Assembly: GCF_000399685.1 (NCBI RefSeq)
Contig: NZ_KB976987.1
Coordinates: 1,751,184-1,815,183, forward strand
DNA length: 64,000 nt
DNA from: Acinetobacter pittii ANC 4050
GTDB lineage: Bacteria > Pseudomonadota > Gammaproteobacteria > Pseudomonadales > Moraxellaceae
Reading direction: 5' to 3'
Shown: in pieces, positions 1-64,000 of the stretch
Layout: each line of letters starts with the position of its first letter
Numbering within the stretch: position 1 is the stretch's first letter
Program-made: the position numbers and the translations under genes
Notes under the pieces: model-generated
Seen by the model: only the letters and a program-made list of their open reading frames with translations
Told to the model about the DNA's origin: nothing
Database searches by the model: none

Positions 1-41
1 TAAATTCTTCATGTTCTTGATACCCTTTATCGACGAACATT

Positions 42-74
42 AAGCCTGATCCACGGAATCGGGCTTTTTTTTAT
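42..74 (+). terminator. Rho-independent terminator at the left edge
   Basis: Arms AAGCCTGAT (42-50) and ATCGGGCTT (58-66) pair with one G-U and are followed by a run of T. It presumably ends a gene lying left of the window. An open frame with a TAA at 41-43 may be the tail of that gene, but too little is visible to name it. Confidence 0.75.
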
Positions 75-249
75 TCCAATTTTTGTTTTGATAGCCTCTT
101 AGCAAATAATAATTGAGCTATCTCCCTTTTATTCTGCTACCTATAGAAACAAAATAAATTTAGCTTTGATCTCAACACCTTGATAAATCTATAAATAGTG
201 GCTTAAACACAATTTAAACTTTATCTATGCATCTGAAGATATAACTGAT

Positions 250-315
250 ATTATAACTATAGTTATTATTAGTCAATAACTATAGTTGTTTTACTCGATA
301 TAACTTTAGTTATAT
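250..315. promoter_or_regulatory. Three operator palindromes upstream of the S24 repressor
   Basis: Three near-identical palindromes are present. ATAACTATAGTTAT at 253-266 is perfect. AACTATAGTT at 278-287 is a perfect core. ATAACTTTAGTTAT at 300-313 has one central mismatch. Core centres lie 23 and 24 bp apart, about two helical turns, like the three-site operators of lambdoid repressors. They sit directly before the repressor gene, so autoregulation is the natural inference. A degenerate fourth copy, ATAACTTTAATTAT, lies after the gene at 1078-1091. Confidence 0.7.
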
Positions 316-345
316 ATTTGTTATAAGTTTGCTGGTGTGACCATT

Positions 346-1017
346 ATGGCTCTTAAAGATCGTTTGAAAGATTCTAGAATTAAAGCCAAAAAAACTCAGG
401 CTGAAGTGGCAGAAGCAGTAAAGATGTCTCAGCCAGCCTATCAGGCTTTAGAATCCGGGAAAAATTTGAAATCTGCGTTTCTTCCTTTAATTGCTCAGTT
501 TTTAGGTGTGGATGGTTATTGGTTAACAACTGGGAATACAGAAGATTCATTTAGAGAAAGCGACGTATTTAGCCCGACTGTGGTGAGTGCCGAATCTACC
601 GATCAATATGTTTGGATTGAGGTGGTAGAAGCTAACTTTTCTTGTGGTACGGGTGAATCTATCGAGTTTCACTTTGACGCAATTAATGGAAAGATTCCTT
701 TCCCTGCTTCATTCTTTAAAGAGAAACGCGTTGCTCAAGAATGCATGCGTATTATTAAAGCAAAGGGCGATAGCATGACAGACTACATTAAAGATGGAGA
801 TCTGGTAGGGATTGATATCTCTCAGACTGAAGTCATTGATGGTGAGATTTATGCGGTTTACTTTGCTGGCGAAGGAATGATTAAACAAATTTTTAAAGAA
901 GCAGATGGTTCTTTAATTTTGCATAGTTTAAATGAAAAATTTAGAGATCGGCGTGTAACTGAAGAGAACGGAAAGAACTTTAAAGTGATGGGCCGTCAGT
1001 TTTGGCGGGCAGGCTAA
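346..1017 (+). CDS. XRE-family repressor with S24 peptidase domain (phage CI/LexA type)
   Basis: The N-terminal third is a helix-turn-helix of the XRE type (KKTQAEVAEAVKMSQPAYQ). The C-terminal half is an S24 (LexA/CI/UmuD) fold, with the serine in KGDSM (about residue 143) and the lysine in EGMIKQIF (about residue 180) forming the usual Ser-Lys dyad. A Cys-Gly pair in NFSCGTGES (about 100-101) is in the right place for the self-cleavage bond. The ATG at 346 was chosen because GGTG lies 8 bases upstream; a GTG at 337 would add three residues. Family knowledge says such proteins silence phage or damage-response genes until RecA triggers cleavage. No other phage genes flank it, so it looks like an orphan or remnant repressor. 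Autoregulation through the three palindromes is inferred. Confidence 0.85.
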   Translation: MALKDRLKDSRIKAKKTQAEVAEAVKMSQPAYQALESGKNLKSAFLPLIAQFLGVDGYWLTTGNTEDSFRESDVFSPTVVSAESTDQYVWIEVVEANFSCGTGESIEFHFDAINGKIPFPASFFKEKRVAQECMRIIKAKGDSMTDYIKDGDLVGIDISQTEVIDGEIYAVYFAGEGMIKQIFKEADGSLILHSLNEKFRDRRVTEENGKNFKVMGRQFWRAG

Positions 1018-1111
1018 TTAAGCTATTAAATATAGCTAAAATAATAATTTGATTGCTTTAATAGCGTTTACCTTTATATAACTTTAATTATTTATATAAC
1101 GTGTAGACATA

Positions 1112-1147
1112 AAAAAACCTATCTCCATTAAAAGAGATAGGTTTTTT
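1112..1147. terminator. Bidirectional terminator between convergent genes
   Basis: AAAAAACCTATCTC (1112-1125) pairs perfectly with GAGATAGGTTTTTT (1134-1147) around an 8-base loop. A and T tracts on both sides let it end the repressor gene on the plus strand and the small gene on the minus strand. Confidence 0.85.
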
Positions 1148-1166
1148 GCTTTAACGCCTAACATGA

Positions 1167-1403
1167 TCAACAATACGTATTACTTAAACGATAAAGTTGA
1201 TTAAATCCAGCGTAGAAGCTTTTACCATCTTGGTTTAACTCAATTTCTTCACCAGACTGAAGTTGAATTTTTTTACCAACTTCGACCCAACGATATCCAT
1301 CGAGAGAGTTTTGCTTACGCACGTGAGGAACAATCCTCACATTAATTTCATTGCCATTTACGGCTGTGGCAATTAGCCACTCATTTACTATATTCACAAT
1401 CAT
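1167..1403 (-). CDS. Small hypothetical protein, 78 aa
   Basis: This is an open frame ending just before a strong shared terminator. The product is a soluble-looking, beta-rich protein (NVRIVPHV, YRWVEVGKKIQLQSGEEIEL) with no signal peptide or membrane segment, and I recognise no family. Support comes from its compact position between the terminator and the tRNA region and from ordinary codon use. Only a weak purine stretch precedes the ATG. It could be a lineage-specific core gene; no function can be assigned. Confidence 0.55.
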   Translation of the reverse strand: MIVNIVNEWLIATAVNGNEINVRIVPHVRKQNSLDGYRWVEVGKKIQLQSGEEIELNQDGKSFYAGFNQLYRLSNTYC

Positions 1404-1577
1404 TCACTCATCACTGAGCTCATGTGATTTAACGGTATTTAATTAGAACGCTAGATTTAAGGTATGGACAGTCAGTCTAGAATTTAATATTTAGCTTTAT
1501 ATAGGGTTATTTATAAGCTAATTGCTTTTCATAATTTTTGTATTATGAAAAGTGGTACATCACAGAGCATAATATTT

Positions 1578-1654
<77 letters not shown>

Positions 1655-1910
1655 ATTGGAAGTAAGCTTTATACGCCCATATATTTTATAAAGCAAACCT
1701 TATTTTTTAATCGGTTGTAATTATTAAGAATTATCTTTTTATTAATTTTTCATTTTAACCATTCGGTCTAAATAGCCATATCGATTTCCAGCATTTAGTT
1801 GTTTAAATTGTTGTATTTATTTTAAACAGAACCTGATATTCATAAACAGCAATTGCCTTGGGTGGGTGGCTTTTATACTATCTAGTTTGGCTCTTTAATC
1901 TTTAGTTCCT

Positions 1911-3176
1911 ATGTCTGAACCTCAGTTTTCCCTTAGTGAATATCTCGGCACAGTTCAGGAAGTTATCCGTCTGGCCTTTGATGAACCAGTTTGGGTAAAA
2001 GCAGAAATTCGAAATTTAAATGTTAAAGGTGGCCATTATTATCTAGAACTCGCAGAAAAAGATGCTGAGACAGATAAAGTCATTGCCAGTTGTAAAGCTA
2101 CAATCTGGAAATTTTCAGCAAGTAAAATTGTTTTAAAGTTTGAGCGTGAAACTGGTATCGAAATCTCAAGTGACTTAAATGTGCTTATTAAAATTAGAGC
2201 ACGTTTTGATCCTCAATACGGATTTTCGGTCAATATTGAAGAGATTGACTCAAGCTTTACATTGGGTGAAATTGCTAAACGTTATCAGCAAATTATTGAA
2301 CGACTCACTCAAGAAGGCTTAATTCATAAAAATAAACTCCTCCCTACTCCTTTTGATATCCAAAATGTTTTAGTGATTGCCCCTCAAAATGCAGCAGGCC
2401 TAGGCGACTTTAAAAAAGATGCAGATGCTCTAGAGAGAAATGGGGTTTGCCATTTTGTGTATCACAGCGCGACATTTCAAGGAAATACGGCTGCAACTAG
2501 CTTGATGGAGTCTTTAGGTTCAGGTTTAAGACAATGGGCAAGCACATTTACATTTCCACCAGACTTGATTGTGATTATTCGTGGTGGTGGTGCTGTCAAT
2601 GACTTGGCTTATTTAAATGATTATGAGCTTGCCGCCCTGCTCTGCAAACGCAGTGTACCGATTTGGGTAGGAATTGGTCATGAAAAAGACCGTACCATCT
2701 TAGATGAGATTGCACACCGTTCGTTTGATACACCAAGTAAAGTGATTGCTGGTATTCGCAACCATATTGTTGAGCGTGTTCAAGAAGCAGTAGATAGTCT
2801 ACAAACCATTAAGCTGCTTTCTCAGCATCAAATAACGACCTATCAAAGCAAGAATGATCAACTGCTTCATCACATTAAGTCATCCGCACAAAATCAACTT
2901 AACTCGGCGCATCGCCTGCTTGACCAGATGAGAGAACGGATTCAGTTCAGCTCACAGCAACAAGTTAAATTTTCATTAGCTCAAATCGAATCTTTAATGA
3001 AGGAAATTCTTTTGCAAAACCCGAAACAGGTCCAAGCCAAGGGCTATGCAATTGTCAGATCCGAAGGAAAAGCGATTCGCTCTATCCATCAAATTTCAAG
3101 TCCTGCCATTGCTATTGAAATGCAAGATGGTGTGGTTGAAGCCAACATTACACAGGTAATCCCAAATGAAGAATGA
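1911..3176 (+). CDS. xseA: Exodeoxyribonuclease VII large subunit
   Basis: XseA is the catalytic large subunit of ExoVII, which degrades single-stranded DNA in both directions into oligonucleotides in the cytoplasm. The protein (421 aa) starts with the OB-fold nucleic-acid-binding domain (SLSEYLGTVQEVI, VWVKAEI, about residues 5-100). The exonuclease VII core follows with VIAPQNAAGLGDFKKDA, DLIVIIRGGGAVNDL and VGIGHEKDRTILDEIAHRSFDTPSKV, then a coiled-coil region towards the C terminus. It is slightly shorter than the E. coli protein. Its stop overlaps the start of xseB by 11 bases, indicating translational coupling of the two subunits. Confidence 0.96.
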   Translation: MSEPQFSLSEYLGTVQEVIRLAFDEPVWVKAEIRNLNVKGGHYYLELAEKDAETDKVIASCKATIWKFSASKIVLKFERETGIEISSDLNVLIKIRARFDPQYGFSVNIEEIDSSFTLGEIAKRYQQIIERLTQEGLIHKNKLLPTPFDIQNVLVIAPQNAAGLGDFKKDADALERNGVCHFVYHSATFQGNTAATSLMESLGSGLRQWASTFTFPPDLIVIIRGGGAVNDLAYLNDYELAALLCKRSVPIWVGIGHEKDRTILDEIAHRSFDTPSKVIAGIRNHIVERVQEAVDSLQTIKLLSQHQITTYQSKNDQLLHHIKSSAQNQLNSAHRLLDQMRERIQFSSQQQVKFSLAQIESLMKEILLQNPKQVQAKGYAIVRSEGKAIRSIHQISSPAIAIEMQDGVVEANITQVIPNEE

Positions 3177-3360
3177 AGAGTTAACGTTTAAGGACGGCCA
3201 TGACATTTTGAAGAAAAATGCCGAATTATTAGAATCTCAAGAAAGCCCTGATATTGATAATTTAATGAAAATTGTTGAAGAATCGATTAGTGCTTATAAA
3301 GCGTGTAAGTCACGTATAGAAGCTGTTCAGCAAGCTTTAGATGAAACATTTAAAGAATAA
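3166..3360 (+). CDS. xseB: Exodeoxyribonuclease VII small subunit
   Basis: XseB is the small helical subunit that assembles in several copies around XseA and is needed for ExoVII activity. The 64-aa product fits the family in size and shows the expected two-helix pattern (LTFKDGHDILKKNAELLES, LMKIVEESISAYKACKSRIEAVQQAL). Its ATG lies inside the end of xseA in another frame. A hairpin 12 bases after the stop closes the operon. Confidence 0.92.
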   Translation: MKNEELTFKDGHDILKKNAELLESQESPDIDNLMKIVEESISAYKACKSRIEAVQQALDETFKE

Positions 3361-3372
3361 CTTGAATAGAAA

Positions 3373-3408
3373 AAGCCCATTCCTACTTCTCATTGAAGGA
3401 ATGGGCTT
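3373..3408. terminator. Hairpin after xseB
   Basis: A perfect 12-bp stem, AAGCCCATTCCT (3373-3384) with AGGAATGGGCTT (3397-3408). The A run is on its left side and no T run follows on the plus strand. It is therefore a better intrinsic terminator for minus-strand transcription, though it can also end xseAB mRNA. Confidence 0.7.
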
Positions 3409-3434
3409 AGTGAAATCCACTTAATCCTGAAATA

Positions 3435-3462
3435 CAAAAGTGTGGATTAGGTCACACTTTTG
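3435..3462. repeat. Perfect 10-bp inverted repeat in an intergenic gap
   Basis: CAAAAGTGTG (3435-3444) and CACACTTTTG (3453-3462) are exact inverted repeats around 8 bases. No T tract follows. It could be an operator or an RNA hairpin downstream of the xseB terminator. Nothing else is seen between 3409 and 3622. Confidence 0.5.
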
Positions 3463-3622
3463 CACAGGCATAGTCCCATAATCATTTTAGATGTTCAATA
3501 TTTTAATTGTGTCTGTACGTTAATTTGACTTAATTTTCACCAAAACTTAACTAAAATTTCTATTGTTAAGATCAAACCAGACACAAGCTCTACTCATGAT
3601 TATCGTAAACTTAATTTAAGAC

Positions 3623-3841
3623 CTATTCCTCGCTGAAAGGTCCAATTAATTGATAAATTTTGCCATCTTTTGGATTTTCATAGAGCAAATCCATATTAGG
3701 CAAAATAATATCATCATTAATTTCAATATGTTCAACGCTCTTATGAAGTTCAAGTGCGTGATCATTCATTGGTCTAACTTTTGCCAAAGCAATTGATTCT
3801 TTATCAAACTGATCCTTGATAATTACTTTTAATCTTGTCAT
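3623..3841 (-). CDS. Small hypothetical protein, 72 aa
   Basis: The minus-strand gene is preceded by a good ribosome-binding site (AGGAGA, visible in reverse just before 3841). The product is small, acidic and soluble, without a signal or membrane segment (VIIKDQFDKESIALAKVRPMND, IYQLIGPFSEE). I do not recognise the family. It lies 47 bases downstream of the LysE-type exporter on the same strand, so the two may be co-transcribed. Confidence 0.65.
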   Translation of the reverse strand: MTRLKVIIKDQFDKESIALAKVRPMNDHALELHKSVEHIEINDDIILPNMDLLYENPKDGKIYQLIGPFSEE

Positions 3842-3888
3842 GAAAATCTCCTGAAAATTAAATTTTTAATATAAATAATGGGTTAAGT

Positions 3889-4488
3889 TTAAAATGAGCT
3901 AATCGCAGAATAGCCGATTGGCATAGCAAAAAAAGTTAAGATAAATGCAGCCGTACGTTGTAAATTACGTTGGTTTAACCAAGTTACTTTGTTTGAAATT
4001 AATACGGTTCCAAAAGCAATCCATAAAAATGCAATGGGTGTAATTAATGATAAAAAAACAGCAATATGAACAAAATATACGTGAAGCACTTCCCATGCTG
4101 CATGTGGAAAAATAGCAGAAGCAAAGAGTAAAGCTTTAGGATTTAAAAGTGTTGCGACAAATAAGGCCTTAGGCGTAATCAGTGGGGTGTCTAATTTGAT
4201 GTCATTTGTTGATGTTATCCAAAGTTTAAATGCAAGATAGAGAATAAAAGTTGCACTTATTAACTTTAATAAGGCAGGAAGCCAAGGGATAAAATGTGAA
4301 ACTGACTCCAGCAGAATACCCCAAGAAGTAATTGCAATGAGATAACCCATCACTTCAGCAGGAATAAGTTTAAGAGACTGCTTCACCCCTGCTTGTATTC
4401 CAGCTGAGGCTAACAATGTATTTGTTGGGCCTGGAGTCAACAAAATGGTGACCACAAGTCCAATAAACATAAATGACACCATAGGCAA
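3889..4488 (-). CDS. LysE/RhtB-family amino-acid exporter
   Basis: A 199-aa integral membrane protein with about six hydrophobic segments and the N-terminal LysE/RhtB signature TPGPTNTLLASAGIQAG (about residues 18-34). The size matches the family (about 200 aa), whose members export amino acids or related small molecules across the inner membrane by proton antiport. The second half carries the usual NPKALLFASAIFP repeat motif. The substrate cannot be told from sequence. Confidence 0.88.
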   Translation of the reverse strand: MPMVSFMFIGLVVTILLTPGPTNTLLASAGIQAGVKQSLKLIPAEVMGYLIAITSWGILLESVSHFIPWLPALLKLISATFILYLAFKLWITSTNDIKLDTPLITPKALFVATLLNPKALLFASAIFPHAAWEVLHVYFVHIAVFLSLITPIAFLWIAFGTVLISNKVTWLNQRNLQRTAAFILTFFAMPIGYSAISSF

Positions 4489-4922
4489 CGAACTCTTTAG
4501 TTATGCTAGGCGAAATATGTCAAAAAGGAATATCTATTGTCGACAAAATGGTTGTAACAAGAAATATTAATATTTAATTATTTATTTTTAAAACAATTAA
4601 TTAAGTTAAACTGACCTTAAATTCACTTACAGTTTCAACAATTTTAAATATGCAAAATTGATCACAAAAATAGAAAATAACGAGCTATTTTTACTAGCTT
4701 ATAAAAAAACTAACTCGAGATTTTCGCTCAAAAAAATAAGCTGTAATTTTTAATATATTGCACTCATTTAGTTTACTTAATAATCGTTTTTCTTACTTGA
4801 AATTTTCAAATTGATCAATATATAAACAACTAGAAATCGTGATTTTACTGAATATGATGTCTTGCTCCCCATCAATTCATTGATCGCCGCTTTCATCACA
4901 TAAATCAGATGATCGAGGATGC
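4489..4922. other. A+T-rich intergenic region with clustered palindromes
   Basis: No gene is seen in this 434-base gap between divergent genes. It is strongly A+T-rich and holds three short palindromes on the side of the gene at 4923: TTGAAATTTTCAA (4797-4809), TTGATCAA (4811-4818) and ATCAATTCATTGAT (4871-4884). These look like operator sites, but no regulator is encoded next to them. Confidence 0.45.
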
Positions 4923-5252
4923 ATGATGAATGCTTATGTTCGCCCTCATCCAGATGGTTTTAAATCTTATTTAGGAAAGAATCAGAAAACCGGACTCTAC
5001 ATTGTACGAGTGGGTTGGACGATTTATGAAATGAATGGCAATGGCTCTGTTTTGTACATTGTCAAAAATGAAGATACGATTCCGTTGGATGTAGAAAAGT
5101 TTAAAACTGACCGTCCCAAAATTTATGCTGCTCTTCTAAGCGAAGTTCAGTTTCAACGCAAGAAACAACTTGCGATTGATCTCCAACAATCAAACATCCC
5201 TTCTTATGATCGTAAAGCCTACAAAAAACGCCGTGGCTTTATCAACTCTTAA
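4923..5252 (+). CDS. Hypothetical protein, 109 aa
   Basis: The gene starts with two consecutive ATGs preceded by GAGG and ends 28 bases before a strong terminator, so it is probably real. The product has a beta-rich N-terminal half (GLYIVRVGWTIYEMNGNGSVLYIV) and a very basic C terminus (YDRKAYKKRRGFINS), suggesting nucleic-acid contact, but I do not recognise the family. No signal peptide or membrane segment is visible. Palindromes upstream may regulate it. Confidence 0.65.
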   Translation: MMNAYVRPHPDGFKSYLGKNQKTGLYIVRVGWTIYEMNGNGSVLYIVKNEDTIPLDVEKFKTDRPKIYAALLSEVQFQRKKQLAIDLQQSNIPSYDRKAYKKRRGFINS

Positions 5253-5280
5253 ACATATTTTCCTCTGTAAATTCATATAG

Positions 5281-5304
5281 AAAAAGCACCCTCGGGTGCT
5301 TTTT
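5281..5304. terminator. Bidirectional terminator between convergent genes
   Basis: AAAAAGCACCC (5281-5291) and GGGTGCTTTTT (5294-5304) form a perfect 11-bp stem with a very short loop and A/T tails on both sides. It serves the gene ending at 5252 and the convergent small ORF ending at 5308. Confidence 0.9.
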
Positions 5305-5307
5305 CCT

Positions 5308-5424
5308 TTAACGACCTGTTGCGATTAATACGAACATACTCAGTATTAGTGTGCTTAATGATCGTTTGCAATGTATGTGGACTTCATGCTCAGCTCCGTG
5401 AGCGTATTGATTAACGTTTTCCAT
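5308..5424 (-). CDS. Candidate small membrane peptide, 38 aa
   Basis: An ATG on the minus strand at 5424 opens a 38-codon frame ending with TAA at 5308, three bases before a strong bidirectional terminator. The peptide has a charged, histidine-rich N-terminal half (NQYAHGAEHEVHIHCKR) followed by one hydrophobic segment (LSTLILSMFVLIATG, about residues 23-37), the layout of a single-pass inner-membrane small protein. A GGG lies about 9 bases before the ATG. Too short for ordinary gene finders. Function unknown; His and Cys residues could bind metal, which would fit the copper genes next door, but that is speculation. Confidence 0.5.
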   Translation of the reverse strand: MENVNQYAHGAEHEVHIHCKRSLSTLILSMFVLIATGR

Positions 5425-5727
5425 TTCGTGTGCCCTTAAAGTTCACACTGATAATTTGCACAAATTTCAAACAATAAGAAATTAGCCAAAAGTATTATAT
5501 CGAATCAAATTTTAAACCTAATTTTTTAATTGGTATTTTGCGTTTTATAAATCAACTCGAACCGATCTACACACAGGAGATGTAACATTCTTATACGAGG
5601 TTAACTGCCTATTGAGTGTTTGTAGACCTTTCATTTCAAACTCACCTGCCAAAGAAATGATTTTATAAAATGAAAAAAGATAACAATATTCTATTTTTTA
5701 ATAATAGTCTTCGACAGGAGAACTCTT

Positions 5728-6084
5728 ATGGAAATGCAACAAGAAACCGATCCTTCTTTATTTTGTGATACCTCTACCTCAATCCAAGCCTGCATTGAAT
5801 GTATGATTGCCTGCAAAACCTGTGCAGCAGCCTGTTTGCAAGAAGAACATGTAAGTATGATGCGTGAATGTATTAAGCATTGCATGACATGTGTAGAGAT
5901 CTGCCAACTTTGTACGTCTTTAGAGTTAAGAAACTCTGAATTAGCAGAGCCAGCAATGCAACTTTGCGCAAACGCATGTCAACTCTGTGCAGCAGAATGC
6001 AGCAAACATGAGCATGAACACTGCCAGATCTGTGCAAAAGCATGTTTAGCGTGTGCTAAAGCTTGTCTTGCCTATCGTGCCTAA
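5728..6084 (+). CDS. Four-helix-bundle copper-storage-like protein, 20 cysteines
   Basis: The 118-aa product contains 20 cysteines arranged as CxxxC, CxxC and CxxxxxxC patterns along predicted helices (ACIECMIACKTCAAAC, CIKHCMTCVEICQLC, CANACQLCAAEC, CQICAKACLACAKAC). This is the pattern of the Csp/DUF326 cytosolic copper-storage proteins, in which the cysteines line a four-helix bundle and hold many Cu(I) ions. No Tat or Sec signal is seen, so it should be cytosolic. It is preceded by a good ribosome-binding site (AGGAG) and sits beside the copper efflux genes. A hairpin follows at 6103-6129. Confidence 0.88.
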   Translation: MEMQQETDPSLFCDTSTSIQACIECMIACKTCAAACLQEEHVSMMRECIKHCMTCVEICQLCTSLELRNSELAEPAMQLCANACQLCAAECSKHEHEHCQICAKACLACAKACLAYRA

Positions 6085-6102
6085 ATAATTTTTCAGATAT
6101 AA

Positions 6103-6129
6103 AGCCTACGCGTCTTTAGATCGTAGGCT
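6103..6129 (+). terminator. Hairpin after the copper-storage-like gene
   Basis: AGCCTACG (6103-6110) pairs with CGTAGGCT (6122-6129), 18 bases after the stop codon. The tail is only A/T-rich, so the terminator is of moderate quality. Confidence 0.6.
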
Positions 6130-6196
6130 AATTAAAATATTTTAAATAACAATAAATTATTTATTTTTTATTTAAGGATTACTTTTTTATAGGCAT

Positions 6197-6300
6197 AAAA
6201 AAAACCCGCATCTTGGGGAAAATGCAGGCTCTTAGATCTCCCACAACGACCATGAGTTCATTATTAAACTTGAACTTTAAACCGTTAACTAAATGTACAG
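6197..6300 (-). ncRNA. Candidate minus-strand small RNA or leader with Trp-codon ORF
   Basis: On the minus strand a hairpin (ATGCAGG at 6222-6228 with CCCGCAT at 6205-6211, one G-U) is followed by eight U (6204-6197), a good intrinsic terminator. Just upstream is a nine-codon ORF (6261 to 6232) reading MNSWSLWEI with two Trp codons, the layout of a tryptophan attenuator leader. No trp gene lies downstream; only the antisense side of the copper-storage gene does. It may be a free small RNA or a displaced leader. The 5' end is not defined by a clear promoter, so the right boundary is approximate. Confidence 0.45.
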
Positions 6301-6430
6301 CGAATAAAAATAAAAAGCAATACAGAATAGTCTGTATATTTGAAATATTTTATTATTTTTACATTACTTTTTCATAAATAATTTAAAAATATAAGCTAAC
6401 TCTACATAAGAAATAGTTTTTACAGGCATT

Positions 6431-6594
6431 AAAAAAAGCCCGTTTCACGGGCTTTTCTGCAACGGTGAGCAATCTAAGATTTGTGTCTATCCATCTCTTG
6501 GTTTGCTCTTTGCTAGCTATATGTAAGGTCTTATCGTATCTTTTGCCCTGTCCCAAGTTTCCCTGTAGATCGAGGAGATATTACGATTACCTTA
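6431..6594 (-). ncRNA. Candidate minus-strand small RNA of about 160 nt
   Basis: The minus strand carries an extended -10 element TGCTATAAC (6609-6601) and, about 160 bases on, a perfect 10-bp hairpin (ACGGGCTTTT at 6447-6456 with AAAAGCCCGT at 6434-6443) followed by seven U (6437-6431). No long reading frame lies between. Promoter plus terminator without an ORF suggests a free small RNA. The family is not recognised. Its terminator flank (TTTTTTTAATGCCTG) resembles that of the RNA at 6197 (TTTTTTTTATGCCT), so the two may be related copies. Confidence 0.55.
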
Positions 6595-6680
6595 AGTACA
6601 GTTATAGCACATTATTTATTCATGGCTAGTGCTGTTCACGTTTTTTTACAAATGAATAAAATTCGATCTAACCTTAATAT

Positions 6681-7091
6681 TTAAGGGTTTTCTACCCCAT
6701 TTTGATATTGGCGAGCATTATCGCAAATTGGATACCACTTCACTTTTGAAGACACAAAAGCATGAGAAATTAACGATGTCGATATTTCTTCATTAATCAG
6801 CCCTACCCTTAAACGCACCACATCAGGTTTATCTAGACGTTCACTCCAGATCGGTGAACCACAGGTTTTACAGAACACTCTCTTTTTATTTGGCGATGCA
6901 AAATAAGCTTGTAAAAGATTTTCACCTTGCACAATATCTAAGTCACTTTTTTGTACTTGGGTAATGGCAGCAAAAGCAGCCCCTTGTGCTTTTTGACATT
7001 GTGTACAATGACAAACCATGATGGGTTCTAATTCGCTATTAATTTGTAGTTGAATCCCATTACAAAGACAAGAAGCTGTATAAGTCATCAT
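6681..7091 (-). CDS. GFA-domain (CENP-V/GFA family) zinc protein
   Basis: The 136-aa product matches the GFA fold, with zinc ligands in SCLCNGI (near residue 8), CHCTQC (about 27-32) and CKTCGSPIW (about 75). The family is named after glutathione-dependent formaldehyde-activating enzyme, but most members have no proven activity. A good ribosome-binding site (AAGGA) precedes the paired ATGs. It lies 24 bases downstream of cueR on the same strand and is probably the last gene of copA-cueR-gfa. A thiol/metal role would fit that setting; this is inference. Confidence 0.85.
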   Translation of the reverse strand: MMTYTASCLCNGIQLQINSELEPIMVCHCTQCQKAQGAAFAAITQVQKSDLDIVQGENLLQAYFASPNKKRVFCKTCGSPIWSERLDKPDVVRLRVGLINEEISTSLISHAFVSSKVKWYPICDNARQYQNGVENP

Positions 7092-7115
7092 TTTTCCTTT
7101 TTATTTTTATAAGTT

Positions 7116-7517
7116 TTAGCTTACACCCACACCTTTTTCAATGTGATCTAAGATGGCACAAGAAGCTTGTTGGTTACCACAGCAATCATCGGCTGAAGCC
7201 TGCAAAATATTAACCATCTCTTGTAAATGAGCGATTTTTTGTTTTAACTCGGCAATATGTTTTACCGTTAAGGCTTTCACTTCTGCACTATGCCGATCTG
7301 TGTTTTTCCAAAGCGAAATAAGTTCTTTCATCTGTTCTGATGAAAAACCTAACTCTCTCGCATGTTTTAAAAAGTTTAAAGTTTTAAGGTCTGTTTCTGA
7401 ATAAATGCGATAGCCAGAAGCAGAACGCTGAGCTGCTTCAAGTAAACCGATTTCTTCATAGTAGCGAATCATTTTCGCTGAAATGCCTGAATGTTTGGAT
7501 GCCTGACCGATATTCAT
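7116..7517 (-). CDS. cueR: CueR-type copper-responsive MerR-family activator
   Basis: The N-terminal winged helix (MNIGQASKHSGISAKMIRYYEEIGLL) and following dimerisation helix are MerR-type. The C-terminal loop has the two metal-binding cysteines in DDCCGNQQASC, spaced as in CueR. CueR binds Cu(I) and untwists promoters that have a 19-bp spacer. Start chosen at the ATG at 7517, six bases after GAGG; a TTG at 7529 would add four residues. It lies 75 bases downstream of copA on the same strand. Its likely targets are the two CueR-type promoters at 10107-10137 and 10161-10191. Confidence 0.93.
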   Translation of the reverse strand: MNIGQASKHSGISAKMIRYYEEIGLLEAAQRSASGYRIYSETDLKTLNFLKHARELGFSSEQMKELISLWKNTDRHSAEVKALTVKHIAELKQKIAHLQEMVNILQASADDCCGNQQASCAILDHIEKGVGVS

Positions 7518-7592
7518 CTCACACCTCAAATATTAAATTTGGTTTAAGACCTGCTGTCATGATCTTAAACCAAAAGTTGATTTTCAGCACCC

Positions 7593-10064
7593 TTACTCTA
7601 CTGGCGCATGAAAATGTTTTAAGCGTAACGCATTGCCTAAAACAAAAACCGAAGAAAGTGCCATCGCGCCTGCTGCAAACATTGGCGAGAGTAAAACGCC
7701 AAATGCGGGATATAGCGCACCTGCTGCAATTGGAATCAGGGCTACGTTATATACAAATGCCCAGAACAGGTTTTGACGTATGTTTCGCATGGTTGCTTTA
7801 CTTAACGCAATTGCATTCGGTACGCCTTTTAAACTGCCTGACATCAACACAACATCGGCTGCTTCAATGGCAACATCTGTTCCTGTACCAATCGCCAAGC
7901 CAACATCTGCTTGTGCCAAGGCTGGAGCATCGTTAATACCGTCACCAACGAAAGCTAAGCGACCATATTGTTTTTGCAGTTGGCGGACTGTATCGACTTT
8001 GCCTTCGGGTAAAACCTCGGCCACAACTTCATCAATTTTTAGCTTTTTGGCAATGGCTTGTGCCGTATGACGGTTGTCTCCAGTAATCATGGCAACCTTG
8101 AGACCTAATTGATGCAAGGCATCAATCGCAGCATAGGTTGTTTCTTTAATTGGGTCTGCCACGGCAATAATTGCTGCAAGTTGCTGGTCAATGGCAACAT
8201 AAAGCGGTGTTTTGCCCTCTTCACCTAACTGAGCCGCAATCGCTTGGAATGAACTGGTGTTTAAACCAAGTTGATGCATATAACGGTCTGCGCCAATTTG
8301 TACTTTTTGACCTGAAACTTCCGCCTCAATACCTGAACCTGTAATCGAGTTAAATGCTGTTACGGGTAATAAGTCTAGGCCTTCGCTTTCTGCTGCTTGA
8401 ACAATTGCGAGGGCGATTGGATGTTCAGACTTGGCTTCGACAGAGGCAACTAAAGTCAGCACTTGTTTACGTTCAAAACCTGATTGCACATTAAAGTCTG
8501 TCAGTGTCGGTTTACCCTCGGTGAGCGTACCCGTTTTATCAACTGCAACAACCTGCGCTTCTTGTAAAAGCTGCAAAGCTTCACCTTTACGGAACAGGAC
8601 ACCTAACTCAGCACCACGTCCCGTACCGACCATAATAGAAGTTGGTGTTGCAAGTCCCATCGCACAAGGACACGCAATAATCAGTACCGCAACGGCATTC
8701 ACTAAACCAAAAGTGAGCGCAGGCTCTGGTCCCCAAATAAACCAAGCCAAGAAAGTAATTGCAGCAATTAACATCACTACAGGCACAAACCACATAGTGA
8801 CTTTATCAACCAACCCCTGAATCGGAAGTTTAGAACCTTGGGCCTGCTCAACCATACGTATAATTTGTGAAAGTACAGACGAAGAACCAACGGCGGTTGC
8901 CCGAATGTTTAGAGTACCGTTTTGATTGACTGTACCGCCCACCACCTGCTGTCCTATTATTTTTTCAACAGGAACGGGTTCTCCCGTAATCATAGATTCA
9001 TCAATGTAGCTGTGTCCTTCGACTACTTCGCCATCGACTGGCACACGCTCACCCGGACGAATTTCTACAATAGTTCCACTGACCACTTCAGCAACAGCAA
9101 CTTCTACTACTTGACCATCACGCTGGATGCGGGCAGTTTTAGGCTGCATTCCCACTAAATGTTGAATCGCTTGCGAGGTTCGGCCTTTGGCTTTGGCTTC
9201 AAAATATCGCCCAAGCAAAATTAAACTGACAATAACGGCAGCCGCTTCAAAGTAAACATTGACCGTGCCTTGGGGTAATACCTGTGGCATGAAGGTTGCC
9301 ACAACCGAAAAACTGTAGGCAGCCAAGGTTCCAACAGCAACCAGCGAGTTCATATCGGGTGCTAAACGCCATAAGGCTGGAATCCCTTTTTGATAAAAAC
9401 GGCGACCCGGAAAAACAAGTACTAATGTGGTCAAAACAAACTGTAAAAGCCAGCTATTATATTGACCAATGGTGTGCATGACCCACATGTGAAAAGCTGG
9501 AATGAGATGTGAACCCATTTCCAAAATAAATACAGGTAAAGCCAATAAAATCGAAATGATTAAATCTTTTTTAAGCTGATCTAATTCTGACGCTTTTTTG
9601 TCGAGTTGCTCATCTTGATTTTTTTCAGATGCTTTCGCGTCGTAACCTGCTTTTTTAACGGCGCGAATAAGATTTTCAACATTGACTGATGCATCTGCTT
9701 GTACCCAAGCCTGTTCTGTTGCTAAGTTGACGGTTGCTTCTTGAACGCCGTCTACTTTTTTAAGCGCTTTTTCAACACGTGCAACACAAGATGCACAAGT
9801 CATGCCTTCAATAGACAACTCTAATGGTGCAGCTTTTGGAACATCATAACCTGCTCGTTCAACTGCTTTAACCAGTGCTTCACGCTGAATCGGTTGATTT
9901 GAATAAACAACGGCTTTTTCTGTTGCCAAATTAACATTGGCAATCTCTACATTTTCAACTTTCTTAAGTGCTTTTTCGACACGACCTACACACGAGGCAC
10001 AAGTCATGCCCTCAATTGGAAGTGTTTCACTATATGCTGGCAATTTTGTGTTTTTTGAGTCCAT
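7593..10064 (-). CDS. copA: Copper-exporting P1B-type ATPase CopA
   Basis: CopA pumps Cu(I) from cytosol to periplasm using ATP. With the ATG at 10064 (preceded by AGAGG) the protein is 823 aa. Two N-terminal heavy-metal-associated domains each carry GMTCASC (cysteines near 22/25 and 90/93). Membrane helices follow, then the TGEP actuator loop, the intramembrane metal site CPC in [13 protein letters not shown] (about 465-467), the phosphorylated Asp in DKTGTLT (about 509), and the GDGIND hinge near the C terminus. An upstream TTG (10079) would add five residues. It is transcribed from the CueR-type promoter at 10107-10137, divergently from the CopZ-like gene. Confidence 0.96.
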
Positions 10065-10106
10065 CAAACACCTCTGCAAATCTGCAAAATTTAATATTCT
10101 GTATCG

Positions 10107-10137
10107 AGCATACAGATTCCCATCATGGGAAGGTCAA
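10107..10137 (-). promoter_or_regulatory. CueR-type promoter of copA
   Basis: On the minus strand TTGACC (10137-10132) and TATGCT (10112-10107) are separated by 19 bp (10131-10113). The long spacer holds the dyad TTCCCATGATGGGAA. MerR-family activators require such 19-bp spacers, and the sequence resembles the E. coli copA promoter (TTGACCTTCC...). Confidence 0.85.
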
Positions 10138-10160
10138 GCATATTTTTTAAAAAAATGGTC

Positions 10161-10191
10161 TTGACCTTACAATCATGACAAGGTTTAGACT
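10161..10191 (+). promoter_or_regulatory. CueR-type promoter of the CopZ-like gene
   Basis: TTGACC (10161-10166) and TAGACT (10186-10191) are separated by exactly 19 bp. The spacer carries the arms ACCTT (10164-10168) and AAGGT (10180-10184), the typical CueR/MerR dyad. It points at the small chaperone gene starting at 10230. Confidence 0.85.
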
Positions 10192-10229
10192 CAGTGTTAT
10201 CCAAACAAATATCTCGTTCTTGATGGAGT

Positions 10230-10430
10230 ATGAATATGAAATTACTTATTGAAAATATGACTTGTGGCGGCTGCGCTCGTGGTGTGACTGCGACAATTCA
10301 AGATGTCGATCCAAATGCAAAAGTAGATGTAGACTTAGCGACAAAAATCGTGACTGTTGAAAGCAGTGAAAGCGTCGATAAAATTACCGAAGCACTTGAA
10401 GAAGATGGTTTCCCAGCTCAAGTGCAATAA
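10230..10430 (+). CDS. CopZ-like copper chaperone (HMA domain)
   Basis: The 66-aa product is a single heavy-metal-associated domain with the Cu(I)-binding motif MTCGGC near the N terminus and the beta-alpha-beta pattern (VDVDLATKIVTVES, ITEALEEDGFPAQV). It should carry Cu(I) in the cytosol and hand it to CopA. The first ATG at 10230 follows GGAG; a second ATG lies two codons on. It has its own CueR-type promoter and is divergent from copA. A hairpin follows the stop. Confidence 0.9.
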   Translation: MNMKLLIENMTCGGCARGVTATIQDVDPNAKVDVDLATKIVTVESSESVDKITEALEEDGFPAQVQ

Positions 10431-10443
10431 AATATCAATATTT

Positions 10444-10471
10444 TGCATAGCTTCAACCTTGAGGCTATGCA
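10444..10471 (+). terminator. Hairpin after the CopZ-like gene
   Basis: TGCATAGC (10444-10451) pairs with GCTATGCA (10464-10471), and the inner bases extend the stem. The tail is weakly T-rich. It lies between convergent genes and may serve both. Confidence 0.65.
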
Positions 10472-10481
10472 TTCACTTTAT

Positions 10482-11441
10482 TTAAAAATCAATACCGTTT
10501 GAATCATCTATCGGGTTCTGATCGAGCGTAAAAACGGTGCGTTTATATGGAATACCTTCTAAATCATAAACCTGATAAATACAATCAAATAAAAGCTGTA
10601 AGTCTTCACTTCGGTCCATTGCGCGAGCAGTAATAAAAATCGGACTGACTGCGCCGTTATCTAAAATCGGAATGTAGTTTAAATGAGGAAAACGGATAGT
10701 GTCGGCACTTGCTGGAATAATACAAATCCCTTCTCCCGCTGCGACTAGGCCCAGAGCCAATTGAATTTCGCGTATTTCATGCAAATTTTTCGGAACCAAA
10801 CTATGCTCGGCAAAGATGTTTAAAAGCTGAGTAGAAAAATTAGGTTTAGGCGATGTGGGATACATAAACATCTTTTCATCAATCAAGTCGGCTAGATATA
10901 CCCCTTCCGTACGTTGAGCTATGGGATGACTCGTATGCGCGGCAACCACCAAACGCTCTTTACGTAAAAGAATACGTCTCACAGCAGGGTCGCTAATTCT
11001 TAAACGACCAAACCCGACATCAATACGTCCTTCCTTTAATGCCTGTAACTGTTCGGTTGTACTTAACTCCATGAGTTGAATGTTCAGATGAGGTTGCTGT
11101 TGACGAAATAAATAGATAATTCGTGGCAGTAAACCGTAGAGCAAAGACCCAACAAAACCAATGGTCATACTTCTTTCAATGAGACCAATACGCTTGGTCA
11201 TACTTTTTATTTCTTCAGCATTCGACAAAAGTTTAACAGCGTGCTGATAAAAGAAATGTCCGGCTGGGGTTGTCTGTAAAGGACGGCTTCCGCGCTCAAA
11301 CAGTTGAATTCCAAGCTCACTTTCCAGATTTTGAATCTGTCGACTCAAAGGTGGTTGAGCAATAAATAGTTTTTCGGCCGCCTTTGTAAAGCTCTGTTCT
11401 TCAACAACAGCCACAAAATACCGTAAATGTCTTAGTTCCAT
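10482..11441 (-). CDS. benM: BenM-type LysR regulator of benzoate catabolism
   Basis: A LysR-type regulator of 319 aa. The N-terminal helix-turn-helix reads MELRHLRYFVAVVEEQSFTK onward, and the effector domain has FVGSLLYGLLPRII, LKEGRIDVGFGRL and SPKPNFST. It resembles ADP1 BenM throughout from memory. BenM activates benA in response to cis,cis-muconate and benzoate acting together. It is divergent from benA, with BenM-type dyads in between. The protein is slightly longer than ADP1 BenM (about 304 aa), with an extended C terminus (DQNPIDDSNGIDF). Confidence 0.93.
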   Translation of the reverse strand: MELRHLRYFVAVVEEQSFTKAAEKLFIAQPPLSRQIQNLESELGIQLFERGSRPLQTTPAGHFFYQHAVKLLSNAEEIKSMTKRIGLIERSMTIGFVGSLLYGLLPRIIYLFRQQQPHLNIQLMELSTTEQLQALKEGRIDVGFGRLRISDPAVRRILLRKERLVVAAHTSHPIAQRTEGVYLADLIDEKMFMYPTSPKPNFSTQLLNIFAEHSLVPKNLHEIREIQLALGLVAAGEGICIIPASADTIRFPHLNYIPILDNGAVSPIFITARAMDRSEDLQLLFDCIYQVYDLEGIPYKRTVFTLDQNPIDDSNGIDF

Positions 11442-11450
11442 CAGGTTTCC

Positions 11451-11517
11451 ATACCTTTAAGATATAAAAAAATGCAAATTCAGTCTTAGACACAGTTTAA
11501 CCATTCTTTTAAGGTAT
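11451..11517. promoter_or_regulatory. BenM-type operator dyads in the benM-benA gap
   Basis: ATAC-N7-ATAT spans 11451-11465 and ATTC-N7-GTAT spans 11503-11517. LysR-type regulators of this group bind ATAC-N7-GTAT and variants, and in ADP1 an ATTC-N7-GTAT variant is, as I recall, one of the benA sites. Both lie near benM, over its probable promoter and upstream of benA. Confidence 0.6.
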
Positions 11518-11720
11518 ATACAAGCAACAAACCGATGAAGTGATGAATCGCTTGGTGAAAAAAGCCTTCTTGCCAACCTTCCCGTGATTCATCTTCATCA
11601 ATTCACTGTTAAACACCCAGCGCACTCAGGCGCTTCATTGACAATATTAGGATATCAAGACCTTTAAGAGTAGCTAAGGCCTTGGTGACTTCCACACTTT
11701 TGGAAAGTCGGAGAACGGAC

Positions 11721-13103
11721 ATGCCACGTATTCCTGTAATCAATACTAGCCATCTTGACCGTATTGATGAATTACTTGTCGATAACATCGATACAGGTGA
11801 ATTTAAACTTCATCGCTCAGTGTTTACTGACGAAGCCTTATTCGACCTCGAAATGAAATATATCTTCGAAGGGAATTGGGTTTATTTAGCACACGAAAGC
11901 CAAATTCCAAACAATAATGACTATTACACCACGCACATTGGTCGTCAGCCGGTCATTATTGCACGTAACCGTAACGGCGAACTCAATGCCATGATCAATG
12001 CGTGTTCACACCGCGGAGCACAACTTTGCCGTTATAAACGTGGTAACAAAGCAACATATACCTGTCCTTTTCACGGTTGGACGTTTAATAACTCGGGTAA
12101 ATTACTCAAGGTTAAAGATCCAAGTGAAGCAGGCTATTCTGACTGTTTTAACCAAGAAGGCTCACATGACCTTAAAAAAGTGGCTCGTTTTGAGAGCTAC
12201 AAAGGCTTCTTATTCGGTAGCTTAAATCCCGACGTTCCGTCACTTGAAGAGTTCTTGGGTGAAACCACCAAAATCATCGACATGATTGTTGATCAGTCTG
12301 AACATGGCCTTGAAGTTTTACGTGGTTCATCTACCTATACCTACGAAGGTAACTGGAAACTCACCGCTGAAAATGGCGCCGATGGTTACCACGTTTCTGC
12401 TGTGCACTGGAACTATGCAGCAACGACCCAGCACCGTAAAGAAACTCAAGCTGCCGATAATATCCGTGCCATGAGTGCAGGTTCTTGGGGTAAACAAGGC
12501 GGTGGCTCGTATGGCTTTGAAAATGGTCACATGTTGCTTTGGACACAATGGGCAAACCCAGAAGACCGTCCAAACTTCCCGAAAGCAGATGAATACACCG
12601 AAAAATACGGTGAAGCGATGTCGAAATGGATGATCGAGCGTTCACGTAATTTGTGTCTCTATCCAAACGTTTATTTGATGGATCAGTTCGGTTCGCAAAT
12701 TCGTGTACTTCGCCCACTTTCAGTCAATAGAACCGAAGTTACCATTTACTGTATCGCGCCTAAAGGCGAAGCACCTGAAGCTCGTGCACGTCGTATCCGC
12801 CAATATGAAGATTTCTTCAATGCTTCAGGCATGGCAACACCAGACGATTTAGAAGAATTCCGTGCTTGTCAGGCAGGCTACGCAGGTATTGCACTTGAGT
12901 GGAATGACATGTGTCGTGGTTCAAAACATTGGATTTATGGACCAGACGATGCAGCAAACGAAATTGGTTTAAAACCCATGTTAAGTGGTATCAAAACTGA
13001 AGATGAAGGTCTTTATCTTGCCCAACATCAATATTGGTTACACACCATGAAACACGCGATTGTATCAGAGAAAGAAATTGCTGATCAGGGAGAAACAGCA
13101 TGA
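11721..13103 (+). CDS. benA: Benzoate 1,2-dioxygenase large (alpha) subunit
   Basis: BenA is the catalytic subunit of the Rieske dioxygenase that turns benzoate into its cis-1,2-dihydrodiol. The Rieske [2Fe-2S] ligands appear as CSHRGAQLC and CPFHGW (about residues 92-120), and the mononuclear iron region follows as [16 protein letters not shown]. The ATG at 11721, after GGAGAACGGAC, gives 460 aa, matching the family; an in-frame GTG at 11682 would add 13 residues unlike BenA. It is the first gene of benABCDE and shares ATGA with benB. Confidence 0.97.
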
Positions 13104-13600
13104 GTGCTCAAGACAAAGCAACTTTAGAAAATATTGCTCAGTTTCTCTATCGCGAAGCTCGTTTTTTAGATGATGAACAATGGGATGACTGGCTTGAATG
13201 CTATGCACCGGAAGCATCTTTCTGGATGCCAGCGTGGGATGATGACGACAGATTAACTGAAGATCCGCAATCTGAAATTTCACTTATTTATTATCCGGAC
13301 CGTCAAGGTTTAGAAGATCGCGTGTTCCGTATTAAAACCGAGCGCTCATCTGCAACCATGCCAGACACACGCACAAGCCACAATATTGCCAACGTTGAAG
13401 TCGTAGAGCGTGATGGCGACAAAGTCACTGTTCGCTTTAACTGGAATACCTTGAGTTTCCGTTACAAGACAAATTACAGCTATTTCGGTATGTCACGTTA
13501 TGTGATCGATTTTTCAGGTGATCAACCAAAAATCTTGAGCAAGTATGTCGTTTTGAAAAATGACTACATCAATCAAGTCATTGATATTTACCACCTTTAA
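13100..13600 (+). CDS. benB: Benzoate 1,2-dioxygenase small (beta) subunit
   Basis: BenB is the structural beta subunit of the alpha3-beta3 benzoate dioxygenase. The 166-aa product has the ring-hydroxylating beta-subunit cystatin-like fold ([51 protein letters not shown]). Its ATG overlaps the benA stop in ATGA, and the GGGAGAA inside the benA end serves as ribosome-binding site, so the two subunits are translationally coupled. Confidence 0.96.
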
Positions 13601-13608
13601 GACATACC

Positions 13609-14688
<1,080 letters not shown>

Positions 14689-14709
14689 CTCAGGGTGGAG
14701 AAGTTATCT

Positions 14710-15495
14710 ATGTCAAACCGTCAAAGATTTACCGATAAGGTCGTGATTGTTACGGGTAGTGCTCAAGGCATTGGTCGTGGCGTAGCCTTACAAATCGCGG
14801 CTGAAGGCGGACAAGTCATCATGGCTGACCGCTCTGAATATGTTGAAGACGTTCTCAAAGAAATTCAGAGTGCAGGCGGTGATGCTGTCACGATTAATGC
14901 TGACCTTGAAACCTATGCAGGTGCACAAGCAGTAGTTGCAAAAGCCATTGAACACTATGGTCGGGTAGATATCCTGATTAATAATGTAGGCGGCGCGATC
15001 TGGATGAAACCTTTTGAAGAGTTTTCCGAAGAAGAGATCATTAAGGAAGTAAATCGCTCATTGTTTCCAACTTTATGGTGCTGCCGCGCTGTGTTGCCCG
15101 CCATGATTAAGCAACAATTGGGGGTTATTGTAAATGTATCTTCAATTGCAACCCGTGGTATTAATCGTATTCCTTATTCTGCATCTAAGGGCGGTGTAAA
15201 TGCTCTAACAGCATCGCTTGCTTTTGAACATGCTAAAGATGGAATTCGAGTCAATGCCGTTGCGACTGGTGGAACTGAAGCACCCCCTCGTAAAGTGCCA
15301 CGTAACGCCAATCCGTTAAGTCAAAATGAAAAAGACTGGATGCAGCAAGTGGTTGATCAAACCATAGATCGAACATTTATGGGCCGTTATGGCACAATTC
15401 AAGAACAAGTGAATGCAATTTTATTTCTTGCATCAGATGAAGCATCGTATATGACTGGGTCAGTCATTCCGGTCGGAGGTGGAGATCAGGGTTAA
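14710..15495 (+). CDS. benD: cis-1,2-dihydroxycyclohexa-3,5-diene-1-carboxylate dehydrogenase
   Basis: BenD is a short-chain dehydrogenase that oxidises and decarboxylates the benzoate diol to catechol with NAD+. Visible motifs are the cofactor loop TGSAQGIGRG, NNVGG, and the catalytic Ser plus YSASKGG (Tyr and Lys). The ATG at 14710 has GGGTGGAG nine bases upstream; a GTG at 14695 lies within that ribosome-binding site and is unlikely. The gene follows benC by about 20 bases. Its last codons form one arm of a palindrome that looks like a terminator. Confidence 0.95.
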   Translation: MSNRQRFTDKVVIVTGSAQGIGRGVALQIAAEGGQVIMADRSEYVEDVLKEIQSAGGDAVTINADLETYAGAQAVVAKAIEHYGRVDILINNVGGAIWMKPFEEFSEEEIIKEVNRSLFPTLWCCRAVLPAMIKQQLGVIVNVSSIATRGINRIPYSASKGGVNALTASLAFEHAKDGIRVNAVATGGTEAPPRKVPRNANPLSQNEKDWMQQVVDQTIDRTFMGRYGTIQEQVNAILFLASDEASYMTGSVIPVGGGDQG

Positions 15496-15509
15496 CCCTG
15501 ATCTTTTTG
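15483..15509 (+). terminator. Terminator-like palindrome across the benD stop
   Basis: AGATCAGGG (15483-15491) and CCCTGATCT (15496-15504) are perfect arms around TTAA and are followed by five T. The stop codon of benD lies in the loop. It probably attenuates read-through from benD into benE. Confidence 0.75.
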
Positions 15510-15553
15510 CATGATTGGGTAAATAATATGATTTGCATGGAGGCAATCAAACA

Positions 15554-16747
15554 ATGGTAACCCTGTTAAAGACATTAAAAAATGACTGGTCTATATCAGC
15601 CACTGTTGCTGGCTTTCTTGCGGTTTTAATTTCCTACTCAGGCCCACTGATTATTTTTTTCCAAGCTGCTCAACGTGCCCATGTCTCTACCGATATGATG
15701 GTGTCATGGATTTGGGGAATTTCAATTGGTGCCGCCGTTTCAGGGATTTATCTTTCAATTAAATATAAAACGCCTGTCATAACTGCGTGGTCTGCACCGG
15801 GTACTGCCCTATTAGTTACCCTATTTCCCAATGTCTCGTTGAATGAAGCGGTAGCCGCCTATATTACTTCTGCCATCGTTATTTTTTTAATTGGCGTTAC
15901 AGGTTACTTCGATAAGTTACTTAAATGGATTCCGCAAGATGTCGCTGCCGGCATGATGGCAGGTATTCTTTTCCAATTCGGTATTGGCCTATTTACTGCA
16001 TCTGATAGCATGCCTTTTATTGTCTTTAGCATGCTCATTGTCTTTTTAATTGCCAAACGTTTAATGCCCCGCTACACCATGATTTGGGTGTTAGCTGCCG
16101 GAGTTTTATTAAGCCTCATTTTAGGCAAAATGAATCCGGTTGATGTGAGTTTTAGTTTAGCGATCCCGCAGTGGATTAGCCCGGAATGGACTTGGAACTC
16201 AACACTCAACCTCGCTGTTCCTCTCATTTTAGTCAGTCTAACCGGCCAATTTTTACCGGGTATGGCGATTATGAAACTCAGCGGTTACGACACACCAGCC
16301 AAACCCATTATTACTGTTACCAGTATTGCCTCTTTAGCTGTTGCTTGCATCGGCGGTATTACGATTGTGCTGGCTTCAATTACCGCTGCTTTATGTATGG
16401 GCAAAGATGCACATGAACTCAAAGAAAAACGGTATATCGCAGGAATCGCCAACGGGATTTTTTATATTTTAGGAGGCTTATTTGCTGGCAGTATTGTCAT
16501 GCTCTTTAGCCTCCTTCCTAAAGAGTTGGTTGCAGCACTGGCTGGTTTAGCTTTGTTAGGTGCCATTGCCACCAATATTTCTGTTGCCATGAAAAATGAC
16601 AATCAACGTGATGCCGCACTTATTACCTTTTTAGCGACAGCATCAGGCATGCATTTCCTTGGATTAAGCTCAGTTTTTTGGGGTATTTGTATTGGTGTAA
16701 TCGCCCATTTCATTCTTACACCACGATCAGCTCCAGCCCCAAATTAA
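15554..16747 (+). CDS. benE: BenE-family benzoate transporter
   Basis: A hydrophobic protein with about 11-12 membrane helices belonging to the BenE family, inner-membrane benzoate/proton symporters. Signature stretches include PVITAWSAPGTALLVTLFPN and AIATNISVAMKN. The ATG at 15554 is preceded by GGAGG ten bases upstream, giving 397 aa, the usual length. It follows benD by 58 bases across the attenuator-like palindrome and ends before a strong terminator. Confidence 0.93.
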   Translation: MVTLLKTLKNDWSISATVAGFLAVLISYSGPLIIFFQAAQRAHVSTDMMVSWIWGISIGAAVSGIYLSIKYKTPVITAWSAPGTALLVTLFPNVSLNEAVAAYITSAIVIFLIGVTGYFDKLLKWIPQDVAAGMMAGILFQFGIGLFTASDSMPFIVFSMLIVFLIAKRLMPRYTMIWVLAAGVLLSLILGKMNPVDVSFSLAIPQWISPEWTWNSTLNLAVPLILVSLTGQFLPGMAIMKLSGYDTPAKPIITVTSIASLAVACIGGITIVLASITAALCMGKDAHELKEKRYIAGIANGIFYILGGLFAGSIVMLFSLLPKELVAALAGLALLGAIATNISVAMKNDNQRDAALITFLATASGMHFLGLSSVFWGICIGVIAHFILTPRSAPAPN

Positions 16748-16783
16748 GTTTTTTATCTAAATCCCCCAGCTAAAATAAAGCTT

Positions 16784-16837
16784 AAATCGCCAAATCAGAC
16801 AGCAAATAATTTGCTCATTCTGATTTGGCGATTTTTT
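16784..16837 (+). terminator. Strong terminator of benABCDE
   Basis: AAATCGCCAAATCAGA (16784-16799) pairs perfectly with TCTGATTTGGCGATTT (16819-16834). The inner bases AGCAAAT...TTTGCT extend the stem, and T residues follow. Confidence 0.9.
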
Positions 16838-17225
16838 ATTGAATATAGATTAAATTTCATTTTTAAGATAAATCTTTAAAATAATTAAATAATAGACTTT
16901 AGTATTTTATTTTTATATTTTCACTTCAATTCATAATATAAAACTAACTATATTTTTAACTGTGATTCTCATCAAAAAAATCTATAAAAAAACATCTATA
17001 AAACCCTTAGAATTCTCATAATACAATATTCAACCCCATTTTAAACATTGTAATAAGACCAACTCACCAAATTAAAATAAATTATATTTTTCAATTATTT
17101 AAATTAACAAAAGTAAGATACCTAAAAGGCATAAAGATATATCAATTAGGTTTTTGACTCTAATCCAATAACAAAATAGTTTATTAAAAAATAACGCGAT
17201 GCTTCACAAATTGGAGGTGAAGAAA
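16838..17225. other. A+T-rich leader region before benK
   Basis: No gene is seen in this stretch of about 390 bases. It is very A+T-rich and must hold the benK promoter, but no single -35/-10 pair stands out. The benK ribosome-binding site GGAGGTGA is at 17211-17218. Confidence 0.5.
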
Positions 17226-18584
17226 ATGGATACGAGCAAGGTTAATATTAATGAGTTAATTGATAAAGCCAGTTTTACATCTTTTCATTGGAAAGTTTTA
17301 ATCTGGTGCTTACTTATTATTATTTTTGATGGATATGATTTAGTTATTTATGGGGTTGCTCTTCCTCTCTTAATGCAGCAATGGTCATTAACTGCGGTAG
17401 AAGCCGGTTTACTCGCCAGTGCTGCGCTATTCGGGATGATGTTCGGTGCCATGATTTTCGGCACACTTTCAGACAAACTGGGACGTAAAAAAACCATCCT
17501 GATTTGTGTCACTTTATTTAGCGGATTTACCTTTATGGGTGCCTTTGCTAAAGGGCCAACTGAATTTGCTATTTTACGCTTTATTGCAGGTCTTGGGATT
17601 GGCGGCGTTATGCCAAACGTTGTGGCACTTATGACCGAATATGCCCCTAAAAAAATCCGTAGTACCTTGGTCGCAATCATGTTTAGTGGCTATGCAATTG
17701 GGGGCATGACATCTGCTCTACTCGGCGCATGGCTCGTTAAAGATATGGGCTGGCAAATCATGTTTTTAATTGCGGGTATTCCCCTGTTATTACTGCCACT
17801 CATTTGGAAATTTTTGCCAGAGTCTCTCGCCTTTTTAGTGAAATCTAGCCATAGCGAACAGGCAAAAAGTATTGTGAGTAAAATTGCACCAGAAACGCAG
17901 GTAAACGCCAATACTCAACTGGTGTTAAATGAAAGTACAACGACAGATGCACCTGTCCGTGCACTTTTCCAACAAGGCCGTACTTTCAGCACATTTATGT
18001 TCTGGATTGCTTTCTTTATGTGCTTACTCATGGTGTATGCCTTAGGAAGCTGGTTACCTAAACTCATGCTGCAAGCAGGCTATTCATTAGGTGCGAGCAT
18101 GTTGTTCCTCTTCGCGCTCAATATTGGCGGCATGGTGGGTGCAATTGGTGGTGGTGCTTTAGCAGATAAATTCCATTTAAAACCTGTTATTACGATCATG
18201 TTTATTGTGGGATCAGCCGCTTTAATTCTGCTTGGCATTAATAGTCCACAATTTATTTTATATAGCCTGATTGCAATTGCTGGTGCTGCCACAATTGGTT
18301 CTCAAATCTTACTCTACACTTTCGTTGCGCAGTTCTATCCAACAGCACTTCGTTCAACTGGTATGGGCTGGGCATCTGGAATTGGTCGTATTGGCGCGAT
18401 TATCGGTCCAGTTTTAACCGGAGCCCTACTCACCTTTGAGCTTCCTCACCAAATGAATTTCTTAGCGATTGCAATTCCGGGTGTGATTGCTGCACTTGCA
18501 ATATTTATGGTCAATCTAAAAGCGTCTGTTGCTGCACAAACGCCATCAACTTTTAACCCTCAAAACACGCTTACCCAGCAGTAA
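17226..18584 (+). CDS. benK: MFS benzoate permease BenK
   Basis: A 12-helix major facilitator of the aromatic acid:H+ symporter group. It has the family motif DGYDLVIYGVALPLLMQQW in helix 1 and the loop 2-3 motif GTLSDKLGRKKT. The ATG at 17226, eight bases after GGAGGTGA, gives 452 aa; a frame opening at 17199 overlaps that ribosome-binding site. It resembles ADP1 BenK over its length from memory. BenK imports benzoate, giving this cluster two permeases with BenE. It is separated from benE by a terminator and paired with benP downstream. Confidence 0.93.
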   Translation: MDTSKVNINELIDKASFTSFHWKVLIWCLLIIIFDGYDLVIYGVALPLLMQQWSLTAVEAGLLASAALFGMMFGAMIFGTLSDKLGRKKTILICVTLFSGFTFMGAFAKGPTEFAILRFIAGLGIGGVMPNVVALMTEYAPKKIRSTLVAIMFSGYAIGGMTSALLGAWLVKDMGWQIMFLIAGIPLLLLPLIWKFLPESLAFLVKSSHSEQAKSIVSKIAPETQVNANTQLVLNESTTTDAPVRALFQQGRTFSTFMFWIAFFMCLLMVYALGSWLPKLMLQAGYSLGASMLFLFALNIGGMVGAIGGGALADKFHLKPVITIMFIVGSAALILLGINSPQFILYSLIAIAGAATIGSQILLYTFVAQFYPTALRSTGMGWASGIGRIGAIIGPVLTGALLTFELPHQMNFLAIAIPGVIAALAIFMVNLKASVAAQTPSTFNPQNTLTQQ

Positions 18585-18590
18585 ATATAA

Positions 18591-18616
18591 ATGCGCCGAG
18601 GACTGGCGCATCTTTT
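18591..18616 (+). terminator. Terminator or attenuator between benK and benP
   Basis: ATGCGCC (18591-18597) pairs with GGCGCAT (18605-18611) and is followed by CTTTTT. It leaves only about 13 bases before benP, so it probably reduces rather than abolishes benP expression. Confidence 0.7.
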
Positions 18617-18628
18617 TGGAAATGGATT

Positions 18629-19891
18629 ATGGAATTATTACACCGTTTTAAACCACACACTTTAGCGATAGCAACATTATTAGGTTTTTTGACTAGCTCA
18701 AGTTTATGGGCAGCAGATACGGCTCAACAAAGCGAAGATGAATGGAAGTTCACGCTAAAAAATGCCTATATCAACCGTAATTTTGATAATGATGCGCTCA
18801 AAGATACCGGCAGCTGGTCTCAGGCAGCGTCATTATTTTATAAATCGAAAATGCATGACACCCCTCTGCAAATTGCAGATAAGCCCATTACCATTGGTGC
18901 CGATGCTTCTGTTCAATACGCCGTGCGCTTGAGTTCAGATAAACATGTCGCCGACACAGTTTTGCCTTTTAATAAAGAAACACAATCTCAGGCATCAGAC
19001 TATCTAAAATACGGCGCGACTTTAAAACTGGGTTATGACAGAACTCTTTTAAGTGTCGGTGAACTCTGGCTCGATTTACCTGTAACAGCTGTCGACGCTA
19101 GCCGACAACTGCTTGCCTCTTATTGGGGAACCAATCTTAAGTCACAACTTTCAGATCAACTTTACGCTGAGATTGGTCGGGTTGAAAAAGTATCTCCACG
19201 AAATGAAGAAGACTTTAAAAAGTTTTCATTTACTTCAAATGGAGTTACTAAAGAATCTGATGGCCTTAACTACATTGACCTGCGCTATCAATTTACGCCG
19301 TCACTCAAGGGCGAATATTACTTTGGTAATTTAGAAGACCTCTACAATAAACACTATGTAGGGCTTGAGCATACATGGAAACAACCTAATTTCGCTCTTA
19401 CGTCTAAGTTTAAATACTTTAATGCAAAAGATGATGGCAATACTTTTGATATTGATGCGCAAAACATTGGGGTGCTGGAGACTCTTAAAGTAAAAAACCA
19501 TACCTTTGGCTTGGGGTACCAACAGATTATGGGTGAATCGGCTTACCCTCTACCGGATGGTTTCTTGCCAGAAACGTATTTCATTAACTGGAATGCAACG
19601 GGTTTCTTTAAAGAAGATGAAAAGTCTTACCATGTGATGTACGGCTATGACTTTAAAGACTTTGTACCGGGCTTAAATGCGATGGTGAAATATGTTTACG
19701 GCCATGACTTTAAAGCAGCCAATGGTGAGAAAAACCATGAAACTGAGTCGAATGTGATTTTAAACTATGCATTTCAACAGCCATTGTTAAAGGGTATTGC
19801 GCTGCAATACATTCGCATTGATTACAATGTTAAACACGGCAATGACTTTGGTGAAGACCGCTTGTTTGTAAACTACACCAAAAAGTTTTAA
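18629..19891 (+). CDS. benP: OprD-family outer-membrane porin BenP
   Basis: The 420-aa protein begins with a Sec signal peptide (hydrophobic ATLLGFLTSSS, cleavage after SLWA) and continues as a beta-barrel with the OprD-family start (WKFTLKNAYINRNFDND) and a terminal aromatic-rich strand ending in KKF. In Acinetobacter such porins accompany benK and are thought to admit benzoate through the outer membrane. It follows benK by 44 bases. Confidence 0.9.
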   Translation: MELLHRFKPHTLAIATLLGFLTSSSLWAADTAQQSEDEWKFTLKNAYINRNFDNDALKDTGSWSQAASLFYKSKMHDTPLQIADKPITIGADASVQYAVRLSSDKHVADTVLPFNKETQSQASDYLKYGATLKLGYDRTLLSVGELWLDLPVTAVDASRQLLASYWGTNLKSQLSDQLYAEIGRVEKVSPRNEEDFKKFSFTSNGVTKESDGLNYIDLRYQFTPSLKGEYYFGNLEDLYNKHYVGLEHTWKQPNFALTSKFKYFNAKDDGNTFDIDAQNIGVLETLKVKNHTFGLGYQQIMGESAYPLPDGFLPETYFINWNATGFFKEDEKSYHVMYGYDFKDFVPGLNAMVKYVYGHDFKAANGEKNHETESNVILNYAFQQPLLKGIALQYIRIDYNVKHGNDFGEDRLFVNYTKKF

Positions 19892-19910
19892 TAACTTTTG
19901 ATTCAATCTC

Positions 19911-19938
19911 AGCGGGCCAATTTTGGTCCGCTTTTTTA
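19911..19938 (+). terminator. Terminator after benP
   Basis: AGCGGGCCA (19911-19919) pairs with TGGTCCGCT (19924-19932), one G-U pair, followed by a run of T. Confidence 0.88.
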
Positions 19939-19955
19939 TATGATTTCGCTCATAA

Positions 19956-19979
19956 AAAAACGCTCTTACGAGCGTTTTT
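19956..19979 (-). terminator. Terminator of the KAS III-like gene
   Basis: AAAAACGCTC (19956-19965) and GAGCGTTTTT (19970-19979) form a perfect 10-bp stem with a 4-base loop. On the minus strand the A tract becomes the U tail. Confidence 0.88.
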
Positions 19980-19994
19980 AATTAACTTTGCAAC

Positions 19995-21110
<1,116 letters not shown>

Positions 21111-21124
21111 CTAAAAAAATGAAT

Positions 21125-21187
21125 AGGGTCTGTTAATCTTTCATTTATAAATTGCGTTGTAGGCTAAACAACAACATAAACAGACCC
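21125..21187. mobile_element. 63-bp miniature repeat with inverted ends
   Basis: AGGGTCTGTT (21125) and AACAGACCC (21178-21186) are inverted. The left 45 bases match the left end of the larger element at 48345 closely (both read AGGGTCTGTT ... TTCAT ... ATTGCGTT ... TAG). It is probably an internally deleted member of the same non-coding family. It lies between hrpA and the KAS III-like gene. Confidence 0.5.
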
Positions 21188-21196
21188 CGATCTATC

Positions 21197-24100
21197 TTAA
21201 CTGATTCCCAAACGATCCCATAACTTTTGCAGTCGAGTTGGCGAAATAGGCATCTTAGTTTTCATCGGTTGAGAAAATAAAGAAATGCGGAATTCTTCCA
21301 ACATCAAATACAATTCTTTGATTTTGGGATTGTTTTTGAATTTAAATACCTTGTCCATCCATGGATCGACATCGTCAATAGCAGCATGATCTCGCTGTAG
21401 ATTATTTGGCAATCGATCTAAACGCAATAGCAATGCTTTTAAATAACGCGGGTATTCCTGCCAAAGATCAACCGGTTGGCGGTAAACAAAATTGCCAAGT
21501 GACATGAGATCTAGTTGATCTTCAATATCATCAATACTGCGTCCAAACACATCTGGATCAAGCACTAAAAGCTGACGGCGAATTTGCTGCCATTGAATAT
21601 AAATATCACTTAATTGCTCAAGTGCTTGCTGCCCATGACTCAAAAATTGCTTTTTGACCTGATCTAGCAGCTTATTAAATTCATCAGCGTTAATGGGCAA
21701 AGTCGTAATTGCCATTTGCAAGGTTGCATAGACCAACATCTGCTCAAGCTTAGCTTTATCTCCTAAAGGTGAATAAGCCAACGCGAGCGGTTTTGAAATC
21801 TGCTTTTTCAACTGGCGAACCAAGTCACCAAGCTGCATATGAACCAGACGAATAATCCCTTCGCGATGCTGTTTAATCGCCTCAGCTTGATCGTTAAACG
21901 TTTGAATAACAATGCCTGACTCATCTTTAGCTTCGAGCTCAGCAAAAGCCTTGGTCGGTACTAAAGCCTGATATTGTTTGACTACAACGCCCGTAACTTT
22001 ATGAGAAGCCTCGAAAGTAAAGTTTTCAGGAAAGTCTTTAAACTCACCTTTTTGCTGTTTGACTGGACGATGTGTTTCCACGCGGCAACGCGCTTTTAAC
22101 TCAGGTAAATCACGACCTTTAGCAATCAGCTTGCCTTTTTCATCAATCACTTTAATGAAAGGCACCAAATATGGGTCAATACGTTCAAACGAAAAATCTT
22201 TTTCGGTAATTTGCTCACCACGCAAGGCAAAAGCTAAATAACTGAAAATATGTTCACGTAAATGTACAGCATCAATGCCTTGCATGAGCTTACGGGCTGT
22301 ATCAGGAATTGGCACCACATTACGACGCTTGTCTTTTGGTAAAGCTTTAAGTAAAGCCTCAATTAAATCTTGGCGCCAACCCGGAATTCCCCATGACCAA
22401 ATATTTTCATCAACCTGAGGCAGCGCCTGCACAGGAATTTGAACAGTTGCACCATCTTCGTCATGGCTCGGGTCAAAATGATATGTGGTTGCTAAACGTA
22501 GCTGACCATTGTGCAAATGATCTGGAAATTGCTGCGTTGTTGGTCGGTCATTGAGCCAAAGCGCCTCATCGTCAATAAATAAATAACGTGGATTATTTGC
22601 TTCTACTGTGGCACGCCAGTCTTCAAAGCTACGACGGCTCGCAATTTCTTCCGGAATTTTAGACGCATAAAACTGATAAATCGTTTCTTCATCGACCACT
22701 AAATCACGACGACGCAATTTATCTTCAACTCGCTCTACTTCTTCAAGCTTAAGTAAGTTGTGTTTTAAAAATGGTGGAATCGTACCCAAGTTACCCGTGG
22801 TTAATGCATCGCGTAAGAAAATCTCATGGGCAGCAGGCTGATCAACTTTCTCAAAATTAATTAACCGTTTCGGCTCAATAATTAAACCAAACAACGAAAT
22901 TTGTGCATATGCATTTACGATCCCAGCTTTCTTAGACCAATGCGGCTCAAAATAGTGATATTTCAATAAATCACGTGCAGCAAGCAAAATCCATTCAGGG
23001 TCAATTTTGGCTAAAGTACGTAAGTACACTTGAGAGGTTTCGACCATCTCAAAAGCCATCACCCAAGAGGTATTGGTTTTATGCAAAGTACTCGCAGGGA
23101 AAACTTTAGCCTTTTGCTGGCGCACTGCCATAAAGGTATTTCGTTCATCAGTTTTATTGGCAATGAACGATAATAAACCTGTCAGCAACGCACGATGCAA
23201 GTTTTCATAATTTGCAGCTTTTTCATTAAAACTAAGTTTTAAGCCTTCGGCTAACTCAACCAATTGCTGGTGTGTCTGTTTCCATTCACGTAAACGCAAC
23301 CAGCTTAAGAAATGCTGCTTGGCAAATTGACGTCGTTTATTTTCAGACATCCCTGCTTCACCTTTAGGATTTAAAGTCTCCCAAAGTTTCAAATAAAACA
23401 GAAAATCTGAATCTGCCTCGCGGAATAATGCATGTTTTTGGTCAGCTTGCATCTGTTTATCTGCCGGACGCTCACGCGGGTCCTGAACAGCTAAAGCACT
23501 CACTACAATTAAGATTTCTTTGAGCACACCAAAATGCGCACCACCAATAATCATACGAGCAAGTCGTGGGTCAATTGGCATACGTGCCATCATTTGCCCA
23601 ACTTTGGTCAGCTCATTTTTCTTCTCGTTAAGGGCACCTAACTCAATCAACAGTTTACGGCCATCATTTACAAGGCGGAAATCTGGTGGCTCAATAAAAT
23701 CGAAGTTTTCTAACTCACCTAACCCTAAGCTCTGCATTTGCAAAATAACCGAAGCCAAGTTGGTTCGTTTAATTTCAGGTTCGGTAAACTCAGGGCGACT
23801 TAAAAAATCTTCTTCGCTATATAAACGAATACACACACCTGGAGCAATACGACCACAACGCCCTTTACGCTGATTGGCTGCGGCTTGAGAAATGGCTTCA
23901 ATTGGTAAGCGTTGTACACGTGAACGGTAGTTATAACGCGATATACGAGCAAAACCACTATCAATCACATAACGAATATTTGGAACCGTAAGTGCAGTTT
24001 CGGCTACGTTCGTCGCAATAATAATACGACGACCTTTTCCACCCGGACTAAAAATCTTTTGTTGTTCAGAAACAGCTAAGCGTGCATACAACGGTAAAAT

Positions 24101-25054
24101 TTCGGTATGTCTTGGTCCGTACTTTTGCAACGTTTCCTGCAACTCACGAATTTCTTGCTCTGTGCTTGAGAAAATCAGAATATCGGCATGTTCTGGATGA
24201 CCTTTTGCCTCTGCATCCGCAAAGCATTCTTCTACCGCTTGTACAACTGCACGAGGAAGGTTTTCTTCAAAATCATCAAACTCATCGTCATCACTGCCGC
24301 CAATATTCATTTCTGAAATTGGGCGATAAAGCACTTCGACAGGATAACTACGACCTTCTACTTCAAAAACTGGTGCATTATTAAAGTAGTTACTAAAACG
24401 ATTTACATCTAAAGTTGCCGAAGTCACAATCACTTTTAGATCTGGGCGTTTTGGCAGTAACTGCTTTAAATAACCCATAATAAAATCGATATTGAGTGAG
24501 CGTTCATGCGCTTCATCAATAATGATCGTGTCATATTTAGACAAGAAGCGGTCATTGCCTAACTCGGCAAGCAAAATACCATCGGTCATTAACCGTACAA
24601 TTGAATCTTGCGAACCTTGTTCATTAAAACGAATTTTAAAACCAATCGATTCGCCAAGCTTTTCGCCAACTTCTTCTGCGATACGTTGAGAAACACTACG
24701 CGCAGCTAAACGACGTGGTTGAGTATGTCCAATCATACCGGTTAAGCCACGGCCTGCTAACATTGCAATCTGAGGAAGCTGTGTGGTTTTACCCGAACCC
24801 GTCTCACCCGCCACAATAATGACCTGATGCTTTTGAATTGCATCAATTAAACGATCAGCATATTGAGAAACAGGTAAATCCTGATTCAGTTTAATTTTAG
24901 GGAGACGTTCAAATCGCTGTCTTACTTTGGCATTAGATTGTTCAAATAATTTTTCAATCTCTGCTGCATTGGCTTTTTTATCTTTACGCAAACGATTTAA
25001 ACGGTAACGATCTCTTGCCATCACCCACTGATCAATATTTAAATCATTCTGCAC
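21197..25054 (-). CDS. hrpA: ATP-dependent RNA helicase HrpA (DEAH box)
   Basis: HrpA is a large DEAH-box RNA helicase; in E. coli it is linked to mRNA processing and ribosome-collision rescue. Motifs: Walker A GETGSGKTT, DEAHERS, SAT, and the C-terminal helicase motif RKGRCGRIAPG. The HrpA-specific C-terminal extension (KALPKDKRRNVVPIPDTA onward) follows. Length (about 1285 aa) matches the family. The start is uncertain: a GTG at 25054 has AGGA ten bases upstream, while TTG codons at 25081 abut a purine run; homology only begins near MARDRYRLNRL. Confidence 0.95.
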   Translation of the reverse strand: MQNDLNIDQWVMARDRYRLNRLRKDKKANAAEIEKLFEQSNAKVRQRFERLPKIKLNQDLPVSQYADRLIDAIQKHQVIIVAGETGSGKTTQLPQIAMLAGRGLTGMIGHTQPRRLAARSVSQRIAEEVGEKLGESIGFKIRFNEQGSQDSIVRLMTDGILLAELGNDRFLSKYDTIIIDEAHERSLNIDFIMGYLKQLLPKRPDLKVIVTSATLDVNRFSNYFNNAPVFEVEGRSYPVEVLYRPISEMNIGGSDDDEFDDFEENLPRAVVQAVEECFADAEAKGHPEHADILIFSSTEQEIRELQETLQKYGPRHTEILPLYARLAVSEQQKIFSPGGKGRRIIIATNVAETALTVPNIRYVIDSGFARISRYNYRSRVQRLPIEAISQAAANQRKGRCGRIAPGVCIRLYSEEDFLSRPEFTEPEIKRTNLASVILQMQSLGLGELENFDFIEPPDFRLVNDGRKLLIELGALNEKKNELTKVGQMMARMPIDPRLARMIIGGAHFGVLKEILIVVSALAVQDPRERPADKQMQADQKHALFREADSDFLFYLKLWETLNPKGEAGMSENKRRQFAKQHFLSWLRLREWKQTHQQLVELAEGLKLSFNEKAANYENLHRALLTGLLSFIANKTDERNTFMAVRQQKAKVFPASTLHKTNTSWVMAFEMVETSQVYLRTLAKIDPEWILLAARDLLKYHYFEPHWSKKAGIVNAYAQISLFGLIIEPKRLINFEKVDQPAAHEIFLRDALTTGNLGTIPPFLKHNLLKLEEVERVEDKLRRRDLVVDEETIYQFYASKIPEEIASRRSFEDWRATVEANNPRYLFIDDEALWLNDRPTTQQFPDHLHNGQLRLATTYHFDPSHDEDGATVQIPVQALPQVDENIWSWGIPGWRQDLIEALLKALPKDKRRNVVPIPDTARKLMQGIDAVHLREHIFSYLAFALRGEQITEKDFSFERIDPYLVPFIKVIDEKGKLIAKGRDLPELKARCRVETHRPVKQQKGEFKDFPENFTFEASHKVTGVVVKQYQALVPTKAFAELEAKDESGIVIQTFNDQAEAIKQHREGIIRLVHMQLGDLVRQLKKQISKPLALAYSPLGDKAKLEQMLVYATLQMAITTLPINADEFNKLLDQVKKQFLSHGQQALEQLSDIYIQWQQIRRQLLVLDPDVFGRSIDDIEDQLDLMSLGNFVYRQPVDLWQEYPRYLKALLLRLDRLPNNLQRDHAAIDDVDPWMDKVFKFKNNPKIKELYLMLEEFRISLFSQPMKTKMPISPTRLQKLWDRLGIS

Positions 25055-25406
25055 AGACAAATTTTCCTGAAAATACAACAATCCTCTATTTTACGCTCTA
25101 ATGACCATAAGGTAAAACAGTTGGGTTTTTATATATTTTTAATTTTTTAAAATTTTGCCCTTGAATTTTGTCTCACTAGACTTCATGTTGTTAGGCAAGT
25201 TTCTTTTACGATAACTGTCATTTGATTTACATGTTTTTGCAGTCAAATCGAATACAGTGTTTGGGGACTTAAAAATCGTAAATTTATCACTTATTCGATT
25301 TTCCGATTTTAGTCATGTAAAAATACTATTTCCCCAATAAAGAATTTTTATTTATTCTAGATCTCGTAAACAAGTTTAAATATAAACCTCAATCATGGAG
25401 ACAATG
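25055..25406. other. Intergenic region upstream of ahpC
   Basis: No gene is seen here. The gap separates divergent hrpA and ahpC and should hold the ahpC promoter. AAATCG/CGATTT words recur at about 25275, 25305 and 25315, but I could not fit a convincing OxyR site. Confidence 0.4.
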
Positions 25407-25970
25407 ATGAGCTTGATTAATACTGAAGTTAAACCATTCCAAGCAACTGCTTACCACAACGGCCAATTTGTTGAAGTTAACGAAACTAACCTTAAAGGTA
25501 AATGGTCTGTTGTATTCTTCTATCCAGCTGACTTCACTTTCGTTTGTCCAACTGAACTTGGTGACTTAGCTGACAACTACGCTGAATTCCAAAAACTTGG
25601 TGTTGAAATTTATGCTGTATCTACTGATACACACTTCACTCACAAAGCTTGGCACGACACTTCTGAAGAAATCAAAAAAATCCAATATCCATTAGTTGGT
25701 GACCCAACTTGGACTCTTTCTAAAAACTTCGACGTTCTTATCGAATCTGAAGGTTTAGCTGACCGTGGTACTTTCGTTATCGATCCAGAAGGTAAAATCC
25801 AAATCGTTGAACTCAACGCTGGTGGTATCGGCCGTGACGCATCTGAACTTCTTCGTAAAGTAAAAGCTGCTCAATACGTACACGCTCACCCAGGTGAAGT
25901 TTGCCCAGCTAAATGGAAAGAAGGCGAAGCAACTCTTGCTCCATCTATCGACCTAGTTGGTAAAATCTAA
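25407..25970 (+). CDS. ahpC: Peroxiredoxin AhpC
   Basis: AhpC is a typical 2-Cys peroxiredoxin that reduces hydrogen peroxide and organic peroxides and is recycled by AhpF. The peroxidatic Cys is in DFTFVCPTE (about residue 47) and the resolving Cys in GEVCPAKW (about 166). The ATG at 25407, six bases after GGAG, gives the standard 187-aa protein starting MSLINTEV; upstream ATGs at 25395 and 25404 fall in or too near the ribosome-binding site. Unlike in E. coli, ahpF is not next to it but 1.6 kb away. Codon use looks strongly biased, consistent with high expression. Confidence 0.97.
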
Positions 25971-25994
25971 TCTCTTATTAGATTTTAAAAACTC

Positions 25995-26028
25995 AAAGAA
26001 CCACCCCTCATCGGGTGGTTCTTTTGTT
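25995..26028 (+). terminator. Terminator of ahpC
   Basis: AAAGAACCACCC (25995-26006) and GGGTGGTTCTTT (26013-26024) make a perfect 12-bp stem followed by T-rich sequence. Confidence 0.92.
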
Positions 26029-26164
26029 TTGAATAAGCACATCACATTTTCTACTGATACTTTTACAATTATGCCCTTCCCCATTACATGAAGTTTGAGT
26101 AATGTCGAATAAATAACCGATATTTTTTGAGCTTAAATCATATGAAATAAAAGGGGAAAAATTT

Positions 26165-26380
26165 ATGGCGAATACTGTGGCAGTCACTTCATGGAAATAC
26201 AATGCAACTTCACGTCATCTAAAAATATTTTATAGCGATGGTTCGGGCGAACTTTATCATCCTGTACCAGAATTTATTTATGACAACTTATTACGCTCAA
26301 CAGACAAAGCTGCTTTTGTACATAAATATTTAGAATTCGACTTACACTTTACTCGCCTATCTTTAGTCAATGCATCATAA
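26165..26380 (+). CDS. KTSC-domain small protein
   Basis: The 71-aa product fits the KTSC domain pattern, a strand-turn-strand core then helices (SWKYNATSRHLKIFYSDGSGELYHPVPEFIYDNLLRSTDKAAFVHKYL, given in outline). KTSC domains occur alone or next to RNA-modifying enzymes; the role is unknown. A weak GGGG purine stretch lies before the ATG. It sits alone between ahpC and a methyltransferase gene. Confidence 0.7.
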   Translation: MANTVAVTSWKYNATSRHLKIFYSDGSGELYHPVPEFIYDNLLRSTDKAAFVHKYLEFDLHFTRLSLVNAS

Positions 26381-26445
26381 CCTAATCAAATAAGGCCTGC
26401 GTTGAACAGGCCTTTATGAGCAATTAAATCATATTTTTAAATAGT

Positions 26446-27033
26446 TTATCTCGCCACCACAATACATAAACCAGCGCCTACGGGTAAAATACTGCTCATA
26501 AAATTTTCATCTTTTTTAATTAAAGACAAGAATGAACTGACCTCAGCCGCATGTGAAATGACATTATCAATAATGAGTACGCCACCTTTTGGCTTCATTA
26601 AACGCTTTAAATCTGGCCAATAATTCTCATAAGCAGGACGCTCAGCATCTAACAAAATAAAATCGAAAGTTTCCTGAGCTTCTTTTAAATAGTCGGCTGC
26701 ATCTCCTACCCAAAAATCAACCAATTCATCTAATGCCAGTTCAGTCGCATGGCGTTTCGCCTCATTACTCCGATTGGCATCGATTTCAAGCGTGGTTACT
26801 TTACCGTGTGTTGCTTGTGCCGCCTCAGCAAGCCATAAAGTAGAATAACCTGTTGAAGTCCCGATTTCTAAAATTGATTTGGCTTGCTGCATTCGAATAA
26901 ATTGCGATAGCAGTTTCGCAGACTCAGCCTCAATATTGCGATACCTTAGCAAACGATCTGCCTGCTGGGCATCATGTCGTTTAAAGGTGTCATATAAATC
27001 GGCAACTCTTTGTAAGAAAAAAGTATTTGGCAT
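26446..27033 (-). CDS. SAM-dependent O-methyltransferase, class I
   Basis: The 195-aa protein carries the SAM-binding motif I ILEIGTSTGYSTLWLA (about residues 53-68), the acidic motif II VTTLEID, and the motif around FDFILLDAERPAYENYW with metal-site-like Asp residues. It resembles small catechol/caffeoyl-type O-methyltransferases (Methyltransf_24/3 group). The substrate cannot be told. It is 45 bases downstream of a small DUF1653-like gene on the same strand. Confidence 0.82.
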   Translation of the reverse strand: MPNTFFLQRVADLYDTFKRHDAQQADRLLRYRNIEAESAKLLSQFIRMQQAKSILEIGTSTGYSTLWLAEAAQATHGKVTTLEIDANRSNEAKRHATELALDELVDFWVGDAADYLKEAQETFDFILLDAERPAYENYWPDLKRLMKPKGGVLIIDNVISHAAEVSSFLSLIKKDENFMSSILPVGAGLCIVVAR

Positions 27034-27078
27034 ATATTCACCCTTTAAAATCGTTATTTTATATGACAGCCGTTTGAA

Positions 27079-27297
27079 TTAAGTGCTTTGAATTAACTTA
27101 AAGCGCGGCACGATACTTCCATCAGCCATTTGAACCGTTTCAGTAAACATATCTAGTGGACGTACCCAAGTTGAATAGTCACCATAAAGACACTGATAAA
27201 CGACTAATTCTTCTTCAGTCTCGCTGTGTTTTGCTACAGAAAAAACTTGATAGAGATTACCTTTATAATGCTGATAAATGCCGCGTTGCAATGACAT
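27079..27297 (-). CDS. DUF1653-like small protein
   Basis: The 72-aa product has the pattern of DUF1653: start [25 protein letters not shown], then [24 protein letters not shown]. Such proteins are small SH3-like beta barrels of unknown function. It is upstream of, and likely co-transcribed with, the methyltransferase gene, and divergent from ahpF. Confidence 0.82.
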
Positions 27298-27554
27298 GAA
27301 AGTACCTTTTAATGTTATGACATAAAATCTTTACAGCCCTATAACATATATAAATTTTTAAATACTTTCACTTTAAAACGCTACAAAAGATCAAAAAGCG
27401 TATTTTAGAGATAAATTATTGATCTTGTTTATGAATGCTTTTGTTAATTCAAAAAACCGATTAAATATATAAAAACATACTGTTTTACCTATTTTATGTT
27501 TTAACGTACTATGCATCTATTGAAAGAATTTGGATGCATTGGAGTAAAAAACAG

Positions 27555-29120
27555 ATGTTAGATCAAAACATTAAAACTCAATTAAAAGCTTATTTAGAAC
27601 GTTTAGAAAGTCCAATCGAATTAGTTGCTGCTTTAGATGAGTCAGATAAAGCTGCTCAAATTAAAGAACTCGTCACTGAAATCGCCGAGCTTTCTGACCA
27701 AGTCACTGCCCGTTTTGATGGCAACAATACACGTCGTCCAAGCTTTGGTGTGGCTAAAGCAGGTGAACAGCCTCGTGTGTTCTTTGCAGGCTTACCAATG
27801 GGTCATGAGTTTACGTCTTTGATCTTGGCGCTGTTACAGGTGTCTGGCTATGCACCTAAAGTGTCAGATGAAGTGCTCAGCCAGATTAAAGGCTTAAACC
27901 TCAAAGCAAACTTTGATGTGTTTGTATCTCTAAGCTGTCATAACTGTCCGGATGTAGTACAGGCGCTTAACCTGATTGCGATTTATAACCCGAACACCAC
28001 AGCAACCATGATTGACGGTTCCTTCTTCCAAGACGAAGTCGAACAACGCAAAATCATGGCTGTACCGATGGTATTCCAAGACAACGAACACATTGGTCAA
28101 GGTCGTATGACCCTTGAAGAGATTGTGGCGAAACTTGACACTAACTCAGCTGAAAAAGATGCAGCAGCACTGAATGCCAAAGATGCATTTGATGTATTGG
28201 TGATTGGTGGTGGGCCTGCGGGTGCCACAGCTGCGATCTATGCGGCACGTAAAGGCATTAACACCGGTATCGTAGCTGAACGCTTTGGTGGTCAGGTCAT
28301 GGATACCATGGACATTGAAAACTTCACATCTGTGCAAAAGACACAAGGTCCTAAGTTTGCTGCCGAGATGGAAGCCCATGTCCGTGAATATGATGTTGAT
28401 ATCATGAACCTGCAACGTGTGAGCAAAATCACAGGTGCCAACCAAACGATAAACGGTCTGGTTGAAGTTGAACTTGAAAACGGTGCAAAACTTGAATCAA
28501 AAACAGTGATCCTTTCAACAGGTGCACGTTGGAGAGAAATGAACGTACCGGGTGAGCAAGAATACCGTACCCGTGGTGTAGCGTACTGCCCACACTGTGA
28601 TGGTCCATTGTTCAAAGGCAAACGTGTTGCCGTGATTGGTGGCGGTAACTCAGGCGTTGAAGCTGCGATTGACCTTGCAGGAATTGTTGAACATGTAACT
28701 TTGGTTGAATTCGATACCAAACTTCGTGCTGACCAAGTGTTGCAAAACAAATTGCATAGCTTGCCAAACACAACTGTGATTATGAATGCCTTAAGTACAG
28801 AAGTGCTGGGTGATGGCTCACAAGTGACTGGTCTTAAATATAAAGACCGTGCCACTGATGGAGAGCATGTGGTAGAGCTTGCAGGGATCTTTGTACAGAT
28901 CGGTTTATTGCCAAACACTGACTTCTTGAAAGACAGTGAAGTTGAGTTAACCAACCGTGGTGAGATCATTGTCAATGACCGTAACGAAACCAATGTTCAA
29001 GGTGTGTTTGCTGCAGGTGACTGTACGACAGTACCTTACAAGCAAATCATTATTGCTACAGGTGAAGGTGCTAAAGCATCACTCTCTGCGTTTGATTACA
29101 TCATCCGTTCTGGGCAGTAA
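27555..29120 (+). CDS. ahpF: Alkyl hydroperoxide reductase subunit F
   Basis: AhpF is the flavin disulfide reductase that recycles AhpC with NADH. The N-terminal thioredoxin-like domain has SCHNCPD (about residues 127-130). The FAD-binding segment is [19 protein letters not shown], the redox-active pair is CPHCDG (about 340), the NAD-binding motif is [12 protein letters not shown], and the C-terminal FAD motif is GVFAAGDCT. The ATG at 27555 follows GGAG and gives 521 aa, the family length; a frame opening at 27534 adds seven non-homologous residues. It is separate from ahpC, with its own promoter region and terminator. Confidence 0.97.
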
Positions 29121-29148
29121 AATCGGTCAAATCATTATGGTTTAGTTC

Positions 29149-29182
29149 AAGCCTAGCATTACAAAATGCTAGGCTTTTTTAA
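29149..29182 (+). terminator. Terminator of ahpF
   Basis: AAGCCTAGCATT (29149-29160) and AATGCTAGGCTT (29165-29176) form a perfect 12-bp stem with a 4-base loop, followed by T residues. Confidence 0.93.
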
Positions 29183-29291
29183 TAATAGAGTTACAACTTC
29201 TTAACAATTTTCGATCTTTATTAATCATTTACTTTATGTTTATATTTTAGACATCCATATTTGGATGCCATGAATTAGAAGGAAAAACACA

Positions 29292-29636
29292 ATGAATAAA
29301 TTACTTGTTGCTTTAGGTCTTGCTGCGACTGTTGCCCTTGTTGGTTGTAATAAAGATAAAGCTCCAGAAACTGGCGCGACTACAGGTGAACATTTAGAAA
29401 ATGCTGCTCAACAAGCAAGTGCTGATATCAAGTCTGCTGGTGATAAAGCTGCTGATGATATTGCAACTGCAACAGACAACGCTTCAAACAAAATTGATGC
29501 TGCTGCTGACCACGCTGCTGATGCAACCGCTGATGCTGCTGCGCAAACTGAAGCGACAGCTCGTAAGGCAACTGCTGATACAGCTCAAGCTGTTGAAAAT
29601 ACTGCTGCTGAAGTGAAAAAAGACGCTCAACACTAA
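29292..29636 (+). CDS. Alanine-rich repetitive lipoprotein
   Basis: The 114-aa protein starts with a lipoprotein signal (hydrophobic LLVALGLAATVAL and lipobox LVGC, Cys near residue 19), so it should be lipid-anchored in the envelope. The mature part is a long low-complexity helix of repeated Ala-Ala-Asp units (DKAADDIATATDNASNKI, DAAADHAADATADAA) with an 11-residue-like period, similar to LEA-type or colicin-like helices. AAGGAAAA precedes the ATG. Its own terminator follows. Function unknown; stress protection or cell-wall contact are guesses. Confidence 0.8.
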   Translation: MNKLLVALGLAATVALVGCNKDKAPETGATTGEHLENAAQQASADIKSAGDKAADDIATATDNASNKIDAAADHAADATADAAAQTEATARKATADTAQAVENTAAEVKKDAQH

Positions 29637-29650
29637 TCGTCTTTAGTATA

Positions 29651-29679
29651 AAAAAGCCCCTATTGATTAGGGGCTTTTT
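29651..29679. terminator. Terminator between the lipoprotein gene and a GST gene
   Basis: AAAAAGCCCCTA (29651-29662) and TAGGGGCTTTTT (29668-29679) form a perfect 12-bp stem. A and T tails make it usable from both sides, fitting its place between convergent genes. Confidence 0.93.
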
Positions 29680-29696
29680 CATGTCTTTAAAATCTA

Positions 29697-30308
29697 TTAT
29701 GAAATTAAACCTTCATCACGCATCGCAATTTGTACAGATTGACGTTCTGCAACTTTATTACGTAATGCAATAATGTGCTTATATGGTGTTAAATCATGCT
29801 CAATTGAGTTTGACCAATTTGTTAAAACAAATAGATAAGCATCTGCTGGACCGAAATTATCATTTACTAAATAATCGTAATCAGATTCAGACAAATAATT
29901 ATCGATATATTTTAAAAGACGATCAATTTCTGCATAAGCTTTGGTTTTTTCATCAGTGGTTAACGGCGCCCCAAAGAAGACTGCATAAGCATCATGTAAT
30001 TCAGAGTTCAAATATCCTAACCATTCCAATACTTTCGCACGGCCCATCCCTGATGGCGGAATTAAATCCTGCTTAGGATCATGCTGAGCAAGGAAAGGTA
30101 AAATCGCAACATTTTCAGTTAACATTAAACCCGGATTAATTTCTAATGCCGGTACATATCCCTTTGGATTAATTTCGTAATAGTCGGCGCCTTTTTCTGT
30201 TTTATGTGTTTTTAAATCTACTCGTTCTAAGTCAAAATCAACATTAATTTCATTTAAAATAATATGTGCAGCTAAAGAACATGCGCCTGGCGAATAATAT
30301 AATTTCAT
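29697..30308 (-). CDS. Glutathione S-transferase, bacterial beta-like
   Basis: The 203-aa protein has an N-terminal thioredoxin-like domain beginning MKLYYSPGACSLAAHIILNE with the Cys characteristic of beta-class GSTs (near residue 10), then the GSH-binding PKGYVPALEI and TENVAILPFLAQ. The C-terminal helical domain includes GPADAYLFVLTNW. Such enzymes conjugate or reduce electrophiles with glutathione in the cytoplasm. Physiological substrate unknown. Confidence 0.88.
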   Translation of the reverse strand: MKLYYSPGACSLAAHIILNEINVDFDLERVDLKTHKTEKGADYYEINPKGYVPALEINPGLMLTENVAILPFLAQHDPKQDLIPPSGMGRAKVLEWLGYLNSELHDAYAVFFGAPLTTDEKTKAYAEIDRLLKYIDNYLSESDYDYLVNDNFGPADAYLFVLTNWSNSIEHDLTPYKHIIALRNKVAERQSVQIAMRDEGLIS

Positions 30309-30515
30309 ATCTGATCCTTGTTATCTCATATTAACGTTTTAAATTGCTTCTAGAAAACCTGCAAGGTTTGCACAATTCCTTAATTGTAAAAAAGCGTAAA
30401 CTTATAAAATACTTACACCATCTAATATTCTTGAAAAATTTATTCCTTGCAAGTTGTCTTGCGTGACGATTGTTTAAAATATGATAAAACACATTTGCGT
30501 CACGCAACTTTTCCC

Positions 30516-32954
30516 TTAATTACGCTTAAAAAGCTGACTAAGCCAATTCATTAATTCAGTTAAGAAATCAAAAATACCGTTTTTCTTATCATTATCAGGA
30601 TGGCTTGAGTCTTTTCCATTTAAATCTAGATCGACAATTACAGGGTCATGATCTGAAGAACGATAAGCATCTTCACCATAGAACAATGTCTTTTGCTCAT
30701 CAGTTTTATATTCTTCGTTGTAGTCTAAAGCTGTTGGCTCATCTGCATTGATATGCCATGCAAAGGTTCTTACCACTTTTGGATATAAAGAGGCATCCGC
30801 AATTGCATGGTCTAAGTTACCTGCTCCACCATTACCATTGGCATCACTTGCAACACCAAAAACATAGCTATATGCCTGAGCCCCTTGCCCTACCTTGGCG
30901 TCATTCAGCAAAACTTTGTAGTTCGCTTTTTCAAATGACAAAATTGGTTCTTCTTTTGCATAGCTGTTCATATCTCCGACAAGTAAAGCATTTTGCTTAG
31001 GCACTTGAGTTGGATTTTTCGCGAGCCATTGCACAATTTGATCAACGGCTTTTACACGAGTCGGGTTCCAGCAACCTTGCCCATCTTTCTGGTCTGCATC
31101 ATTTGAGTTAGCATCAACTCCGCTACAGCTTTTCGATTTCAAGTGGTTTGGAATAACAGTAAACGTTTTATTGCCATGAATGGCTTGGAAACTTTGCGCC
31201 AATGTTGTTCGGTTCTTGTCGCCTAAATCAAGCACAACAGCTTTGTTTAAAGGCTTAATACGCTTGCTGTTATAAATAATAGCAACCGCAATTGCATCGC
31301 CACCTAAACGGTCTAAGTTTTCAGGAACGACGTATTTCCAGTCGCTACCTAAAGCACTCGTTAAATGAGCAATTGCACTGTTCGGGCCATAACCATTGTT
31401 CGCAATTTCCATTAAACCGTAGACATCGGCATCAATCGCTTTGAGTGCACTCACAATTTTACGGTGCTGTTTATCAAACTCAGCTTGTGTCGTTGCGCCG
31501 CGCTCTGTCGGGAAACCAGTTGCACCATTGTCATAGTTCAAAACGTTAAATGAAGCTACGCGAATGTGATTAGCATTTTTGGTAATGACACTTTGACGCG
31601 GGTTTGTTTGAGTAATCACTTCAGGTTGATTGCGCCCAAGTACAGGTTGCACACGCCAACCATTAAAACGGTATTCCAAAATACCTTCAGCATTTTTAAG
31701 TTGATAACCTGAACGTAGCGTATTGGCAGCGCTAAAATTTGTCGGTAACCACGGAGTACGGTTTTGATTGTTATAGCCGTCATCAAAAATAATTTTCGAC
31801 AGTAAGTTTTTCTGGGCTAGAGCTTTAGCTTCAGGAGATAACGCGGGATATAAATTGGTTGGAATATATAAGCGACCTAGGCTTAAGGATAGTTCACCAT
31901 AACGGCCGTAATTGTAGTTCTCGCTCACCGTTAAAGTCTGAGGTAATTTGACCAACATACCTTGATAACGCTGCGGTGAATTAAGGGAGCCACCCGTTAA
32001 ACTAGCAAACGGAAGTTCAAGGTTAATCGGCTGAACCTGATTTGCCATATTGCTATTACAGGCTTGAATATCTTGTTGTAATTGATCTATTTGTAGCTGA
32101 TTTTGATAAGACGTTAAACGACCACGCAAAATAACCTCATCGCCAACTTGCCCACCTTTCACGGCACTACTATTCGGAATATAAACAAAAATGGCATTGC
32201 TGACATTTGCACGTGCTTTCGTATCAGGTGTTTGAACATAAAAACCAGAGAATCCATTGGCATAACGATAGTCGGCAGTAATTACCCCACGTACGGTATA
32301 AGTCTGGTTTTGTGCTGCGGTTGCTAAATCAGCAATTGGTGTATCGGGGCTTGAACAACTCACTGTTTCAACAGGTGGCTGTGTTGTTGAGCCAGATAAA
32401 TTTGAAAAGTCATTTCGGTTTGTCCAAGCCGACCATGAACGGTCCAAATCAAATGCTGCAGTTGCATCAATACTTAAAGCTGGGTTCTCTGTTTCAATAC
32501 GCTTAAAACTATTTCCCAAGCTTGAAACGGCTGTTCCCCATCCAGCTTCCGGTCGCTCACCAATACGCCCAAAACGGTCTACAGGTGTGCCTTTGTACAC
32601 AAGCACAACGGCATCATCCCCATTAAAAGATAACGCAGCGACCTGATTTACTTTACTACCAAGCTCAGTTTGCAACTCTGAGCGGCCCACTAAAAACTTC
32701 TGCTTACTCGCGAGTGTGCCTTGTAAACGAAAAGCCACTGTCTTTGCTGTACCACCATTATTAAATTGTTGAATTTCATAGTCGGCTAAATTAACTGTAG
32801 TGCCGTCTGGATTATAAATTTCCAAACCTTTGCGGTTACTACTGCCGTCAACATATTGACTAAACATGAGCTGTGCTTGTGCCCAAGGACTATAGGTAAA
32901 AGCACCCAGTGCCCCTAATAGCACAGAAAGTGTGCGTAATTGAAAAGTTTTCAT
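30516..32954 (-). CDS. Secreted ExeM/NucH-type extracellular endonuclease
   Basis: The 812-aa protein has a Sec signal peptide (LSVLLGALGAFTYSPWAQA). A lamin-tail domain follows (QLMFSQYVDGSSNRKGLEIYNP; about residues 28-150), then an OB-fold-like region (YTVRGVITADY). The C-terminal endonuclease/exonuclease/phosphatase domain reads IRVASFNVLNYDNG, GLMEIANNGYG, NHLKSKSC, GDMNSY and SSDHDPVIVDL. This is the ExeM/NucH family, DNases exported outside the cell that degrade extracellular DNA. The C terminus ends in an amphipathic segment (FLTELMNWLSQLFKRN). It is a single gene. Confidence 0.9.
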   Translation of the reverse strand: MKTFQLRTLSVLLGALGAFTYSPWAQAQLMFSQYVDGSSNRKGLEIYNPDGTTVNLADYEIQQFNNGGTAKTVAFRLQGTLASKQKFLVGRSELQTELGSKVNQVAALSFNGDDAVVLVYKGTPVDRFGRIGERPEAGWGTAVSSLGNSFKRIETENPALSIDATAAFDLDRSWSAWTNRNDFSNLSGSTTQPPVETVSCSSPDTPIADLATAAQNQTYTVRGVITADYRYANGFSGFYVQTPDTKARANVSNAIFVYIPNSSAVKGGQVGDEVILRGRLTSYQNQLQIDQLQQDIQACNSNMANQVQPINLELPFASLTGGSLNSPQRYQGMLVKLPQTLTVSENYNYGRYGELSLSLGRLYIPTNLYPALSPEAKALAQKNLLSKIIFDDGYNNQNRTPWLPTNFSAANTLRSGYQLKNAEGILEYRFNGWRVQPVLGRNQPEVITQTNPRQSVITKNANHIRVASFNVLNYDNGATGFPTERGATTQAEFDKQHRKIVSALKAIDADVYGLMEIANNGYGPNSAIAHLTSALGSDWKYVVPENLDRLGGDAIAVAIIYNSKRIKPLNKAVVLDLGDKNRTTLAQSFQAIHGNKTFTVIPNHLKSKSCSGVDANSNDADQKDGQGCWNPTRVKAVDQIVQWLAKNPTQVPKQNALLVGDMNSYAKEEPILSFEKANYKVLLNDAKVGQGAQAYSYVFGVASDANGNGGAGNLDHAIADASLYPKVVRTFAWHINADEPTALDYNEEYKTDEQKTLFYGEDAYRSSDHDPVIVDLDLNGKDSSHPDNDKKNGIFDFLTELMNWLSQLFKRN

Positions 32955-33099
32955 GAGTAAATATGTTCATTTGAAATTTATATAGATTCTTAGATTAAAT
33001 ATTGAACATGACATCTACATGAAGAAAAACACCGAAACATTTGACTTGACCACATGAAGACTTAAAATACCGCATTTGAATTTCAATATTGCCAAGGTT

Positions 33100-33816
33100 A
33101 TGTCGATCGATCAGTTAGAAACGCAAATTGCAGACTTAGACAATTTGCCTGAACACCGTGAAATTGTGACGTTTATGCGTCGTTCAGCACCCCTTAATAC
33201 GTCTCAACGCACGGCATTAGAACAACATCGCGATTTAATTTTGGAATATCCTGTTGGTGACTTACGCCAACACTTCGAACATCCAGAACGTCCTTTAACT
33301 GTTGAAATCGGTTTTGGTATGGGTCGTTCATTAGTGCTTATGGCAAAAGCAAACCCTGAACGTAACTATGTGGGTATTGAAGTCCACGTACCTGGTATTG
33401 CTCAGTGTCTTTATGAAGCTGGTATGGCAGAACTTAAAAACTTACGTGTACTTGATGCAGACGCAATTCAGGTTTTACGTGAAATGCCAGACAACAGTAT
33501 TAACTGCGTACAACTTTACTTCCCAGACCCTTGGCAAAAGAAACGTCATTTCAAACGCCGTTTTGTTATTCATGAACGTATGCAATTGGTTGAACAGAAA
33601 CTTGAGCTTGGTGGCACATTCCACGCAGCAACAGATTGGGAACCGTATGCGGAATGGATGCTTGATATTTTAGATAATCGTCCAGATCTTGAGAACTTGG
33701 CGGGTAAAGGCAACAGTTACCCTCGTCCAGATTGGCGCCCAGTGACTAAGTTCGAACGCCGTGGCATCGAGTCAGGTCATAAAATTAATGACTTTATCTT
33801 TAAGAAGATTAAGTAA
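33100..33816 (+). CDS. trmB: tRNA (guanine-N7-)-methyltransferase
   Basis: TrmB makes m7G46 in tRNA using SAM. The 238-aa product shows the SAM-binding VEIGFGMGRSLVLMA, NYVGIEVH, and the TrmB signature YFPDPWQKKRHFKRR, ending with TKFERRGIESGHKINDFIF. The ATG at 33100 follows AAGG; an upstream TTG (33076) would add eight residues. It is followed by a terminator and divergent from the nuclease gene. Confidence 0.96.
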   Translation: MSIDQLETQIADLDNLPEHREIVTFMRRSAPLNTSQRTALEQHRDLILEYPVGDLRQHFEHPERPLTVEIGFGMGRSLVLMAKANPERNYVGIEVHVPGIAQCLYEAGMAELKNLRVLDADAIQVLREMPDNSINCVQLYFPDPWQKKRHFKRRFVIHERMQLVEQKLELGGTFHAATDWEPYAEWMLDILDNRPDLENLAGKGNSYPRPDWRPVTKFERRGIESGHKINDFIFKKIK

Positions 33817-33822
33817 ATAATA

Positions 33823-33855
33823 AAAAAGGCTTAGTCATAAACTAGGCCTTTTTAT
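33823..33855 (+). terminator. Terminator of trmB
   Basis: AAAAAGGCTTAGT (33823-33835) pairs with ACTAGGCCTTTTT (33841-33853) with one G-U pair and a T tail. Confidence 0.92.
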
Positions 33856-33987
33856 TTTAAAACCAATCTAGTGAAAAAGTAGAATTAAAAATTAGCTGAG
33901 CATAAAGAGTTAAATGAAAATAACTTTTGAATTATTAGTTATATAAATATAATAATAACCATCATTTTAACCAAACAGAAAATAACA

Positions 33988-34362
33988 ATGAAGCTTTTCA
34001 CATTTCTAATTTGCATAATTGTCTCAAGTGGCTGCTTTGCCTCAACTCAAGAAGACTTTGAACTTAAATATTACAAGTTAATGGAACGATACATTCAAAC
34101 ACAATCGGACAGAAATCAAATCATTTCCACAGAAGCAAAAACTGAGCAAGAAGATCTTGTTAGGTCTAATAAACTCAAAGCTCTTGATTGCAAAGGATGG
34201 AAAGAAAATATTGAACTTTTTGACTTTATCTTAAGTAGATTTAAAGAATATGAATCAGCCTCAGAAGAGGTTAGAACAATGGGATATACTAAAGAAAATC
34301 TACAGGAGGATTCTGAATGGCTGCGTGAGCAATTACACAAGCCAGAGAACCAATGTAGATAA
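33988..34362 (+). CDS. Small secreted hypothetical protein, 124 aa
   Basis: An N-terminal signal peptide (LFTFLICIIVSSGCFAS) precedes a helical, charged domain (EDFELKYYKLMERYIQTQSD, ELFDFILSRFKEYESASEEV). The Cys in VSSGC is not in a perfect lipobox, so a soluble periplasmic product is as likely as a lipoprotein. The pattern is loosely like LprI-type lysozyme-inhibitor helical proteins, but I cannot claim that family. A strong terminator follows. Confidence 0.7.
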   Translation: MKLFTFLICIIVSSGCFASTQEDFELKYYKLMERYIQTQSDRNQIISTEAKTEQEDLVRSNKLKALDCKGWKENIELFDFILSRFKEYESASEEVRTMGYTKENLQEDSEWLREQLHKPENQCR

Positions 34363-34372
34363 ACCAAAATTC

Positions 34373-34398
34373 AAAAAACCGCCGAAGTGCGGTTTTTT
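34373..34398 (+). terminator. Terminator after the small secreted protein gene
   Basis: AAAAAACCGC (34373-34382) and GCGGTTTTTT (34389-34398) form a perfect 10-bp stem with a 6-base loop. The next 250 bases before the GST gene hold nothing recognisable. Confidence 0.92.
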
Positions 34399-34649
34399 AT
34401 TACCTGATAAAAGCGGATACAGACAACTTAAGGAGCGGATGCTCATTTTGTTTCCAAGTAACTCTTGAGGTATGTTAAATCCTTCTTTAATTCACCCTCA
34501 AAACAAAAAACTCACAAGCAATATAATTTTCTTTAAATACCACTTTATTTATTCTCTAGACTTATTAATATTCATAAATCATGTTAAAGATATAAGAATG
34601 AACGCTTCACTAACTAATTACTTAAACTCACGAAAAGTCAGAAAACAAT

Positions 34650-35276
34650 ATGTTAAAAATTTTAGGGCGCGATAACTCCATTAATGTTCGCAAAGTCTTA
34701 TGGCTGTGTGACGAACTAAATCTTGAATATGAAAGAGAAGATTGGGGACGAGGCTTTCGCTCTGCTCAATCACCTGAATATTTACAATTAAACCCAAATG
34801 GACAAATTCCTGTTGTTTTAGATGGCGATTTAGTCCTTTGGCAGTCCAACAGTATTATCCGTTATTTGGCAAATGCTTACGATAAAGAGCAGCAGCTTTA
34901 CCCTACTCAAGCAAAAGAAAGATTCTTTGTTGACCAGTGGATTGATTGGCAAGCGATCGAGCTGAATAACAGCTGGACCTATACGATTATGTCTCTCTTG
35001 AGACACTCACCAGATCATCAAGATCCAAATTTATTACAACAAGGTATTGATGACTGGAATCATCATATGCAGATTCTTGATCAACAACTCGCAAAAACTC
35101 AGGCTTATGTTGCAGGCTCACAATTTAGCTTAGCCGATATTCCAATTGGGCTGTCTGTACAACGTTGGAAAGCCACTCCTTTTGACCATCCAACGCTTAA
35201 GCATGTCGATCAATATTTTGAACTGTTAAATCAACGTGCGGGTTTCTTAAAATGGGGCAATAACGGCGAACCTTAA
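34650..35276 (+). CDS. Glutathione S-transferase family protein
   Basis: The 208-aa protein has an N-terminal GST domain (MLKILGRDNSINVRKVLWLC, with Ser-Ile-Asn in the active-site position, then NPNGQIPVVLDGDLVLWQSNSIIRYLA) and a C-terminal helical domain (FSLADIPIGLSVQRW). This resembles theta/zeta-like bacterial GSTs that use Ser rather than Cys or Tyr. Substrate unknown. It has little sign of a strong ribosome-binding site. Confidence 0.87.
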   Translation: MLKILGRDNSINVRKVLWLCDELNLEYEREDWGRGFRSAQSPEYLQLNPNGQIPVVLDGDLVLWQSNSIIRYLANAYDKEQQLYPTQAKERFFVDQWIDWQAIELNNSWTYTIMSLLRHSPDHQDPNLLQQGIDDWNHHMQILDQQLAKTQAYVAGSQFSLADIPIGLSVQRWKATPFDHPTLKHVDQYFELLNQRAGFLKWGNNGEP

Positions 35277-35289
35277 TTTTGAACAAGCC

Positions 35290-36069
35290 TTAGTCCGAGT
35301 GATGGCGCTTTACGATGCCATCACTTAAAAGTTGATACACCTGTTTTAAATCATCCCGCTCTGCTTGAGCTAATAAATCTTGATGCATTGCTAAGATGTT
35401 TTGATCGCCTCGCATTGCAGGCCCTGTTTGCATTTGCTTTGGATCATTTTCAGTGGCTTTTTTTGCTGTTTCCACAATTAAAGGATAAAGCAAGCTAAAG
35501 TCGACCTGCTCTTTATCTACAATCTGCTTTGCCATGTCAAAACAATAATTACTAAAATTACAAGCAAACACAGCTGCCAAATGCAAAGTTAAACGCTGTT
35601 TTGAGGTGTATTGATACACTCGACCACTTAGGCTATTTGCTAAATCTACAAGTATTGCTTGATCCGCATCTGTTACCGCTTCAACAAATAAAGGCGTTGC
35701 CGACCAATTAACTTCTCTTTCAAAGCTAAATGTCTGTAATGGATAAAATACCCCTGCTTTTTCATGCACATGACTGATGACTTCAATATCTGTGCTACCA
35801 GAGGTGTGCACTATAAGTGTTTCAGGAAATAACTCATGAACCTGTTTTGCAAGCTCTGCAATTGCGCTATCTGAAACTGTCAGAATAATTAACTCAGTCT
35901 GTTGAAATTCGCGAAGAGACTGGCAGGCTTTTGCTTGGATTTTCTCTGCAAATTTCTGGGTCTTCTCAAAATCACGCGCATAGACTTGTACGATGTGATG
36001 ACCTTGAGCCAAAAGTACTTTTGCCAAATGAAAGGCAACTCGCCCACTTCCCACCAAACTGATTTTCAT
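35290..36069 (-). CDS. Rossmann-fold protein with DUF2520 domain
   Basis: The N-terminal NADP-binding Rossmann fold begins MKISLVGSGRVAFHLAKVLLAQGH and continues with a ProC-like pattern (LIILTVSDSAIAELAKQV, VHTSGSTDIEVI). The C-terminal helical part (LTLHLAAVFACNFSNYCFDMA) is the DUF2520 domain. The substrate of this family is not established. The gene is convergent with the GST gene, the stops lying 13 bases apart. Confidence 0.85.
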   Translation of the reverse strand: MKISLVGSGRVAFHLAKVLLAQGHHIVQVYARDFEKTQKFAEKIQAKACQSLREFQQTELIILTVSDSAIAELAKQVHELFPETLIVHTSGSTDIEVISHVHEKAGVFYPLQTFSFEREVNWSATPLFVEAVTDADQAILVDLANSLSGRVYQYTSKQRLTLHLAAVFACNFSNYCFDMAKQIVDKEQVDFSLLYPLIVETAKKATENDPKQMQTGPAMRGDQNILAMHQDLLAQAERDDLKQVYQLLSDGIVKRHHSD

Positions 36070-36095
36070 ATCAATCCAACACTATTTGTTTCAAC

Positions 36096-36126
36096 AAAAA
36101 AGCTTCTCAAAATGAGAAGCTTTTTT
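36096..36126 (-). terminator. Terminator of the OmpA-like gene
   Basis: AAAAAAGCTTCTC (36096-36108) and GAGAAGCTTTTTT (36114-36126) form a perfect 13-bp stem with a 5-base loop. It lies between two minus-strand genes and ends the upstream one. Confidence 0.93.
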
Positions 36127-36162
36127 CAAATTAAAATAACTAATTTTTAATTCATCAGAGCA

Positions 36163-37590
36163 TTATTGAGCTACTGAAAACTCGATACGACGGTTTTTAA
36201 AACGCCCTTCTTCTGTCGTGTTCTCTGCAACTGGTTGATCAGAGCCATGACCTTGTGCAACTAATTTAGACCCATCTACACCTTTAGATGTTAAATAGTC
36301 GACCACAGCTTGAGCACGGCGTTGTGATAAAGCTTTATTTGCCGCAGCATTACCAGTCGAGTCAGTATGACCGCCTACATTTAATTTCACACCGCTTACT
36401 TTATTTAAAAGTGTTGCAGCTTGATCAAGAATAGCTTTGTTATCTGCCGGAATGTCACTAGAGCCACTCGCAAAATTAATGATTTGCAAGTTAAGCGCTT
36501 TCACTAACGCATTTACATCGACATTGTTCGGGTCAATTGAGCCCAAAGCAGTTTGCGAAGCAGTTAAGCTATTACTTACAGACTGTTCAGTTGTTTCTGG
36601 TGCTGTAGAAACGACTTCAGTGTGAGGAACAAGTGCTTTTACTTTTGCGGTTAATGCTGCTAAAGCTGCTGCATCACCTGCTTTCAAAGTAATTTTGTCA
36701 CCTATCCATTCTAAAGATGCATTTGGCACACCTTTTAATGCACCAAGTACGCCCGCCAGCGCATCTTTGTCTGTAAATCCAGCCGCATAAGTTTGACTAG
36801 TATCCACATTACAATCTTGAGTTGATGAGAAAACTTGCTTAACTTGGGTTTGTAATGTTGCTAAGAATCCTTGATCACCAATACCTGCCTGACACTGGCT
36901 CACAGCACCTTTATCATCTGTACTTAAAGTTAAACTCGCAGGCGCGGCTGCAGTAGTTGCTTCAACACCACTAGCAGCCGTAGGTTCAGGTGCTGGTACA
37001 GCTTCTTTATGCTGGCAAGAACGCCATAACCAAGCAATGATAAGACCCAAAATAATTAAGGCAATAATAGGGAGGAACCCACGAGATTTGCCTGTTTTTT
37101 CACTGGCTGCAGCTAATGGCGGGGCTGCTGAAGTTGCATGTGGAACTGAAGATAAACCTGCACCAAGTCCTAAAGGAGCTAATAGACCTACTGCCCATCC
37201 CGGTAAATGCGAACGAATAGTTTCTGCGTGCTGACGTAAATAATTCACAATACTCTGTTGATCATTTCCGGCAACCTCCGAAATTGCATTAAGGCTAGGT
37301 TTAATTGCACTGTTGAGTGTGCTTTCGATTTCATTATTTGGTGCTGTACCACTTAAATGAGTCAGTACAGTATTCTTGATTTGGTCATTATGAGAAAAAA
37401 GGTCTGATAACGAGGGAGCCAAACTATTTTTTAATTGTCCAATAAGATCAGGTTTAGCAGCTAATAATGAAAGTAAAATAGGATAAAACTTAGATAAAGC
37501 ATTCGATTTTTCGCCTAGGTATCCGTCCTGGTTATTTAATAATGTTGATGATACTTTTTCTTTAAGCAGTTCTATAGGGTTTATCGACAT
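36163..37590 (-). CDS. OmpA-domain protein with N-terminal DUF937-like region
   Basis: The 475-aa protein has an N-terminal helical region resembling DUF937/YidB-type domains (about residues 1-130). One membrane helix follows (FLPIIALIILGLIIAWLW, about 172-190), then an Ala/Thr-rich linker and a BON-like segment (about 215-330). The C-terminal OmpA peptidoglycan-binding domain reads NFASGSSDIPADNKAILDQAA, NVGGHTDSTGNAAANKALSQRRAQAV and NRRIEFSV. With no signal peptide, the N-terminal part should be cytoplasmic and the OmpA domain periplasmic. It may tie a cytoplasmic module to the cell wall. GGGAGAA precedes the ATG. Confidence 0.85.
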   Translation of the reverse strand: MSINPIELLKEKVSSTLLNNQDGYLGEKSNALSKFYPILLSLLAAKPDLIGQLKNSLAPSLSDLFSHNDQIKNTVLTHLSGTAPNNEIESTLNSAIKPSLNAISEVAGNDQQSIVNYLRQHAETIRSHLPGWAVGLLAPLGLGAGLSSVPHATSAAPPLAAASEKTGKSRGFLPIIALIILGLIIAWLWRSCQHKEAVPAPEPTAASGVEATTAAAPASLTLSTDDKGAVSQCQAGIGDQGFLATLQTQVKQVFSSTQDCNVDTSQTYAAGFTDKDALAGVLGALKGVPNASLEWIGDKITLKAGDAAALAALTAKVKALVPHTEVVSTAPETTEQSVSNSLTASQTALGSIDPNNVDVNALVKALNLQIINFASGSSDIPADNKAILDQAATLLNKVSGVKLNVGGHTDSTGNAAANKALSQRRAQAVVDYLTSKGVDGSKLVAQGHGSDQPVAENTTEEGRFKNRRIEFSVAQ

Positions 37591-37740
37591 TGATTATTCT
37601 CCCGAATCTTATAAGTCGTAACCAGCAACTTTTGATTATTCAAATACTTCTCTTTGCTGATAGTTTTTTATTCTAATCTGTGCTCAATCTTTTGTTGTTT
37701 TTTAAATAATTTATATACAAATTTCCATCTATTATTTACA

Positions 37741-37771
37741 AAACAGGTAGACCTCATTGATCTACCTGTTT
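37741..37771 (-). terminator. Terminator of pyrB-pyrC'
   Basis: AAACAGGTAGA (37741-37751) and TCTACCTGTTT (37761-37771) form a perfect 11-bp stem 33 bases after the pyrC' stop on the minus strand. Confidence 0.85.
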
Positions 37772-37803
37772 ATATTTTAAATTTAATTTAACTAAGCGTT
37801 TGA

Positions 37804-39039
37804 TCAGTTAGCAAAAGTTTGAAGTACTTTACCCGTAAGGTTTTGACCCAATAATGGGGTGTTTTTCCCTTGTGATAAAATAGTTTCTTTGCTTACCGTC
37901 CAACTTAATTCAGGATCTACTAATACCCATCCTGCTTCATCTTTCCAACGCGTAGTCATATTAGCCACCTGCGCAGGCACGCTAGTCACTTTTTCAACCC
38001 ACTCTAAAGGTTCGAATAAACCTTCATTAATAAGCTGAATACCTAAAGATACATAGGTATCAAAAGCGGTAATGCCCGGTTGAGTTTCAGCAAACGGCGC
38101 CATTTTTGCAGAACTACTTAAAGGCTCATGATGCGTACAAATCGCATCAATCACACCTTCTTTTAAGCCTTGACGTAAAAGTTCTTTATCTTGCTCAGAA
38201 CGCAATGGTGGACGAACATGCGCAAGCGAATTGAAACCATCCGTTAAATGTTCAGTTAAATGCAACTGATGCATTGCGACATCGGCAGTTACAGGTAAAC
38301 CTTTTGCTTTTGCTGCACGAATTAATTCAACTGATGCACCACAAGACAACAAACCAAAGTGCGCTTTTACACCAGTTGCTTCAATCATAAGCAAATATTT
38401 TGCAATTGCCACAGTTTCAGCAATTGCCGGAATCATTGGCAAACCTTGGCGAGAAGCAATAAAGCCTTCGTGTGCACATCCGTCTTTAGCAATTTGAGGT
38501 TCTTCTGCATAAAACACGACTGTTAAACCGAGACCCGCTGCGTATTCCAAGGTACGAATAACGACATCATCATTTTCAAAAGCAGCATTTGCGTTAGAAA
38601 CAGCAGTACAACCACCCTTTTTCAAGCCTGCCATATTCGCTGGTTGTTTCCCATTTAAACCTTGTGTTTGGGCACCAATGATATGCATGTGAATCCCCCC
38701 ATCATGCCATGCCTTTTCAATCAAGCCATGAATGAGAGCACCATTGTCTTGTACAATCGGCTTTGAGTCAGGTGGAGTAATGACATGCAAAATACCATTG
38801 CTACGTGCTGCCTTGCCTTCCGACTTTAATGTCCCATGCTGTTGTTGACCTGGTTCACGTAAACGCGCGCACAAATCAACCATGGTTGGCATTAACCATT
38901 TACCTTGTCCATCAATAGTTTGTTCAACTTGCTCTACCGGAGCAATCAACTTGCCATTTTCAAGATATACAGTTTGTACGCTATCTGTTTTCTGGATTGG
39001 GTCTAACACACGTACATTTTCAATTTTTACAATACTCAT
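37804..39039 (-). CDS. pyrC': Inactive dihydroorotase-like subunit PyrC'
   Basis: The 411-aa protein has the dihydroorotase fold, but the metal-binding HxH is gone: the usual DxHxHLREPG reads VDLCARLREPG. This marks it as the non-catalytic pyrC' (pyrX) partner that, in Pseudomonas, holds the PyrB aspartate carbamoyltransferase dodecamer together. It lies directly downstream of pyrB (12 bases), the expected order. The ATG at 39039 has AAGGA nine bases upstream; an ATG at 39048 sits too close to it. A true dihydroorotase must be encoded elsewhere. Confidence 0.93.
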   Translation of the reverse strand: MSIVKIENVRVLDPIQKTDSVQTVYLENGKLIAPVEQVEQTIDGQGKWLMPTMVDLCARLREPGQQQHGTLKSEGKAARSNGILHVITPPDSKPIVQDNGALIHGLIEKAWHDGGIHMHIIGAQTQGLNGKQPANMAGLKKGGCTAVSNANAAFENDDVVIRTLEYAAGLGLTVVFYAEEPQIAKDGCAHEGFIASRQGLPMIPAIAETVAIAKYLLMIEATGVKAHFGLLSCGASVELIRAAKAKGLPVTADVAMHQLHLTEHLTDGFNSLAHVRPPLRSEQDKELLRQGLKEGVIDAICTHHEPLSSSAKMAPFAETQPGITAFDTYVSLGIQLINEGLFEPLEWVEKVTSVPAQVANMTTRWKDEAGWVLVDPELSWTVSKETILSQGKNTPLLGQNLTGKVLQTFAN

Positions 39040-39051
39040 GTGATCCATTCC

Positions 39052-40068
39052 TTACAACGTAATCGCTTCAATTAAACCTTGCTCTTGGAGTTGGCCTTGC
39101 ATTGATAACGCCAATACGGCCATACGAACTGCAATACCATTAGTTACTTGTTTCAAAATAACTGACTGGTCTCCATCAGCAACACTTGAATCAATTTCTA
39201 CACCACGATTCATCGGTCCCGGGTGCATTACAATACAGTCCGGTTTAGCTAAACCAAGACGTTCTTTGTTTAAACCATACATTCTGTAAAATTCAGACTG
39301 TGAAGATAATGCTGGAGAGTCAATACGCTCATTTTGAATACGTAAAGCAATAATTACATCACAATCTGCAATTCCAGCATCCATGTTGTTAAATAAGCGA
39401 ACATGCTCGCCATATTCAGAAAAGCCCACCGGCAATAATGTATTCGGTGCAATCACACGAATATCTTTACAGCCTAACGTTTGCAGTGCAGCCACATCTG
39501 AACGTGCAACACGAGAGTGTTTAATGTCACCAATAATGGCAACGCTTAAATCTTCAAATGGTTTTTTAGTTTCACGGCGAATAGTCAGCATATCGAGCAT
39601 CGCTTGCGTTGGATGTGCATGACGGCCATCCCCTGCATTAATAATTGCGACTTTTGGACATACATCTTTAGCAATGAAATGTGCAGCACCCGAAGATGAA
39701 TGGCGAACAACAAAAATATCCGCTGCCATTGCTTCAAGGTTCCAGAGCGTATCACGCAGAGTTTCACCTTTTGAAGTACTTGAACGTGCAATATCAATGT
39801 TCAATACATTGGCAGACAAACGTTTAGCTGCTGCTTCAAAAGTAGTACGGGTACGGGTGGAGTTTTCAAAGAAGAGATTCATAACCGTTAATCCCTCTAA
39901 GAGCGGACGGTTAATTAAATTATTATTATCATCTAAAAAGCTTTGTGCGGTATCTAAAATCTTGGTGAGGTTTTCTTTTGAAAGTCCCTCAATCGTTAAA
40001 AAATGTTTCAAATTTCCGTCTTGATTGAGCTGAACCTGGCTCGGTTGATGCAACGCTGCAATATGCAT
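39052..40068 (-). CDS. pyrB: Aspartate carbamoyltransferase catalytic subunit
   Basis: PyrB condenses carbamoyl phosphate and aspartate in pyrimidine synthesis. Key motifs: [19 protein letters not shown] (carbamoyl-phosphate loop, about residues 67-85), [24 protein letters not shown], and [13 protein letters not shown]. The 338-aa length fits the class A Pseudomonas type, which works in complex with PyrC'. It heads a pyrB-pyrC' operon with a terminator beyond pyrC'. Confidence 0.96.
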
Positions 40069-40192
40069 AATGGATTCCTATGGGTCGAATCGCGAAAACG
40101 TGCATAGTGTAGCTGAATTCCGCTCTTTTCGCAGAAGAACTTTACAGAATAAGGCCCTAAATTGACCAGAAAACTTAGAACCTTATTGGCAA

Positions 40193-40537
40193 TTACCTTA
40201 ATGCACCAATGTAATGGTGTGGAACTTGTGCCCGATAAATATCTTCGGCGGTAATTTCCGACTCTTCTTCGACTCTCCCAACAGCAATTTTTTCTTTTTG
40301 AGAAGGCTCAGATATTGTATCAAGCAACGATTTCAATCGCTCAACACATCGTTTTAATTCGTCATCTTCAGTTTCTAGTGCAAGCGCAATGACATATTTG
40401 GCATAATCTTTGTTTTGAACCATGTACATTGCATCTATTACCCGCCCCGTCACTCTACGCATGCGTACATAGATCTGTGTGGCTACCGAGAAAGCATCTG
40501 CATTGGCAATAAAACCATTCCCCATCATGTCTTTCAT
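40193..40537 (-). CDS. Hypothetical protein, 114 aa
   Basis: The product is soluble and mostly helical (DAFSVATQIYVRMRRVTGRVIDAMYMVQ, KYVIALALETEDDELKRCVERLKSLLD, given in outline), without signal or membrane segments. I do not recognise it. GGGGT lies nine bases before the ATG at 40537; a second start (MMGNG) lies a few codons on. It lies 124 bases upstream of pyrB on the same strand. It is probably a conserved lineage gene, since codon use is normal. Confidence 0.65.
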   Translation of the reverse strand: MKDMMGNGFIANADAFSVATQIYVRMRRVTGRVIDAMYMVQNKDYAKYVIALALETEDDELKRCVERLKSLLDTISEPSQKEKIAVGRVEEESEITAEDIYRAQVPHHYIGALR

Positions 40538-40776
40538 TTATTATTACCCCATCACTTTAAAATAATAAAATGGTTAAAAAATAGCTTTGTTTGTTAAATA
40601 AATAACCATTGATGGGATAGAGTTAGCAAAATACATACCACTTTTACTGTATTAATCTATAAAAATCAGTTTATTGGTTGGATTGTGATAGGTTGCAATA
40701 ATTTAAAAACCTTTACACATCAAAATAAGTTAAACTTTGCATCGTTAATATTTATATGTTTTGGTCAATCGAGTTT

Positions 40777-42987
40777 ATGAATACCTCTTTACGTTTAAAC
40801 CACTATTGGATTACTTGTGCTGATGGTTTAGAAACCCTCTTACAAGAAGAAATAGAACAGCTTGGCACCAAAGTGACAGAACGTAAAGCAGGACGTTTAA
40901 TCATTGAAGGAACGCTTGAACATGCTTACCGCATCTGTATGTGGTCACGTCTTGCTTCTCGTGTTTTACTTCCAATTCATACTTATGAACTTGAACATAC
41001 ACACGATGCACGTGATGTAGCTGAAGAGCTTTATGAAGGTGCAATTAGCTTTGACTGGTCACTTATTTTTGCACCACAAAGTACTTTTGCAATTCGTTTA
41101 CATGCAGAGCGTGAAATTAAGGTTAACACTCAATTTGCAACACTTCGAGCAAAAGATGGTGTTGTCGATTCCTTTATGGAAGCTGTAGGTCGTCGTCCAA
41201 GCATTGACACCAAACAACCAGAAATTACGCTCTATGTTTTAGCAGGTAAAACTGAACATACCTACTGCCTAGATTTATCTGGTGATTCATTACATAAACG
41301 TGGTTACCGTCGTTATATGACGGATGCACCAATTAAAGAAAACCTTGCTGCGGCAATCTTACAAAAAGCTCAGCTTCAGCAACGTAAGCCAGAGATCGTG
41401 CTCGACCCAATGTGTGGTTCAGGTACATTTATTATTGAAGCATTAATGATTTTGACTGACCGTGCACCAGGACTTGTTCGCCGTTTTGGTTTTAATGGTT
41501 GGCATGGTCATGACCGCGAACTTTGGCTTTCACTTAAAGCTGAAGCAGCAGAACGTCATGAAAAAGCGCTAGAATTACCTTTACCTAAATTTTATGCCTA
41601 CGATGCAGATTGGGAAGCGGTAAAAGCGACTCGTGAAAATATTATTGCGGCGGGCTTTGAAAAAGTATTAGGTCAAATTCAAATTGAAGAACGTACTTTA
41701 GCTGACTGGCCTGATTTTTCTACTGAAGGCAAAACTGCATTTATTGTGACAAACCCTCCATACGGTGAACGTTTAGGTGATAAAGCATCTAACCGCTCTC
41801 TTTACTTAGGTTTATCTGCACTTTTACAAAAACATTTCCCAAATCAATATGCAGCTATTATTGCAGCTCAAATTGAACAAGCCGATGTTTTAGCATTTGA
41901 AGCGCCTGAAACCTTGCGTTTAATGAATGGTAAGTTACCGATTTACATTCGTTTTGGTTCAATTAAGCCAGAAAAAGTAACTCAGCCATTTTTAGCAACT
42001 TGGCAAGCTCAACCTATTGAAATGGAAGAAGCTCAAGATTTTGCTAACCGTCTGCAAAAAAATATGACTGCCTTGAAAAAATGGGCAACCAAAGAAAATG
42101 TTTATTGCTTACGTTTGTATGATGCGGACTTACCTGACTTTAATGTCGCTGTAGATTTATATGGTGATCGCTTACATGTTCAGGAATATGCACCACCAAA
42201 AACGATCGATCCTGAAAAAGCAAAAAAACGTTTTAATTTGGCACTCGCTGCGATTCGTGCTGTTACCGGTTTAAACCGCGATGCCATCTTTATTAAGACG
42301 CGTGCGCGCCAAACAGGTACTAATCAATATACGAAACAAAGCACAGCTTCAAAACGCTTTATCGTTCAAGAAGGTAAAGCTAAAATTTTAGTGAATCTAA
42401 CAGATTACCTAGATACAGGTTTATTCCTTGACCACCGTCAAATGCGTTTACGTATTGCTCAAGAAGCTCGTGGTAAGCACTTCTTGAACTTATATAGTTA
42501 TACGTCTACAGCAAGCTTACATGCTGCTTTAGGCGGTGCTGCAAGTACGACAAGTGTAGACTTATCTAATACCTACTTAAGCTGGTCAAAAGAAAACTTC
42601 GTTTTAAACGGTCTTACTGTAGATCATGCAGATGAACAGCACATGTTCTTTGCGAGCGACTGTTTTGAATGGTTAAAAGAAGGTCATGAACAATACGATC
42701 TTATTTTTATCGATCCACCGACATTCTCAAACTCTAAAAAATTCTATGGTACTTTCGACGTCCAACGCGACCATGTTTCACTCATTAAACGTGCAATGAA
42801 CCGATTAAACAGTGAAGGAACGCTCTATTTCTCAAACAACTATCGTGGTTTTGAAATGGATGAAGAGATTGAAGCTATTTTTCAGGTTGAAGAAATCACT
42901 TCTGAAACGATTGGACTTGATTTTAAACGTAATCAGAAAATCCACCGTGCATGGAAAATCCAGCATCCTGGTCTAGATCAATATTAA
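40777..42987 (+). CDS. rlmL: Bifunctional 23S rRNA methyltransferase RlmKL
   Basis: RlmKL methylates 23S rRNA at G2445 (m2G) and G2069 (m7G). The protein (736 aa) starts with a THUMP domain. The first methyltransferase shows DPMCGSGTFIIEAL (about residues 208-221) and NPPYGERLG. The second, RlmK-like half shows LDHRQMRLRIAQEARGKHFLNLYSYT and IDPPTFSNSKKF. The fused order matches gammaproteobacterial RlmL. The ATG at 40777 was chosen; an earlier one at 40756 adds seven residues. It is convergent with the next gene across a long hairpin. Confidence 0.96.
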   Translation: MNTSLRLNHYWITCADGLETLLQEEIEQLGTKVTERKAGRLIIEGTLEHAYRICMWSRLASRVLLPIHTYELEHTHDARDVAEELYEGAISFDWSLIFAPQSTFAIRLHAEREIKVNTQFATLRAKDGVVDSFMEAVGRRPSIDTKQPEITLYVLAGKTEHTYCLDLSGDSLHKRGYRRYMTDAPIKENLAAAILQKAQLQQRKPEIVLDPMCGSGTFIIEALMILTDRAPGLVRRFGFNGWHGHDRELWLSLKAEAAERHEKALELPLPKFYAYDADWEAVKATRENIIAAGFEKVLGQIQIEERTLADWPDFSTEGKTAFIVTNPPYGERLGDKASNRSLYLGLSALLQKHFPNQYAAIIAAQIEQADVLAFEAPETLRLMNGKLPIYIRFGSIKPEKVTQPFLATWQAQPIEMEEAQDFANRLQKNMTALKKWATKENVYCLRLYDADLPDFNVAVDLYGDRLHVQEYAPPKTIDPEKAKKRFNLALAAIRAVTGLNRDAIFIKTRARQTGTNQYTKQSTASKRFIVQEGKAKILVNLTDYLDTGLFLDHRQMRLRIAQEARGKHFLNLYSYTSTASLHAALGGAASTTSVDLSNTYLSWSKENFVLNGLTVDHADEQHMFFASDCFEWLKEGHEQYDLIFIDPPTFSNSKKFYGTFDVQRDHVSLIKRAMNRLNSEGTLYFSNNYRGFEMDEEIEAIFQVEEITSETIGLDFKRNQKIHRAWKIQHPGLDQY

Positions 42988-42995
42988 TAAGATTA

Positions 42996-43029
42996 GAGGT
43001 TATTATTACTTCACGGTAATAATAACCTC
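42996..43029. terminator. Hairpin between convergent rlmKL and a secreted-protein gene
   Basis: GAGGTTATTATTA (42996-43008) pairs perfectly with TAATAATAACCTC (43017-43029) around 8 bases. The right arm and loop lie inside the 3' coding end of the minus-strand gene. No strong T tract follows on the plus strand; the minus side is more T-rich. Confidence 0.65.
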
Positions 43030-43422
43030 ACCATGAACATTTTTTGATTCAAAATCATATTTGGTAAATCGGTCTGCTCTTTCCGGTAACGCAATCATTT
43101 CCAGTTTCTTCTTTTCTTTACTATCTAGCACATGATTCTGTTTTTGTTCTTGATAAGGAGAAAGTACGCTCGTTCTAAGCGCATCCCATCGAACTTGTTG
43201 TAAATAGTTATCGCCCAATGCCTGACGTGCTTGTTGTTGTTCTACCATAGGTTTTTTAGCATCATCTTGAGCTTTTGCAATAATCACAGGCAAAGCAGCA
43301 TTCACTGCCCCTGTCTGTGTCGCTAATGCCCCTTCACTCAGAGGCTGTGCTGCCAAAACATTCATTGGTATCAGCGTAATAAGGCCTAAAACACACAGCG
43401 CAGATCCTTGTTTATTGTTCAT
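43006..43422 (-). CDS. Secreted hypothetical protein, 138 aa
   Basis: A signal peptide (ALCVLGLITLIPMNVLAA, cleavage likely after LAA) precedes a charged, helical mature part (DDAKKPMVEQQQARQALGDNYLQQVRW) ending in a beta segment (VHGEVIITVK). Periplasmic or surface location is likely. Family not recognised. The last codons form one arm of a 13-bp hairpin shared with the end of rlmKL. Confidence 0.7.
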   Translation of the reverse strand: MNNKQGSALCVLGLITLIPMNVLAAQPLSEGALATQTGAVNAALPVIIAKAQDDAKKPMVEQQQARQALGDNYLQQVRWDALRTSVLSPYQEQKQNHVLDSKEKKKLEMIALPERADRFTKYDFESKNVHGEVIITVK

Positions 43423-43632
43423 TGCATCTATCCTAAATTGTTATTGTTCGTTATATCGAACAAAATTAACAATTTTTTAAACATGTCGCAATCTTATAAA
43501 TAGACTTCCCGACCATTAACATTGATCATTTTAAAACCTGAAATATTTCACACGTATTTTGTGAAGATTCACGTTGTTTTATAGATTTTTATCTTAGGCC
43601 TGTACATCAGTACCAACTCTATAGAAAATAAA

Positions 43633-43662
43633 AAAAGAGAATATGTTTCCATATTCTCTTTT
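43633..43662 (-). terminator. Terminator of clpB
   Basis: AAAAGAGAATATG (43633-43645) and CATATTCTCTTTT (43650-43662) form a perfect 13-bp stem with loop TTTC, 20 bases after the clpB stop; the A tract gives a U tail on the minus strand. Confidence 0.93.
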
Positions 43663-43681
43663 CGGTTTTAGCAGAAAAAGC

Positions 43682-46261
43682 TTAGCTGAGTTTCATTTTA
43701 TCGAAGACCAAATGCCCATTTTCGCCTTTAACTAAAATAGTATCACCTGCAACAAAATCTCCCGACAAGATTTTTTGAGCTAATGTGTTTTCAATCTGTT
43801 GTTGAATCGCACGTTTTAATGGACGCGCGCCATAGACAGGGTCGAAACCAGCATCAATCAATAAATCAAAGGCAGTGTCATCTACAGTTAAACTCATATC
43901 ACGATCAACAAGACGCGAACGTAATCGATCCAACTGAATATCGGCAATGCCACGAATTTGTGCTTTTTTGAGTGAATGGAAAATCACAAGCTCATCAATC
44001 CGGTTAATAAATTCCGGACGGAAATGCTGACTTACCGCATTCATTACAATAGTACGCACTTCATCGTCTGTTGCCCCCTCACCTAGTTCACGTACATCTT
44101 GTGAACCTAAGTTAGAGGTCATCACAATGACCGTATTTTTAAAGTCGACTACTCGACCTTGTGAGTCTGTTAAGCGTCCATCATCCAACACTTGTAGCAA
44201 GATATTGAAGACATCTGGATGCGCTTTTTCAACCTCATCAAACAACACCACACTATAGGGTTTACGGCGAACAGCTTCAGTTAAAACACCACCTTCTTCA
44301 TAACCCACATAACCCGGAGGTGCACCCACCAAACGGCTCACCGAATGTTTCTCCATGAATTCACTCATGTCGATACGAATCATGGCATCATCACTGTCAA
44401 ACAAGAAGTTAGCCAGTGCTTTGGTCAATTCTGTTTTACCAACACCAGTTGGACCCAAGAATAAGAATGAACCACTAGGACGATTCGGGTCAGACAAGCC
44501 TGCACGTGAACGACGAACCGCATTCGATACAGCTACGACCGCTTCATCCTGTCCAACAACACGGTCATGTAAAAACTCTTCCATATTAAGAAGTTTTTCA
44601 CGCTCGCCTTGCATCATTTTAGCAACCGGAATTCCTGTTGCAGCACTAACAACTTCAGCAATTTCATTTTCAGTTACTTTAGTACGAATGAGTTTTGGCT
44701 CTTCGTTCTCTTCTGCAACTTCATCTTGCTCCAGTTGTTTTTGAAGCTCTGGAATTACGCCATACTGTAAACGTGCTGCCTCAGCCAAATCACCTTCACG
44801 CTGAGCTTTCTCAAAAGCAATACGGGCTTTATCAAGTTCAACCTGAGCCTGTTTAGTACCTTCTACCAAAGTTTTTTCAGACTTCCAGATTTCTTCAAGA
44901 TCGTTGTATTCTTTCTCGACTTCAGCAATCTGTTTTTCAAGATGAGTGACTTCAGCTTTGCTGCCGACATCTTCATCTTTTTTCACCGCTTCCAATTGCA
45001 TTTTTAACTGAATTAAACGGCGATCAAGTTTATCAAGCGCTTCAGGTTTAGAGTCAATCTCCATTTTAATACGAGAAGCTGCCTCATCAATCAAATCAAT
45101 TGCCTTGTCCGGTAATTGACGGTCGGTGATATAGCGATGAGACATTTTCGCCGCAGCAATAATCGCAGAGTCTAAAATTTGCACACCATGGTGAGTGGCA
45201 TATTTCTCTTTTAGACCACGCAAAATTGCAATCGTATCTTCAACACTTGGTTCATCAACCAGTACTTTTTGGAAACGACGCTCTAAGGCCGCATCTTTTT
45301 CAATATATTGGCGATATTCATCTAAGGTTGTTGCACCCACACAGCGCAATTCACCACGAGCCAACGCAGGTTTTAACATATTCCCTGCATCCATCGCGCC
45401 ATCACCTTTACCTGCACCTACGAGTGTATGTAACTCATCAATAAACAGGATGATTTCGCCTTCGTGTTTTGCCAAGTCTTTTAAAACAGCTTTTAAACGT
45501 TCTTCAAACTCACCACGATATTTAGCACCAGCCAGTAATGAACCTAAGTCGAGGGATAAAACACGTTTATTTTTTAATCCCTCTGGCACTTCACCATTCA
45601 CAATACGCTGTGCCAAACCTTCAACAATCGCGGTTTTACCTACACCCGGCTCACCAATAAGAACAGGGTTGTTTTTGGTACGACGCGATAACACCTGAAT
45701 GGTACGGCGAATTTCATCATCACGCCCAATAACAGGATCAAGTTTTCCAGATAAAGCCCGCTCAGTTAAATCAATCGTATATTTATTAAGTGAGTCACGT
45801 TGGTCTTCGTGATTATTACTCATGACTTTGTCATTACCTCGAATATGTTCAATTACTTTACGTAGACTGTCGGGAGTTACACCTACCGCACTTAAAATAT
45901 TTTTAGTTTCGCCAGTCTCTGCCAAGCCTAATAAAACCCAGTCAGTTGATAAAAATTCATCACCTGCTTTTTGCGCATATCTGTCTGCCAAATTAAGCGC
46001 TTTAACCGCTTCTGGGTTTAAGTTGACATCACCTGTTGGATTGGCAATAGTCGGCGCATCTTTTATAGCTTGCTCAAGCTTTTGTTTAAGTTCAGGTAAG
46101 CGCGCACCTGCTTGTTGCAACAAACTAATATTTGATGGCTCTTCTAATAAGGTAGACAAAATATGAATACCTGCAATAGCAGTATGGTCTTTACCCATCG
46201 CTAAAGATTGAGCATCTGAGAGGGCTTGCTGCAAGCGGTTTGTAAATTTTTCAAAACGCAT
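43682..46261 (-). CDS. clpB: ClpB disaggregase chaperone
   Basis: ClpB is the Hsp100 AAA+ ring that resolves protein aggregates with DnaK. The 859-aa protein has the N-terminal Clp repeat domain (residues 1-150) and first ATPase GEPGVGKTA with [10 protein letters not shown]. The ClpB-specific coiled-coil middle domain follows (about 400-520), then the second ATPase GPTGVGKTE with [12 protein letters not shown]. Length matches ClpB rather than ClpA or ClpC. The promoter has a sigma-32 pattern (46299-46327), expected for a heat-shock gene. Confidence 0.97.
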
Positions 46262-46298
46262 TCTTGTTATTCCTCACAACAAATTTGTACTTGTCTAA

Positions 46299-46327
46299 TA
46301 GATGGGAACACTTCTTCGGATTTCAAA
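46299..46327 (-). promoter_or_regulatory. Sigma-32-like heat-shock promoter of clpB
   Basis: Read on the minus strand, TTTGAAA (46327-46321), a 14-base spacer and CCCATCTA (46306-46299) match the sigma-32 consensus CTTGAAA-N(11-16)-CCCATNT with one mismatch. It lies 38 bases before the clpB start. The rest of the gap to 46561 holds no gene. Confidence 0.8.
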
Positions 46328-46561
46328 TAAATTTTTATATATTTTTCATAATGTTATATAAATAACAATGAGTAAAACTCCATTATAATATGGGATTGTT
46401 TTGTATATATTTCAAGTACAGTTCAGCTACATTTTATTAAAATGCTTGATTATTTAAATTCATGCTTATTCGCACTGCACTTTTCACAAAGTCTTCATTG
46501 AGAATTTAATGATTAAGCTTTAGTTTATCTGGCTAGTTTCCTACTCGTTTTGAAATGAAAA

Positions 46562-47371
46562 ATGCACTTTAAACACATTATATTAACAACAACTTGTCTT
46601 TTTACTTCGGCACTGGCAATCGCTCAGCTTCCACAAGATTCCAGAAGACCCGGTGGAATTGCAGTTGTTCCTCTAAGTGCTGATATTACTCAGGTCACTT
46701 TTCAACAAAAGCCCGTTTTAATCAGTCAAGAAGGTCAGCAACGTTATGCTGTATTTGGCATTCCGTTGTCTACTCCAATCGGCAGTATTCAGCTCGACAC
46801 GAATAAAGCTCCGATTCAAGTAGAAGTTAAGTCTTATCCTTACGCTGAACAACGAATTAAAGTCACTAACCAAGATTATGTGAACCCTAATCAAAGTCAG
46901 TTAGACCGTTACGCTCAAGAAGCTAAAGCACAAAATGATGTATATACCTCATTTACACAAAGTTCATGGCAAACCCTACCAACATTTATACGCCCGACTT
47001 CAGGGAAATTTACCAACTCTTTTGGAAGAAAACGCTTTTTTAATGGTGAAGAACGCGCGCCCCACTCAGGTTTGGATATTCCAGCACCAGTAGGACAAAA
47101 AGTAGTGGCTCCTGCAAATGGTGTGGTTATCCAAACTGGATCTTATTTTTTTAATGGACAAACCGTTTTGATTGACCATGGCCAAGGTCTAGTCAGCATG
47201 TTCTGCCATTTAAGCGCAATTAAAGTAGAGAAAGGCCAACACATCCGCCAAGGAGAAACACTAGGTTTAGTGGGCAAAACTGGACGTGTGACAGGCCCTC
47301 ATCTGCATTGGGGCATGAGTCTTAATAATGCTCGGGTAGATCCTCAGCTTTTTCTAAATACAGCCCGTTAA
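46562..47371 (+). CDS. M23-family metallopeptidase (LytM type), exported
   Basis: A signal peptide (HIILTTTCLFTSALAIA) precedes an N-terminal domain of unknown fold. The C-terminal M23 domain has zinc ligands in APHSGLDIPAP (about residues 167-177) and TGPHLHWGMSL (about 241-251). Such enzymes cut peptidoglycan peptide bridges in the periplasm; because both His motifs are intact it is probably active. Its last base overlaps the stop of the convergent GNAT gene by 4 bases. Confidence 0.9.
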   Translation: MHFKHIILTTTCLFTSALAIAQLPQDSRRPGGIAVVPLSADITQVTFQQKPVLISQEGQQRYAVFGIPLSTPIGSIQLDTNKAPIQVEVKSYPYAEQRIKVTNQDYVNPNQSQLDRYAQEAKAQNDVYTSFTQSSWQTLPTFIRPTSGKFTNSFGRKRFFNGEERAPHSGLDIPAPVGQKVVAPANGVVIQTGSYFFNGQTVLIDHGQGLVSMFCHLSAIKVEKGQHIRQGETLGLVGKTGRVTGPHLHWGMSLNNARVDPQLFLNTAR

Positions 47372-47793
47372 TTTAAAGCTTTACGAAAATACTTTGGCGC
47401 CTCGATATAGCCTTCTCTTAGGTAAAATTGATGTGCCAAAGGTCTTTGCATACCAGAATGAAGTTCCATTCTGTCACAACCACGTTGTCTTGCTAACCTT
47501 TCTGCTTCTTGCACCAGTAAATGTCCCACTCCTTTGCTACGCATCTTCTCGTCAACGCATAGATAACATATTTTGGCAAAGTCACCTTGCAAAGCTATTT
47601 GCGGAATAAAGTAGAGAGATAAAAAACCACAAATTTTATCCTCCTCTTCAGCAACTAAAATTTTTGAGTTAGAGTCATTATTTAATAATTCAAATTTTTT
47701 TTGAATAAGAGTGAGAGGTTTTAGATATCCCATCTGTTTAAGTAAATCACATATTGCTTGAGTATCTTCCGATTTCGCAAAACGAATATTCAC
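47368..47793 (-). CDS. GNAT-family N-acetyltransferase
   Basis: The 141-aa protein shows the GNAT acetyl-CoA motif A (YLCVDEKMRSKGVGHLLVQEAERLARQRG, given in outline, with RSKGVG at about 85-90) and motif B ending AHQFYLREGYIE. Substrate unknown. The 3' ends of this gene and the M23 gene overlap by 4 bases, so no room is left for a separate terminator. Confidence 0.88.
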   Translation of the reverse strand: MNIRFAKSEDTQAICDLLKQMGYLKPLTLIQKKFELLNNDSNSKILVAEEEDKICGFLSLYFIPQIALQGDFAKICYLCVDEKMRSKGVGHLLVQEAERLARQRGCDRMELHSGMQRPLAHQFYLREGYIEAPKYFRKALN

Positions 47794-47832
47794 TTTTATT
47801 CTCCTTGTTATTTTTTAGTTATTTTTGACAAT

Positions 47833-47858
47833 AAAAAAGCCAACTCTCATGTCAGCTT
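47833..47858 (-). terminator. Weak terminator after the OsmC-like gene
   Basis: AAGCCAAC (47837-47844) and GTCAGCTT (47851-47858) pair with two G-U pairs; the A tract at 47833-47838 gives a U tail on the minus strand. Confidence 0.65.
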
Positions 47859-47888
47859 CTTTTAATTACTAGCTATCAAAAAACTGCC

Positions 47889-48311
47889 TTATTCTGCTTC
47901 AATAATTTCGAAGTCATGTGTAATTTCCACGCCACCATCAGAAAGCATTTTACTCGCTGAACAATATTTCTCGGCAGACAATTCAACTGCTTTTGCGACC
48001 TGCTTTTCTTTCACAGCTTTACCAGTTACCACAAAATGTAAGTGGATTTTAGTAAAGACAGCCGGAATTGCGTCAGCGCGCTCAGCTTTTAAGTTACATA
48101 CAACATTCGTCACATCTTGACGAGATTTTTTTAAAATGGTCACAATATCAAACGAAGCACACCCACCAAGTCCCATTAATAGCAGCTCCATAGGACGTGG
48201 GCCACGGTTTTCACCACCATACTCAGGTGAGCCGTCCATGATGATACTATGCCCACTATCCGATTTCGCTTCAAAAGCAACATTCTCTAGCCAATGTACA
48301 CTTGTTTGCAT
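47889..48311 (-). CDS. OsmC/YhfA-family thiol protein
   Basis: The 140-aa protein fits the OsmC fold, with its two conserved cysteines in LMGLGGCASFDIVTIL (about residue 51) and AEKYCSASKML (about 117). OsmC proteins act as thiol peroxidases; the YhfA branch is less defined. It is divergent from the crp-like gene, a neighbourhood I also recall from E. coli (yhfA next to crp), which supports the YhfA assignment. Confidence 0.87.
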   Translation of the reverse strand: MQTSVHWLENVAFEAKSDSGHSIIMDGSPEYGGENRGPRPMELLLMGLGGCASFDIVTILKKSRQDVTNVVCNLKAERADAIPAVFTKIHLHFVVTGKAVKEKQVAKAVELSAEKYCSASKMLSDGGVEITHDFEIIEAE

Positions 48312-48344
48312 TGCAACTACCCAAAAAAAATTATAAATTTAAGC

Positions 48345-48640
48345 AGGGTCTGTTGACATTTCATCTATGGATTGCGTTATAGCTAAAAATTAATCCAAAT
48401 AAGACGCAAAACCCAGACAATGGCAATCCTTTGTCCAGTTTTGTAATAAAGTTTGTGAAATTTCAGCCATAATCTGAGTTGCAATTAAAGCAGCGCAGGC
48501 ATAGCGCAAGACCAAGTTATTTTGTACGTTCCATTGTTAAGATCTATTTATTTAGAATGGCTAAATTTCATAGTTCTTATTTGGTACGTCTAAAAGAATT
48601 GTCTTATGTCGCAACCATCTGTGAAATGTCAACAGGCCCT
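48345..48640. mobile_element. About 296-bp MITE-like element with 31-bp imperfect inverted ends
   Basis: The left end AGGGTCTGTTGACATTTCA (48345) and the reverse of the right end AGGGCCTGTTGACATTTCA (48640) match for 31 bases with few differences, continuing to ATTGCG/GTTGCG. An inner inverted repeat GAAATTTCAGCCAT (48457) and ATGGCTAAATTTC (48557) suggests a folded structure. No reading frame longer than a few dozen codons is present and no clear target duplication is seen. It lies between the OsmC-like and crp-like genes and probably carries or displaces their promoters. The 21125 repeat shares its left end. Confidence 0.6.
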
Positions 48641-48749
48641 TGTTTTGTACACTAACATAAAATGAGTTGATAAGGAATTTCATCTCTTCTGTGTAATAGC
48701 TCATCTCGAGCTTGTGTGAATTGTTTACCCTATTCGGAACATATTAAGC

Positions 48750-49457
48750 ATGACTTCAAATTTTTCACAACTCAGCACAGATGCTTTATCTCCGGGGCAA
48801 CTACCTGAATCCGTTAAAGCATTGTTAAAACGTGCTCACATCAACAGATATCCAAAACGAACCACAATTGTTGATGCCGGAACAGAGTCAAAATCTTTAT
48901 ATTTAATTTTAAAAGGCTCAGTTTCAATTATTTTACGTGAAGATGATGAACGTGAAATTGTTGTCGCATATTTGAATCCGGGCGATTTCTTTGGGGAAAT
49001 GGGGCTTTTCGAACCGAACCCTCAACGTACAGCCGAAGTTCGTACTCGTGATGTCTGTGAAATTGCAGAAATTTCATATGACAACTTCCACGAACTTAGC
49101 AAACAATATCCAGATTTAAGTTATGCTGTTTTTGCACAATTAGTTCGCCGTCTAAAAAATACGACACGTAAAATGACAGATCTTGCTTTCATTGATGTGT
49201 CTGGTCGTATTGCACGTTGTTTAATCGATCTATCTTCTCAGCCAGAAGCAATGATTTTGCCGAATGGTCGTCAAATTCGTATTACTCGTCAAGAAATTGG
49301 CCGTATTGTTGGATGCTCACGTGAGATGGTTGGCCGTGTACTCAAAACCTTAGAAGATCAAGGTATGATCCAAACTGATGGTAAAGCTATTCTTATTTTT
49401 GATGCTTCATTAGAAGAAAACCCTGTTTCTGATGATGACTACGACGATGAAGAATAA
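48750..49457 (+). CDS. crp: CRP/Vfr-family cyclic-AMP receptor regulator
   Basis: The 235-aa protein has a cyclic-nucleotide-binding domain (PGDFFGEMGLFEPNPQRTAEVRT, containing the cAMP-contacting GEMG and RTA, about residues 85-105). A C-terminal winged helix follows, with ITRQEIGRIVGCSREMVGRVLKTLEDQG, the CRP recognition helix (Arg-Glu-Met-Val). It resembles Pseudomonas Vfr and E. coli Crp and should be a global regulator binding cAMP. An acidic tail (DDDYDDEE) extends past the usual C terminus. A UUCG-loop terminator follows. Confidence 0.92.
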   Translation: MTSNFSQLSTDALSPGQLPESVKALLKRAHINRYPKRTTIVDAGTESKSLYLILKGSVSIILREDDEREIVVAYLNPGDFFGEMGLFEPNPQRTAEVRTRDVCEIAEISYDNFHELSKQYPDLSYAVFAQLVRRLKNTTRKMTDLAFIDVSGRIARCLIDLSSQPEAMILPNGRQIRITRQEIGRIVGCSREMVGRVLKTLEDQGMIQTDGKAILIFDASLEENPVSDDDYDDEE

Positions 49458-49476
49458 TATTCTTTAAATTTTTAAT

Positions 49477-49504
49477 AAAAAGCAAACTTCGGTTTGCTTT
49501 TTTT
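49477..49504 (+). terminator. Terminator of the crp-like gene
   Basis: AAAAAGCAAAC (49477-49487) pairs with GTTTGCTTTTT (from 49492) around a TTCG tetraloop, followed by T residues. Confidence 0.93.
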
Positions 49505-49616
49505 ATATGCAACAATGAGTTAATACACAAAACTTACAAACTATTCTAATTTTATGATTTAAGTTGAATACATATTTTCCGTTAGGCTAACTCAAAATTT
49601 CCAAGGATTTCGCTGT

Positions 49617-50666
49617 ATGCAATTTAACCCACTTAGTCGCACAGGCCTTAAACTTCCAGAAATTTGTTTAGGCACCATGACATTTGGCGAGCAAAACTCC
49701 CAACAAGAAGCTTTTGAACAACTCAATTACGCCTTGGCACATGGTTTATATTTTTGGGATACGGCAGAGATGTATTCTGTTCCACCCAAACCGGAAACCT
49801 ACGGCGCAACTGAAACGATTATTGGCAATTGGTTTGCTCAGCACGGACAACGAGACAAAGTCTTTCTTGCATCTAAAATTGCAGGCCCAGGCTTTGGAGG
49901 AACCCACATCCGAGAAGGCCATACCCGCTTTAACAGCGACCATATCGCCAAAGCCCTAGATGGTTCACTTAAACGCCTCCAAACGGACTATATCGATCTT
50001 TATCAACTGCATTGGCCTGAACGTCATACCAACTTTTTTGGTACGCTCGCTTATGGTAACCAACAAGCACAAAATGATTACGACATAACACCTCTAGAAG
50101 AAACATTACTCGCTCTACAAGAAGAAATTAATCGCGGACGCATTCGCTATATTGGTTTATCAAATGAAACCCCTTGGGGCACTATGAAATTTTTACATTT
50201 GGCCGAAAAGCTAGGTGTAAGTAAATTCGTAAGTGTTCAAAACCCATATAGTCTTCTCAACCGCACCTATGAAATAGGTATGGCAGAGATTGCTAAATAT
50301 GAAGATGTCGGCTTGCTCGCCTACTCTCCTCTGGCTTTTGGTTACTTAACTGGCAAGTTTAGAAATGGAGCTCGCCCTGCTAATGCTCGTGTAACACTAT
50401 TTCCGCGTTTTAGCCGCTACAGTAATCCTCAAAGCGAATGGGCAACTGAACAATATGCGCAGCTAGCAGAAAAGCATGGGCTAAGTTTGACTCAGATGGC
50501 TTTAGCTTTTATTAAACAACAGTTCTTTGTGACCAGTACAATTATTGGTGCCACGAATTTAGCTCAACTTAAAGAAAATATTCAGGCATTTGAAATTGAG
50601 TTACCTAGTGAAGTTCTAAAAGGTATTGAAGCCATCCATACCCAACAGCCCAACCCTGCGCCTTAA
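49617..50666 (+). CDS. NADP(H)-dependent aldo/keto reductase (Tas-like)
   Basis: The 349-aa TIM-barrel protein has the aldo/keto reductase pattern GTMTFGEQNSQQEA, the catalytic Asp-Tyr in FWDTAEMYSVPPKP, LDGSLKRLQTDYIDLYQLHWPER, and a C-terminal cofactor loop (TSTIIGATNLAQLKENI). This set, especially SVPPKPETYG, resembles E. coli Tas. Physiological substrate unknown. A strong terminator follows. Confidence 0.9.
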   Translation: MQFNPLSRTGLKLPEICLGTMTFGEQNSQQEAFEQLNYALAHGLYFWDTAEMYSVPPKPETYGATETIIGNWFAQHGQRDKVFLASKIAGPGFGGTHIREGHTRFNSDHIAKALDGSLKRLQTDYIDLYQLHWPERHTNFFGTLAYGNQQAQNDYDITPLEETLLALQEEINRGRIRYIGLSNETPWGTMKFLHLAEKLGVSKFVSVQNPYSLLNRTYEIGMAEIAKYEDVGLLAYSPLAFGYLTGKFRNGARPANARVTLFPRFSRYSNPQSEWATEQYAQLAEKHGLSLTQMALAFIKQQFFVTSTIIGATNLAQLKENIQAFEIELPSEVLKGIEAIHTQQPNPAP

Positions 50667-50670
50667 ATAA

Positions 50671-50700
50671 AAAACGGATGCTGAAGCATCCGTTTTCTTA
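50671..50700. terminator. Terminator between convergent genes
   Basis: AAAACGGATGCT (50671-50682) and AGCATCCGTTTT (50685-50696) form a perfect 12-bp stem; A and T tails serve both strands. Confidence 0.92.
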
Positions 50701-50721
50701 ATCTATAAAGAATTTTATAAC

Positions 50722-51501
50722 TTATCTACGGCTATTATAAACTGCCATTGCTGCAGGTAAGTTTTTACGCATATCACCAATACGTTGAGCGTTTGATGGG
50801 TGAGTAGACAAGAAAGATGATCCACTGCCTTCAAGTTTGTTCATTTTTTCCCAAAGCGTAATCGCTGCATTTGGGTTATAGCCTGCACGCGCCATTAACA
50901 TTAAACCGCCTTGGTCAGCACGGCTTTCCAAACTACGAGAATATGGCAGCCCCACACCCACTTGTGTGCCTAACTGAGCCGCAGCCGTCCCTAGTTGACC
51001 CACATTCCCACCATTAATCTGACTTAAGCCAATATTTAATGCTAAATCAGTTAAAGCTTGAGCACCAATTTTACTTTTCGCATGCTCTTCCAAGGCGTGA
51101 GTCATTTCATGGCCCATAACAGCCGCGATTTCAGCATCTGTCAGGTTCAGTTTATTCACAATACCTGTATAGAACACTACCTTACCACCAGGTGCAACGT
51201 AGGCGTTAATTGTATCTGATTTCAACACCGCTAACTGCCAGCTAAATGGCTGACCAGTCTGATTCATCTGGTTTGCATATGGTTTTAAACGGTTGAATAC
51301 AGCATTAATACGGTTATATGTACTAGAACTTGTATCGAGAGCACCCTTACCACGTGCTTCCTGCACCATCTTATTAAAACCTTGAGCAGATTGGGCATTT
51401 AAGGTTGCAGTATCTGCACCGGCCATGTCTGCTACTGTTGCACAGCCAGAAATGGTCATCACACTTGCTGCACACAAGCTTAAAAAGAGTTTTTTATTCA
51501 T
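50722..51501 (-). CDS. M48-family metalloprotease lipoprotein
   Basis: The protein begins with a lipoprotein signal (KLFLSLCAASVMTISGC, lipobox ISGC). The M48 zinc motif follows as VMGHEMTHALEEH (about residues 130-142) with the third ligand region ESRADQGG. It is the single-domain LoiP/YcaL-like type, an envelope quality-control protease. The ATG at 51501 follows AGGTGA; a GTG at 51513 would add four residues. Confidence 0.9.
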   Translation of the reverse strand: MNKKLFLSLCAASVMTISGCATVADMAGADTATLNAQSAQGFNKMVQEARGKGALDTSSSTYNRINAVFNRLKPYANQMNQTGQPFSWQLAVLKSDTINAYVAPGGKVVFYTGIVNKLNLTDAEIAAVMGHEMTHALEEHAKSKIGAQALTDLALNIGLSQINGGNVGQLGTAAAQLGTQVGVGLPYSRSLESRADQGGLMLMARAGYNPNAAITLWEKMNKLEGSGSSFLSTHPSNAQRIGDMRKNLPAAMAVYNSRR

Positions 51502-51615
51502 AACATGGATCACCTAATCGATAAAAAGCTGTTTATTCTTTTGCACTTATTATAAGAAATACCATTCATGCTTTGAATGTCTGATTTCTTCATGATCATA
51601 GTATTTATGTAACGA

Positions 51616-51933
51616 TCAAGTCGATAAAGTCATTAAATAAATCCAGAAAATTAAACAGATTATATTTAAACCCAGATAAACATGACTTAAGGTCTTAACT
51701 TTGTCTTCAAGATTAGAACTTTGCCTTTTCCAGAGTAAATAACTATTTTGTATGAGGACGACAGGAATTAACACGCATGCGAACAAAACTGACAAGCTCA
51801 TAAAAGCAGTCATAAAGAAATCTTCATGATATTTTTGCCCATAAATCACCAACATCGCTAGTGTGGGTGAACCTCCAATAGCAAATAAAAAAGAATAGAA
51901 AATTGTTTTTGAAATAGTTGGTTGCAGCTTCAT
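51616..51933 (-). CDS. Small three-helix membrane protein, 105 aa
   Basis: The sequence has three hydrophobic segments (IFYSFLFAIGGSPTLAMLVIY, FMSLSVLFACVLIPVVLI, VYLGLNIICLIFWIYLMTL) separated by short charged loops, typical of an inner-membrane protein. No family is recognised. The gene is on the same strand as the M48 protease but 100 bases upstream of it. Confidence 0.65.
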   Translation of the reverse strand: MKLQPTISKTIFYSFLFAIGGSPTLAMLVIYGQKYHEDFFMTAFMSLSVLFACVLIPVVLIQNSYLLWKRQSSNLEDKVKTLSHVYLGLNIICLIFWIYLMTLST

Positions 51934-52014
51934 CCTGAGCCCATCATTCCTTATCTATATAGAACGTTTTAATCTGAATCTGATAAAACGAAAACTGCAC
52001 TTTAGTCGGGTATA

Positions 52015-52042
52015 AAAAAGCCCCCTGTTAGGAGGCCTTTTT
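52015..52042 (-). terminator. Terminator of hisZ-purA
   Basis: An A-rich tract and CCCCCT (52021-52026) pair imperfectly with AGGAGGCCTTTTT (52030-52042), giving a U tail on the minus strand about 13 bases after the purA stop. Confidence 0.75.
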
Positions 52043-52054
52043 AATCTTTGCTAA

Positions 52055-53389
<1,335 letters not shown>

Positions 53390-53439
53390 TCATGCTGTTA
53401 AAATTGAAAACCACCAGTAAAAAAACTTACCGTTGGCGA

Positions 53440-54606
53440 TTAAATCTTTTCAATATTCCATTGTCCATTTTGCGACACGAATTGATGGGTCGCATATGGA
53501 ATAGAACTTAAATCATCATTACCCAACAATTGAACGACACGTAAACCTTGAGCACGTGCATTCGAAATTGCTGAGAGTAAATCCTGTTCTGAACCTTTTG
53601 GAGCAACAACAGTTTCGATTTCGGCGAACTGATTTGCACCTAAAGCATATAAATCACAACTGAAGCCAGTAGCAGGACGTGCGCGGCCAAAGTGCTCACC
53701 AATACCATCGTAACGACCACCCTGTGCTAAAGGTGCAGCACGGTTCGGTGCATAGACTGCATACATTAAGCCAGTGTGATAGTGATAACTGCGTAGCTCT
53801 ACAACATCAATACCGATATTGAGATTTGGCCAACGACCTTTAATTTGCGCAAGCGTTGTTTTAAGTGCATCTAACGCTGACTTAAATTCAGCATCTTGTA
53901 AGATGTTTGCACTTAAATTCGCCTGTAATGCTTCTAGATCACTAGAATAGCGGCCAAGCGCATAAAAATCAGAACCCATATTAAGGTTTTGAGTAAATTC
54001 AGCTAACTCTGGTAATGCTTTTCTTTGATAAAGATCCGAAAGCTCACGCTCTTCATTTTTTGACAGGCCAGCATACTTTACTAAACTGCGGAACAACCCT
54101 ACATGGCCCAAATCTAGATGCGCGCCTTGTAGAGTATAGATGTTCTCAATCAACCCCAGCATAACATCGACCATTTCGACATCAGCTTCGATACTGTCAT
54201 GCCCGTATAACTCTGCACCCAATTGTAGAGGTGCACGCGTGGCATTAAAATTTTGTGGTTTAGTATGTAATACAGTCCCTGAATAACAGTAACGTGCAAC
54301 GCCTTCAACTGGTCTTACATGTGCATCGATACGTGCAACTTGTGGCGTCATATCAGCACGAACACCGAGTAAACGGCCTGAGAGCTGATCAATGACCTTA
54401 AAAGTTACTAAATCCAAGTCTTGATTTGATTCTGATAATGAAGACAACGATTCGATGTATTCAATAAATGGTGTATATACCAATTGATAACCTCGTACCG
54501 CGAGGAAATCTAAAGCTTCACGGCGAAGTTTTTCAATGACTTGTGCCTGTTCCGGCAATACATCTGCTACCCCGTCAGGCAGCAACCATGTCTCTGAAAT
54601 GGTCAT
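53440..54606 (-). CDS. hisZ: ATP phosphoribosyltransferase regulatory subunit HisZ
   Basis: HisZ is a class II aminoacyl-tRNA-synthetase-like protein that forms the hetero-octameric first enzyme of histidine synthesis with short HisG. The fold is visible as LVYTPFIEY, LLGVRADMTPQVARIDAH, YCYSGTVL and, towards the C terminus, GLMYAVYAPNRAAPLAQGGRYDGIGEHFGR. The tRNA-binding C-terminal domain of a true HisRS is absent, as expected. Its presence implies a short-form hisG elsewhere. It precedes purA. Confidence 0.94.
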   Translation of the reverse strand: MTISETWLLPDGVADVLPEQAQVIEKLRREALDFLAVRGYQLVYTPFIEYIESLSSLSESNQDLDLVTFKVIDQLSGRLLGVRADMTPQVARIDAHVRPVEGVARYCYSGTVLHTKPQNFNATRAPLQLGAELYGHDSIEADVEMVDVMLGLIENIYTLQGAHLDLGHVGLFRSLVKYAGLSKNEERELSDLYQRKALPELAEFTQNLNMGSDFYALGRYSSDLEALQANLSANILQDAEFKSALDALKTTLAQIKGRWPNLNIGIDVVELRSYHYHTGLMYAVYAPNRAAPLAQGGRYDGIGEHFGRARPATGFSCDLYALGANQFAEIETVVAPKGSEQDLLSAISNARAQGLRVVQLLGNDDLSSIPYATHQFVSQNGQWNIEKI

Positions 54607-54648
54607 ATTTCAAGCCTAAAATCTGATCAACGTGGAACGACCCCACAT

Positions 54649-54674
54649 AAAAAAATCGGGAACACACCCGATTT
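54649..54674 (-). terminator. Terminator upstream of hisZ
   Basis: AAATCGGG (54653-54660) and CCCGATTT (54667-54674) form a perfect 8-bp stem; the A run gives a U tail on the minus strand. It separates the lipoprotein gene at 54790 from hisZ. Confidence 0.85.
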
Positions 54675-54789
54675 CTCTTAGTGTAGCATGATACTTTCTG
54701 CCATGCACCTGACAATTTGCATAAATCTTTCTTAATAAACTCTAAAGTCAAAAAGAAGATTTTATGAATTAACAAGAATATTCAATACC

Positions 54790-55881
54790 TTATTCTGCTT
54801 CACTCACATTATAGGCAAAAGTTCTTCGACCAAAGAATGGGCCAATATCTGAACTATCACCTGGTTGCCAGTTAACTAAATTTAATCTTTGAATAGCTTG
54901 AGCTGCTTGAGTATTAAAAGCAAAACAACCTTTTTCAAGATTTGCGATTTTTAGCTTTTGTTTGAAAGCAATTAATGAGTGCACCTCATTAAGCGGGTTA
55001 TCATCGGCAGAATATAGATGAGACTTCTCATAAGCTAAATTTCTATCAGCATCCCACCGACTACTTGATATAAAATTAATAAAAAAAGCAGACTGGTTAT
55101 TATTATTTCCCAATGCGCTTTGAATATCACCTGTTTCTAAGTTTTCTAAAACAGTTAAGTTATAGCCGTACCACTGTGAATTTAGAAGCCTAAAATACTT
55201 TTTATCTGAACCTAGGTTATTATATCTTTCGATAATTTTCTGCTTTTTCTCACTAAACGATGGATTTGAATCAAAACCAGATATATCTGAAATATAAGAT
55301 TGATTCCATTGAGTCTCTTTTAAACGATAACAATAACTATTTTTTGGAAATCTAACATTCTTATAGTTTTGATAAAATTCAATTAAATTTTTATCAAGTT
55401 GATTATGAAGACCAGTTTCTAGATTTTTATTTTCTTTATAGCCCGGCAATACACGGTCAAAGATATTTTCACCATCCAACTTCACAATTTCAAACTTTAA
55501 ATTCTTTTTCAAATCAGGGGTTAATTCATAAGTCCAACTGCTAGATGTTAACCTTTTCACAATATTGGTTTGTAAGGTCCCTTTATTTAAAATTTTCTTT
55601 TCAGTTAAAACCTCAGTTTCTAACGGCTGGTTATGTGACTTTGCAAAGAAGATTTCATTATTCTTAATTGAATATTGAGTAATTTCAAAAGAATCACTAA
55701 AGATACCTGCGGAAATATCAGAAGGTTGATAATAAACTTGGTAAATTTTGTCTTCTTTTTCTAAATTATTTTCAGCTTGATCATGGGTATTTTGATCTGA
55801 GCCTTCACCACCACAAGCAGCTAAAATAATAGTAGATGTAAAAATTAAAAAACCACTTATTTTTTTTGAGTTAAATTTCAT
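54790..55881 (-). CDS. Hypothetical lipoprotein, 363 aa
   Basis: The signal peptide ends in a clear lipobox (IIAL-type run TSTIILAAC, Cys near residue 22), so the protein is lipid-anchored. The mature part is Asn/Lys-rich and low in recognisable motifs (YELTPDLKKNLKFEIVKLDGENIFDRVLPGYKEN; SSRWDADRNLAYEKSHLYSADDNPLN, in outline). No family is recognised. The gene is more A+T-rich than hisZ and epd on either side, suggesting a lineage-specific acquisition. Confidence 0.75.
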   Translation of the reverse strand: MKFNSKKISGFLIFTSTIILAACGGEGSDQNTHDQAENNLEKEDKIYQVYYQPSDISAGIFSDSFEITQYSIKNNEIFFAKSHNQPLETEVLTEKKILNKGTLQTNIVKRLTSSSWTYELTPDLKKNLKFEIVKLDGENIFDRVLPGYKENKNLETGLHNQLDKNLIEFYQNYKNVRFPKNSYCYRLKETQWNQSYISDISGFDSNPSFSEKKQKIIERYNNLGSDKKYFRLLNSQWYGYNLTVLENLETGDIQSALGNNNNQSAFFINFISSSRWDADRNLAYEKSHLYSADDNPLNEVHSLIAFKQKLKIANLEKGCFAFNTQAAQAIQRLNLVNWQPGDSSDIGPFFGRRTFAYNVSEAE

Positions 55882-55997
55882 ATGAACTCTATAATTAAAA
55901 TTTTAATGTTTGCGAATCATACAAATAGATATAATTTTACACAACATGAATATTTAGAATTTTAATTATTTTTAAATTATAAATTAATAATCATAAA

Positions 55998-56020
55998 AAG
56001 GATGTTAATTCAACACCCTT
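55998..56020 (-). terminator. Terminator of the epd-like gene
   Basis: AAGGATGTT (55998-56006) pairs with AACACCCTT (56012-56020) with one G-U, followed on the minus strand by U residues (AAAAAGG side at 55995). Confidence 0.75.
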
Positions 56021-56039
56021 AAATGATTTAAATTTACAT

Positions 56040-57059
56040 TTAGAAAGAGTCACACAGATCCAATAATCGATTTGCATAGCCCCATTCATTATCGTACCAG
56101 GCGAATACTTTAGCTTGATGTCCAACCACCATAGTTTGGGTTAAATCAACAATGAGTGAATAAGGTGAATGATTAAAATCACTTGAAACTAATGGCTCAT
56201 CTGTTACTGCCATAATTTCTGCATAGTCTGTTTGAGATGCTTTAATGAGTAACTCATTAATATGATGCACAGTAATTGGAGATTGCGCGATAAAAGTTAA
56301 GTCAATTGCAGCCACATTAATAGTTGGCACTCGAATTGAATAACCATCAATACGGTCTTCCATTTTAGGCATAACACGTTTTAATGCGCCGAGTGCACTA
56401 GACGTGGTCGGAATAATATTTTGTCCTGAAGCTCTAGCACGGCGTAAATCACGGTGCGCGTGATCAAGTACAGACTGGTCTGCCGTTACTGCATGAATCT
56501 CGGTCATAAGCGCAGTTTCAATACCAAATGCATCATCAATAATTTTTACTAATGGCACCAAAGCCTGCGTAGTACATGACACACTCGATATGATCTGATC
56601 AGTCACTTTGACTTCATTATGGTTCACCCCATAAACAATAGCTGCATCTACATGATCAAAAGGTGCTGCCCCAATAATGACACGCTTCGCCCCTGCTTGT
56701 AGATGACGTGTTGCATCTGCATGAGAACGGAACAGTCCAGTACACTCAAGCACCACATCAATATCTAAACTAGACCAAGGTAAAAGTTCAGGTTGTTTCT
56801 GCTGTAAAACCTCAACTTTTAGTGTTCGTTGATTTGACTGAATATTCAAAAAAACTTTTTCATTTTCAATCAATATTTCTACATTTCCATTGAAACGGCC
56901 ATGTGTAGAATCATATTTAAATAAATGCACTAATGTCTGGACATCTGCTATATCGTTAATCGCCACGATTTCAAAATGAAATTGTTTTGGGCTCTCGAAC
57001 CAGGCACGTAAAACATTACGTCCAATTCGACCAAACCCATTAATGGCGATACGTTGCAT
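56040..57059 (-). CDS. epd: GAPDH-superfamily, probably erythrose-4-phosphate dehydrogenase
   Basis: The 339-aa protein has the NAD-binding start INGFGRIGRNVLRAWFE, the catalytic region SSVSCTTQALVP (nucleophile Cys near 150), the TEIHAVTADQ His (about 178) and the C-terminal YDNEWGYANR. Several stretches match E. coli Epd better than GapA from memory (DLRRARASGQNIIP, SSDFNHSPYSLIVD). Epd makes 4-phosphoerythronate for pyridoxal phosphate synthesis. The usual SCTTN is SCTTQ here, an unusual change. The NAD/NADP and substrate assignment is therefore only moderately sure. Confidence 0.8.
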   Translation of the reverse strand: MQRIAINGFGRIGRNVLRAWFESPKQFHFEIVAINDIADVQTLVHLFKYDSTHGRFNGNVEILIENEKVFLNIQSNQRTLKVEVLQQKQPELLPWSSLDIDVVLECTGLFRSHADATRHLQAGAKRVIIGAAPFDHVDAAIVYGVNHNEVKVTDQIISSVSCTTQALVPLVKIIDDAFGIETALMTEIHAVTADQSVLDHAHRDLRRARASGQNIIPTTSSALGALKRVMPKMEDRIDGYSIRVPTINVAAIDLTFIAQSPITVHHINELLIKASQTDYAEIMAVTDEPLVSSDFNHSPYSLIVDLTQTMVVGHQAKVFAWYDNEWGYANRLLDLCDSF

Positions 57060-57314
57060 GACCTATCCTTATCAACAAAACTACAAACTAAAGAAGGCAT
57101 ATAGTAAAGCACGTCACAGCCAATTGAATATAGATTTTTAGCCAAATCACAGTTTTGTAAGATATTCCTTTTAAAATCGTTGGTTCGGTGGGGTTTTTCC
57201 GCTACAATTTAGCGTTTTTAAAAAATAAGCCCCGTATCACATGCTCAGGTTTTGTATAAAACAAACAGGCATTGATACTTTTAGCCAAATTCGAAAATAT
57301 GGAGTGACTTGGTT

Positions 57315-59966
57315 GTGAGTACTCGTTTAATGACATCTGCTGAAATTCGTGAAGCATTTTTGCGCTACTTTGAAACGCAAGGGCATACACGTGTCGCGTC
57401 GAGTTCTCTTGTTCCTGCCAACGACCCAACTTTATTATTTACAAATGCTGGGATGAACCAGTTTAAAGACTGCTTTTTAGGTCTTGAGAAGCGTGACTAT
57501 GTACGTGCAACCACATCACAAAAATGTGTACGTGCTGGCGGCAAACACAATGACTTAGACAACGTTGGCTACACTGCACGTCACCATACATTCTTTGAAA
57601 TGTTAGGTAATTTCTCATTTGGTGATTATTTCAAACGTGATGCACTTAAATTCGCATGGGAATTTTTAACCAGCGAACAATGGCTTGCTTTACCAAAAGA
57701 TAAACTTTATGTCACGGTTTACCATACTGATGACGAAGCGTACGACATCTGGAACAAAGAAATCGGTTTAGCGCCAGAACGTATTATCCGTATTGGTGAT
57801 AATAAAGGCGAAAAATACGCATCTGATAACTTCTGGGCAATGGGTGATACTGGCCCATGTGGTCCATGTTCTGAAATTTTCTTTGACCATGGTGACCACA
57901 TTTGGGGTGGTTTACCAGGCTCACCTGAAGAAGACGGTGATCGTTTCATTGAAATCTGGAACAACGTTTTCATGCAGTTTAATCGTACTGCTGATGGCGT
58001 ACTTCACCCTCTCCCTGCTCCATCTGTTGATACAGGCATGGGCTTGGAGCGTATCTCTGCTGTATTGCAACATGTTAACTCGAACTACGATATTGACCTG
58101 TTCCAACACCTATTAAAAGCTGCTGCAAATATTATTGGTATTGAAGACCAAGGTCAGCCTTCTTTACGTGTTGTTGCCGACCATGCGCGTTCATGCTGTT
58201 TCCTTATTGCTGATGGTGTAAACCCAAGCAATGAAGGTCGTGGATATGTACTTCGCCGTATTATCCGCCGCGCTGTGCGTCACGGTAATAAACTTGGGGC
58301 AACTGGTACGTTCTTCTACAAAATGTTGCAACCTTTAATTGAAGTTATGGGTGATGCATATCCAGAACTTGCAGCTCGTAAAGATGTGATTGAAGCAACT
58401 TTAATTCGTGAAGAAGAACAGTTCGCTAAAACACTTGAGCAAGGCTTAAAGCTACTTGAAGGCGAGCTTGCTCAATTAAAAGATAAGACAATTCCTGGTG
58501 CGACTGTATTTAAACTTTACGACACTTACGGCTTCCCAACTGACTTAACTGCTGATATTGCACGTGAACGTGGCTTTATCATTGATGAAGCAGGCTTTGA
58601 AGTGGAAATGGCTGCACAGCGTCAACGCGCTCGTGATGCTGGTAAATTCGCAGTTGACTACAACAACATTGTAAAAGTTGAAGGCGAAACCCAGTTTGAC
58701 GGTTACATCAACACCACTGGTCAAGGTCAAATTGTAGCGATCTATAAAGATGGCGAACAAGTTGATGAAGTTTCTGAAGGTGATGAAGCACTTATCGTTT
58801 TAAACCAAACTCCTTTCTATGCTGAAAGTGGTGGTCAGATTGGCGACACAGGTATCTTCAAAAACGAAACTGGTATTTTTGAAGTTCAAGATACTAAAAA
58901 GTCAGGCGGTGCCTTCGTTCATCAAGGTATTGTGACCGTTGGTAGTCTTAAAGCCGAGCAAAATGTTGAAGCGATTGTTAAAGCAGACATTCGTGATGCA
59001 ACAGCTCGTAACCACTCTGCAACTCACCTATTACATGCTGCCCTTCGTCAAATCTTAGGTTCACATGTACAACAAAAAGGTTCTTTAGTTGCAAGTGATA
59101 TCTTACGTTTTGACTTTGCTAATGACCAACCTGTAACTTTTGAACAGTTACAACAAGTTGAGCGTTTAGTAAATGCAGAAATTATTGCAAATAGTGTTGT
59201 AACAACCGAACTTCTTGACATTGAAGCTGCAAAAGCTAAAGGTGCCATGATGTTGTTTGGTGAAAAATACGGTGATGAAGTACGTGTACTTTCTATGGGT
59301 TCAATTATTGATGAGAAAAACTTCTCAATTGAACTGTGTGGTGGTATTCACGTTAAACGTACAGGTGATATTGGTTTATTCAAAATCACTTCTGAAGGTG
59401 GTGTAGCTGCTGGTGTACGTCGTATTGAAGCCGTTACAGGTACTAGAGCGCTAGATGTAGTACAAAAAACTGATGCTGATATCCAGCACATTAATGGCTT
59501 ATTAAAAGCACAGAAAGACCAAACTGTTGAGCGTGTACAAGCCAATGTTGAATTGGTTTCTGCATTACAAAAGCAGATTGAACAACTCAATCAGAAATTG
59601 GCAAACTTCCAAGCGTCAGAATTGATTGACCAGGTACAAACCATTGCTGGTCGTCAAACGCTTATTACCACTGTCCAAGGTGTAGATGCAAAATCACTTC
59701 GCAACTTACATGACAGTGTTAAATCAAAATTAGAGAATGCAGTTATTGTGTTAGCTGGTGTAGAGGGTGACAAAGTTAGTCTACTTGCTTCAGTTGCATC
59801 ACAATACACTGCAAATCTAAAAGCAGGTGACATCATCAAACATCTAGCAACTGAGTTAGGTGGTAAAGGTGGTGGCAAACCTGACTTAGCACAAGGTGGC
59901 GCGCCACTTAACGAGAAGTTTGGACAAGTGATCGCAGCATTGCCTGCATGGCTTGAACAAAAATAA
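57315..59966 (+). CDS. alaS: Alanyl-tRNA synthetase
   Basis: AlaS charges tRNA-Ala and edits mischarged Ser/Gly. The N-terminal class II core shows [45 protein letters not shown] (in outline) and GMGLERI. The editing domain has [12 protein letters not shown] (about residue 565) and [13 protein letters not shown]. The C-Ala domain ends in [14 protein letters not shown]. The GTG at 57315 has GGAG eight bases upstream, giving 883 aa; an ATG at 57330 (878 aa, starting [10 protein letters not shown]) is the likely database start. An integrated element begins right after the terminator. Confidence 0.96.
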
Positions 59967-59986
59967 GACTTCACTTTTTGTGTAAC

Positions 59987-60012
59987 TGACCCTGAAAAGC
60001 CTCTCAGGGTCA
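59987..60012 (+). terminator. Terminator of alaS
   Basis: TGACCCTGA (59987-59995) and TCAGGGTCA (60004-60012) form a perfect 9-bp stem 20 bases after the stop; the T tract is weak. Confidence 0.75.
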
Positions 60013-60032
60013 TGGCTTATATGGAACAACTA

Positions 60033-60063
60033 TGGCATTAATCGTTCAAAAGGATTAATGCCA
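60033..60063. repeat. Perfect 11-bp inverted repeat at the element boundary
   Basis: TGGCATTAATC (60033-60043) and GATTAATGCCA (60053-60063) are exact inverted repeats around GTTCAAAAG. There is no T tail, so it is not an obvious terminator. It lies between the alaS terminator and the integrase arm repeats, the place expected for the integration (attL) core; that role is inferred. Confidence 0.55.
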
Positions 60064-60064
60064 A

Positions 60065-60176
60065 CCAGACATCCTCAGACAAGTCTAGACAAAAATCATA
60101 ATAAAAACCTTTAATTTAAAGCTTTTCCCCTTTTCCAATATAGACAAAACCAGACAAGTTCAGACAAAATAAGACA
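60065..60176 (+). repeat. Two clusters of AGACA repeats phased every 10 bp
   Basis: AGAC occurs at 60067, 60077 and 60087, exactly 10 bp apart, and again at 60142, 60152, 60162 and 60172, exactly 10 bp apart. Most copies read YAGACAARN. Such direct repeats on one helical face upstream of an integrase gene fit integrase or excisionase arm-type binding sites. There is no spacer variety, so this is not a CRISPR array. Confidence 0.65.
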
Positions 60177-60180
60177 CCAC

Positions 60181-60245
60181 AATTATGTACACATGCGTGT
60201 ACATATTCGAAAGATTCCTTTCATCTCTTAAAAATTATGTACACA
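60181..60245. promoter_or_regulatory. Operator-like repeats over the integrase promoter
   Basis: AATTATGTACACA occurs at 60181-60193 and again at 60233-60245, the second covering the integrase ribosome-binding site. The first is part of the palindrome TGTACACATGCGTGTACA (60186-60203), two 7-bp arms around ATGC. A protein binding both sites could block integrase expression. Confidence 0.5.
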
Positions 60246-60254
60246 AGGTAGTTT

Positions 60255-61460
60255 ATGGCTTTAACAGAAGCATGGCTCAAAGCTAATAACAGCAAGTCTC
60301 GTGAGAAAGTTGAAGAGGTTGCAGATCGTGACTCAATGAGTGTGAGAATATCTCCTAAAGGGAAAATTGTTTTCCAGTTGAGATATCGATTTGCTGGAAA
60401 AGCGGAAAGATTAGATTTAGGCACCTATCCTCACCTTTCGCTTAAAGATGCGCGTATTAAAGCTGGAGAAATGCGTTCTCTATTAGATAAAGGCCAGAAC
60501 CCTAAAGTCGAGATACGTGTACAACAACAGAAGTATATTGATGCAAGCACACTTAAAGAAGTGTTTGATGATTGGTATAACAGTTATTGTATTAAAAAGA
60601 AAACGTCAGCAAAGGATATTAAAAGATCATTTGAACATCATGTTTTTGAAGAAATTGGTGATTTACCTATTGAAAGAATTACGCTGCAGCAATGGTTAGC
60701 AATACTTGAAGACTTAGCAGATGAAGTACCTTCTATTGCGGAAAGAATTTTAACTAACGCAAAACAACTGCTTAAATGGGCTAAGAAGCGTGAAATTGTG
60801 GAAGTGAATGTTCTATCCGATATATATGCTAAAGAAGATCTAGGTATTGAAAAGAATCGTGGTAAACGTGTCTTAACTGATGAAGAAATTACTATGGTTT
60901 GGAAAGCTATTGATGAGTCAAAAGCTTTACTTAAAAATAAGATCTTTCTGAAATTATGTTTAATGTTTGGTTGTCGTAATGGCGAATTAAGAAAAGCACT
61001 AAAAACTGACTTTGATTTAAAGCGTAAGGTTTGGATCGTGCCAGTTGAAAACAACAAAGTCGGGAAAAAAACAGGTAGAGAAATTGTTCGTCCAATTTTG
61101 CCAGAAATGGAAGAGTTAATTGTTGAAGCCATGTCATTGAATGATAGTGAGTACTTCTTAACAAATGATGATGATGTAACACCAATGGGCCACGGTTCCT
61201 CAAATTCACTTGCAGCGAATGTTATGGAGCGTTTGCGAAGACATTATAACTATCACATGCCCCACTGGTCTCTTCATGATTTACGCAGAACTGCCCGTAC
61301 AAACTTTAGTGCATTCACGAGTCGTGATGTTGCCGAACTCATGATTGGGCATGTTATGCCGGGCGAACAAGGTACATATGATTACTATGAATACTTACCA
61401 CAACAAATTGAAGCTTATAGAAAATGGTTGGATAAACTAGCAACTCTGACTACTATTTAA
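60255..61460 (+). CDS. Tyrosine-type site-specific integrase (P4-like)
   Basis: The 401-aa protein has an N-terminal DUF4102-like arm-binding domain (FQLRYRFAGKAERLDLGTYPHLSLKDARIKA, in outline, about 39-70) and a core-binding domain (about 95-185). The catalytic domain has Arg in GCRNGELR (about 241), HDLRRTART (His 341, Arg 344), His in LMIGH (about 366) and Tyr in GTYDYYEY (about 375). All active-site residues are present, so it should be functional. It inserts or excises the element that starts here. AAGG precedes the ATG. The array of phased repeats lies just upstream. Confidence 0.93.
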   Translation: MALTEAWLKANNSKSREKVEEVADRDSMSVRISPKGKIVFQLRYRFAGKAERLDLGTYPHLSLKDARIKAGEMRSLLDKGQNPKVEIRVQQQKYIDASTLKEVFDDWYNSYCIKKKTSAKDIKRSFEHHVFEEIGDLPIERITLQQWLAILEDLADEVPSIAERILTNAKQLLKWAKKREIVEVNVLSDIYAKEDLGIEKNRGKRVLTDEEITMVWKAIDESKALLKNKIFLKLCLMFGCRNGELRKALKTDFDLKRKVWIVPVENNKVGKKTGREIVRPILPEMEELIVEAMSLNDSEYFLTNDDDVTPMGHGSSNSLAANVMERLRRHYNYHMPHWSLHDLRRTARTNFSAFTSRDVAELMIGHVMPGEQGTYDYYEYLPQQIEAYRKWLDKLATLTTI

Positions 61461-61495
61461 ATATATAGAGTCAATTGAATTATAGGGAACTCTTA

Positions 61496-61723
61496 ATGAC
61501 TGAAAATTTTGATGATGAAAATTTCGATAAAGATGAAATTGCTAGGCAAGCTAGAGAATGGACTAAAGAGGATGTGATTCAAGTTATTAGGTCATGGCAG
61601 ATGGCGGATGAATTTTTTCAAGAAGAGCATATAGGAAATAGTAGTTTAAAGGATCAAATTGAGGGATCTAGAGAATGTTTAGCCATTATTATTGAGTTCA
61701 TTAATAGTCGTTGTATTGACTAG
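61496..61723 (+). CDS. Small acidic hypothetical protein, 75 aa
   Basis: The product is very acidic (TENFDDENFDKDEIARQ at the start) and helical (VIQVIRSWQMADEFFQEEH, SRECLAIIIEFINSRCID). No DNA-binding motif is seen, so it does not look like a basic excisionase. The ATG at 61496 follows AGGGAAC; a TTG at 61475 would overlap that site. It is 35 bases after the integrase and probably co-transcribed with it. Unknown function. Confidence 0.65.
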   Translation: MTENFDDENFDKDEIARQAREWTKEDVIQVIRSWQMADEFFQEEHIGNSSLKDQIEGSRECLAIIIEFINSRCID

Positions 61724-61859
61724 CAAAAAACAAACTAAAGCATATATATAGTGAATTGAGTAATTAATTCAGTCGCTAAAAGCATCTACCTGTATATTAT
61801 GAGAAATTAGTTCTTCTAATTTTTAAATTTTTTATAACTTTTATTCTACATAGACAAAT

Positions 61860-62876
61860 ATGATTAAGACAAAGGAAGAGACTCAAAGTGGTGGATATGA
61901 TATTAATATCGAGAAGGAATTTGGTATATTCCAACTAAAACCTAATAATAAAGATTATCAAGGTTGGATTTTTTTTGATAAAGAATCTGAAATTAAAACT
62001 TGCTCAGGATATATAGAAGCTAAAATAATAATATCAATCAGATATTTAAAAAGGTCCGGCAAATTACATCACCATAATAACTTTTTTTGTGGTTCATTTT
62101 ATAAAAATTTTGATGGGAGCTTATCAGCTAGTATTTCAAAATCTGAAACTACATCAGGTCATGGTGGAATTTATCTAGAGCCACCCACAATTCGTGGTTA
62201 TCGTGTAGGCAGTCTAGCAATGGATCATGTTGTTCACTTTCTTAAGAAATTCCCTTCCGAAACAACTGTAAATGCTATCAATTTTAAACCAAATAGTGAT
62301 ACAAAAGAGATAGCTGCAAATTTTTACACAAAATTTGGTATCCCCCTTTCAAATAGTTTTTCTATTTATGATTTAAGAAACAATGATAATTGGAAAGAAA
62401 ACCTTATCGAATATTCTTTATATGAGTTAATCCAATTAAATGATTATTACAACCAAGAATTCTTTTTTCTAAAAAAATATGATGCTGAGTTACAAAAGGT
62501 CTCAGACCAAATATTTAAAGAGAAAAAAAATATTTTCAATATTATTTTCGGTGGAAAAGAAGTTCCAATACCGATTTTAGATTTTACTTATATTGAAGAT
62601 GATAAAATTAATGAACAAGTAGAACAATTTAATTTTAATATTGATAACATCTCCCAACTTCTACAAAAAGTTTTTAAAAATGAAACCACTGTAAAAAAAA
62701 TGAGAGATGAACACAAATCTTTAATTCAGTCCTTAAGAAAAGACAATGCCATATTAATAAGAAAGTTTGATATAATTCGTTTAATAAATAAACTAAAATT
62801 AAATGGTTATTTCATATTATTTTTAATAACATTAGTTATAGTTATATACCTGAAAATAAGAACAACTATAGGATAA
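61860..62876 (+). CDS. GNAT-like domain protein with helical region and C-terminal membrane tail
   Basis: The 338-aa protein is very A+T-rich in codons and unlike its core neighbours, a sign of transfer. Residues about 100-160 resemble a GNAT acetyltransferase core: GGIYLEPPTIRGYRVGSLAMDHVVHF (in outline; the RGxxxG acetyl-CoA loop about 112-117) and AANFYTKFG (about 153-160). A charged helical, probably coiled-coil stretch follows (about 185-310), then one hydrophobic segment, GYFILFLITLVIVIYL (about 316-331), at the extreme C terminus. That suggests a tail-anchored inner-membrane protein with a cytosolic enzyme-like head. The ATG has little ribosome-binding site. SRAP starts four bases after its stop. 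Unknown function. Confidence 0.7.
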   Translation: MIKTKEETQSGGYDINIEKEFGIFQLKPNNKDYQGWIFFDKESEIKTCSGYIEAKIIISIRYLKRSGKLHHHNNFFCGSFYKNFDGSLSASISKSETTSGHGGIYLEPPTIRGYRVGSLAMDHVVHFLKKFPSETTVNAINFKPNSDTKEIAANFYTKFGIPLSNSFSIYDLRNNDNWKENLIEYSLYELIQLNDYYNQEFFFLKKYDAELQKVSDQIFKEKKNIFNIIFGGKEVPIPILDFTYIEDDKINEQVEQFNFNIDNISQLLQKVFKNETTVKKMRDEHKSLIQSLRKDNAILIRKFDIIRLINKLKLNGYFILFLITLVIVIYLKIRTTIG

Positions 62877-62880
62877 TCAC

Positions 62881-63516
62881 ATGTGTGCAAACTATGAACC
62901 GATATCAAAAGATCGAGTGCACCTACTTGATCTATTCGAACCAACATTCGACTATAAAGATGATGTTTATCCTGGCTACGACTGCCCTCTTATATTTTCT
63001 AAAGAGGGCCTGATAGAATGGCGACAAGTAAAGTTCGGCATGATTCCACCTTGGCAACATGATCTTAAATTTTCAAAATACACATACAACGCTAGAACTG
63101 AGACTGTAGATAAAAAACCAAGCTTTAGACACGCGTGGGCTAAAAGTCAGTTTGCTTTAATCCCTGTAGAAAAGATATATGAGCCAAGGTATGTGAATGG
63201 TAAAGCTGAACGTTGGGGTATTTATCGGGAAGACAGAATGCCCTTCACTGTCGCTGCAATTTATGAATCAACAATGATTGAAGGTCAGCAAGTCAGATCG
63301 ATGTCTATGCTTACAATCAATGCTGATAACCACCCTTTTATGTCGCAGTTTCATAAACCAGAAGATGAGAAAAGATCTATCATCGTTATTCCTGGCGAGT
63401 ATAGAGAAGATTGGCTAAACTGTAAAAAAGAAGATGCTTTTCGGTTTTTCTTTGAAATGCCCCTAGATGAATTTACTGCTGACTACTTCCCAAAACCCCC
63501 AAAAAGTGCAAATTAG
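62881..63516 (+). CDS. SRAP-domain protein (YedK/HMCES family)
   Basis: The 211-aa protein begins MCANYE, with the conserved Cys2 that forms a covalent DNA-protein crosslink at abasic sites. It also has the YNARTE loop (Asn 70, Arg 72), the Glu in IYEPRY (about 101) and the His in FHKPEDEKR (about 158; usually HDRMP), the set used by SRAP proteins to shield abasic sites in single-stranded DNA. The HDRMP motif is divergent here. It starts four bases after the GNAT-like gene and is followed by a umuD homologue, a usual SOS association. Confidence 0.88.
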   Translation: MCANYEPISKDRVHLLDLFEPTFDYKDDVYPGYDCPLIFSKEGLIEWRQVKFGMIPPWQHDLKFSKYTYNARTETVDKKPSFRHAWAKSQFALIPVEKIYEPRYVNGKAERWGIYREDRMPFTVAAIYESTMIEGQQVRSMSMLTINADNHPFMSQFHKPEDEKRSIIVIPGEYREDWLNCKKEDAFRFFFEMPLDEFTADYFPKPPKSAN

Positions 63517-63657
63517 CACCGTTGATTTTCCGACCAAATGCATCATATAACGCGACAAGTTACGACTAGTTATTATTTATGCACAGTTTTTTTAATTTGA
63601 ATTTAAACCAAGCTCTAGCATATCATCTTGATTATGTAACGAAATCAAGGAGTAACT

Positions 63658-64000
63658 ATGAGCATTATCCCCAATTCCATTATCGAAATTAAACCACATC
63701 TCAATGCTGGCAAGGTATTGAGTGAAGTCGAATCAATAAAATTAGTTTCACCTACTACTTTTTTTCAATACCTTTAGCTATAGAAAAAGTTTCAGCTGGT
63801 TTTCCCTCTCCTGCTCAAGATTATGTTGATCGAACTCTCGACATGAATGAGCACCTAATTAAAAATGAAGAAGCAACATTTATTGTTAGAGTGGCATCAC
63901 TTTCGATGCTTAACGCTGGCATTGATATTGATGATGAGTTGATTGTTGATCGTAGTCTTGATGCGAAACACAACGATATTGTTGTTGCACTTATAGATAA
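63658..64000 (+). pseudogene. umuD: umuD homologue broken by a one-base deletion; runs off the right edge
   Basis: The ATG at 63658, after AAGGAG, opens MSIIPNSIIEIKPHLNAGK, then stops at TAG 63775 after 39 codons. A second frame resumes at once with IPLAIEKVSAGFPSPAQDYVDR, the UmuD cleavage region (Ala-Gly), and continues to VASLSMLNAGIDIDDELIVD, which holds the catalytic Ser-Met. Adding one T to the seven-T run at 63759-63765 would join the two frames into a normal UmuD. The Lys of the dyad and umuC would lie beyond the window. UmuD processing activates translesion polymerase V. Confidence 0.82.

Follow-up and report, generated by a model that had tools for sequence, protein, structure and literature searches.

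Excisionases (RDFs) share a mode of action in which monomers bind to direct repeats spaced one turn of DNA apart, head to tail and cooperatively, and bend the DNA, as described in PMC7498355. For the KplE1 element, five TorI sites in attL have been probed by mutation (PMC2951348). In satellite phage P4, the excisionase Vis bends att DNA, and both the P4 and the KplE1 excisionases repress int from sites within att (PMC7498355). Xis of Gifsy-1 was found to bind cooperatively to three direct imperfect repeats in attP (PMC2603039). Against this background, we describe two arrays of the pentamer AGACA lying between alaS and the integrase gene of a prophage in the window, that is, the whole 64-kb stretch of DNA that was analysed. 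The most likely role of these real and conserved arrays is that of excisionase boxes in an integration module of the ordinary P4 type.

An attachment site in the 5' end of lysC

The features of the locus are as follows, in window coordinates.

57309..59966, + strand: alaS, host alanyl-tRNA synthetase, the left chromosomal flank (open reading frame, whose listed start codon may differ from the true one; same alaS-aspartokinase order at the empty site L003)
60032..60051, + strand: attachment core ATGGCATTAATCGTTCAAAA, 20 bp, common to attL, attR, attB and the attP of phage ABMM1
60033..60063, no strand: inverted repeat TGGCATTAAT...ATTAATGCCA at the phage-side core, candidate core-type integrase sites (from the sequence; kept in the ABMM1 attP)
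60067..60091, + strand: array I, candidate excisionase (RDF) box I, three AGACA at exact 10-bp steps (sequence, simulations, alignment)
60142..60176, + strand: array II, candidate excisionase (RDF) box II, four AGACA at exact 10-bp steps (sequence, simulations, alignment)
60186..60203, no strand: dyad TGTACACATGCGTGTACA, candidate integrase arm-type sites of the P' arm (sequence; the only other prophage copy is in the attR arm)
60238..60243, + strand: third TGTACA, a single half-site just before the int start codon (sequence)
60255..61460, + strand: int, P4-type tyrosine integrase, 401 aa (open reading frame, Pfam, PHROG)

The integrase contains the domains Arm-DNA-bind_3, Phage_int_M and Phage_integrase (Pfam 1.7e-18, 2.1e-10 and 1.6e-10, respectively) and has a PHROG integrase match at 2.5e-62; an Arm-DNA-bind_3 domain together with a central and a catalytic domain identifies it as a tyrosine integrase of the P4 type. 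The aspartokinase (lysC) coding sequence begins with the 20 bp of the core ATGGCATTAATCGTTCAAAA. At an empty site (L003, in a record labelled Acinetobacter phage MD-2021a), alaS is followed by the aspartokinase start ATGGCATTAATCGTTCAAAAATATGG. In the window, the first 20 bases of ATGGCATTAATCGTTCAAAAATATGG come after alaS (60032-60051) and are followed by GGATTAATGCCA and the arrays, and the remaining aspartokinase gene is found from C1:1893213 on, with the same 20 bases at its start and phage DNA before it. As lysC is split and its 20-bp core repeated, an element of about 82.0 kb is inserted in the 5' end of this gene, its attL lies in the window, and the upstream DNA native to lysC is now 82 kb away. 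The attR, an empty attB and an intact attP, the last in phage ABMM1, were all identified. The attP is joined in the ABMM1 record; its core and inverted repeat are the same as in the window, and its array is related. A 20-kb query taken from the prophage aligned with ABMM1 over 40% of the query, at 96%. The arrays are therefore placed inside att and beside the core, the first AGACA beginning 15 bp past it, a detail missing from the first-pass annotation. The target is not claimed as new, since RGP10 at lysC in strain D1279779 (PMC3602452) and Ph3-N between the aspartate kinase and alanine-tRNA ligase genes in NCIMB8209 (PMC7392541) were noted earlier at this locus.

Some further observations concern the element and its surroundings. 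A gene for an SRAP (SOS response associated peptidase) protein is located just inside the prophage, at window positions 62881-63516. On the other side, the attR arm (L008:1347-1375; C1 about 1893059-1893087) includes a promoter-like TTGTTA-17-TATACT, 155 bp before the core. A loose form of this pattern matches all nine P arms that were compared (ABMM1, the window's own attR and seven others, 250 bp each); a match of this type in a single region is no better than in shuffles (1 found, 1.2 expected). Judged by its position, the sequence would read into lysC at attR and towards int in circular phage DNA. Two loci, L100 (G047) and L097 (G064), have a related P arm before lysC, while their best match to the window's integrase reaches only about 1e-19 to 1e-20. 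In G047, which is a single contig, alaS and lysC are about 1.35 Mb apart, and an inverted repeat near alaS resembles the core dyad, although a simple hairpin would explain it just as well. A decayed element and a rearrangement may lie behind this arrangement.

Phasing of the arrays and its conservation

The seven AGACA start on the + strand at 60067, 60077, 60087, 60142, 60152, 60162 and 60172; the first-pass annotation had reported the repeats in two 10-bp clusters between 60065 and 60176, and this description was confirmed. They are thus short direct repeats about one DNA turn apart, in two runs, which is how RDF site arrays are defined in PMC7498355. The word itself is not enriched in the 64-kb window (114 copies vs 121 expected); it is the arrangement that is unusual. 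When 5-mers with at least three different letters were considered at fixed spacings of 6-30 bp, the AGACA array was the sole run of at least four in 64 kb. Across 100 second-order Markov simulations of the window, neither a run of four nor a same-word pair of runs of at least three within 120 bp was obtained, which bears out the earlier claim that such exact phasing is unlikely to arise by chance. Runs of at least three numbered 12 in the window against a mean of 2.42 in the same simulations; because some of these three-runs fall inside genes, the evidence is limited to the four-run and the paired array. The arrays are confined to the attL side: no further case of at least two [AG]GACA at 10-bp steps was found in the prophage (1811000-1890999, 1891000-1891712 and 1891713-1896181) or in the first 60 kb of the window. 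The annotation had also placed all the sites on one face of the DNA. This holds within each cluster but not across both, because 60087 and 60142 are 55 bp apart.

Conservation was assessed in an alignment of 13 distinct core-to-int stretches, namely the window and 12 relatives with the same core and an integrase identity of 80-83% (L084 is identical to L086 and was counted once). Both clusters are in phase in the 12 relatives. From -190 to -79, indels are limited to L011, in which each cluster is shorter by exactly 10 bp, and the 55-bp step between the clusters is ungapped in 13 of 13. Over these 13 sequences, the mean pairwise difference is 0.142 in the AGACA slots vs 0.305 in the 5-bp spacers (Mann-Whitney over columns, p = 0.0014, with columns taken as independent), 0.229 between the clusters and 0.075 in the -71 to -51 stretch with the dyad. 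Within the word, G and C are the least variable letters. The units of the relatives are degenerate; of those in ABMM1, for example, four are exact AGACA and the others read AGCCA, GGACA and AGTCT. On this sequence comparison, the phase is under constraint.

The strict 10-bp iteration was initially regarded as unusual, a view that did not survive: one-turn direct repeats are usual for RDF sites as described in PMC7498355, and a lag of 10 bp recurs in the integrase family. The latter was examined by counting self-matches at lags 6-30 in the core-to-arm stretch of one representative per lineage (n = 19) against first-order shuffles; the stretches were picked via the position of the arm dyad, and the lag figures are descriptive. 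Lag 10 ranked first in 11 of the 19 lineages, second or third in three (L113, L092, L018) and lower in five (cdtI L089, L117, L118, L120, L114). Combined z scores were 13.2 for lag 10 (11.4 without the window) and 8.2 for lag 20, with every other lag at 2.14 or less. An earlier pass over 30 regions had found lag 10 to be the strongest in 18, nine of which, taken one by one, reached a family-wise p of at most 0.05; in the remaining 12, Gifsy-1 (L090) among them, lag 10 was not in first place. Gifsy-1 stood in this 30-region pass, and its relative L113 represents it in the 19-lineage test. The repeated word differs from lineage to lineage. It is TTCAA in relatives at a prfC-like gene, which we take to be prfC from the peptide at the start of the target gene, and GGACA in L024 of the same group; elsewhere, it is AGAAC (L064), CAAAG (L036) or TGTCT/TGTCC (HK544). 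In three members with a prfC-like core (L028, L031, L032), a second TGTACA-like pair precedes the core, as if two elements stood in tandem. A short word repeated every 10 bp between core and int could serve as a signature of the RDF boxes of P4-type modules, though not in every lineage.

The protein that reads AGACA

The AGACA units are very probably the binding sites of the prophage's own AlpA/TorI-like excisionase (RDF). A small excisionase-like protein is indeed encoded by the element beside attR. Its gene is the last before attR (C1:1892753-1893004), and the 83-aa product matches the PHROG DNA-binding family phrog_4745 at 1.3e-23 and the PHROG excisionase family phrog_1553 at 1.8e-19. In searches bearing on a winged-helix fold, no Pfam match was found for it at E <= 0.1, and a 61% identical relative has an HTH_17 match below the curated cut-off. 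Searched against solved structures, a profile of ten RDF-like proteins without TorI reached no significant match (best E 0.028). When TorI was included, the profile retrieved TorI at 2.7e-7, a match that is partly circular because TorI was in that alignment.

The sites of the integrase itself would be found elsewhere in the att arms. TGTAC-N7..9-GTACA dyads occur twice in the prophage, one per att arm and none elsewhere. Across distinct upstream regions, TGTAC-N8-GTACA is present in 43 of 48 with an integrase identity of at least 38% (window included) and in 0 of 7 below 35%, where chance would give about 5e-5 per 110 bp; the count was restricted to regions with at least 180 bp of upstream DNA and a match beginning no later than residue 3, which excluded P4. 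The five misses at or above 38% are L078, L061, L025, L090 and L113, the last two, Gifsy-1 and its relative, having a TGGACA variant instead. On the opposite side of the core, a TGTACA pair stands 80 and 68 bp before the core in nine of nine P arms, one copy being degenerate in L097. With a presence on both arms and a constancy that goes with the arm-binding domain, the TGTACA sequences are probably the integrase arm-type sites.

The first-pass annotation read AGACA as arm-type sites for the integrase or an accessory factor. That the repeats are attachment-site elements of this integrase module is upheld, and an accessory factor in the form of the excisionase fits; the integrase is the less likely reader. 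For the integrase to bind AGACA through Arm-DNA-bind_3, TGTACA would have to be another regulator's operator, and we consider this unlikely. The array is positioned between the core and int, the integrase does have an arm-binding domain, and tandem arm sites exist, as in the annotated arm repeats of P4 at 12-bp steps. The integrase arm sites of phage lambda, too, are close to one another, so tandem spacing by itself is compatible with the integrase. However, the annotated P4 repeats occupy both arms, whereas [AG]GACA on the + strand is absent from all nine P arms here, seven of which have an isolated single TGTCC. Further, the word changes where the arm-binding domain is conserved. The N-domains of the window's integrase and those of L016, L018 and L064 are 72-75% identical, as are those of L064 and L016 or L018, yet the array words are AGACA, ATGCC-like, TTTCA-like and AGAAC, while the dyad stays. 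In KplE1, moreover, it is the RDF that binds the phased pentamers, and TAAA is the motif common to the integrase P' sites (PMC2951348). It is because of this one-sidedness and word turnover that integrase arm-type sites were rejected as the first choice.

It is more improbable still that the array is the operator of some other oligomerising phage regulator, for example one of lysis-lysogeny, that controls int. Array II may overlap an int promoter, and two RDFs, those of 186 and P4, regulate transcription in addition to their role at att (PMC7498355). Nevertheless, such a regulator would be left without another array in the prophage, and the promoter-like match in question, the only one over array II (60141-60170), is no better than chance in shuffles (1 found, 1.1 expected), so that this promoter was rejected as a candidate. 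A neutral tandem duplication of a 10-bp unit without function is barely credible: slippage could give exact 10-bp steps and L011 has 10-bp deletions, but the spacers are mutually unlike and diverge faster than the slots, and other lineages repeat different words at the same phase. Separately, a site for IHF between the arrays was sought, and only unconvincing matches with two mismatches were obtained (-155 on the + strand, -151 on the - strand).

Taking AGACA as excisionase sites, a mechanism can be proposed by analogy with KplE1 TorI, P4 Vis, Gifsy-1 Xis and 186 Apl, from which the identity of the binding protein, the bending, the directionality and the repression of int are all inferred. The small protein of the AlpA/TorI/Vis kind encoded beside attR would bind AGACA with one monomer per unit. 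Monomers would sit head to tail, one helical turn apart, and form two short filaments. These filaments may put a bend into the stretch of P' arm that separates the core (60032-60051) from the TGTACA sites (60186-60203, with the half-site at 60238), and the bent arm would favour the attL-attR excisive complex. Since the arrays are within about 190 bp upstream of int, the excisionase bound to them may also repress int.

A more tentative proposal, which we would not put at even chances, is that the excisionase and its phased array constitute an exchangeable specificity module, in which the integrase, the TGTACA arm sites and the layout are fixed and the word changes with the recognition helix. 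In the lysC group and in the prfC-type element L024, TL[NS]R is paired with [AG]GACA; TLWR goes with TTCAA or TTTCA (L020, L030, L018), and TLIN with CAAAG (L036). This correlation was noted by eye in a few lineages, and the excisionases of the relatives were picked by their recognition-helix pattern, so that some may have been missed. There is no simple one-residue code, because L016 combines TLKR with an ATGCC-like word and L061 has TLNR, with AGAAC in its relative L064. If the proposal is true, related prophages could keep private excision signals. More immediately, the analysis locates a probable excision control site for the prophage group at the Acinetobacter alaS-lysC locus, and tells apart two easily confused kinds of site, phased RDF units and integrase arm sites.

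Comparison with known systems

The TorI/IntS system of KplE1 (CPS-53) resembles the window: the integrase is of the P4 type, and the RDF is encoded at the other end of the element. Its attL likewise has RDF pentamers in two blocks, five in all, with three at exact 10-bp steps. In the MG1655 sequence, the pentamers GTTCG/GTCCG/GATCG are at -154, -134, -91, -81 and -71 from intS, positions that agree with the coordinates in PMC2951348 once the numberings are aligned on the intS start. Unlike the window, KplE1 has another word, a tRNA-Arg target and 2+3 instead of 3+4 sites, the first two of which are 20 bp apart. The integrases are only distantly related (21%, measured with Sf6 IntS of the same module).

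P4 matches the window in having 3+4 units at exactly 10 bp between the core and int. TCC is found at -143, -133 and -123 and at -80, -70, -60 and -50 from int, with one off-phase copy at -115, and we infer these units to be the Vis sites. P4 differs in its shorter word and in its arm repeats, of the GGGGGCAT type at 12-bp steps. These annotated attP arm repeats are a distinct 12-bp sequence that is present on both arms and apart from the TCC units. The integration target of P4 is a tRNA. As the word is only three bases long and the lag-10 z is 1.4 (3.4 for lag 20), P4 is a weaker precedent than KplE1.

The integrase of Gifsy-1 is 41% identical to that of the window over 99% of the query. In contrast to the window, lag 10 is not picked out in Gifsy-1, and the arm motif is TGGACA-like rather than TGTACA. 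Finally, Apl of phage 186 has five direct repeats at att with a spacing of 10-11 bp, although it is a sequence outlier among RDFs and acts also at pR-pL (PMC7498355). The arrangement seen at the alaS-lysC locus is itself already known from other phages.
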